The notes below the pieces were generated by a model. The model was not told the DNA's origin and did no database searches. It saw only the letters and a program-made list of their open reading frames with translations. From an uncultured Roseburia sp. (GTDB taxonomy: Bacteria; Bacillota; Clostridia; Lachnospirales; Lachnospiraceae), in assembly GCA_947644305.1 (NCBI GenBank), contig CANRYS010000025.1, positions 1 to 36,551 of the forward strand: a DNA stretch of 36,551 nt, written 5' to 3'. A program made the translations under genes and the position numbers. This document shows positions 1 through 36,551 of this stretch, piece by piece (the first letter of the stretch is position 1; each line of letters starts with the position of its first letter).

Positions 1-30
1 GCAAATTGGAAAATCACAAGTCGGAGGCAG

Positions 31-76
31 GGTTCAAATTAGCGCCATCGAGCTAGCTCAATGGCACCATTGAACC
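31..76. repeat. nested inverted repeat at the left window edge
   Basis: GGTTCAA (31-37) pairs with TTGAACC (70-76). Inside it GCCATCGAGC (44-53) pairs with GCTCAATGGC (56-65), with one wobble and a 2-nt loop. It is a strong two-tier hairpin. No T-run follows on either strand, so it is not a typical terminator. The gene it belongs to may lie outside the window. I see no coding potential in positions 1-217. Confidence 0.45.
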
Positions 77-157
77 ATAGTACAAGTTTACCCCTCTTTT
101 ACAAAAAGTACCTGTACTTTCCACACTTATTTGCAGAAAATACAGGTATCTGAAACT

Positions 158-210
158 TTGCCAGGCAGCAATACCAAAGTAGCTCGAAGACGCCAAATAA
201 CGCCTGGCAA
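158..210. repeat. inverted repeat downstream of the DUF1002 gene
   Basis: TTGCCAGGC (158-166) is matched by GCCTGGCAA (202-210), a perfect 9-bp stem closing a 35-nt loop just past the stop of the leftward DUF1002 gene. It could end that transcript, but no U-tract follows on the minus strand, so its role is open. Confidence 0.35.
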
Positions 211-217
211 GCTGTTG

Positions 218-1126
218 TCACCCAAACAATCCGGCAAACCAATTCGCAATTTTGTCAGCGATCTCGGTAAAAAATTGGACGATCTTTCCAAAAATTCCTT
301 TCGCCTGATCTAGATCGATGTCCAGGTCTTTGAGACGGTTATACACATCTTCTGCCTGCTGTTTCAGTTTATCCACATCCAGATCCAGGTCCTTGATCTT
401 CTCCAGAAGTGCCGCCAGCCTCTGTTCCTGCTCGGCTGTCAGCTTCACATCCAATTCTCCGGCGGATTCTTTAATGATCTCTTTGACCTCTTCCACCGTT
501 TCCACATCACTGTCCAGCACTCTTTGTTTTACCAACGCTACCAGTTCTTCCGCTTTTTCCGCTCCCAGCTCTTGCCCCAGCTCTCCGGTCAATACGAGCT
601 CATTCGTCGCGGCATCCGCATTTTCTTTTTTCAAATCCTCTCCGGTCATCGTAGAATATGCCTTCATGGCACCTACCAGGGCCGCCGTTCCCGACAGATT
701 AAAAGGACCTGCTACCGTTACTTTGGCATCATTGATCCCCGCTGTGATCAGGGCATTGGTATACATACCACTCGTGCAATAGGTAATATTTTTTGTTACA
801 ACGCTGATACCCTTTCCCTCTTCTGCTTTTTCGATGCGAACAGAAGAAAGCGCCTTAGTCCCGATCACCGAATCCGAGAGATATTCATCCAGGAAATCAT
901 GTTCATCCTTGTTGGTCACCTGAATCACTTCATAATCTGCCAGTTCCTCTTCCGTCACATCCAGAAGAGAGAGAACTGTATTTTTCTGTTCTTTCGTAAG
1001 GTCTGCTCCCAGGGATATATAGGGTTTTTCATCTCCCTCTACCGCATCCGCCTTTGAGACGGAGACCGGCATCAAAACCATCCCCAGTGCAACAAGCCCC
1101 ACTAGAACCTTTTTCCATTTACTCAT
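218..1126 (-). CDS. secreted DUF1002 (YpuA-like) protein
   Basis: The 302-residue protein has a classical signal peptide (a basic start, a hydrophobic stretch to about residue 22, then SKADA) and should be exported. Residues about 40-180 look like the DUF1002/YpuA family: a short threonine/glycine-rich core with an alternating hydrophobic pattern, followed from about residue 190 by a long charged helical tail with heptad-like Leu/Asp spacing. The family is widespread in Firmicutes and its function is unknown. The gene lies 75 nt downstream of dapL on the same strand but has its own promoter (TTGCAA, 18 nt, TATAGT). The ATG is preceded by AGGGGG. Family assignment is fairly secure; no function should be inferred. 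Confidence 0.8.
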   Translation of the reverse strand: MSKWKKVLVGLVALGMVLMPVSVSKADAVEGDEKPYISLGADLTKEQKNTVLSLLDVTEEELADYEVIQVTNKDEHDFLDEYLSDSVIGTKALSSVRIEKAEEGKGISVVTKNITYCTSGMYTNALITAGINDAKVTVAGPFNLSGTAALVGAMKAYSTMTGEDLKKENADAATNELVLTGELGQELGAEKAEELVALVKQRVLDSDVETVEEVKEIIKESAGELDVKLTAEQEQRLAALLEKIKDLDLDVDKLKQQAEDVYNRLKDLDIDLDQAKGIFGKIVQFFTEIADKIANWFAGLFG

Positions 1127-1170
1127 ATTTCCCCCTATTCCTGCGCGTCATTCTGCGCATATATCGCTTT

Positions 1171-1200
1171 ACTATATTTACAATTAAAATGATGTTGCAA
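1171..1200 (-). promoter_or_regulatory. promoter of the DUF1002 gene
   Basis: Minus strand: -35 TTGCAA (1195-1200), an 18-nt spacer, -10 TATAGT (1171-1176). It begins directly beyond the dapL stop codon. Confidence 0.5.
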
Positions 1201-1201
1201 A

Positions 1202-2413
1202 TTACTTTTTCAGCCGCTCCATTGCCTCTTTGGTGTTTTCAAGAGATCCAAAAGCCGTTAGCCGGAAATATCCCTCTCCACTCGGTCCAAAACCGCTTCC
1301 AGGAGTTCCCACAATATTGTAATTTTCCAGCAAATGATCAAAGAATTCCCAGGAAGTCATCTGATCCGGCGTCTTCAGCCAGATATACGGCGCATTCACA
1401 CCGCCAAATACCGTATAGCCGGCACTTGTGAGCCCTTCTCTAATAATCTTTGCATTGTTCATATAATAGGCGATCTGGTCTTTCGTCTGTTTCTGTCCCT
1501 CATCACTGTACACTGCCTCTCCGGCTCTCTGTATGATATAAGGGGCACCGTTAAACTTCGTACCATGTCTTCTCGCCCAAAGACTGTTCAGAGACACGCC
1601 GTCACATACCAACTCCTTCGGAATCACAGTAAATCCAAGACGGGTTCCTGTAAACCCTGCATTTTTAGAAAAACTTCTCATCTCAATAGCACATTTTTTC
1701 GCGCCATCACACTCAAAGATCGAATGTGGAACATCCTCCTCTGAAATATATGCTTCATACGCTGCATCATATATAATAACAGCACCATTTGTCAAAGCAA
1801 AGTCAACCCACTTCTGCAGTTGCTCTTTGTTCAACGTCGTTCCTGTGGGATTGTTCGGGCAACAGATGTAGATCATATCCGGGATCTCCTTCGGAATCTC
1901 CGGCACAAAATCATTCTCCGCTGTACATGGCATATAGATCACATTGGACCAGCATTCCTTATCTTTCAGGTACTCGCCGGTTCTGCCTGCCATGGCATTC
2001 GTATCCACATATACTGGATATACTGGATCACACACCGCAATTCGGTTATTCTGGGAAAAGATATCTCCGATGTTTCCGGAGTCACTCTTTGCACCATCAC
2101 TGACAAAGATCTCATCGATGGCAATATCCACACCTCTAGCTTTATAATCTTTCTGCGCGATAGCATTTCTCAAAAATTCATACCCCAGATCCGGCGCATA
2201 GCCCTTAAAAGTAGCCGCATCCGCCATCTCATCTACCGCCTTATGCATCGCTGCGATCACTGCTGGAGCCAGGGGAAGGGTTACATCACCGATTCCAAGA
2301 CGGATCACTTTTTTATCTGGATTCGCCTCTGTGTACGCGTTCACCTTTTTTGCAATAGTGGAAAAAAGATAACTGCCTGGTAATTTCAGATAATTGTCAT
2401 TTATTTGGTACAT
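1202..2413 (-). CDS. dapL: LL-diaminopimelate aminotransferase
   Basis: This PLP-dependent class I/II aminotransferase converts tetrahydrodipicolinate directly to LL-diaminopimelate, bypassing the acylated DAP intermediates, for lysine and peptidoglycan synthesis in the cytosol. The 403-residue protein has the usual length. It opens with the family's [14 protein letters not shown] start, carries the PNNPTG motif (about 186-191), the D-x-A-Y segment (about 216-219) and [14 protein letters not shown], with Lys250 as the expected Schiff-base lysine. The start at 2413 is chosen because AGGAGG lies 7 nt upstream; an in-frame ATG 10 codons earlier has no such site. It diverges from dinB. Confidence 0.95.
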
Positions 2414-2445
2414 AATAAAACCTCCTAGCATTAATGTATGCACTT

Positions 2446-2474
2446 ATTCTATCATCCTCCCTCATTTTATGCAA
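2446..2474 (-). promoter_or_regulatory. dapL promoter
   Basis: Minus strand: -35 TTGCAT (2469-2474), a 17-nt spacer, -10 TAGAAT (2446-2451), about 30 nt before the dapL start. Confidence 0.5.
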
Positions 2475-2482
2475 GTCCTTCT

Positions 2483-2510
2483 TTACAAACATTTGTTCTT
2501 GTGATAAAAT
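2483..2510 (+). promoter_or_regulatory. dinB promoter with a LexA/DinR-like SOS box
   Basis: Plus strand: -35 TTTACA (2483-2488), 16-nt spacer, -10 TAAAAT (2505-2510) with an extended -10 TGa just before it. CAAACATTTGTTCT (2486-2499) fills the spacer and matches the Gram-positive SOS box CGAACATATGTTCG at 11 of 14 positions. A bound repressor would cover the promoter. Confidence 0.55.
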
Positions 2511-2562
2511 TGTTTTCACATTGAAGTCTTTAATGTTTTTTGAGTCAGGGGGAGATGATACC

Positions 2563-3783
2563 ATGATCGTTTTTCACATTGATGTCAATAACGCTTATTT
2601 GAGCTGGGAAGCGGTATACCGTCTCACAGAACTGAATGAGACCCTGGATCTGAGAACAATCCCTTCCGTGGTAGGGGGCGATGAACAGAACCGCCATGGC
2701 ATCGTTCTCGCCAAAAGCATGCCTGCCAAAGCATTCGGCATCAAGACCGCGGAAACTCTGACAGAGGCTAGAAAAAAATGTCCAGATATTCTCATCGTAC
2801 CTCCCAGACACCATTTATATAGGATATTTTCCAATGAACTCATCGCCTATCTCAGAACAGTCACCCCTGTAGTAGAACAATACAGCATAGATGAAGCTTT
2901 TGCTGATATGAGTGGCTGCCCGCTGCTGTCTAGGTATTCTCCCGTAGAGGCAGCGGAACAAATCCGGCGAGAGATCTATCATCGTTTTGGCTACACGGTA
3001 AATATCGGTGTATCCACCAACAAACTCCTTGCCAAGATGGCATCGGATTTTGAAAAACCGAACAAGGTCCACAGTCTCTTTCCTAATGAAATAAAGGAAA
3101 AAATGTGGCATCTTCCGGTGAGCGATCTATTTTTTGTCGGACACGCTTCTGCCAAAAAACTATACAATTTGGGAATCCGAACCATCGGCGAGCTCGCTCG
3201 GACAGACAAGGCGATCTTACAGTCCCACATGGGCAAGCACGGTGCTACTATCCACGACTACGCCAATGGGATCGACATCTCTCCAGTGATGAACGAACAG
3301 GAAGACGCCAAGGGCTGCGGCAATTCCACCACACTCCCACGAGATGTCACCGATGCCGGGGAAGCCAAAAACATCCTGCTAAAACTATGCGAATCCGTGG
3401 GCAGCCGTCTCCGGGCAGATGAATTCATGGCGCAGGTAGTCGCCGTTTCCATCAAAGACAGCCAGTTCCGCCACATCAGCCATCAGTGTACCCTGGCTTC
3501 TGCTACCAACACCACCAGCGAATTATACAACTCTGTCTGTGTACTTTTCGATGAATTGTGGGACGGTTCCCCGATCCGGCTGCTCGGTGTATCTACCTCG
3601 AAGCTCACCAGGGAGCCTCTTCGTCAGATCAATCTTACCGACAGCAAATATTACATGAAACAGGGACAATTGGAAAAAGCAGTGGATGATATTCGTAAAA
3701 AATTTGGGAATGATGCAATTTTCCGTGCATCCTCTCTTGAAAAATCAACTACTTTTAACGATAATAAAGATAGAAAAAGATAG
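2563..3783 (+). CDS. dinB: Y-family DNA polymerase (DinB / Pol IV)
   Basis: Error-prone translesion polymerase of 406 residues. The palm opens with FHIDVNNAYLSWEA (Asp7), and YSIDEAF supplies Asp110 and Glu111; these three are the metal-binding catalytic residues of the family. A helix-hairpin-helix segment follows near residue 190 (LYNLGIRTIGELA), then the little-finger domain. QINLTD near the C-terminus may act as a sliding-clamp binding peptide, though it is weak. The start at 2563 is preceded by GGGGGAG at good spacing; an upstream ATG at 2434 would add 43 residues with no family resemblance and would run through the promoter. SOS control is likely from the operator in the promoter. The FliK-like gene follows 43 nt downstream. 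Confidence 0.93.
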   Translation: MIVFHIDVNNAYLSWEAVYRLTELNETLDLRTIPSVVGGDEQNRHGIVLAKSMPAKAFGIKTAETLTEARKKCPDILIVPPRHHLYRIFSNELIAYLRTVTPVVEQYSIDEAFADMSGCPLLSRYSPVEAAEQIRREIYHRFGYTVNIGVSTNKLLAKMASDFEKPNKVHSLFPNEIKEKMWHLPVSDLFFVGHASAKKLYNLGIRTIGELARTDKAILQSHMGKHGATIHDYANGIDISPVMNEQEDAKGCGNSTTLPRDVTDAGEAKNILLKLCESVGSRLRADEFMAQVVAVSIKDSQFRHISHQCTLASATNTTSELYNSVCVLFDELWDGSPIRLLGVSTSKLTREPLRQINLTDSKYYMKQGQLEKAVDDIRKKFGNDAIFRASSLEKSTTFNDNKDRKR

Positions 3784-3826
3784 TTTCAGCAGAATTTCCA
3801 ACTAACTGGTAAAAGGAGTCGATTTC

Positions 3827-5602
3827 ATGCCTATTTCAAGCAACAGCGTACACAACAATCAAAATCAGTCTGGCAGTATGAATACTGCCTCTGCCAAACG
3901 TACCTTTCGTGCCGGAGGAGGCACCATCACGGTGAGAGAAGGAGAGACCTTAAAAGGCGTCGTAAGCGATATTCATGGCAATGAGATCACCATCTCAATG
4001 GAAGACGGTTCTTCATTTACGGGAAAACTTCCAGAAGCCTCCCAATACTCCATCGGCCAAAAAGCTGCTTTTCAGATCACAGGGCTGGACAGCGGTACCA
4101 TCTACATGAAGGCGATATCCCAGGCATATCTTCTGGGGATGGAGGACACCATTGAACAGGCACTCGAAGAGGCAGGACTCCCAAAAAGTCCTAGAAATTT
4201 GGAAATTGTCAGAAGCCTTCTCCTGAACCAGCAGTCCATCAGCCGGGAAAATATTGCCGAATCCCTGCAGTTGTGTGCCAAATACCCGGATGCGGATGTA
4301 AATTCTGTGATCACGATGAAACGGCTAGGCATGCCGATGGACATGGCAACCGTAACCCAATTTGACCAGTACAACAAGCAGACGCACCAGCTCCTGACCC
4401 GGATGGATGCCCTGGCAGACTCCGTCAATGAACTTCTTACCGGACTTGCAGAAGAAAATCCATCCATCGCCCGGTATGCCACAGGAGAAGTGCTGGATAT
4501 GGTGCTGCAATCCCTTCCCTCCTTAGAAGAACAAAACCTCACCGCCACACAGCTCCAGGCAAACCTTACCGCAGCTCCGGGAGCCGAGGCGGCAGAAGGT
4601 ACTGAGCTTCTTCCCGGAGAAGAGAACCAGGAAATTCCCCCAGAAGCAACCGAAGATAACCAAGCTGCCGGACAAACTGCCACTTCACCTTTTGCCCGAA
4701 TGAAGCAGCTTCTGAACGGTATTACCGACCGGGCCTCTTCTCTAGCGAGCGCAGAGACAAAACTCACCGAATTTATTCCAGAACAGACCGGCCATCTGCT
4801 CACCGCGGAGGAACGCGGTGCCCTGTCTGATCTTCTGGGAAAATATACAGAAAATAAAGAACTCCTTACGGCTCTGGAAAAAGGAGATCTGACAGCCAGG
4901 GAACTACTGACAAATATAAAAAACACCCTTGCTACCCTTCCCGATGAAGAACTTCATCAGTTGGTGTCACAAAAGGCGTTCCAAAAAGTAGTCAAAGGTC
5001 AGTTTTTATCCGGGTGGACCCTCTCTCCCGAGGGACTGAAAGAAGAAGGAAGCATAGATACCCTCTACAACCGGATGCAGCAGCAGTTTTCCGACCTCAC
5101 GAACCTGAGTCGGATGTTTGCCACACGAAATTCCGGTGAACAGATCATCAACACCACCTCGGATCTACAGCAGAATCTTGCCTTTATGAAGATGTTAAAC
5201 GAACAATTCGCCTACATGCAGCTTCCGCTGAAGTTATCCCAGCAAAATGCTCATGGTGATCTCTATGTGATGACAAGGAAAAACGCCCTGAAAAAATCCA
5301 AGGACAATCTCAAGGTTCTCCTTCACTTGGAGATGGATTCCCTGGGAACACTGGACATTCACATCACAAAAGACCACACTAGCATTTCCACTCAGTTTTA
5401 TGCCGCAAAAGAAGCGGCACGAAAGCTTTTAGAAAAAAATGTGGAATTATTAAAAGATGCCATCAACGAGCAAGGCTATAGCTTCACTTCCGAATTCCTC
5501 GCCAAAGAAAAAGACATCGACCTGGTCCATGACTTTATAGAAAACGATTCTCCGACCCCGCCAGCAGCTGTCAAGCGCTATAACTTCGACCTTAGAGCAT
5601 AA
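3827..5602 (+). CDS. FliK-like (hook-length-control-type) protein, possibly DUF6240
   Basis: This 591-residue protein has no signal peptide or membrane segment. Residues 25-95 form a small beta-rich region; the middle (about 200-300) is Ala/Glu/Gln/Pro-rich and low in complexity. Residues about 485-556 resemble the FliK C-terminal domain: a strand pair with LEMDSLGTLDIHI in place of the family's L-x-P-x-x-L-G-x-v-x-v, then a long helix ending NEQGYSF. FliK measures flagellar hook length and switches export specificity, and this layout (disordered middle, compact C-terminus) suits that. No flagellar gene is near, and the gene may be cotranscribed with dinB. I recall a Lachnospiraceae family DUF6240 with this layout. 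AAAGGAG supports the start. Confidence 0.6.
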   Translation: MPISSNSVHNNQNQSGSMNTASAKRTFRAGGGTITVREGETLKGVVSDIHGNEITISMEDGSSFTGKLPEASQYSIGQKAAFQITGLDSGTIYMKAISQAYLLGMEDTIEQALEEAGLPKSPRNLEIVRSLLLNQQSISRENIAESLQLCAKYPDADVNSVITMKRLGMPMDMATVTQFDQYNKQTHQLLTRMDALADSVNELLTGLAEENPSIARYATGEVLDMVLQSLPSLEEQNLTATQLQANLTAAPGAEAAEGTELLPGEENQEIPPEATEDNQAAGQTATSPFARMKQLLNGITDRASSLASAETKLTEFIPEQTGHLLTAEERGALSDLLGKYTENKELLTALEKGDLTARELLTNIKNTLATLPDEELHQLVSQKAFQKVVKGQFLSGWTLSPEGLKEEGSIDTLYNRMQQQFSDLTNLSRMFATRNSGEQIINTTSDLQQNLAFMKMLNEQFAYMQLPLKLSQQNAHGDLYVMTRKNALKKSKDNLKVLLHLEMDSLGTLDIHITKDHTSISTQFYAAKEAARKLLEKNVELLKDAINEQGYSFTSEFLAKEKDIDLVHDFIENDSPTPPAAVKRYNFDLRA

Positions 5603-5607
5603 AAAAA

Positions 5608-5658
5608 GGTGCGGCTGAGAACCGCGCACCTCTGGAGAATCAGCAAAGCTGATTCTCC
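5608..5658 (+). terminator. tandem hairpins ending the dinB/FliK-like transcript
   Basis: AGGTGCG pairs with CGCACCT (about 5608-5632), then a perfect 11-bp stem GGAGAATCAGC (5634-5644), AAA loop, GCTGATTCTCC (5648-5658). No long U-tract follows, so efficiency is uncertain. Confidence 0.45.
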
Positions 5659-5754
5659 GCTCCGCATGCAAAGAACCTTACTGACTAGAGAATAAGGGCT
5701 TTCTGAAAATCGCAGCCCTCTTAAAAATCAACAAAGCTTATTTTTTGCTCCGCT
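5638..5754. repeat. imperfect direct repeat between convergent genes
   Basis: AATCAGCAAAGCTGATT..GCTCCGC (5638-5665) and AATCAACAAAGCTTATT..GCTCCGC (5727-5754) agree at most of 28 positions. The second copy encodes the last codons of the MATE gene on the other strand; the first is a hairpin. This looks like a small dispersed element or a duplication of the MATE gene tail. Confidence 0.4.
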
Positions 5755-7093
5755 TTAATATTTTTCCAAATAGACAGGCAAATAAAATACCACAGGTCAG
5801 CGCCGACGTCACATCAGAGATCGGCTCCGCATAGTAAATAAACATCACATCTCCTGTCAGTTTTGGCAGGATGATCGCCAGCGGAATCAAAAGGATCACT
5901 TTTCGCAAAAGGGCGATAAACAGCGATATCTTCGCCTGCCCTAGCGCAAGAAATGTGGTCTGGCTAGACATTTGCACACCAAATACTAACATTCCACAGA
6001 CAAATACCGGCAGGATCTTTTCCACCAACAGGATCAATTCTGAACTGTCTGTAAACATTCTGGCAAATATCCCCGGTACCGCCATGATCGATATGGTGAG
6101 CAGAATGGTATAAGACATAACGATCCCCAGCATGGTAAAATACGTTTTCTTTACCCGTTCTATATTTCCAGCGCCAAAATTATAACTCATAATAGGCTGA
6201 ACTCCCTGGGTAAAACCGCTGACCGGAATACTCACAAACTGCATCACACTCTGCATGATGGTCAGCGTCCCCACATACATGTCTCCACCATATCGCTGTA
6301 GACCACTATTCATCACAATAGAAATAAAACTCTCTGTCGCCTGCATGATAAAGGGCGCGACGCCAAGAGACATAATCTTTGCCACAATCTTTCCCTGTAT
6401 TTTCAAATTGTTTCTCCGAATTCCCATCGCCCGTTCTTTTCTCGTCAAAAACCGAAGAACCCAGACTGCACTGACAAACTGTGAGATCACCGTAGCAAGT
6501 GCCGCTCCACGGATTCCCATGCCAAACCCAAAGATAAACAGTGGATCCAGCGCGATATTCAGTACCGCGCCGATCAGCACCGACAGCATCGCCGTGCGAG
6601 AACATCCCTGGGCTGTGATATAAGGATTCATCCCCAGGGAGATCTGCACAAAAAGCGTACCAAATATATAAATGGTCATATATTCATCCGCAAAAGGAAA
6701 GGTGGCATCACTGGCCCCGATCAGGAACAAAACCGGTCTTTTTATGATAAAAAATAAAATCATAAGAAAGGCGGAAAAAATAAGAAGAAGAGAAAATCCG
6801 TTTCCCAGGATCCGTTCTGCCTCCTCTTTCTTTCCTCTTCCCAGTGCAATGGCAGAGAGCGGGGCTCCGCCCGCCCCCACAAATGCGCTGAAAGCTGAAA
6901 TGATCACGATCATGGGCAGCGCCAGTCCCACCCCGGTCAGCGCAGTTGCCCCCACTTCTGGAATATGACCGATATAGATCCGGTCTATGATATTGTACAA
7001 AAGATTAATGATCTGAGCCACCAGGGTCGGAATCCCCATACTCATCATCAATCGAAACAGCGGAGCAGAGCCCAGTTTTTCTTCGTTTGTCAT
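5738..7093 (-). CDS. MATE-family multidrug/sodium antiporter
   Basis: Integral membrane protein of about 451 residues with twelve predicted hydrophobic helices in two MatE halves. Typical family segments are visible: PTLVAQIINLLYNIIDRIYIG in helix 1, then ALTGVGLALPM and VGAGGAPLSAIALGRGK at the first loop. The second half restarts near MQSVMQFVSIPVSGFTQG. MATE proteins export cationic drugs or metabolites in exchange for Na+ or H+; the substrate cannot be told here. The gene follows leuS directly, with the leuS stop overlapping an ATG at 7099. I favour the ATG at 7093 because AAAGG then sits 9 nt upstream and the protein begins MTNEEKLG. Translational coupling to leuS is likely. Confidence 0.9.
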   Translation of the reverse strand: MTNEEKLGSAPLFRLMMSMGIPTLVAQIINLLYNIIDRIYIGHIPEVGATALTGVGLALPMIVIISAFSAFVGAGGAPLSAIALGRGKKEEAERILGNGFSLLLIFSAFLMILFFIIKRPVLFLIGASDATFPFADEYMTIYIFGTLFVQISLGMNPYITAQGCSRTAMLSVLIGAVLNIALDPLFIFGFGMGIRGAALATVISQFVSAVWVLRFLTRKERAMGIRRNNLKIQGKIVAKIMSLGVAPFIMQATESFISIVMNSGLQRYGGDMYVGTLTIMQSVMQFVSIPVSGFTQGVQPIMSYNFGAGNIERVKKTYFTMLGIVMSYTILLTISIMAVPGIFARMFTDSSELILLVEKILPVFVCGMLVFGVQMSSQTTFLALGQAKISLFIALLRKVILLIPLAIILPKLTGDVMFIYYAEPISDVTSALTCGILFACLFGKILKRSKK

Positions 7094-7098
7094 AATCA

Positions 7099-9510
7099 TC
7101 AGCCTTTCACTACGATATTAATGATCCTTCCCGGCACATAGATCTCTTTTACGATATTCATGCCGGCAATCTTTTCAGCCACCGCTTCTTTTCCGGCAGC
7201 AATCGCCGTATCCTTGTCAGCGTCGATGGCAAGTTTCACCGCAGCTCTCACCTTTCCGTTGACCTGGACAGCGATCTCCTGCATTTTTTCCACGGTCTTC
7301 TCTTCCTCATACTCAGGCCAAGCGTTTTCAAACAGATGATTTTCGTATCCCATAATCTCCCAGAGCTCCTCTGTCATATGAGGCGCCACCGGATTCAGCA
7401 GTTGAAGCAGCGTCCTAAAATCGTCTCTCGTCAGCTTCTCCGCCTTATAGAACTCATTGATCAGCGCCATCATAGCCGCGATCGCTGTATTGTATTTAAG
7501 TGTTTCAAAGTCATTGCTTACCTTTTTGATCGTCTGATGAATCTTCGTCTCCAGGTCTTTGGAATAGCCTTGCTCATCTACAACCATATCCTGAAGTTTC
7601 CACACACGGTCAAGAAAACGCCGGCAGCCCTTGACTCCGTCGTCGGACCATGCCGCAGCCGCATCAAAAGTACCAATAAACATCTCATAAGTACGAAGGG
7701 TATCCGCACCATAAGTATTGACAATATCATCGGGGTTTACTACATTTCCCCTGGATTTACTCATCTTCTCTCCATTTTCCCCAAGGATCATACCATGAGA
7801 AGTTCTTTTCTGATAAGGCTCCTTTGTAGGCACCACTCCCTGATCATACAAAAACTTATGCCAGAACCGGGAATACAGAAGATGGAGAGTTGTGTGCTCC
7901 ATACCACCGTTGTACCAGTCTACTGGAAGCCAATAATCCATCGCCTCGCGGCTGGCCAGCGCCTCATCGTTATTCGGATCGATATATCTCAAGAAATACC
8001 AGGAAGATCCCGCCCACTGGGGCATAGTATCCGTCTCTCGTTCCGCCTTTCCGCCACAGCACGGACAGGTGGTCTCCACCCAGGAACGGATATTTGCGAT
8101 AGGGGACTCCCCATTATCGGTAGGCATATAGTTATCTACCTCCGGCAGTTCCAGAGGAAGCTGTTCTTCAGGAACCGGCACATATCCGCATTTTTCACAT
8201 TTTACGATAGGGATCGGCTCTCCCCAATAACGCTGTCTCGAAAATACCCAGTCACGAAGCTTAAAGTTTGTCTTCGCAGTACCGACACCTTCTTTTTCCA
8301 GCCATTCAACGATCGCCTGTTTCGCCTCCGCTACGGATTTGCCGCTCAGAAAACCAGAGTTCACGAGAGTTCCTGTGGCCACATCCGTATAGGCGGCTTC
8401 TTCCACATTTCCTCCCTGGATAACTTCGATGATCGGAAGTTCAAACTTTTTGGCAAATTCCCAATCACGCTCGTCGTGGGCAGGTACTGCCATGATGGCA
8501 CCGGTACCATAACTCATGAGGACGTAATCCGACACCCACACTGGAATCTCTTTTCCATTAACCGGGTTGACTGCTGACAGTCCATCGATAGCCACACCCG
8601 TCTTTTCTTTGGCAAGCTCTGTCCTCTCAAAATCAGACTTTCTCGCTGCCATCTCCCGGTATGCCAGAATCTCATCCCAGTTTTTGATCTCATCTTTGTA
8701 CTTGTCCAGATAGGGGTGCTCTGGGGACACCACCATATAGGTGACGCCAAAAAGCGTGTCCGGGCGTGTCGTGTAGATCCTCAACTTCTCTTCCTTATCC
8801 TTCAACTGAAAATCTACCTCGGCACCATTGGAACGACCGATCCAGTTTTTCTGAGAAACCTTCACTCTCTCGATGTAATCCACGTCATCCAGATCATCGA
8901 TCAGTTTATCTGCATACTTTGTGATCTTTAACATCCACTGGCTCTTTACCCTGCGGACTACCTCACTGCCACAGCGCTCACAGACACCATTTACAACCTC
9001 CTCATTGGCAAGACCGCATTTACAGGAGGTACACCAGTTGATAGGCATCTCCGATTTATACGCCAGCCCTGCCTTAAACAATTTAAGGAAAATCCACTGG
9101 GTCCATTTAAAATAATCAGGATCCGTTGTATTTACCTCCCGCTCCCAGTCAAAAGAATAGCCCAGTGACTGCAACTGTGCCTTAAATTTAGCTACATTAT
9201 TTTTAGTTACTTCCTTTGGATGAACCTTATTCTTGATCGCATAATTTTCGGTGGGAAGCCCAAAGGCATCCCAGCCCATAGGATAAAGTACATTGTAGCC
9301 CTGCATTCTCTTTTTACGTGCCACAATATCCAGTGCTGTATAGGGGCGCGGATGTCCTACATGTAGTCCCTGTCCCGATGGATAAGGGAACTCTACCAGA
9401 GCATAGTATTTTGGCTTGGAAAAATCATTTGTCGCCGCAAATGCCTTCTCATCCTCCCATATTTTCTGCCATTTCTTCTCAATCTCCTTTGGATTGTACG
9501 ATGATTTCAT
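7099..9510 (-). CDS. leuS: leucyl-tRNA synthetase
   Basis: Class I aminoacyl-tRNA synthetase charging tRNA-Leu. The 803-residue length is normal for bacterial LeuRS. The HIGH-type signature is HVGH (residues 50-53) after PYPSGQG, the zinc-ribbon cysteines are CTSCKCG..CERCG, an editing (CP1) domain lies in the middle, the KMSKS loop is near residue 581, and the anticodon-binding and C-terminal domains follow. The start at 9510 is preceded by GGAGGAGG at 8 nt; an ATG 19 codons upstream lacks such a site. The promoter lies only about 40 nt upstream of the start codon, so there is no room for a T-box leader. It is the first gene of an operon with the MATE exporter. Confidence 0.97.
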
Positions 9511-9546
9511 AAAGAATTCCTCCTCCATTGTTTGCATATAAATTTT

Positions 9547-9575
9547 ATTATACCAAGTTAATTTCACTTCGTCAA
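9547..9575 (-). promoter_or_regulatory. leuS promoter
   Basis: Minus strand: -35 TTGACG (9570-9575), a 17-nt spacer, consensus -10 TATAAT (9547-9552). The predicted 5' leader is only about 30 nt. Confidence 0.65.
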
Positions 9576-9655
9576 CGCAGGCGCCCTTATTTCTTCGGAA
9601 ACCATTGGCATTTTTGCCGGTCCGCCTCCATATATATTAATAACGATGTAATTAC

Positions 9656-9676
9656 GCGCACGCCTTCCCTGTGCGC
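9656..9676 (+). promoter_or_regulatory. hairpin just before the DedA start
   Basis: GCGCAC (9656-9661) pairs with GTGCGC (9671-9676) around a 9-nt loop, ending 13 nt before the DedA ATG and just upstream of its weak GAGG site. It might limit ribosome access; no regulator is implied. Confidence 0.3.
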
Positions 9677-9689
9677 AGAATGAGGTATT

Positions 9690-10286
9690 ATGGATCAGTT
9701 GTTACAATGGATCGAATCTTATGGCACACCGGCCATCATCCTTCTCATCGCATTGGAATACGCATGCTTTCCCATCTCCAGCGAACTCGTCCTCCCCTTT
9801 GCCGGCGCCTTTGGGGCGGGTATCGGTCTTTCTCTGCCCCTTCTTATCCTCTATAGCAGCGCCGCTGGTCTGGCGGGCACCAGTCTCACCTATGCCATTG
9901 GCCGCTATGGCGGTTCTCCCCTGCTGGAAAAGATCATGACCCGGTTTCCTTCCAGCAAGAAACCCATCCTGGCATCCTACCGCACCTTTGGCGATCGGGG
10001 CAGACTCGCCGTCTGTGTGGGGAGAGTCATCCCCATCTGCCGTACTTACATAGCCTTCGTGGCTGGCGCCTGCGGACAAAGCTATCCCGCTTACGTAATC
10101 TTCTCTTCCATCGGCATCACCATATGGAATACATTGCTCATCTGCCTGGGTTACTATTTTTATAATTACCGGGATGTCTTTTTCCACTACTTCGATAAAT
10201 ACAAGACCTTCATTTTAATTATTGGACTTCTTTTGATCCTTTTGCTTTTGTTTTCCCGAAAGACAGAGACAGGAGAAGAGGCCTAG
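9690..10286 (+). CDS. DedA-family membrane protein
   Basis: Polytopic membrane protein of 198 residues. It shows the DedA/VTT hallmarks: a re-entrant start with EYACFPISSELVLPFAG (Glu and Pro-x-Ser-Glu), GRYGG after the first helices, and GRVIPICRTYIAFVAGACG (Arg in the second re-entrant loop, with the AG pair), then two C-terminal helices. DedA proteins move phospholipids or undecaprenyl phosphate across the membrane and support envelope integrity and resistance to cationic peptides; which lipid this one handles is not evident. It diverges from leuS, is monocistronic, and ends at a bidirectional hairpin shared with the tRNA operon. Confidence 0.9.
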   Translation: MDQLLQWIESYGTPAIILLIALEYACFPISSELVLPFAGAFGAGIGLSLPLLILYSSAAGLAGTSLTYAIGRYGGSPLLEKIMTRFPSSKKPILASYRTFGDRGRLAVCVGRVIPICRTYIAFVAGACGQSYPAYVIFSSIGITIWNTLLICLGYYFYNYRDVFFHYFDKYKTFILIIGLLLILLLLFSRKTETGEEA

Positions 10287-10293
10287 AGAATAC

Positions 10294-10340
10294 AAAAAAT
10301 GCTTTCATCTGTATCATACAAATGAAAGCATTTTCTTTGC
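10294..10340. terminator. bidirectional terminator between DedA and tRNA-Cys
   Basis: AAAATGCTTTCAT (10296-10308) is perfectly complementary to ATGAAAGCATTTT (10322-10334). A T-rich tail follows on the plus strand, and on the minus strand the stem runs into T residues, so it can end both transcripts. Confidence 0.75.
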
Positions 10341-10342
10341 CA

Positions 10343-10413
10343 AGGCGACAACCAGATTCGAACTGGTGATCAGGGTGTTGCAGACCCACGCCTTACCACT
10401 TGGCTATGTCGCC
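10343..10413 (-). tRNA. tRNA-Cys (GCA)
   Basis: The 71-nt cloverleaf has acceptor GGCGACA paired with TGTCGCC, the D-arm GCCAAGTGGTAAGGC, the anticodon loop CTGCAAC with anticodon GCA, and a T-arm containing GTTCGAATC. The discriminator base is U, as expected for tRNA-Cys. CCA is not encoded. There is one mismatch at the base of the anticodon stem. Confidence 0.95.
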
Positions 10414-10480
10414 ATACATTAATAATATACCATAAAACCCAGATTTATGCAAGTCCTCCTGCAAATTCCATAGATTTTTA

Positions 10481-10552
10481 TGACTCCTACGGGAATCGAA
10501 CCCGTGTTACCGCCGTGAAAGGGCGATGTCTTAACCGCTTGACCAAGGAGCC
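10481..10552 (-). tRNA. tRNA-Glu (TTC)
   Basis: The 72-nt cloverleaf has acceptor GGCTCCT pairing AGGAGTC (one G-U), the anticodon loop CTTTCAC with anticodon TTC, T-arm GGGTTCGATTCCC and discriminator A. CCA is not encoded. It is the first gene of a two-tRNA operon with tRNA-Cys. Confidence 0.95.
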
Positions 10553-10623
10553 AGATTTTTGTTAACACAGAGCTTTTTAAGTCCAATTCGCAATTACGCG
10601 CTATATGAAGCCTAACAACAAAT

Positions 10624-10652
10624 ATACTATCATACTTCTTTTTATATTGCAA
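10624..10652 (-). promoter_or_regulatory. promoter of the tRNA-Glu/tRNA-Cys operon
   Basis: Minus strand: -35 TTGCAA (10647-10652), 17-nt spacer, -10 TAGTAT (10624-10629), about 65 nt upstream of mature tRNA-Glu. Confidence 0.5.
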
Positions 10653-10729
10653 GCAGTTTTTTTATTTTTTAGGGTCAAAAATGAGCTCAAAATAAAACCG
10701 GCGATAAATGCTCCACCGCCGCGGGTATA

Positions 10730-10783
10730 TTGACAAAATCGAGAAAACATGTGAAAATAGGATGGTAGCCCGACGACGGGCTA
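10730..10783 (+). promoter_or_regulatory. promoter and 5'-terminal hairpin of the L,D-transpeptidase gene
   Basis: Consensus -35 TTGACA (10730-10735), 17-nt spacer, -10 GAAAAT (10753-10758). Transcription should begin near 10765, right at a perfect 7-bp hairpin TAGCCCG-ACGA-CGGGCTA (10766-10783). The AAGGAGG ribosome site follows at 10795. The hairpin may protect the mRNA 5' end. It matches no riboswitch I know. Confidence 0.5.
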
Positions 10784-10807
10784 TTCCAAATAATAAGGAG
10801 GTATGAC

Positions 10808-12895
10808 ATGAAAGAGAAACTACATATTATCAGACACCTTTTTACGTTATCAGCAGCACTGCTTCTTATGCTGGGTCTCATTTCACACCCGGCACAGGCA
10901 GCCGGACAGACAGCAAGCGTATCCGCAAACCGTTCTGCCGGAATCTGCACCTACACGGTACAGGGACTGGATCCTGGAACAAACAATTCCATGACACTCC
11001 AGGTATCCCGCAAGAATAATCCAGCGGTCGCTTATCAGGAAACCATAGCACTTACCGCAGATAATTGCACAAACGGCACCTATACAGGTAACTTTTCATT
11101 AAAATCCCTGAACGGTGTATTCGATGAATATAACGTCAATATACTGGTAGGAGATTCCACAGTTTCTGCTGGAACCTGTGATTTTTCCGTTCACACCGGA
11201 AATCTTTCCATGAAAACAGAGGGCAGCAATGCAAGCACAACCCGTACGATCACGGTTACTTCCTCTGTTCCAGCCGGCGATGTGGTTATTCCTGGAGAGG
11301 ACAAGCAGGTATATGTTGCTGCCTGGCCAGATGGTTCTGGTGAAAACAACGCAAAAACTATTGCACTTAAGACACCTTTTGTTGAGGGAAATATGACATT
11401 CAACGCCAACATTGCCCAGGCGGGCACCGCTTATGGAAAATGGAATGTAAAACTGGTTCTGGATAACGGAAACTCTGGAACTCCCCTCACCCTGGCGACA
11501 AGCTCTTACCATATCGCCCCCACCCAGAAAACTTTTTTGATTCAGAAATCAAAATCCCTGGAGAAGAAAAAATCCTTCGGTATCAATCTGGATGGTTTAA
11601 AGAATGTGTATGGAGTAAAGAAAGTTCGTTTTCAGATCTATAGCAGCAAGGGCAAAAAAATGACCACTGTCACAGGTACTAGCAAAAAATCTGACGGAAG
11701 CAAATATTACGCAGAAGTTTCGCTGAAAAAGCTGGATTATCTTTTGGACCTTTATACCATTAAGGCAGTCCTAACAGATAATAACAATAACACCCAGACA
11801 CTGGACATGACAGCGCTGGCAGATGAACGGGTCCAGAGCGGAACCCTTTCTGTTTCCAGAAAGAAAAATGCCACCTGTCTTTATAAACTTACCAACCCAT
11901 ACATACCTGGCAACATAAAGAAGGTTTGTTTTGTTTTATATCAGGTAAATGGAAAGAAGCTGAAAAAGCAAGGTTCTTATGTCGTAACCGGAACTTCCGG
12001 TAAGAAAAAAATATCCCTAAAGGTACCAAATGAAGAAAAGGGCAAGTACAAGCTTCAGGTCTATGGTTACACCAGTTGGGGTAAGAAAGTTTTACTAGAC
12101 GAGGAAACTTATCGCCTCAGGAAAAAAGATCTAGGTAAGAACGGCTGGTTCTATGAAAAATATGCAGGAAAGACCTATAAATTCTACTACGTAAACAATA
12201 AAAAACAGACCGATCTCACAGATATCGTAAATCTGAAAAAGAGCAGTTCTTCCAATACAAATCGTCTGTATATTGAATTAAACCGGGCTGCCTGCGCAGT
12301 AACGATCTACTTATATAATGAAGAGACGAAGAAGTACGATATTCCGATCAAGACCTGTTCCGTATCTGTAGGACGTGACACATGGACAAATGCCGGAACC
12401 AGCGGATTGAATGAAGATTCTTCCTACACCCCACTGGGTACTTACTCCATCTGCACCAACGGCCAGTCGGTAAAATATACCTTAAAAACAATGGTTGAAC
12501 CAGATGACAGCATTGTCTATGCAAGATGGGCTTCCCACATCGTGGGGAATGTGTATTTCCACGCCATCGCCGTAGGTGCCCAGTCACACTATGCTCTGCC
12601 ATCCTCTACCTATAACCGACTCGGATCTCCCGCCTCTGCAGGCTGCGTCCGTATGACCGTGGCAGACGCCAAATGGATCTATGACTATGCTTCTACCGGA
12701 ACAACTGTAAAGATCGTAAAAGGCAACGCTTCAAAACCAGGGCCTCTCGGCAAGTCGCCTGTCATAAAAACCACCGGCGGAATCAATTATGATCCTACCG
12801 ATCCAGAAGTACCAGACTCCCGCAAAAAAGCGGACTATAAAGCAAAAAGAATCACTGGATATATGACGAAGAAAGGAAAGAAGGTCGGCTACTGA
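10808..12895 (+). CDS. secreted L,D-transpeptidase (YkuD) with GBS_Bsp-like repeats
   Basis: The 695-residue exported cell-wall enzyme has a signal peptide (hydrophobic about 10-26, cleavage after PAQAA). Residues about 34-440 hold roughly four beta-rich repeats of about 100 residues that resemble GBS_Bsp-like repeats, probably binding the wall or acting as spacers. The YkuD domain is at about 455-650: HAIAVG with His585, then SAGCVRM with catalytic Cys613. L,D-transpeptidases form 3-3 peptidoglycan cross-links or attach proteins to DAP. The last 60 residues are basic (KKADYKAKRI, TKKGKKVGY) and may hold the protein on anionic polymers. The gene has its own promoter and terminator. AAGGAGG precedes the ATG; an ATG 6 nt upstream stops immediately. 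Confidence 0.9.
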   Translation: MKEKLHIIRHLFTLSAALLLMLGLISHPAQAAGQTASVSANRSAGICTYTVQGLDPGTNNSMTLQVSRKNNPAVAYQETIALTADNCTNGTYTGNFSLKSLNGVFDEYNVNILVGDSTVSAGTCDFSVHTGNLSMKTEGSNASTTRTITVTSSVPAGDVVIPGEDKQVYVAAWPDGSGENNAKTIALKTPFVEGNMTFNANIAQAGTAYGKWNVKLVLDNGNSGTPLTLATSSYHIAPTQKTFLIQKSKSLEKKKSFGINLDGLKNVYGVKKVRFQIYSSKGKKMTTVTGTSKKSDGSKYYAEVSLKKLDYLLDLYTIKAVLTDNNNNTQTLDMTALADERVQSGTLSVSRKKNATCLYKLTNPYIPGNIKKVCFVLYQVNGKKLKKQGSYVVTGTSGKKKISLKVPNEEKGKYKLQVYGYTSWGKKVLLDEETYRLRKKDLGKNGWFYEKYAGKTYKFYYVNNKKQTDLTDIVNLKKSSSSNTNRLYIELNRAACAVTIYLYNEETKKYDIPIKTCSVSVGRDTWTNAGTSGLNEDSSYTPLGTYSICTNGQSVKYTLKTMVEPDDSIVYARWASHIVGNVYFHAIAVGAQSHYALPSSTYNRLGSPASAGCVRMTVADAKWIYDYASTGTTVKIVKGNASKPGPLGKSPVIKTTGGINYDPTDPEVPDSRKKADYKAKRITGYMTKKGKKVGY

Positions 12896-12921
12896 TCCTC
12901 TCCCGTCATTAAAAATTTCCA

Positions 12922-12966
12922 ACACAAAACCCCATGTCATCTATGAAGTGACATGGGGTTTTGTGT
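12922..12966. terminator. bidirectional terminator, 18-bp perfect stem
   Basis: ACACAAAACCCCATGTCA (12922-12939) is exactly complementary to 12949-12966 around a 9-nt loop. Convergent genes (L,D-transpeptidase and HD-GYP regulator) meet here; the stem's own A/T tracts supply a U-run on both strands. Confidence 0.85.
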
Positions 12967-12988
12967 ATACAGCCTCCGCTGTTATTCT

Positions 12989-14047
12989 TTATTGTCTCAT
13001 TTCTTCCTCATTTTTCTTAAGCTTATCCTTAACCTTTTCAAAGACCTCCAGTATCTTTGGATTAAAGGTACCACACTCTCCATCATAAATCATCTGTACA
13101 GCCTTTTCATGACTAAATGCGTCCTTATACACTCTCTTGGCAGTAAGGGCGTCGTAGACGTCAGCCACCGATACTACCTGCGCCCATACAGAAATATCAT
13201 CTCCACTCAGGCCATCGGGATATCCCTTCCCGTCCCATCGCTCATGATGATGTCTGCAAATATCATAACTGTAATTATACAGTCCCTCGTCCATAATGTT
13301 CGGAATATTCTGAAGAATCTCACATCCCTTCACGGTGTGCCCCTTCATGATCTCAAACTCTTCCTTCGTAAGCCTACCCGGCTTATTCAGGATCATGTCT
13401 GGAATGGATATCTTTCCAACATCGTGTAGAACGGATGACGCCGCAATTTTATCAATCTCCTTCTGGGAAAGATGATACTCTGGATAGGCATCACTTACTT
13501 CCTTCATCAATATTCCCGTCAGTTCACTGATCCTCTTAACGTGCTCACCGGACTCACAATCACGGAACTCGATGACCGTAGCTAATGTCTCGATCATATT
13601 CTGATTGATATAATTCAGTCTGCGCACCTGTTCTTCCACGACACTTTCCAGTTCATTTCGGTGCGCATACAGCTCAATTACATTGCCGATCCTACACTTA
13701 AGGAAATGTGTCATAAATGGCTTTCTGATAACATCAATAGCCCCAAGATGATATCCTTCCAGCAGCATTTCCTGGCTATCCGCCGCCGTTATAAGAAATA
13801 CAGGAACACTCTGTATCTTTCCACTCTCATTCATCCTCTTTAGCACTTCAAGCCCATTTATGCCAGGCATAAGCAGATCTAAAAGAACCGCGGATATCTC
13901 AAAATGTTCACTGTCGTTTAAGATCTCAATGGCTCTTTCACCGCTATCGGCCTCAACGATCGTGTAATCATCATGAAAAATCTCCGCCAATATCATACGG
14001 TTAATCTCAACATCATCAACAATCAATATACTTTTCTTTTTTTTCAT
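12989..14047 (-). CDS. response regulator with HD-GYP output (RpfG-type c-di-GMP phosphodiesterase)
   Basis: Cytosolic protein of 352 residues. The receiver domain (5-120) has Asp11/Asp12, the phospho-acceptor Asp57 in LLDLLMPG and the switch lysine in RKPF. A short coiled linker (125-150) leads to an HD-GYP domain with LHDVGK (His208-Asp209), His237 in KGHTVKG, HHHERWDGKGYPDGL (266-280) and SVADVYDA. These are the metal ligands and the GYP motif of active enzymes, which hydrolyse cyclic-di-GMP. GGGAGG precedes the ATG at 14047; a longer start would overlap the Hpt gene. It follows the Hpt gene in one operon, so phosphotransfer from that Hpt is the natural input. Activity is inferred from conserved residues. 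Confidence 0.92.
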   Translation of the reverse strand: MKKKKSILIVDDVEINRMILAEIFHDDYTIVEADSGERAIEILNDSEHFEISAVLLDLLMPGINGLEVLKRMNESGKIQSVPVFLITAADSQEMLLEGYHLGAIDVIRKPFMTHFLKCRIGNVIELYAHRNELESVVEEQVRRLNYINQNMIETLATVIEFRDCESGEHVKRISELTGILMKEVSDAYPEYHLSQKEIDKIAASSVLHDVGKISIPDMILNKPGRLTKEEFEIMKGHTVKGCEILQNIPNIMDEGLYNYSYDICRHHHERWDGKGYPDGLSGDDISVWAQVVSVADVYDALTAKRVYKDAFSHEKAVQMIYDGECGTFNPKILEVFEKVKDKLKKNEEEMRQ

Positions 14048-14081
14048 CTCTGACCTCCCCAAAGTCATTTGCTTGGACCGA

Positions 14082-14432
14082 TCAGGCATATTTCTCAATA
14101 CACGCCACGATCTTCTCCTGAACCGGAAGGATCTGGTGCAAAACTTCTTTTGCCTGCTGCGGCTGTTCTGCCCTTAAGAGTGCCACAATCTCTCCATATG
14201 CTTGAAAAAGCGGTGTCAGAGACAAATTTCCTGTAGCGCCCTTGATGGCATGTGCCAGTTCGATCACTTCCCCATAATCATTACAATCAAAATCCGGATC
14301 CACAGATGACTTAGAAAGCATTTCCGGAAATCGAAAAAGCATCTTCTCATAAAATGCAGGATTCCCTGTAAGACGCGCTATCCCTTCGTCTACATCAACG
14401 CCCAATCCCTTTAATTCATCCAGCATGTTCAT
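14082..14432 (-). CDS. histidine phosphotransfer (Hpt) protein
   Basis: A small all-helical cytosolic protein of 116 residues. The phospho-accepting histidine is His61 in AHAIKGATGNL, matching the Hpt consensus H-x-(L/I)-K-G-x-x-x-x-x-G/L. The rest is amphipathic helix as in a four-helix bundle. It relays phosphate between a receiver and another receiver or a kinase. It is the first gene of an operon with the HD-GYP response regulator, 34 nt apart, so that protein is the likely partner. No sensor kinase lies nearby. AAGGAGG supports the start; its stop falls before the downstream ribosome site. Confidence 0.88.
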   Translation of the reverse strand: MNMLDELKGLGVDVDEGIARLTGNPAFYEKMLFRFPEMLSKSSVDPDFDCNDYGEVIELAHAIKGATGNLSLTPLFQAYGEIVALLRAEQPQQAKEVLHQILPVQEKIVACIEKYA

Positions 14433-14467
14433 CTATTTTAATCCTCCTTTAATAAAAACACACCTGC

Positions 14468-14496
14468 ATTATAACATACAATCCTATATGGCACAA
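14468..14496 (-). promoter_or_regulatory. promoter of the Hpt/HD-GYP operon
   Basis: Minus strand: consensus -10 TATAAT (14468-14473), 17-nt spacer, weak -35 TTGTGC (14491-14496). Confidence 0.5.
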
Positions 14497-14539
14497 CAAA
14501 ACTTTTTTGATGAAATATAAAAGAAACATTAATTTTTGT

Positions 14540-14584
14540 AAAACAAAAAATAAGGCCGGCTCATCAATACATGACAGCCGGTCT
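14540..14584 (-). terminator. terminator of the FIST/soluble MCP operon
   Basis: AGACCGGCT / AGGCCGGCT-type stem (14553-14561 with 14576-14584, one wobble) followed on the minus strand by TTATTTTTTGTTTT. Confidence 0.75.
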
Positions 14585-14591
14585 CTGTTTA

Positions 14592-15506
14592 TTATGCCTC
14601 ATATTCTTCTATCATAGGAGCGATCTGGGACAGCATATTATCCACATCCTCAAACATCGCACTCTTCGTCGTCCCCAGTTTGCTGGCATGGTTAATATGT
14701 TTCATAACTTCTTGGTATTGATCTTTCGTCTTGTCAAAGAAAGTATTGACGTTCTGCAGTGCTCTCTTTGAGTCGTCAATGACATTAGAGATCTCGGACT
14801 GAACGGCAGTGGCACCCTCCGCCGCTTCCGTGATCTGGTCAAACATCTCATAGGTCTGATTCACCTTCTCAAGACTTTGTCCCAAAGCCTGCTGGGAGGT
14901 GTCAATATCGGAATGCAGTTTGTTCGTATCTTCTTCTACATCAGCGATACTCGCCTCTACCGCTGCCACCATATTTTTAACTTCATCTGCCAGGCTCTTG
15001 ACCTCTTCAGCGACCACTTCAAAACCTTTCCCGTGCTCCCCCGCTTTCGCTGCTTCGATCGAGGCGTTCAAAGCAAGAATATTTGTCTGTTCCGCAATCG
15101 AAGTGATTTTGTTCGTACATTTTTTTATTTGCTGCACTGCTGCCTTGAAATCATCAAAGGTGCCTTTCATCTCTTCAAAATGGGCTTCTACCTGTTGGGA
15201 ACTGGATTTGAGCTCCTCCACCTCATTCTGTGCCTGGTTTACCGACTGGGCAATCTCACTTTTTATCGTCTCAAACTGACCGGATATCTGATTAATATTA
15301 GAAAAAGTACCCTCAAAATCCTGTAAAGTCTGCTGGAAATTTTCTGCCTGATCAAGAACCCCAAGGAAGGAATGGTTTACCATGCCCAACTGATTCAGCG
15401 AATCTACTTCCTTCTGCACAAGGTCTTTTTGATAGTCCTTTAAACTTCCCATCACGTGCAAAATGGGATGGGCATCTAAATTATGGTCTTTCTTCTTAAA
15501 TCGCAT
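14592..15506 (-). CDS. soluble methyl-accepting chemotaxis-type signalling protein
   Basis: A 304-residue protein with no membrane segment, HAMP or sensor domain. Nearly all of it is coiled coil. The hairpin tip of an MCP signalling domain is clear: [20 protein letters not shown] then [19 protein letters not shown], near residues 140-175, the CheA/CheW-binding region. Short flanks on each side suggest a class with a short helical bundle. Without its own sensor it presumably takes input from a partner, and the FIST protein encoded 15 nt upstream is the obvious one. I choose the ATG at 15506 because GGAGG then has 9-nt spacing; an ATG at 15515 abuts the GGAGG directly and is unlikely to be used. 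Confidence 0.85.
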
Positions 15507-15521
15507 TTCCTTCATCCTCCT

Positions 15522-16577
15522 TTATTCAAATACCACACAAGTCATGGACTGGTTCACGAACTGATTGTTATAGTGCTCTCCATATCCTACAAAGCCCGCA
15601 TGATTGCCTAACGTCCCCATTTCTTTCAGGTATTCCTGCATATAATGGTTTTCCGTAAACAGCAAATACCGGAACAGACAGTTTACAGAAAATACGGCAG
15701 AGATCTTCGGAAAATCCTGATAGATTTTACGGATGGTATTTTTCACGATTTCCTTGTAGTCCCCCAGCTCAAGCAGAATAAGCACATCGGAATCGTTTAC
15801 CTGCCGAAAGCATGTCAGACCATTTTTGTATATGTCTTTAATAGAAATGATACAGGTTTCATTCCCATTGATCTTTCCAAAAGGATTCTTAAAGGTCTGA
15901 GTTAATATTTCTTCTTCTGTTACATGGAGAATCTGCTGATACACATGTTTGGCCGGTTTGCCGTTCAATTCTCCCAATATGTACTCCGATTTTTTTGTCT
16001 TGGAGGCGATAAAACGATAATTCCCCATCTGACGATAGATATTTTCCTTGTAAGCTTTTACCCTGCCGTTATTATTTCTGACCAGGGCATAGGCCACCGC
16101 ATCCTCGTAGACTTTACCATTGGCAGAAACTTTGCCAGCGTCTCCAGTTCCTCCTACCAGAGAAATGTTCTTTCGTTTCAACACACTGTGGATCGTTGTC
16201 AGAACACAGGCATCGTTTCCAGAACAAAAATCAATACAGATGGTATCTTTTTGTGAAGCATTAACTTCTGCCACATCCTTCTCCAACCGTTCAATATATT
16301 TTACCGGCATCGTGGAAGCCTGCTCCAGTACATTCACTGCTACGCTGACGCCATCCGAAAATGCAAGGATTCCCACGCCTTTTTCAACTACTCTGCTGTC
16401 GTAGCTCATACCGATACATCCGATACTAGGAATATTGGGAAAAAGCGCTTCTAACTTTTTCACATGGTCCTCAAACTGATCACCGTTGGAAAACAGCATA
16501 ATTAGCTGAGGATTGCTCACTCCGCGGACTGCCTCCTGCAAGTCTCCGCTCTGGCTCATACCAAAAAATTGTTTCAC
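15522..16577 (-). CDS. FIST-domain sensory protein
   Basis: A 351-residue cytosolic protein with FIST_N (about 5-185) and FIST_C (about 200-335). Recognisable parts are IPSIGCIGMSYDSRVVEKGVGILAF in the first half, LVGGTGDAGKVSANGKVYEDA in the middle, and SAVFSVNCLFRYLLF..GNHAGFVGYGEHY near the end. FIST proteins are small-molecule (probably amino-acid) sensors tied to MCPs, kinases or c-di-GMP enzymes. I place the start at a GTG (16577), because GAGGAGG lies exactly 8 nt upstream; in-frame ATGs at 16616 and 16646 have no ribosome site. It leads an operon with the soluble MCP, which fits a sensor plus detached signalling rod. Confidence 0.88.
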   Translation of the reverse strand: MKQFFGMSQSGDLQEAVRGVSNPQLIMLFSNGDQFEDHVKKLEALFPNIPSIGCIGMSYDSRVVEKGVGILAFSDGVSVAVNVLEQASTMPVKYIERLEKDVAEVNASQKDTICIDFCSGNDACVLTTIHSVLKRKNISLVGGTGDAGKVSANGKVYEDAVAYALVRNNNGRVKAYKENIYRQMGNYRFIASKTKKSEYILGELNGKPAKHVYQQILHVTEEEILTQTFKNPFGKINGNETCIISIKDIYKNGLTCFRQVNDSDVLILLELGDYKEIVKNTIRKIYQDFPKISAVFSVNCLFRYLLFTENHYMQEYLKEMGTLGNHAGFVGYGEHYNNQFVNQSMTCVVFE

Positions 16578-16614
16578 GGTAACGTCCTCCTCTATATCAA
16601 AAACTATTATTACC

Positions 16615-16643
16615 ATTTTATCATAGATTTCTAAACTCAACAA
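16615..16643 (-). promoter_or_regulatory. promoter of the FIST/MCP operon
   Basis: Minus strand: -35 TTGTTG (16638-16643), 17-nt spacer, -10 TAAAAT (16615-16620), about 35 nt before the GTG start, which also argues against the longer ATG starts. Confidence 0.5.
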
Positions 16644-16683
16644 CAAAAAACTGAACCTATTGATGGATTTCTATACCCTGCAC

Positions 16684-16713
16684 ACAAAAAGAGCCGGACG
16701 CAGGTCCGGCTCT
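16684..16713 (-). terminator. terminator of the Cache-type MCP gene
   Basis: AGAGCCGGAC (16690-16699), GCAG loop, GTCCGGCTCT (16704-16713): a perfect 10-bp stem followed on the minus strand by TTTTT. Confidence 0.85.
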
Positions 16714-16724
16714 GAAAGCATGGA

Positions 16725-18746
16725 TTAATTTTCATATTGGAATCTTCCCACCAGTTCCTTCAGCATATTTGCCTGGGTTGACAGTTCTTCCGATGCCGCA
16801 GCGCTCTCCTCTGAGGTAGCCGTATTCGACTCGATAACGCCTGCGATCTGATTGATTCCCTCTGTGATCTGAGCCACTGCCAGCGCCTGATTATCTGAGG
16901 CCTCAGCGATCTCCGCCATGGAGTTATTTACCAGCTTCACATTGTCCACTACGGAAAGTAACGATTCCGCTGTAGAATTTGCCAGCTCCATTCCATCTTC
17001 CACTGCTTCAATCGCATTCTGGATGAGATCCTTTGTATTTCTCGCCGCCTCTGAACTCTGATCTGCCAGCACTCCCACCTGTGTAGCCACCACAGCAAAC
17101 CCTCTTCCATTCTCTCCTGCTCTCGCCGCCTCTATGGACGCATTCAGCGCCAGGAGTGCCGTCTGACTGGCAATCTCTTCTATGCTGCTGATAATTTCAG
17201 CAATTTTATTCGAAGCTTCCTTGATGTTGTTCATGGCCTCCGTATTTTTTTTCATGTGCTCATTGCTTTCCAGGATCTGCTCTCCCATACCCGCAACAAT
17301 TGTTTTCGCATTGACAGCATTTCTCGCATTCACAGTAATCTTCTCCGATACCTCTGTAATCGTTGCTGTCAGCTCTTCAATAGCGCTCGCCTGATCGGTA
17401 GCACCCTCTGCCAGAAGCTGTGCCGCGCCTGACAAGTCAGTAGCTCCATTCTGCACATACTCTGCATTGCTGTCAATCTCCCTCATGGCATTGCTCAAAG
17501 AAGCAACGATTCCCCGGAAGGATTCACTGATCTGTACAAAATCTCCCTTATAATCACTATCGACATTTATCAGGAAGTTTCCATCTGACAGATTTGCCAA
17601 ATGCTCATCAATATCCGATATAACACCTTTCAGATCTTCCACCGTCTCGGATAAACAATTCATCAGCGTCGCCGTCTCGTCATTTGTCTCTGGAATCGGA
17701 GTATCTGCATGAAGATCTCCTTTTGCCAGGAGCTTGAGCCGCTCCACCACTTCTGCGATCGGTCTCACAACATTCTTTCCCAACTGCACGCCACTTCGGA
17801 TGCCCAAAAATGTAAAGGCTATGACAAAAATGATCGTAACGATCAGCGACAGGTAGAACATTCCTAAAAATTCACTCCGCACAGCAGCGACACCGATGCT
17901 CCATCCGTTCATATCCTGGATCGGAGAATAGGCGACCACTTTCGTCTTTCCTCCATAAGAGTAGGTACCGGTTCCATTTTCTCCAGCTACCATCTTCTTA
18001 CAGATCTCGCTGTACTTTTTCAGTTTAGAGTTCTCTTGTCCCAGGTTAATGCTATCCTCGATGCCGACATTTTCTGAACTAATATCGGCAATCGTAATTC
18101 CTTTAGCATCAAGCATAAATGCAGTGCCGCCATCTCCTACTTTGATGGAACGCATGACATCATTCAAAAATTCACCGTCCGGGACATAAACGACAGCGCC
18201 GACCGGTGTTGTACCAGGAATGCCATCCTTCCATAACGGCGCAGAAACCGCATAAAATATTGACTTCGTATCCTCATCGTATGTAGGTGTGGACACAAAG
18301 GTTTTTCCTTTCATGGCTTCCTTAAAATAATCCTCGGCTGAAAAATCTTTCCCGGAGATCACATCGGTCCCCTTGTCATCTAAAAGAAAACCCCCCTGAA
18401 AATTGTGATCCTTAATTCTCTGGTTCAGGATCTCCTCTTTCTCCTGTACTGACTTTTCCGCATCGGCAAGACGTGCAATACTTCCTGTCTCATACGCAAT
18501 CGCCGTGTACTGTTTCAGTGATGCCGCCACATAATCCGCCGCTATGTCCGAGGTACTGTCAATCGTATTGTTCACTGCACTGATCGATGAAATATAGCTT
18601 AAAATTGAGGCTACAACTCCGAGAAGAATACAACAAAAGAGAATTGTCTGTGCAAAACGTTTAGAAATCTTTTTTTCTATACTGACAAACTGACCATCCT
18701 TTTCGTTCCTTCCCTGTTTTCCAAATTTCCCTTTTTCCCTTTGCAT
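16725..18746 (-). CDS. transmembrane methyl-accepting chemotaxis protein with dCache sensor
   Basis: A 673-residue chemoreceptor. TM1 is about 32-55 and TM2 about 297-318; between them lies a 240-residue extracellular dCache-like domain (GGFLLDDKGTDVISGK..YFKEAMKGK..YSPIQDMNGWSIGVA). A HAMP region follows TM2, and another HAMP-like stretch may lie at about 375-425. The MCP signalling domain has the tip [20 protein letters not shown], then ENGRGFAVVATQVGVLADQ. Cache domains bind amino acids, organic acids or similar ligands. The start at 18746 has GAGGG 5 nt upstream. The gene is monocistronic, with a roughly 140-nt leader and two palindromes at its promoter. No CheA or CheW is present in this window. 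Confidence 0.93.
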   Translation of the reverse strand: MQREKGKFGKQGRNEKDGQFVSIEKKISKRFAQTILFCCILLGVVASILSYISSISAVNNTIDSTSDIAADYVAASLKQYTAIAYETGSIARLADAEKSVQEKEEILNQRIKDHNFQGGFLLDDKGTDVISGKDFSAEDYFKEAMKGKTFVSTPTYDEDTKSIFYAVSAPLWKDGIPGTTPVGAVVYVPDGEFLNDVMRSIKVGDGGTAFMLDAKGITIADISSENVGIEDSINLGQENSKLKKYSEICKKMVAGENGTGTYSYGGKTKVVAYSPIQDMNGWSIGVAAVRSEFLGMFYLSLIVTIIFVIAFTFLGIRSGVQLGKNVVRPIAEVVERLKLLAKGDLHADTPIPETNDETATLMNCLSETVEDLKGVISDIDEHLANLSDGNFLINVDSDYKGDFVQISESFRGIVASLSNAMREIDSNAEYVQNGATDLSGAAQLLAEGATDQASAIEELTATITEVSEKITVNARNAVNAKTIVAGMGEQILESNEHMKKNTEAMNNIKEASNKIAEIISSIEEIASQTALLALNASIEAARAGENGRGFAVVATQVGVLADQSSEAARNTKDLIQNAIEAVEDGMELANSTAESLLSVVDNVKLVNNSMAEIAEASDNQALAVAQITEGINQIAGVIESNTATSEESAAASEELSTQANMLKELVGRFQYEN

Positions 18747-18895
18747 ACTTACCCTCTTTTCTGTACCGCCCTTAACGCGCTGAATTACATTTCATGTCTT
18801 ACGAAACCCGGAAGAATTGTGAGGAAACCACCAGATCGTGATGAATATCAACCAGAATATGTGCCGAGCAGCACATTAACACATATCTTGAATTT

Positions 18896-18957
18896 ATTAT
18901 ATCAAATTTATAGAAATTTTTCTAGCTTTTTATAAAAAATATAGAAATTTTTCTATA
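18896..18957 (-). promoter_or_regulatory. MCP promoter with two tandem palindromic operators
   Basis: Minus-strand -10 TATAAT (18896-18901) has no good -35. Where the -35 should be there is an 18-mer palindrome, TATAGAAATTTTTCTATA-like (18909-18926, 16/18), and a perfect copy lies at 18940-18957. The copies start 31 bp apart, three helical turns, so a regulator could bind both on one face. A weak -35 next to paired sites suggests an activator, but a repressor is possible. Confidence 0.45.
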
Positions 18958-18975
18958 AAAAACGTAATTTCCTAT

Positions 18976-19011
18976 AAAGAAAAAAGAGGGTGTTATAGAA
19001 CAACACCCTCT
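18976..19011 (-). terminator. terminator of the xylanase gene
   Basis: AGAGGGTGTT (18985-18994) pairs perfectly with AACACCCTCT (19002-19011); on the minus strand TTTTTTCTTT follows. Confidence 0.85.
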
Positions 19012-19052
19012 GAAAATTAGCAGCTACCTATTAAATTAATGCTGTACATAAA

Positions 19053-20693
19053 TCAGCAAGCTTCAAAAATCCATTTCTGGCAGGAGTTTGCATAATATGT
19101 CCACTGACATACATTGGAACCATCCGCAGTACCAAAATTATATACATCTAATGACTTTTTATCACCTGTCACTTTTGTGACAATGCCATATACATTTGCC
19201 TCAGACGTTTTCACAACTTTAAATTTCTGGGCATCGGCACCATTTGCGGAATATGTCTGCACATTCGTTCCATCTTCTTTTGCTCCATACTGAATATCCA
19301 ACATATAGCCATTGCCATTCTTCAGCGTGAAATAACCGTCTCCCTGATTGGACAAATACCATCTCTGGCCTTTCACGCCTGTTCCCGTGCCGATCTCTAC
19401 ATTTACGCCATTGCCTCCAACATTATCCTTCACCTGAAGATATTTCTGCGCGTTAATGTTCTTTATATAATACCATCCATTCGGCAGAGTCTGGCTGCTT
19501 CCCACTTGGTTTCCACCCTGATTTCCACCTGTAAATCCAGCATCTTTGTATGCCTGTATTACATTATAATAAGAACTCTTTGGAACATTGAGATAGGAAA
19601 ACAGCAATGGTCTTTCACCTTTTATCCATGTCACCTGATCCGAGATTCCCCACCAGGTGAGTCCGGTGATTTTACCGCCCGCCTTTTTTATCCTTAACAC
19701 ATTTTTCATCAGATCATACAAATACCCTGCCTGATCCGCATCGGACTTATTTGTAACATCAAGTTCCGTAATCTGAACCTCAAATCCGGCATTTACAAAT
19801 GCCTGAAGCGCCGCCGTATAATACGATACACTAGGGAAAGTCGTACCAAGATGCGACTGCATACCAACACCGTTACAGATCCTTTTTTCCGAATTGATAT
19901 AACGAATCATTGTAATGATATCGTCCACTTCCATATAAGTATTAAAATCGTTATACATCAAGCTGACCGAATCTGTAAGTTTAAAATAACTAATACAGTC
20001 GTATGCATACTGGAATGCTCGCTTTACAAAAGCTGGTTTATTTCCGCAATTTCCATAAATCTTACTCCAGCCGGATGGTACCGCATGTAAATATTCATTG
20101 ACAACATCCCATGTGTAAACAACACTTCCGTATTTACTTGTATATACATGATTCATCACTGTCTTAATATAATACTCCATACGTTGATTCATCTGTGCTT
20201 CGGAAACATAACCATAGTTTGTCGAGTATCCAACCCGGAAAAACCAATCCGGCGTCTGACTGTGCCAGATCAGCGTATGGGCGCGAACCCCGATTCCGTT
20301 CTCATAACAGATTTTCAGCACTTGGTCAATCGTGTCAAAATTAATTTTCGGAACATATGTATCCTGCATCGACGATGGTACATAATATCCTAAATTCCTC
20401 GCCGCATCCTGACTGATCAAACTTGGCTGCCAGCCCAGCATCGCATCCGGCTTCATCTCATTTTCCAATGTAATACTGTTATAATGAGTTTTGATGTGAG
20501 ACAATGTAGCTGGATCCTTTAACTGATTTAACGTTACACAGTTTCCTGAACGTCCCATAACACTTCCGTATGTGTTCAGTAATGTTTCATTCGCTGCCTT
20601 TGTCTCGGTTTTCGGCACCATGATACTCCCCAATATCAGCACGCCGATTAAAATTGCGGAAAACAAACGTTTCCCCTTTTGCATCGCTTTCAT
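19053..20693 (-). CDS. secreted GH10 endo-1,4-beta-xylanase with C-terminal ricin-type/CBM13 module
   Basis: The 546-residue extracellular enzyme has a signal peptide (about 1-33). The GH10 barrel spans about 38-385. WDVVNEYLHAV gives the acid/base Glu200 and ITELDVT the nucleophile Glu310; HTLIWHSQTPDW and WWGISD are the usual substrate-cleft segments. After a Gly/Asn/Gln linker (389-400), a beta-trefoil (about 405-546) has QxW-type repeats (GQRWYLS, AQKFKVV, CQKWIFEAC) and should bind xylan side chains or other glycans. It hydrolyses internal beta-1,4 bonds of xylan, fitting a plant-fibre-using gut bacterium. GGAGG lies 12 nt before the ATG. No transporter or regulator is nearby; it has a strong promoter and its own terminator. 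Confidence 0.95.
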   Translation of the reverse strand: MKAMQKGKRLFSAILIGVLILGSIMVPKTETKAANETLLNTYGSVMGRSGNCVTLNQLKDPATLSHIKTHYNSITLENEMKPDAMLGWQPSLISQDAARNLGYYVPSSMQDTYVPKINFDTIDQVLKICYENGIGVRAHTLIWHSQTPDWFFRVGYSTNYGYVSEAQMNQRMEYYIKTVMNHVYTSKYGSVVYTWDVVNEYLHAVPSGWSKIYGNCGNKPAFVKRAFQYAYDCISYFKLTDSVSLMYNDFNTYMEVDDIITMIRYINSEKRICNGVGMQSHLGTTFPSVSYYTAALQAFVNAGFEVQITELDVTNKSDADQAGYLYDLMKNVLRIKKAGGKITGLTWWGISDQVTWIKGERPLLFSYLNVPKSSYYNVIQAYKDAGFTGGNQGGNQVGSSQTLPNGWYYIKNINAQKYLQVKDNVGGNGVNVEIGTGTGVKGQRWYLSNQGDGYFTLKNGNGYMLDIQYGAKEDGTNVQTYSANGADAQKFKVVKTSEANVYGIVTKVTGDKKSLDVYNFGTADGSNVCQWTYYANSCQKWIFEAC

Positions 20694-20716
20694 AATAAAT
20701 TAAAACCTCCAATACT

Positions 20717-20752
20717 TTATTTAATAGTCCTGCCTGACCCCATATGTAACAA
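20717..20752 (-). CDS. possible 11-codon leader ORF upstream of the xylanase
   Basis: In the xylanase 5' leader a perfect AAGGAGG (20758-20764) sits 5 nt before a TTG that opens a short frame, MLHMGSGRTIK, ending 23 nt before the xylanase ATG. Translation of a leader could affect the downstream ribosome site. The only evidence is the misplaced ribosome site; it may be fortuitous. Confidence 0.3.
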   Translation of the reverse strand: MLHMGSGRTIK

Positions 20753-20800
20753 ATATACCTCCTTCCCAAAAGATTTATCTTGGCAAAACCTATTATCATC

Positions 20801-20830
20801 AGTATAGCATTGCCTTATTTTTTCTGTCAA
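20801..20830 (-). promoter_or_regulatory. xylanase promoter
   Basis: Minus strand: consensus -35 TTGACA (20825-20830), 18-nt spacer, -10 TATACT (20801-20806). It gives a leader of about 100 nt. It starts only 17 nt beyond the purB stop, and I see no terminator for the pur operon, so read-through is possible. Confidence 0.6.
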
Positions 20831-20846
20831 TAAATTACCATAACTC

Positions 20847-22301
20847 TTATACATTAATCTCGGCTTTTACTCCCAATAATTCTTTGTTTTCGACCAAAAT
20901 CGGGTTTACCACCTCTTCTACAAATTCCGCCACCTGGCTCGGCGCTCTTCCCACATAACGACTCGGGTCCATCGTCTTCTGCAATTCTTCCAGCGTCATC
21001 GGGAACTCCTCATCGGAGGCGATCAATTCCAGCAGATTGTTGTCCAATCCTTTTTCTTTCACATTCTTTCCTGCCTCCATCGAAAGGGTACGGATCTTCT
21101 CATGAAGTTCCTGGCGGTTTCCACCGGCCTTTACCGCATCCATCATAATGTTTTCTGTCGCCATAAACGGCAGCTCTGACATCAGGCGCTTTGTGATCAC
21201 CTTATCATATACTACGAGGCCATCTACCACATTCAGAAACAGATCAAGAATTCCATCAATCGTCAGGAATGCCTCCGCCACACTGAGACGTTTATTTGCT
21301 GAGTCATCCAGCGTTCTCTCAAACCACTGTGTCGCTGATGTGATCGCCGGATTCAATGCATCGATCATCACATAGCGGGAGAGAGAGGCGATGCGCTCAC
21401 TGCGCATAGGATTTCTCTTGTAGGCCATCGCAGAGGAACCAATCTGGCTCTTCTCAAAAGGCTCCTCAATCTCTTTCAGATGCTGAAGAAGACGGATGTC
21501 ATTGGAAAATTTGTGGGCGCTGGCAGCGATACCCGCCAGGACATTGCACACCCTTGTGTCCAGTTTCCGAGAATATGTCTGTCCCGACACTGGAAAACAT
21601 GCCTCAAATCCCATCTTGGCCGCAATCATTTTATCTGCTTTTTTACAGGCTTCCTCATCTCCCTCAAAAAGCTCCAGAAAACTGGCCTGGGTTCCCGTCG
21701 TCCCCTTTGAGCCTAAAAGCTTCATATGAGAAAGTACATGCTCTAAGTCCTCCAGATCCATCACCAGTTCTTCCATCCAGAGCGTCGCACGTTTCCCCAC
21801 CGTCGTGGGCTGGGCTGGCTGAAAATGGGTAAATGCCAGAGTCGGAAGATCCTTATACTTCATGGCAAACTCTGAGAGTTCATGAATGACATTCACCAGT
21901 TTTTTCTTCACTAATTTTAAACCTTCTGTCATAATGATGACATCGGTATTGTCCCCCACATAACAGGAGGTAGCCCCCAGATGAATGATCTCTGCCGCCT
22001 TCGGACACTGCTTTCCATAGGCATAGACATGACTCATCACGTCATGGCGCACCTCTTTTTCACGCGCCTTCGCCACATCATAGTTGATGTCCTCTGCATG
22101 AACTTTCAGTTCTTCAATCTGCTCCTCTGTGATCCGGGGATTTCCCTGGGCATCCTTTAAACCTAATTCCTTTTCTGTCTCCGCCAGTGCGATCCACAGC
22201 TTTCTCCAGGTGCGGAATTTCATGTCAGGAGAAAAAATGTACTGCATCTCCTTACTGGCGTATCTTTCTGATAATGGGCTTACATAACAATCTGTGCTCA
22301 T
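20847..22301 (-). CDS. purB: adenylosuccinate lyase
   Basis: A 484-residue fumarase/aspartase-superfamily enzyme that releases fumarate at two steps of purine synthesis (SAICAR to AICAR, adenylosuccinate to AMP). The superfamily signature GSSAMAYKRNPMRSERI is intact (about 290-306), including the flexible catalytic loop serines; THFQPAQPTTVGKR and HLGATSCYVGDNTD are the other conserved blocks. It is somewhat longer than the Bacillus type and closer to the long clostridial/eukaryotic-like form. AAAGGA is about 10 nt before the ATG. It is the last gene of the purC-purF-purB operon, 45 nt after purF. Confidence 0.95.
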   Translation of the reverse strand: MSTDCYVSPLSERYASKEMQYIFSPDMKFRTWRKLWIALAETEKELGLKDAQGNPRITEEQIEELKVHAEDINYDVAKAREKEVRHDVMSHVYAYGKQCPKAAEIIHLGATSCYVGDNTDVIIMTEGLKLVKKKLVNVIHELSEFAMKYKDLPTLAFTHFQPAQPTTVGKRATLWMEELVMDLEDLEHVLSHMKLLGSKGTTGTQASFLELFEGDEEACKKADKMIAAKMGFEACFPVSGQTYSRKLDTRVCNVLAGIAASAHKFSNDIRLLQHLKEIEEPFEKSQIGSSAMAYKRNPMRSERIASLSRYVMIDALNPAITSATQWFERTLDDSANKRLSVAEAFLTIDGILDLFLNVVDGLVVYDKVITKRLMSELPFMATENIMMDAVKAGGNRQELHEKIRTLSMEAGKNVKEKGLDNNLLELIASDEEFPMTLEELQKTMDPSRYVGRAPSQVAEFVEEVVNPILVENKELLGVKAEINV

Positions 22302-22346
22302 TGTATCGTTCCTTTCTAAACTGACATGCCGCGTTCAGCGGCGCTA

Positions 22347-23774
22347 CTATATACCTCGAATATCCTCCTCCGGGGGTGCCACCGGATATTTTCCAGAAAA
22401 GCATGCATCACAATACCCCGTGTCGCCTCCGATCAGCTCGTGGAGCCTCTCACCGTCCAGATACCCCAATGAATCGGCACCGATCATTTTACAGATCTCA
22501 TCTACCGTATTATTGTGGGCGATCAACTGGTCACAGCTTGGCACATCCGTTCCAAAATAGCAGGGATGCAAAAACGGAGGCGAGCTGATGCGCACATGTA
22601 CCTCCGTGGCTCCTGCCGCTTTCAGCATACGCACGATCCGTTCACTGGTGGTTCCTCTTACAATCGAGTCATCCACCATAACAACACGTTTGCCGCGAAC
22701 CACCTCTTTCATAACATTCAGCTTGATCTTTACACTGCTTTCCCGCGCTGATTGTTTGGGTTTGATAAAGGTTCGTCCCACATAACTGTTTTTCATAAAA
22801 GCGGTGCCATAGGGAATTCCCGACTGGGCAGAAAATCCCATCGCTGCCACATTACCGGACTCCGGCACGCCCACAACGATATCGGCATCCGCCGGATGCA
22901 TCTGAGCAAGAATTTTCCCCGCCATGATTCTACTGTTGTAAACACTCACGCCGTCCAGATAGCTGTCTGGTCTGGCAAAATAAATGTACTCAAAAATACA
23001 TTTTGCCGGTGTGGTATGACACAAGGTCTCGTCCGACTGAATGCCGTGTGCATCCAGCATTACGATCTCCCCAGGCTTTACATCACGGATAAATTCTGCA
23101 TCCACGGCATCCAGGGCACAGGTCTCGGAGGCCAGGATGTAACTGTTGTCCCTTTTTCCGATCACCAGCGGCCGAAATCCATAGGGATCCCTGGCGCCGA
23201 TCAGCTTACGTGGGCTGGAAATAATGATAGAATACGCCCCCTGAAGCTTCCTCATGGCACACTTCACCGCCTCCTCCGCCGTCGGCGCTTTCAGACGCTC
23301 TCTGGCGATCAGATAGGCGATCACCTCGGTGTCAATGGTGGTATGGAAAATCGCTCCCGTATACTCCATTTCCTCCCGCAGTTTATTGGCATTCACCAGG
23401 TTCCCGTTATGGGCTAGCATCAGCGTACCTTTTACATAGTTTAAAACCAGCGGCTGCACATTCTGGCTGTTGCTAGCTCCCGTCGTCGAATAACGAACAT
23501 GTCCTACCCCGATATTTCCTTTGAGTTTCTCTAACCCCTCCGCATGAAACACCTCATTGACAAGTCCCATTCCTTTCTGGGAAAGGACCTTTCCCTTGGG
23601 ACCTTCTGTATCACTTACTGCAATCCCGCAGCTCTCCTGACCGCGGTGCTGCAAAGCAAACAAGCCATAATAGATGGAAGACGCCACATCGCCTCCATCC
23701 AAATCATACATTCCAAATACTCCACATTCCTCATGGAGCTCTTCGTCAAAGTGTTCACTCAATTCGGATTTCAT
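22347..23774 (-). CDS. purF: amidophosphoribosyltransferase
   Basis: First committed step of purine synthesis: PRPP plus glutamine to phosphoribosylamine. The 475-residue protein begins with a propeptide of about 16 residues before Cys17 (EECGVFG), the N-terminal nucleophile of the glutaminase domain. The phosphoribosyltransferase domain carries the PRPP loop VVMVDDSIVRGTTSERI, and cysteines in CIFEYIYFARPDS, CYFGTDVPSC and YCDACFSG match the Fe-S ligands of the Bacillus-type enzyme. An oxygen-sensitive cluster and propeptide fit an anaerobe. The ATG at 23774 is chosen for the AAAGGA 9 nt upstream; a GTG six codons earlier lacks a site. The gap to purC is 20 nt. Confidence 0.96.
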   Translation of the reverse strand: MKSELSEHFDEELHEECGVFGMYDLDGGDVASSIYYGLFALQHRGQESCGIAVSDTEGPKGKVLSQKGMGLVNEVFHAEGLEKLKGNIGVGHVRYSTTGASNSQNVQPLVLNYVKGTLMLAHNGNLVNANKLREEMEYTGAIFHTTIDTEVIAYLIARERLKAPTAEEAVKCAMRKLQGAYSIIISSPRKLIGARDPYGFRPLVIGKRDNSYILASETCALDAVDAEFIRDVKPGEIVMLDAHGIQSDETLCHTTPAKCIFEYIYFARPDSYLDGVSVYNSRIMAGKILAQMHPADADIVVGVPESGNVAAMGFSAQSGIPYGTAFMKNSYVGRTFIKPKQSARESSVKIKLNVMKEVVRGKRVVMVDDSIVRGTTSERIVRMLKAAGATEVHVRISSPPFLHPCYFGTDVPSCDQLIAHNNTVDEICKMIGADSLGYLDGERLHELIGGDTGYCDACFSGKYPVAPPEEDIRGI

Positions 23775-23794
23775 TTGCGTCTGTCCTTTCACGG

Positions 23795-24508
23795 TTAGTC
23801 TGTCAGTCCGATCCTCTTCGCCACCTCATTATAGGCATCTTCTACACCACCGAGATCACGGCGGAAACGATCCTTGTCCAGTTTTTCTCTTGTCTTAATA
23901 TCCCAGAAACGACATGTATCTGGTGATATCTCGTCGGCGAGAATGATCGTTCCATCCGGCGTCTTTCCAAACTCGATCTTGAAATCAATAAGTTCGATGC
24001 CGCACTCTTCAAAAAATTCTACCAGGAAATCATTTACCATAAAAGCGTATTTTGTGATCGTATCAATATCTTCCTGAGTGGCGATCCCGATCGCTTTTGC
24101 AAAATAATCATTGATCAGTGGATCTCCCAGATCATCGTCTTTATAACTAAATTCAAGCGTCGGGCAAAGAAGCTTTCTTCCCTCTTCAATCCCAAGACGC
24201 TTGGAAAAACTTCCTGCAGCAGTATTACGGATAATAACTTCAAGTGGTACAATAGATACTTTTTTTACTGCGGTTTCACGGTCACTGAGTTCTTCCACAA
24301 AATGAGTTGGAACACCGGCTTTCTCAAGTTTCTGGAACAAAAAGTTTGTCATACGGTTATTGATGACGCCCTTTCCAACGATCGTTCCCTTTTTTTCACC
24401 ATTAAATGCGGTGGCATCGTCCTTATAATCAACGATACATACACCTTCTACATCTGTCGCATATACCTTCTTGGCTTTTCCCTCATAGAGCATCTCTTTC
24501 TTTTCCAC
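23795..24508 (-). CDS. purC: SAICAR synthetase
   Basis: The 237-residue enzyme joins aspartate to CAIR using ATP. It has [14 protein letters not shown] with the ATP-binding lysines at the start, [15 protein letters not shown] in the middle, the signature [10 protein letters not shown], and [13 protein letters not shown] with the metal-binding acids. Length and order are standard. The start is a GTG at 24508: AGGAGG lies exactly 8 nt upstream, and the first ATG is five codons in. It opens the purC-purF-purB operon. I do not recognise a purine riboswitch or PurR box upstream; only a hairpin precedes it. Confidence 0.96.
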
Positions 24509-24549
24509 TTTTAAGTCCTCCTTATTTAATTATGCGTAATATATATGAT

Positions 24550-24579
24550 GTTGGGGGATAAAAGTATTTTACTCCCAAC
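24550..24579 (-). terminator. hairpin between the GH3-like gene and purC
   Basis: GTTGGG (24550-24555) pairs with CCCAAC (24574-24579), with an inner stem TAAAA/TTTTA. It lacks a U-tract on the minus strand. It may end the GH3-like transcript or be part of the purC leader. Confidence 0.35.
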
Positions 24580-24595
24580 TGATACAACAAATTGC

Positions 24596-25990
24596 TTAGC
24601 CTAACGGATACACTCCCCGAAGAATCTTATTTTGTAAAATCCGCAACACTGCCTGATCAATGACTTTCTCATCGATCTCTTCCGTCAGAACAGCTTGATG
24701 CAGCGCAGAGACAGCTTCCTGTATATTTTTTGGATTATAAATCATATCTGCACCAGAAGCAATCGCTTTGACAACCACCTCACTGGTGGTATATCTGGTA
24801 GTGATCACTGGCAGATCCATCTGTTCTGTCATAATGATCCCCCGAAAGCCAAGTTCTTTTCTGAGCAGATCGGACATAATAATACTGGACATAGAACAAG
24901 GAACCTGGGGATCAATTTTATTCAATGACACATGACTGACCATAACCACATCTGTCCCCGCATCGATTCCCGTGGCAAAGGGCTCAAAATTGACTCTTCT
25001 CAGCCGCGACAACCCCGTATCAATGCCTACAGGAGCCAGCTTATGATATTTCGCCACAGAACATATCCCTGGAAACATCTTCAATACGGTGCACAAGTTT
25101 CCATCTTCCTCTGTGTGGCTGGCATGCATACCCTGAATCATTGCCGCTGCTGCCTCACTGACTTTTTCCTCGTCCGTGCCAAAACAACTGGCACAATAGT
25201 CGTTCTCCCGGAAAGATTCCACAAAACGCTCGTATTTGCTTTGATAAGCCTGCAGCTTTTTCTTGTAGGCTCTGCGTCTTTTCTTCCGTTTTGCTTTTGA
25301 GACTTTTTTGGCCGGCGGGATGTATTCTGGCTCTTTTCCCAGAATAGCCACAACACTTTCATCTATTGCTGAGGTATCAATGGATTTTTCTTCTTCGACC
25401 ACATCCGCCACTGGCGCAAAATTCATATTAAATCCCAGATTAAGTAGTTCCTCTCCAATGATCTCTCCGGTATCCTCCAACTGCTCTATGGTCATATTTT
25501 TTCCCATTTCTGAAGGGCTGATATAACCTGTGGATTTGATCTCATCATTTTGAGCCGCTATGGAATTGGGTCCGCCGCCTTCCTCTTGGGTGGCAAGATA
25601 CAAAGGTATTCGTATCTGCGAACTTGCCTCTACATACTCCTTAATCTGCCTCAGCATTGTCTTGGTCTGTTCAACTCCTTTTATATTCTGGTTATAAAAA
25701 ACCAAGCCACCGACCTTATACTTGTCCAATGCCTCTAAAAGTTCAGGAATTGCATCCTCTACCGGCTTCTTACCATTTACCAGCTTGTCAACATCAATGA
25801 TCAAAAGCTGTCCAATTTTTTCTTCCAACGTCATCGTCTTTAGTAATTCAGCTGCTGCTTCCAGGGCACTGTCCTCTGTCTGGGCACTTTTCACAGGTTC
25901 TGTATTCTCTGTAGACTCAGGTTCACTTCCACAGCCTGTCATCGAAAAACAAAGACAAAAAACTAAAAATAAACATAATATCTTTTTCAT
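24596..25990 (-). CDS. GH3-like (NagZ-type) lipoprotein, probable pseudoenzyme
   Basis: A 464-residue lipoprotein (lipobox SMTGC, Cys20) anchored outside the membrane. From about 45 it follows the NagZ/GH3 barrel: TLEEKIGQLLI, GGLVFYNQNI, LYLATQEEGGGPNSIA, FNMNFAPVADV, AMIQGM, and ELGFRGIIMTEQMDL. The active site is altered. The nucleophile of the T-D-x-L motif is Glu389 instead of Asp, KHFPGHG has become KMFPGIC, and the substrate-binding D-Q-E-G-G starts ATQEEGG. Between the barrel strands is a strongly basic, probably coiled insertion at 226-260 (KKVSKAKRKKRRRAYKKK). It probably binds rather than cleaves peptidoglycan-type sugars. A consensus promoter and AAGGAGAAGG support expression. Confidence 0.75.
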   Translation of the reverse strand: MKKILCLFLVFCLCFSMTGCGSEPESTENTEPVKSAQTEDSALEAAAELLKTMTLEEKIGQLLIIDVDKLVNGKKPVEDAIPELLEALDKYKVGGLVFYNQNIKGVEQTKTMLRQIKEYVEASSQIRIPLYLATQEEGGGPNSIAAQNDEIKSTGYISPSEMGKNMTIEQLEDTGEIIGEELLNLGFNMNFAPVADVVEEEKSIDTSAIDESVVAILGKEPEYIPPAKKVSKAKRKKRRRAYKKKLQAYQSKYERFVESFRENDYCASCFGTDEEKVSEAAAAMIQGMHASHTEEDGNLCTVLKMFPGICSVAKYHKLAPVGIDTGLSRLRRVNFEPFATGIDAGTDVVMVSHVSLNKIDPQVPCSMSSIIMSDLLRKELGFRGIIMTEQMDLPVITTRYTTSEVVVKAIASGADMIYNPKNIQEAVSALHQAVLTEEIDEKVIDQAVLRILQNKILRGVYPLG

Positions 25991-26111
25991 CTACCTTCTC
26001 CTTGGTTCAGTCACACATGATTCGGGCTCCATGACATGGATCAAAATAACTTTTAACCAAAGTCGTCGAGCTTCCCCAAAAGAACCATATTTCGCATAAC
26101 TATCCGAATGT

Positions 26112-26140
26112 ATTATATCAGATAATCCCTCATTATACAA
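26112..26140 (-). promoter_or_regulatory. promoter of the GH3-like lipoprotein gene
   Basis: Minus strand: -35 TTGTAT (26135-26140), 17-nt spacer, -10 TATAAT (26112-26117). It gives a leader of about 115 nt. Confidence 0.6.
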
Positions 26141-26254
26141 ATAAATATTTCACAAAAATAAGGGAAACATTCAAATTTTTTCATAATATTTGTAAATCAG
26201 TCAAGCAGTCATTCATATGATATCAATGTAAATTAATTTAGGAGGAACTTAAAT

Positions 26255-26506
26255 ATGAGTGATTTATCAGCAACAAACTGCGGTGGCGGATGCTCCTGCA
26301 ACGAGGGTAACAATGGCGGATGCTCCTGGATTATCATCATCCTTCTTCTGTGCTGCTGTGGCGGCGGCAACGGTGGCTGCGGTGGTGGTGGCAGCTGGGG
26401 CGGCTTCGGTGGAGACTGTAGCTGCATCATCTGGATCCTGCTGCTTCTGTGCTGCTGCGGCGGCAACGGCGGCTGGGGCGGATGCGGCGGTGGCGGATTC
26501 TGCTAA
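26255..26506 (+). CDS. Cys/Gly-rich small protein with two hydrophobic repeats
   Basis: An 83-residue protein made of two copies of one unit: a CxC pair (CSC), a hydrophobic run (WIIIILLL / IIWILLLL), CCC, and a glycine-rich tail with Trp and Cys (GGNGGCGGGG). About 17 residues are Cys and over a third Gly. TAGGAGGAACTTAAAT before the ATG is a strong ribosome site, and a strong terminator follows, so it is a real gene. It resembles proteins annotated in Clostridia as chorion class high-cysteine protein. It could bind metal or form a disulfide-linked membrane or coat layer. No radical-SAM or export gene is adjacent. Overlapping long frames on either strand are composition artefacts. Confidence 0.75.
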   Translation: MSDLSATNCGGGCSCNEGNNGGCSWIIIILLLCCCGGGNGGCGGGGSWGGFGGDCSCIIWILLLLCCCGGNGGWGGCGGGGFC

Positions 26507-26517
26507 TTCCTGCTCAC

Positions 26518-26554
26518 AAAAAGGTGTCGGGGCTTCAACCCCGGCACCTTTTTT
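26518..26554. terminator. bidirectional terminator of the Cys/Gly-rich gene
   Basis: AAAAAGGTGTCGGGG (26518-26532) pairs with CCCCGGCACCTTTTT (from 26539), one G-U, with a 6-nt loop and a T-run on the plus strand; five Ts also follow on the minus strand. Confidence 0.9.
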
Positions 26555-26669
26555 CTTTTGTTTTATCCGATTCATTTTTCTTTATCTTCCTGCATTCTGC
26601 ACACTCCAAATCGATTTCATAAATCGTCGTCTCGTCGATGACGATCTCTGTCCTCTCTTTCTCAGTCAT
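26535..26669 (-). CDS. putative 44-residue protein downstream of aroC
   Basis: A short frame reads MTEKERTEIVIDETTIYEID, then LECAECRKIKK and a Lys-rich tail. The ATG is preceded by GGGAG at about 7 nt and lies 50 nt after the aroC stop on the same strand, so it may be cotranscribed. The first half (a strand pair with acidic residues and ECAEC) looks protein-like and resembles small conserved Lachnospiraceae proteins I half-recognise. The last codons and stop lie within the terminator hairpin shared with the convergent Cys/Gly-rich gene. The function is unknown. Confidence 0.5.
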   Translation of the reverse strand: MTEKERTEIVIDETTIYEIDLECAECRKIKKNESDKTKEKRCRG

Positions 26670-26719
26670 GCCATTCTCCCGTTAAACTATACTTACTATT
26701 TATTCTATGAAAATACAAA

Positions 26720-27853
26720 TCATAGTTTATCATAATTTTTTTGCGCCGTCGAGCTATTATAAAATCTGGCGATCCGGTCCATTCTCGAAGACATTCCCAC
26801 AAACATCCGGTCCACCAGAGTCAGCGCTGCCATGGCCTCTACCACGACAACAGCCCTGGGAACAATGATCGGATCGTGCCTGCCTTTGATCTGAACCTTG
26901 ACCTCTTCCCCAGACTGGTTCACTGTACCCTGTTCCGTAAAAATAGATGGGGTGGGCTTAAAAGCTGCCCGCAATACGATCGGGCTCCCGTCACTGATAC
27001 CTCCCAGAATCCCTCCGGCAAAGTTGGTCTTTTTACTGACTTTTCCATCCTTATCGATACAAAACTCATCGTTGTTTTCGGATCCGCTTCTTTGGGCCGC
27101 CGCAAAACCACTGCCGATCTCGACGCCCTTCACCGCCCCGATGGACATGACCGCCTGTGCCAGTGCCGCATCCAGCTTGCCAAACACCGGATCTCCAATC
27201 CCTGCCGGAACCCCTGAGATCACACACTCGATCACTCCTCCCGCCGAATCATGGTTCTTCATCTGATCCGCCAGAAATTCTTCTGCCCGCTCCGAGGCTT
27301 CTAGATCCGGCATACGAAGAGGGCTTTTTTCAATGTCTTCTAACTTCATTTTCCCTGGATCAATTTCGATGTCTCCGATGGATTTCACATAAGAACAGAT
27401 CTCAATCCCCAATTCAGCCAGAATCTTTGAGGCAACCGCGCCACCGGCAACACGCCCAATCGTCTCTCTCCCGGATGATCTCCCACCTCCCCGGTAATCC
27501 CGGAACCCATACTTTTCATCAAAGGTATAGTCCGCATGTCCCGGCCTATAATAAGAAGCAATCTCAGAATAATCCCTGGATTTCTGGGATGTATTCAAAA
27601 CAATCATGGAAATCGGCGTGCCCGTGGTTTTGCCCTCGAATACCCCCGACAGAATCTCCACCTTATCTCCTTCTTTTCTCGGCGTGGAATATTTGGTCTC
27701 TCCGGGCTTTCTCCGATCCAGATACCGCTGAACATCTACTTCCGTCAGCGGCACCCCTGCCGGACACCCATCCACAACAACTCCAAGCCCCTTTCCGTGA
27801 GATTCCCCCCACGTAGCAACCGAAAATATATCACCAAAGATTGAACCAGCCAT
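26720..27853 (-). CDS. aroC: chorismate synthase
   Basis: The last step of the shikimate pathway: EPSP to chorismate, needing reduced FMN. The 377-residue protein begins MAGSIFGDIFSVATWGESHG, with the first signature; RDYRGGGRSSGRETIGRVAGG holds the arginines and the second signature; KPTPSI and GRHDPIIVPRAVVVVEAMAAL complete the pattern. The C-terminus is usual. The start at 27853 has GGAGG 5 nt upstream; longer in-frame starts lack family resemblance. It diverges from the cheX-like gene and may share a symmetrical A/T promoter core (27904-27916). No other aro gene is adjacent. Confidence 0.96.
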   Translation of the reverse strand: MAGSIFGDIFSVATWGESHGKGLGVVVDGCPAGVPLTEVDVQRYLDRRKPGETKYSTPRKEGDKVEILSGVFEGKTTGTPISMIVLNTSQKSRDYSEIASYYRPGHADYTFDEKYGFRDYRGGGRSSGRETIGRVAGGAVASKILAELGIEICSYVKSIGDIEIDPGKMKLEDIEKSPLRMPDLEASERAEEFLADQMKNHDSAGGVIECVISGVPAGIGDPVFGKLDAALAQAVMSIGAVKGVEIGSGFAAAQRSGSENNDEFCIDKDGKVSKKTNFAGGILGGISDGSPIVLRAAFKPTPSIFTEQGTVNQSGEEVKVQIKGRHDPIIVPRAVVVVEAMAALTLVDRMFVGMSSRMDRIARFYNSSTAQKNYDKL

Positions 27854-27903
27854 TTTACCCTCCATACTCGAAAATTCCAAAATCTTGTTTCTTTTTTCTC
27901 CTA

Positions 27904-27971
27904 ATTATAGTATAATAAAATTAGCTTTTTTACAATGATATTTTTTAAAGGGAATATTGGAAACGGTTTCC
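27904..27971. promoter_or_regulatory. divergent promoter core and palindromic operator between aroC and cheX
   Basis: ATTATAGTATAAT (27904-27916) is a perfect palindrome giving a TATAAT -10 on both strands; the -35 boxes are not convincing. Downstream on the cheX side, GGAAACGGTTTCC (27959-27971) is a perfect 13-bp palindrome with a central CG, close to LacI/CcpA-type (cre) operators at 11 of 14 positions. Lying after the start site, it could act as a roadblock for the cheX-cheY operon. Confidence 0.45.
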
Positions 27972-28002
27972 GCCGTAGAAACAAGAAAGGAGAAAGCACT
28001 TT

Positions 28003-28869
28003 ATGTTTAGTCAGTTTTTTGGAAATTATCTTTTGAATAGAGGAAAGATTACCAAAGCTCAATTCACCTCATGTATGGAATATATGAGGGCCAATCGAGT
28101 AAAACTTGGCCTGATCGCAGAATCGGAAGGACTTCTTACCCGTGATCAAGCAGATGAACTGAATCATCTCCAGTTGCAGAGCGATAAACGTTTCGGTGAT
28201 CTGGCGATCGAAAAGGGATATCTCACCGATGTAGACATTTCTCATCTGCTCCAGCTTCAGGGAAATCCCTATCTGATTTTTGTTCAGGCATTGGAAGAAA
28301 ATCAGATCATGAGCCGGGAGGAGGTCAATGAACTGGTTGCAGAATTCCAGAAGGAGGAAAGTTTCACAAACACGACGCTAGAAGCAATCAAATTTGGAGA
28401 TTTTGACCGCCTTTTGCCTGCTTTTGTAACAACTAAAAACGAAGGTTATCTCAATCTTATGGCGCTTGCCCTAAGAAATATCGTACGTTTTGTAAGTTCT
28501 TACATACGGATCGGCAAAGCTGAAAACGTGACTGACTATTCCGCAAAATACATAGCATACCAAAAAACAACCGGTGCGTATGAAGGATTTCTCGGCTTCG
28601 CCAGCGACGATAATTCGATTTTAACAGTAGCCGATGGTTATGCCGGAGAATATTTTGAAAAACCAGACGAAGACGCTCTGGATTCCGTCTGCGAATTTAC
28701 AAATTGTATCAATGGTCTTCATGCCACTGAACTGAGCTATCAGGAAGTTATCATTGATATGCTGCCGCCGGAGTACATGTTTGACGGCACAATAAAAACA
28801 TCAGAAGAATTTTTCGTACTTCCCCTGTACATTACAGGAAAAAGGGTTGATATGATTATAAAAATGTAG
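28003..28869 (+). CDS. CheX-like chemotaxis phosphatase with N-terminal MshEN-like region
   Basis: A 288-residue cytosolic protein. The C-terminal half (about 135-288) fits the CheC/FliY/CheX family: the active-site pattern D-x-x-x-E-x-x-N is visible as DSVCEFTNCINGL (Glu231, Asn234), followed by a proline about 22 residues later (MLPPEY). CheX dephosphorylates CheY-P, and the CheY gene is next. The N-terminal 115 residues carry two units, KLGLIAESEGLLT and RFGDLAIEKGYLT, recalling the RLGxxL..G.L pattern of MshEN/GspE-N domains, which bind c-di-GMP in some proteins. AAAGGAG supports the start. The phosphatase call is fairly secure; c-di-GMP binding is inference. Confidence 0.72.
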   Translation: MFSQFFGNYLLNRGKITKAQFTSCMEYMRANRVKLGLIAESEGLLTRDQADELNHLQLQSDKRFGDLAIEKGYLTDVDISHLLQLQGNPYLIFVQALEENQIMSREEVNELVAEFQKEESFTNTTLEAIKFGDFDRLLPAFVTTKNEGYLNLMALALRNIVRFVSSYIRIGKAENVTDYSAKYIAYQKTTGAYEGFLGFASDDNSILTVADGYAGEYFEKPDEDALDSVCEFTNCINGLHATELSYQEVIIDMLPPEYMFDGTIKTSEEFFVLPLYITGKRVDMIIKM

Positions 28870-28944
28870 CAGTTATGAGTTTTTTCAAATATAAACATAT
28901 CAAAACACATTTTTATGCAGATTTTACATAAGGGAGGTTGTTTT

Positions 28945-29301
28945 ATGGCAACAGTATTGATCGTGGATGACTCCAAAACATCCCGCAGAATATTAAAAAA
29001 CATTTTGATAGAAAACGGTTACGAGATCATAGGAGAAGCGACAGATGGACAAACCGGTTATGAAAAATACATAGAATTCCGACCAGATCTTGTGACATTG
29101 GACATCACCATGCCGGTGCTTGACGGACTCGGTTGTCTGGAGAAGATCATGCAGCTCGACAAAAATGCGAACGTAATCATGGTAACTGCCGCCGGACAGA
29201 AATCAAAGATGGTAGAGGCGATAAAACTAGGCGCGGCAGAATTTATCCAGAAACCATTTGAACCCGAACAAATCTTATCCGTAATCAAAACCGTCATATG
29301 A
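28945..29301 (+). CDS. cheY: CheY-type single-domain response regulator
   Basis: A 118-residue receiver domain with nothing attached. It has Asp8/Asp9 for Mg2+, phospho-acceptor Asp53 in TLDITMPVLDGL, the Thr in VIMVTAAG and the switch Lys in QKPFEPEQI. Such proteins carry the signal from CheA to the flagellar switch or another target. It lies 75 nt after the CheX-like gene, so the pair is a regulator with its phosphatase. AGGGAGG precedes the ATG at 28945; an in-frame ATG ten codons earlier contains the ribosome site itself. It ends at a large hairpin. Confidence 0.9.
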   Translation: MATVLIVDDSKTSRRILKNILIENGYEIIGEATDGQTGYEKYIEFRPDLVTLDITMPVLDGLGCLEKIMQLDKNANVIMVTAAGQKSKMVEAIKLGAAEFIQKPFEPEQILSVIKTVI

Positions 29302-29319
29302 TTTTGCTACGAGCCATGC

Positions 29320-29380
29320 AAAAATAAAAAAGAACGGTCACTGGGAGCTTGCTCACAAGTGGCTGTTTGTTTTTATTTTT
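29320..29380 (+). terminator. terminator of the cheX-cheY operon
   Basis: AAAAATAAAAA (29320-29330) pairs with TTTTTATTTTT (29370-29380), and inside it AACGGTCACT pairs with AGTGGCTGTT (two wobbles): over 20 bp in all, with a T-rich 3' arm. The loop motif CTGGGAGCTTGCTCAC recurs in near-identical form at 29453-29468, by the IS3 boundary. Confidence 0.75.
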
Positions 29381-29556
29381 ATACGGCGACAGCCGTTCAG
29401 CGAGATGTAGCGAGATGGGCATGGCGGCAGTAAACCAGTTAAGGACAGCCCCTGGGAGCTCGCTCACTGATATGCCCCTTGTCAAGTAGACAGGTAAAAT
29501 ATCTAAAATATAGTGCTGGTGATACCTGCATTTCGATTTGAGATGCAGGTATTTTT

Positions 29557-30521
29557 CTATGCACACCATTTTTCTTTATATTTGTTTATTCGTTTGTTTT
29601 CAGGAATCGGATATTCTCTTGGCAAATCAGAAGCCAGGGCTTCCTGCCACACTTCTAATGGGGTTTTGCAATGGTATCTGTCCTGTGGACACTCTTCACT
29701 GTAAAACCGTAGATAGTCTTTGATTGCATATCTTAATGAAGCTTCGTCCGTTATTTCGTACATCTGATACATCTCCGCTTTCATAATTCCCCAGAATCCT
29801 TCCGTTGGTCCGTTGTCAATGCAGCGCCCAACTCTGGACATGGATTGCTTCATTTCTTGTTTTTCAAGTTTTCTCTTAAACACCTTTCCGGTGTACTGGA
29901 ATCCCCGGTCAGAATGAAAGATGGGTTTGACATCAGGCCACGCTGCGGTTGCTTTGTCAAATGTTTTAAATACCAGTCTGTTATCATTCCTTAAACTGAC
30001 AACATACGCAACAGGATATCTGTCATACAGATCTAAGCCAACGCTTAAATATAGTTTCTTTTTTCCGCCGGTCACTTTAAATTCCGTCACGTCAGTGGCC
30101 CATTTCTGATTAGGGGCGGAAGCGTAAATGTCCCTTTGAAGTATATTTTCCGCCGGTTCATCAGGTTTTGCGTATGTATATTTTTCTTCTTTTTACGGAT
30201 CACCGAATGTATCCCCAGTTTCTTCATGATTCTGTGAATCCTGTTTTTACTGTATGCAGTTTGGTTAAAGTGATTGATCCAGGATGCCATTCTTCGGTAT
30301 CCCAGGATATGATGGAAACGCTCATCATACTCTTTAATCAGTTCTGCGAGTTTGATATTTTCGCATTCTGCATCAGGGATTTCCCTATGCAGCCATTTAT
30401 AGTAAGCCGCCCTTGATATTTCAAACTGTTTACACATCCATTCTATACTCCAGCCTTTCTCTGCGTGAAAATGTCTGACCGTTAAATATTTAGATTCATG
30501 GCGTACTTTGCCGAGCCTCAC
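29557..30521 (-). pseudogene. IS3-family transposase OrfB (DDE integrase), frameshifted
   Basis: OrfB starts at a GTG (30521) overlapping the OrfA stop in the -1 frame. It has HTH_21-type sequence (SIEWMCKQFEISRAAYYKWL, GYRRMASWI), then the rve domain with WATDVTEF, HSDRGFQYT and DNGPTEGFW supplying the DDE residues. The frame breaks near 30181-30185: with five As the frame runs on for about 25 codons to a stop, while a sixth A would give KYTYAKPDEPAENILQ and join both parts. It is probably a one-base deletion. A -1 ribosomal slip there would also restore the frame, but the site (G AAA AAT) is poor. Confidence 0.8.
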
Positions 30522-31195
30522 ATCCTTTCGAATTCTTTCACTTTTTTTAACAGTTCAACCACCATATCCTTTTCTTCCAACTGGCATTTTAACCGTAGGT
30601 TTTCACGTCTTAACCATTCCAGTTCATCCACTTCATCATCTGTTTTATGATGCCCCCGCTTATCCGTCAGCCCCTCTTCTCCATTCGCATCATATTTCTT
30701 TACCCATGAATAAACCTGACTGTAAGAAACGTCATACTTTGCTGCCGTATTCTTATAATCACGGTTATGGTTTATACAATAATCAACGATTTCTTTTCGT
30801 TCTTCTATAGTTGTTTTTCTCCGTGCTTCTGCCATATAGACCTCCCTTTCAGGAACATAGCCCTTCAGTTCTCTATTGGCATTATAACACTGAATCCAGT
30901 TATTCAAAACCGCCCAGTTAGAAATGTTGTATCTGGCAACGATTTCATCCCGGGACATTTCACCGGATATATACAGTTCCACACAGTTCATTTTGAATTC
31001 AGCGGTATAGGTGGCATTTCCGGAACCACGTTCAAAAGCAGCGATTCCCTGCTCATGATAACGCTGTGCCCAGCGCCGTACAGTTCTGTCATTGATTCCA
31101 TATCTTTTGGCAATGTCTGGCGATGGCGCCTTTCCGTCTAAATACTCTTTGGCTACCATGGCCCTCCATTCAGGTGTATGCGGTGATTTGGCCAT
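30518..31195 (-). CDS. IS3-family transposase OrfA
   Basis: A 225-residue DNA-binding subunit with three helix-turn-helix segments: SPDIAKRYGINDRTVRRW, SRDEIVARYNISNWAVLNNW and TAAKYDVSYSQVYSWVKKY. It ends in a leucine-zipper-like stretch (ENLRLKCQLEEKDMVVELL) used for dimerisation and for contact with OrfAB. Near its end TTA AAA AAA G (A7 at 30542-30548, in frame as A AAA AAA) is the classic slippery heptamer for -1 frameshifting to make OrfAB. The start at 31195 has AAGG 8 nt upstream. OrfA is intact. Confidence 0.88.
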   Translation of the reverse strand: MAKSPHTPEWRAMVAKEYLDGKAPSPDIAKRYGINDRTVRRWAQRYHEQGIAAFERGSGNATYTAEFKMNCVELYISGEMSRDEIVARYNISNWAVLNNWIQCYNANRELKGYVPEREVYMAEARRKTTIEERKEIVDYCINHNRDYKNTAAKYDVSYSQVYSWVKKYDANGEEGLTDKRGHHKTDDEVDELEWLRRENLRLKCQLEEKDMVVELLKKVKEFERM

Positions 31196-31278
31196 AAAAA
31201 ATACCTTCAAAGCAGATTTTATTTATTTACTCTGTCTACTTTAGAGGTATCATATCATTCTACGGGCTTTTTAACAAT

Positions 31279-31471
31279 TTATTCCTTACACAATGTTTTG
31301 GCATATTCCAAAGAATCTCTGATGATTCTTTCCAAGTATTCTTTCTTGGATAAATCCCCTAAATCGTGGAATACTGCCGAGTAAGCGACAAGCGCAGTCC
31401 GGACATACGTGCTATGTTTCTCAAAAATTGTTCGGTCAATGGGGATCGGGATATACATATGGATCAAGCAT
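31279..31471 (-). pseudogene. internally deleted Fic-type toxin remnant
   Basis: Seven nt after the antitoxin stop an ATG opens MLDPYVYPDPH and then hits a stop. The DPYxYP start is typical of small bacterial Fic proteins. In another frame the following sequence reads DRTIFEKHSTYVRTALVAYS then AVFHDLGDLSKKEYLERII, which looks like a Fic C-terminal helical tail. The whole catalytic core, including HPFxxGNGR, is absent. I read this as a fic gene that lost some 100 or more codons by internal deletion, leaving both ends. The DPYVYP start and position support it; the tail assignment is less sure. Confidence 0.5.
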
Positions 31472-31477
31472 CCTGCT

Positions 31478-31633
31478 TTACCTTATACTTTTTGTCAGAT
31501 ATTTCTTTAAATCTTCCGTAGTGGCTTGCCCGTTTTTTTCCAATTCAATATATTTCTTAAAATCTTCAGTTGGTTCCAGCCCATCCACTTTAATCATACC
31601 AATGGCATAATCCCAAGCCGCATCTACTGTCAT
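31478..31633 (-). CDS. VbhA-like antitoxin of a Fic toxin
   Basis: A 51-residue protein: MTVDAAWDYAIGMIKVDGLE, then PTEDFKKYIELEKNGQATTE and a basic end. It matches the VbhA pattern of an N-terminal helix with A-x-x-(S/I), then (E/D)GLEP, a helix, and G-x-x-T-x-E-D. VbhA-type antitoxins block the ATP site of the partner Fic AMP-transferase. GGAGGAG precedes the ATG at 31633. It is intact although the toxin after it is not, so it may serve as a leftover or act in trans on another Fic protein. Confidence 0.6.
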   Translation of the reverse strand: MTVDAAWDYAIGMIKVDGLEPTEDFKKYIELEKNGQATTEDLKKYLTKSIR

Positions 31634-31742
31634 ACAAACTCCTCCAATCAATTCAATTATCTTTAGTATACCACATTTTATGGATAAATACCATAATGTA
31701 TCTGCTATTTTAACGGATATTACTTTCTCCCCTCTCACATGA

Positions 31743-32010
31743 TTATCTTAGTCTATCTCCTATCTTCCCACCACAGCGGACAGCAAAGCCAAAGCCACGA
31801 TCGTAGTTACTCTTCGGGCAGATGCCATCAGAAACGAAGTAGAGGTAGTAAGTGCGCAGACGAGTACGCCGGCCGCAACCAGTAGTGCCTACTCGAGCCG
31901 ACAAAGGACAACGAGCCATAGTCGTAATGGTAGAAGCCAGTGAACTCAAACCCGAGCGGCGCGCTACATAACTGGGGAGAACCAGAAGCGGAGCTACTAT
32001 CTAGGCTCAT
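31743..32010 (-). pseudogene. fragment of a Fibrobacter succinogenes-type paralogous domain
   Basis: One frame reads FEFTGFYHYDYGSLSFVGSS then RHYWLRPAYSSA and, after a shift near 31840-31880, another reads TYYLYFVSDGICPKSNYDRG then FGFAVRCGG. Joined, these follow the C-terminal pattern of Fib_succ_major/DUF1566-like domains (GYYxxGSLxxVGSxGxYWSSxPYSSxxAYYLYFxS..RxxGFSVRCV). These occur in surface lipoproteins. Only the last about 80 residues remain, with no signal peptide or upstream portion, so it is a decayed fragment. Confidence 0.5.
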
Positions 32011-32271
32011 TCATTTTATGATTAATAAACCATAGCACTTTTCTTAAATACTGTTTATATTTATTTCATAAGATATTATAATAGAAACAGATAAAGTTGA
32101 GTACCCCCATATTCATTCATGATGAATCATAACTATTTTATGCTTTATCGAATATAGGATGGCGTAGTTTATGTTGATGCCATTTATCATGATCTACAGG
32201 ATTATGGGAGTTTACTAAGTAGTTTGTTCGATGTGTCGTGATTACGTCAATAGTTTATGATGACAAGAAAA
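32011..32271 (+). promoter_or_regulatory. gene-poor stretch with an orphan promoter
   Basis: A plus-strand promoter is visible: TTTATA (32054-32059), 17-nt spacer, TATAAT (32077-32082). A perfect palindrome ATTCAT-G-ATGAAT lies at 32115-32127. Downstream, a frame MMNHNYFMLYRI is cut by a stop and continues DGVVYVDAIYHDLQDYGSLL to about 32240. This may be a broken small gene or an RNA whose far end was separated by the IS256-family insertion at 32272. I see no intact gene. Confidence 0.35.
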
Positions 32272-32364
32272 GAGGGACTTTCAAGTTTCTTATAAACTCA
32301 AAAAACTGATCTAAGACATATTGATAGTGTCAAAGAGCAGAGCCGAAAATCTAGGTTCTGCTCT

Positions 32365-32390
32365 TGCCTGTATCATACAGGCATTTTTTT
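32365..32390 (+). terminator. terminator inside the left end of the IS256-family element
   Basis: TGCCTGTAT-C-ATACAGGCA (32365-32383) followed by seven Ts, directly after a second stem (AGAGCAGAGCC / GGTTCTGCTCT). It faces transcription entering from the left. Confidence 0.8.
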
Positions 32391-32423
32391 GTATGTCAAT
32401 AAAACCTGCGATAAAAGCTGGTC

Positions 32424-33430
32424 TTAGAGCAACCGGTTTTCCAGCCGTTCTTCAAAATAGATCTCAAGCTGGGAATGGATCTGGCCCCAGTCCTGACGGT
32501 GGCCTGTCCACTTCTTTGTTATATCTATCGTTGCCAGATACAGCATTTTTAATAGACTGTTATCGGATGGAAATATGGTCTTGGATTTTGTCACCTTTCT
32601 CAGCTGGCGGTTGAACCCCTCAATGGCATTGGTCGTGTAGATCCGACGTCTGACCGCTTCAGGTACTTGAAATACATGAACAGGGTTGCCCATTTTTCAG
32701 ACCATGATCTATCTTCCACTCCGCGATTCTTAAGTCCATTCATGATAGACAGCCAGAACTTGGCACTTTCATTTTCTCCTACATACATACCCAAAACATC
32801 TTTATGTCCGCTCATATCAATTCCCAGGGCAATATAAACCGCCCGTTTCACAATCCTTCCTTCACTTCGGACATGATAGTGGATAGCGTCCATGAAAACA
32901 ACTGCATAGATTTCTTCTAATGGGCGTTCCTGCCATTCTCTTACCACCGGCATAATCTTATCCGTAATGCGGCTGACGGTGCTGTCCGAAATGTCGATAT
33001 CATAGAGTTCCCTCATATGGGATTCGATATCGCCGGTAGTCATACCTTTTGCATACATAGACAGGATTTTTTCTTCCATATCCTGAGTTACGGTGTTCTG
33101 GTATTTTTTGATAAGCTTTGGTTCATAGTCACCGTAACGGTCGCGGGGAATTGACACATCCATGTCTCCATAGCTGGTGTGCATGGTCTTCCTAGAGTGT
33201 CCGTTGCGGCTGTTGTCTGTGTCCTTGTTGCGGTAATCATACTTGGAATAACCGAGTTCTTCCTCTAACTCTTCATCCAGGACACCTTCCAGAAGTACGG
33301 ACATCATGTCTCTCATAACAGAGTTTACATCCGTTCCATTTTTGATGCTGATATCGTTGTTTTTGAGATAATCGTGTATCATTTCCCGCATTGCTGCTTT
33401 TTGTGGGCTGTCTCCTTTTCTTCTTGCCAT
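32424..33430 (-). pseudogene. IS256-family (Mutator-type) transposase, doubly damaged
   Basis: The N-terminal part starts MARRKGDSPQKAAMREMIHD (GGAGG before the ATG at 33430) and includes the first catalytic Asp in VVFMDAIHYHVRSEG. After NGLKNRGVED the sequence jumps to RSWSEKWATLFMYFKY: about 70-75 residues are missing, including the segment with the second catalytic Asp (normally VDGLxGF). Then a one-base loss after FKY shifts the frame; the correct frame resumes as PEAVRRRIYTTNAIEGFNRQ with the catalytic Glu and runs to the normal C-terminus. It cannot make an active enzyme. Confidence 0.9.
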
Positions 33431-33502
33431 AAATAAAACCTCCAAACTAGTAATTACATCTTACACCAGTTTAGAGGTTTACACAAACTTTGGGATTCTC
33501 CC

Positions 33503-33561
33503 CAAGAAAAGGATTAATCTCACCATCATATTGGAAATAGATAATATGGTGGTGGGATTAA
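33503..33561 (-). terminator. terminator of the DUF89-methyltransferase operon
   Basis: A 19-bp stem (33514-33532 with 33543-33561, two wobbles) around a 10-nt loop. On the minus strand the stem is followed by TTTTCTTG, which is the IS256 target duplication, so that element inserted at the edge of the U-tract. Confidence 0.7.
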
Positions 33562-33642
33562 TATATTATTTCTAAAGTGTATAGCTTTCAAATCATTTAT
33601 AGACACTATCAGTAATCTGCTTTATAAATCCGTATTAGAATA

Positions 33643-35697
33643 TTATTCCTTTTGGGCAATCACAGCCAGCCAATTTACTACATTATCTTTTCGTTTTTCT
33701 ATCTCTTCTGTAATTGAAAGAATAGTAAACCCATTTCTCTTTACAACTTCTGAAAGTATCTCTTCTGTATAGAATTGGAAAACCCGTCCTCCCAATCCCT
33801 CATTGGTATCAACAAACTCTAAGGAAAAACCTTTCTTTACAAAAATGTAAATCAATCCTCCTTTTTTTAACACTCTAAAAGATTCACTAATGGCTTTATC
33901 AGCCATATATCCCTTGCCTATTAGTGGCAAATGTAGAATAGATGCATTTTGACGAACAACATCAAAACTATTATCAGGAAAATCAAGCATACGCATATCA
34001 CATTTCTTATAAGAATCCTTTGAAATTTTTCCCTGTTGCTCAAGTTGGCATAATATATTTATAAATCCATCTGAATTATCAATCCCAATAGTTTGATATC
34101 CTAACCCTGTTGCATACATGATATCTCGTCCAGACCCAGTAGCTACATCAAGCAACTTAATAGGTCTTTCAGCAATATGTTTTTCTATATAACTTGATAG
34201 CATATTCCACATTTTTATATCTAATTCATGGGGTTCATCATGGCGCAATTCCCGGTATGAAGTACACATTCTATCATAGGTTTTCTTCGTTAATAACACC
34301 AACTTTTCTGCGATTAGTTCCATCTCCTGATAAATTGGTCGTTTATTTCCATCGTATTTATCTAATTGTCCTTTCATATAATTAAAGTTATCAATCAATT
34401 TTTGCGGATCATCCGTATTTAAATTGTCGATGTGAGCTGATATTGTATTCATAGAAACTTTTACCCTCCTTTTATCAAAAATCATTTCTTTAGAATTATG
34501 CTTTTCAATGCCAAAATAACTATATTCATATGGTTGCTGAAATAAAAATATAAGTGGATATTTTGAAGAATCAAAACCAGATGTTATTTCACTTAAATAT
34601 CGAGCTACTATAAATGAATAAAACACCTTATTGCAAAGAAATCCTTGTGTCATTTCGAATATTCTGCATCCCTTCATAACACAAAAATCTGCATGTACAA
34701 TAGATGAAATCACTTCATTTGAGAGTTTTTTCAAATTTATAGCTCCCATTTTGGGGCCTTTTTTATTAATCAACAATCTGCCTGTGGAGATTGCATTACC
34801 TAAATCGCTAAATATTGAAAGTTGAAGTGCTTTTTCTAGTTGTTGCCATGACATATCATTCCCATAAATTCCATTTTTCGGTATTATTTCTATAACAACA
34901 TTATATTTTTTTAGAATTCTATTTATTACATACAAATCAAAATATGTTTCAATATAGTCATCTGTAAACCATACAACTTTTTTTGCTGATTGTATATTAT
35001 GTATAAACTCAGCATAATGGAATACTGGAAATGTGCATTTCCCCAAAATGGTAAGTAATTTATCAAGATAATCTCTTGATGCTAAGTCAGGTTTCATAGA
35101 AAAATATTGCCTCATCGGTATCCCCATGTTGGAATACTTTGATGATGCTGCTGGAGCACCTTTTAAATCCAAACCTGACAAACCACTAACAATAGATAAC
35201 TTAAGTAGCATTTCATCCGAAAAAGGCATTTTACTTTTTTCTATTGTCTTAATAACTATTGGCATCATTTCGCTTGCGAGATTATTAAAAATTTTTGCTG
35301 TGTCTATTTCATGATTGACATCATTAAATAGTGTAAATGCTATTACCCTCCTTATTACATCAATAAATTCCTGATTATAAATTTGCTCCTTCAGTTTTTT
35401 TCCACAATATTTATAATCCAACAAAATCTCCAAATTTTCTTGAACATATGAGACAGCATTATCAAAGTTATCTTGCAAATCAATTTCATTTAGAATACTA
35501 TGTATCATCTCAAGAACCCATTTATTGTAAGATATATCATCAAAAAAAATCAAGTCCTTTTGTATCAACTTGTCATTTACTGTAAATGTTTCAGGCAGAT
35601 AAGGATAATCTTCGTTATTATCCTTATTACATTGGTCAGAACAGATAAAATCCTCTATGTTTTCACTGAGATAAGTTTTGGATAATTTATATAACAT
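33643..35697 (-). CDS. putative DUF89/ARMT1-like domain fused to a class I SAM methyltransferase
   Basis: A 684-residue soluble protein. The C-terminal domain (about 490-684) is a Rossmann methyltransferase: motif I LLDVATGSGRD (515-525), acidic GID540, CDMRMLDF, and RVLKKGGLIYIFV. The N-terminal part (about 60-390) is mostly helical, then alpha/beta, and I read it as DUF89/ARMT1-like: VVWFTDDYIETYFDLYVI resembles D-N-x-G-E-x-x-x-D-L, IYGNDMS the metal-binding N-D-x-T, and ADFCVMKGCRIFE the K-G-x-x-N-F-E motif. The family's DN is DD here. DUF89 enzymes are metal phosphatases acting on damaged sugar phosphates. AAAGG overlaps the stop of the upstream gene, 8 nt away. The gene is strongly AT-rich, unlike the left side of the window. 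The methyltransferase call is secure; DUF89 is moderate. Confidence 0.65.
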   Translation of the reverse strand: MLYKLSKTYLSENIEDFICSDQCNKDNNEDYPYLPETFTVNDKLIQKDLIFFDDISYNKWVLEMIHSILNEIDLQDNFDNAVSYVQENLEILLDYKYCGKKLKEQIYNQEFIDVIRRVIAFTLFNDVNHEIDTAKIFNNLASEMMPIVIKTIEKSKMPFSDEMLLKLSIVSGLSGLDLKGAPAASSKYSNMGIPMRQYFSMKPDLASRDYLDKLLTILGKCTFPVFHYAEFIHNIQSAKKVVWFTDDYIETYFDLYVINRILKKYNVVIEIIPKNGIYGNDMSWQQLEKALQLSIFSDLGNAISTGRLLINKKGPKMGAINLKKLSNEVISSIVHADFCVMKGCRIFEMTQGFLCNKVFYSFIVARYLSEITSGFDSSKYPLIFLFQQPYEYSYFGIEKHNSKEMIFDKRRVKVSMNTISAHIDNLNTDDPQKLIDNFNYMKGQLDKYDGNKRPIYQEMELIAEKLVLLTKKTYDRMCTSYRELRHDEPHELDIKMWNMLSSYIEKHIAERPIKLLDVATGSGRDIMYATGLGYQTIGIDNSDGFINILCQLEQQGKISKDSYKKCDMRMLDFPDNSFDVVRQNASILHLPLIGKGYMADKAISESFRVLKKGGLIYIFVKKGFSLEFVDTNEGLGGRVFQFYTEEILSEVVKRNGFTILSITEEIEKRKDNVVNWLAVIAQKE

Positions 35698-35705
35698 ACG
35701 CACTT

Positions 35706-36500
35706 TTACCTTTCTATTTTTTGAGATGAATCTTTTCCCCATAAATAGTCAAAATAATCATTAACAACATTATATCCGTGAGAACCCTTTCTAAAAACAA
35801 TAAGCGGAAGCCTTACTGGAGCTTCTTGGGATAAAATATTAGGGGAGAAAAAACACTTTTCTGGAAATATAATTGCTGTACAATAAGGTGCTTCTATAAA
35901 ACGCTTTCCATCTATTTTATCATCTCCATACCTACTTTTCAAAAGCTTAATATTATCAATAGTTGCTTGCATATCTGTAATTATTGTAGGTGGTGTCATA
36001 TTGGGCGATTCCAATACCCCTCTATTTATTGTTTCAGGTGCCTCATTGGAATTTATAAGCGCCTTTATCTTAACTTGAGGGAACTTCAACAATTCTGTTA
36101 TAGGACCATAAAAAGTAAGTTTAGTGGGATTGAAAAAGACTCTCAAACTAACGCCAACGAACTTTATTTCGCCTCTTTTATGATTGATGAATTCCCTTAT
36201 CAAAGCATTTTCACCATTATCCTCTCGTTCAGATTTCTCACGATCCTTATAAACTCTTACAATTCCACCATCTAAAAAATCTTGATAAAATTCATTAATA
36301 ACATCGAAATCCTTTTTCTTTAAGTATTTATCAGTGTATTGTCCTACTAAAATCGGAAAAAGAAAACATGATGATAAATTTGTTAATATAATCATAGCAA
36401 TAGTAAAAATAAGACTACTTTCCACAAAAAATGACAAAATTATTGCAAGAATTAACGTGGATGCAGAAATACTCATAGTCCATATCGTCCTACTTGTCAT
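35706..36500 (-). CDS. two-TM membrane protein with PLD-like soluble domain
   Basis: A 264-residue protein. Two hydrophobic helices (about 9-27 and 30-52) form a hairpin; the rest faces the cytosol. Residues about 78-254 alternate strands and helices as in PLD-like sensory domains: GGIVRVYKDRE, EIKFVGVSLRVFF, VKIKALINS..R, ICTAIIFPE-type strand near 207-213, and a C-terminal FDYLW. I see no HxKxxxxD catalytic motif, so it is more likely a sensor or effector than a phospholipase. The ATG at 36500 is supported by GGAG 6 nt upstream. It is the first gene of an operon with the DUF89-methyltransferase protein and is equally AT-rich. Fold assignment is by pattern only. Confidence 0.55.
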   Translation of the reverse strand: MTSRTIWTMSISASTLILAIILSFFVESSLIFTIAMIILTNLSSCFLFPILVGQYTDKYLKKKDFDVINEFYQDFLDGGIVRVYKDREKSEREDNGENALIREFINHKRGEIKFVGVSLRVFFNPTKLTFYGPITELLKFPQVKIKALINSNEAPETINRGVLESPNMTPPTIITDMQATIDNIKLLKSRYGDDKIDGKRFIEAPYCTAIIFPEKCFFSPNILSQEAPVRLPLIVFRKGSHGYNVVNDYFDYLWGKDSSQKIER

Positions 36501-36515
36501 ATTAATCTCCATTCC

Positions 36516-36534
36516 GCCGCCTTCGGCTGGCGGC
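36516..36534 (-). repeat. GC-rich hairpin just upstream of the PLD-like gene
   Basis: GCCGCC (36516-36521), 7-nt loop, GGCGGC (36529-36534). It is a striking GC island in an AT-rich locus, 16 nt before the start codon. It may be a terminator end of the preceding gene outside the window, or a dispersed palindrome. Confidence 0.4.
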
Positions 36535-36551
36535 ACAAATAGTAATGAAAG

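Follow-up and report, generated by a model that had tools for sequence, protein, structure and literature searches.

What might a protein in which a DUF89-like domain is joined to a methyltransferase do together with a neighbour that combines transmembrane (TM)-like segments with a PLD-like domain devoid of the catalytic motif? The question is raised by two genes on the minus strand at the right end of the window, that is, the whole 36,551-base stretch of DNA analysed, which is a complete contig. The longer gene (33643..35742) encodes the fusion protein of 699 aa, as defined by its open reading frame, profile matches and fold, with an alternative start at residue 16 (35697). Its partner (35706..36500) encodes 264 aa from an ATG, or 276 aa if a GTG at position 36536 is used as the start. 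Both reading frames are open and intact. The preliminary description placed the genes 8 nt apart; this spacing holds if the ATG at residue 16 of the fusion gene is used; if translation starts at its first ATG, there is an overlap of 37 nt. A GC-rich inverted repeat (gccgcc-ttcggc-tggcggc) lies upstream of the ATG of the PLD gene, at the contig end (36515-36537), and may be the repeat that broke the assembly. Since the window is the whole contig, the region upstream of the partner is out of view.

The remaining genes of the window were read as housekeeping genes and insertion sequences. As had been suggested, the base composition of the pair (GC 0.31, GC3 0.23-0.24) differs from that of the left side, represented by five genes called housekeeping by eye (GC 0.42-0.51, GC3 0.40-0.55). 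The two parts are separated by mobile elements: an IS3-like set (29557-31210) and, close to it, a Mutator/IS256-type transposase (32424-33445), which is split into two overlapping frames and is apparently broken. The earlier statement that IS elements and toxin debris adjoin the pair was thus correct for the IS elements; the two short ORFs probably taken for debris (31279-31738) have no Pfam match at E<=0.01. The gene pair is probably rare and horizontally acquired.

DUF89 proteins are metabolite-repair phosphatases. A structure search placed a DUF89 fold over about residues 64-405 of the fusion protein (34528..35553, minus strand), and the window protein shares this fold with the DUF89/ARMT1-like phosphatases (PF01937; PDB 2g8l, 2ffj, 1xfi and 6umq), as well as the first Asp of their DN motif and the ND motif. 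Three motifs proposed from the sequence (TDD..FDL, GND and KGCRIFE) do fall at the aligned DUF89 positions in a motif table of 46 sequences. TDDYIETYFD (residues 260-269; 34936..34965, minus strand) occupies the position of the DN motif, its second residue being Asp where ordinary DUF89 proteins have Asn. GND (residues 294-296; 34855..34863, minus strand) corresponds to the second conserved acidic motif, NDAT in ordinary proteins, and KGCRIFE (residues 357-363; 34654..34674, minus strand) to KGQGNFE. What did not stand was a formal family match: PF01937 scored 21.5 bits (E 1.5e-4), under its gathering score of 25, and NF040824 (E 4.8e-9) was also under its cut-off, while phmmer matched the protein to PDB 2g8l at E 1.2e-5. 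The same profile was below cut-off for the G196 fusion described below, and gave no match in the G032 protein at E<=1 or in that of G1582 at E<=0.1. Three relatives pass it (L031 with 60.4 bits, L050 of G1156 with 43.2 and the second copy in L032 with 36.1), and the kinship of the window protein with DUF89 is secured by these relatives together with the fold. Compared with ordinary DUF89 proteins, the window protein also has an extra N-terminal region and a PLD-fold partner.

The second half of the fusion protein (residues 445-698; 33649..34410, minus strand) is a SAM-dependent methyltransferase domain, as the preliminary description had recognised: PF08241 (Methyltransf_11) matched residues 531-633 with 52.9 bits against a cut-off of 21.2 (E 6e-14). 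The domain is of class I and of the small-molecule type. The assignment of the fold rests on sequence profiles, because almost all of residues 407-622 were modelled with pLDDT <50. The same residues 445-698 are 42% identical over 263 columns (BLAST E 2.5e-62) to the product of a free-standing methyltransferase gene of the archaeal genome G1156, in which the methyltransferase and the DUF89-like protein are encoded separately. We regard the fusion as natural; that it might be an assembly accident was rejected, since the split genes of G1156 argue for a real association. We also rejected the idea that the window methyltransferase represents the activity once reported for ARMT1, as it is a separate domain here.

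The partner was correctly anticipated to be a two-TM, PLD-like protein lacking the HKD motif. A Kyte-Doolittle scan identified two TM-like segments (residues 16-34 and 35-53; 36342..36455, minus strand), and a structural model, prepared for the window partner alone, revealed by structure search a PLD fold over residues 76-259 (35724..36275, minus strand). By sequence, no PDB entry was matched better than E 0.11. The catalytic motif HxKxxxxD is absent from all eight partner proteins inspected, one of which (that of G1582) is an unproven PLD. The fold is the same as that of the TrmB sugar-binding domain (2f5t), TrmBL2 and the DUF1669 domain of FAM83B, none of which is known to carry HKD, and according to the title of the TrmB entry sugar can be bound by a PLD-like fold. 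In contrast to the TrmB type, the domain of the partner is carried on TM segments, or in a relative on a TIR domain, and not on a DNA-binding domain.

Relatives of the partner fall into two groups, PLD-A and PLD-B, which are related according to hhalign (probability 96.6, E 5e-10) after the addition of the G1728 protein and the viral-contig protein L095; with fewer sequences the similarity was not significant (probability 3.7). Within the groups, the window PLD-A protein matched by BLAST those of G1156 (E 9e-51), G1728 (E 7e-16) and G195 (E 5e-11), and the PLD-B protein of G032 matched that of G1156 (E 7e-40), which in turn matched the PLD part of the G196 fusion (E 6.8e-6). The PLD-A gene of G1156 (L050 1154-2103) looks frameshifted near its 3' end, with the C-terminal piece in another frame. 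The N-terminal domain of a G1582 protein appeared PLD-like by eye and was not counted (hhalign E 0.02; the score was 22.3, and 60 composition shuffles reached 19.8 at most).

The phylogenetic position of the DUF89-like domain was examined in a tree of 46 sequences, in which seven proteins of the window branch were set beside 39 ordinary DUF89 proteins (250-360 aa) taken from the fetched loci; the 247-aa ordinary protein of L046 and the G1728 fragment were omitted. The branch was monophyletic (support 0.996) and forms a clade separate from the DUF89/ARMT1-like proteins. It is also distinguished by its motifs. The DN found in 39/39 ordinary sequences is replaced by DD in 7/7 of the branch, with the first Asp kept; the helical (G/A)N..D motif reads (S/A)GxxGxD in 6/7, its Asn being lost; and the Asn of KGxxNxE is absent from the window protein and from six of the seven in all, being retained in the G196 fusion. 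The window protein and 6/7 of the branch in all retain the Asp of the ND motif, which G1582 has lost. Being both monophyletic and altered in its motifs, the branch therefore does not consist of ordinary damage-control phosphatases. We treat the DUF89-like domain as a derived sister of these enzymes, whose presumed metal site, judged from the aligned residues, is largely kept but changed; phosphatase activity is possible.

The distribution of the branch was followed in 1,991 genome look-ups, which were drawn round known carriers and do not form a random sample. Among 195 relatives obtained by protein search, 64 matched, two of them (G000 and G032) in the DUF89 region and the remaining 62 solely from about residue 405 onward. 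Two of the 39 genomes of the genus carry the branch (the window's own and G032, both strong matches), and one gave a weak match. The window's own genome was the only strong match among 299 genomes of the family (19 weak) and 398 of the phylum (five weak). Strong matches elsewhere were G196 in its order (230 genomes, with G1582 as a divergent match) and phylum (347 genomes, one weak), G195 and G1156 in the class of G195 (237 genomes, two weak), and G195 in its phylum (236 genomes, with the G1728 fragment and 38 other, weak matches). The 39 weak matches that were fetched have ordinary DUF89 motifs, two of them being checked against Pfam (E 4.5e-46 and 6.8e-43); this reading covers the fetched loci other than G286. 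A scan of genome contigs yielded L031 (Methanothrix sp. MAG) and L032 (Ca. Solibacter sp. MAG).

Comparison of these loci revealed a set of recurring parts in variable order. Where the window has a PLD-A 2TM gene followed by the DUF89-methyltransferase fusion, G032, of the same genus, has overlapping genes for a DUF89-like protein, a PLD-B 2TM protein and an HD-like protein. G1156, an archaeon from the class of the Methanothrix genome, encodes within 6 kb a methyltransferase, a PLD-A 2TM protein, an HD-like protein, a PLD-B 2TM protein and a DUF89-like protein; its DUF89, methyltransferase and PLD sequences are respectively 39%, 42% and 38% identical to those of the window. The HD-like proteins of G032 and G1156 are 31% identical, and they are so named because of a PF01966 match of the G032 protein that is below threshold (E 0.07) and of conserved H and D residues. 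An alignment of them gave no convincing match among PDB sequences, and no HD-like match was found in the window's own genome or in plasmids.

In G195 (Methanothrix) a DUF89-like gene is followed by a phosphoglucose/phosphomannose isomerase gene and a PLD-A gene with four TM segments, and G1728 has a DUF89-like gene truncated by the end of its contig, an isomerase gene and a PLD protein in which one TM-like segment was called. The isomerase genes (L031 7363-8463 and L094 5286-6422), which come from two archaeal genomes, are 58% identical and occupy the same place between the DUF89-like and PLD genes; the isomerase could be a housekeeping gene. G196 (Solibacter) carries a gene for a 799-aa TIR-PLD-DUF89 protein (TIR_2, E 1.8e-31), in which no TM-like segment was detected, followed by NACHT-HEAT and metallophosphatase genes and by a further DUF89-like gene that the contig end truncates. 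In G1582 the DUF89-like gene is followed by one whose product carries TIR at its C terminus (TIR_2, E 1.2e-11). Directly upstream of this divergent DUF89-like gene lies a HIT-family gene (L075 2-541; PF01230, E 3.2e-5). Genes of small-molecule enzymes near the branch loci thus include those of the HD-like protein, sugar-phosphate isomerase, HIT protein and metallophosphatase, while the part attached to the PLD relatives varies between one or two TM-like segments, four such segments, or TIR.

The neighbourhood survey upheld the proposed pairing. A PLD relative bearing TM or TIR parts was fused to the DUF89-like gene or situated within 1.6 kb of it in 6/7 branch loci; the seventh, G1582, has an unproven PLD neighbour. 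In the control, ordinary DUF89 loci were inspected with flanks of up to 1.5 kb, and with equal flanks (1.5 kb) the counts were 4/7 branch loci against 0/39 ordinary ones; the partners of G195 and G1728 lie about 1.5-1.6 kb away, at the limit of the control flanks or outside them. When the PLD profiles were run over 94 loci and the window, matches appeared only in branch loci, most of them being members of the profiles and so matched by construction (their kinship comes from BLAST); the G1728 PLD gene, which was outside the profile, was found at E 6e-52. We are highly confident of the anatomy.

Plasmid and phage records contained no match to the DUF89 branch, methyltransferase-only matches being the sole ones, and plasmid records contained none to the partner. 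Viral contigs were scanned for a few short peptide patterns; five of the six scans found nothing, and the sixth returned one PLD-B protein on two contigs, close to a contig end and with no DUF89 gene in view. This protein (L095/L096 7278-8636, IMG/VR contigs) has 452 aa and consists of an N-terminal domain, a TM-like region and the PLD-B domain; it has a phage integrase and the genes of a C5 DNA methylase and a NYN-domain protein in its vicinity, and reaches the end of the DNA examined. The N-terminal domain in L095 looked TIR-like by eye, a candidate assignment that was set aside, as it matched neither Pfam at E<=0.1 nor a small TIR profile. A TIR protein from a Rhodoferax plasmid (H7), considered as a second TIR-PLD protein, was dropped because neither PLD profile matched it.

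Among known immune systems, one likeness is to effector-sensor proteins such as the TM- or TIR-SAVED proteins of CBASS, and Thoeris. Common to these and the loci of the branch are an exchangeable TM or TIR effector, fused to a domain that probably binds a ligand, and an adjacent small-molecule enzyme; the enzyme of the branch is DUF89-like and the sensor PLD-fold, in contrast to those systems. The TIR domain of the G196 protein matched the PADLOC models SAVED_TIR and ThsB, and TIR occurs among the branch loci in G196 and G1582 only; in the scanned proteins PADLOC found neither a cyclase nor Sir2, and SAVED was matched through the TIR part alone. The long window protein matched only mad2 (PDLC04134, E 2.1e-12), over the methyltransferase (residues 517-682; profile positions 281-427 of 492). 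Membership of MADS was rejected, as the mad2 match is partial and the partner has no mad match. Two defence candidates were weakly matched by the PLD proteins of G1156 (E 0.003 and 0.016). The partner itself has no PADLOC match, which sets it apart from Mokosh and Azaca, and the other genes of those systems, which are helicases, are absent from the pair. Both systems carry a PLD-like domain in phage defence, as stated in an excerpt of PMC10952713. Among the matches listed in our literature searches, outside which most subscription papers fell, the arrangement was undescribed and DUF89 was not placed in defence or conflict; no paper found in these searches joined DUF89 with a defence island or ARMT1 with anti-phage activity.

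Taken together, we tentatively favour the view that these two genes form the centre of a small-molecule signalling system that is rare, has moved horizontally and most probably serves defence or stress. The signalling reading is suggested by the combination of small-molecule enzymes with a non-catalytic, receptor-like domain whose attached parts are changeable. Under this proposal, the DUF89-like and methyltransferase domains would synthesise, alter or eliminate a ligand resembling a phosphorylated sugar or nucleotide, for instance upon phage infection. The non-catalytic PLD-fold domain might bind this ligand, by analogy with the binding of sugar by TrmB, and binding would switch the attached effector, leading to membrane disruption in the TM forms and probably to NAD+ cleavage in the TIR forms; every link between ligand and effector is inferred. 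A sugar-phosphate ligand is suggested by the isomerase neighbours, the sugar binding of TrmB and the known DUF89 substrates, which an excerpt of PMC8669784 gives as fructose-1-phosphate and oxidised phosphopantetheine. The presence of TIR at two loci and of a NACHT gene at one suggests defence by cell suicide. Evidence that weighs against the proposal includes the housekeeping and IS character of the rest of the window, the partner's lack of a PADLOC match, the lack of DUF89-branch matches in plasmid and phage records, and the failure of several branch members to pass PF01937. A stronger form of the same idea, about which we are rather doubtful, is that the loci represent a new immune family, in which a derived DUF89 enzyme and methyltransferase, HD-like or isomerase helpers would handle a phosphorylated sugar-like signal and PLD-fold receptors would fire TM-pore or TIR effectors. 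The overall interpretation of the preliminary description, a metabolite-repair or phage-response system sensed at the membrane, is partly supported.

The same enzymes could also be accommodated without immunity, in a sugar-phosphate or nucleotide stress module in which the DUF89-like domain clears, and the methyltransferase caps, a harmful phospho-metabolite whose level is signalled by the membrane PLD-fold protein. We consider this unlikely, since it sits poorly with the TIR fusion and NACHT neighbour in G196, with the carriage of the branch by only 2/39 genomes of the genus, and with motifs unlike those of ordinary DUF89 proteins. Alternatively, the TM or TIR PLD-fold protein might be a toxin, held off by the DUF89-like protein through binding or through destruction of a ligand. 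The gene overlaps seen in the window and at the G032 locus, direct fusion in G196, and the constancy of the DUF89 part beside an exchangeable attached part would all fit such a toxin-restraint pair; it is nevertheless improbable, as the methyltransferase and HD-like genes common to the loci suggest chemistry and not simple restraint. An envelope- or lipid-modifying operon, in which the methyltransferase and DUF89-like protein act on phospho-headgroups and the PLD-fold protein is a membrane lipid-binding subunit, would suit the TM-like segments of the partner and the finding that, by sequence, the methyltransferase matches phosphoethanolamine N-methyltransferases best in the PDB (E 1.2e-6), but is very improbable in view of the TIR-PLD-DUF89 protein free of TM-like segments and the absence of the catalytic HKD.

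To conclude, parts which recur in archaea and distant bacteria may belong to an undescribed defence or stress signalling system. A motif-changed DUF89 clade travelling with membrane and TIR proteins would demonstrate the recruitment of a housekeeping fold into signalling, and the modular loci (fused or split, with TIR or TM) constitute a directly testable set. If the loci do form a new immune family, the chemistry of its signal would be unlike the cyclic-nucleotide and ADP-ribose routes and common to bacteria and archaea. Should the PLD-fold domain bind a phosphorylated sugar or nucleotide, a new class of second messengers would be opened.
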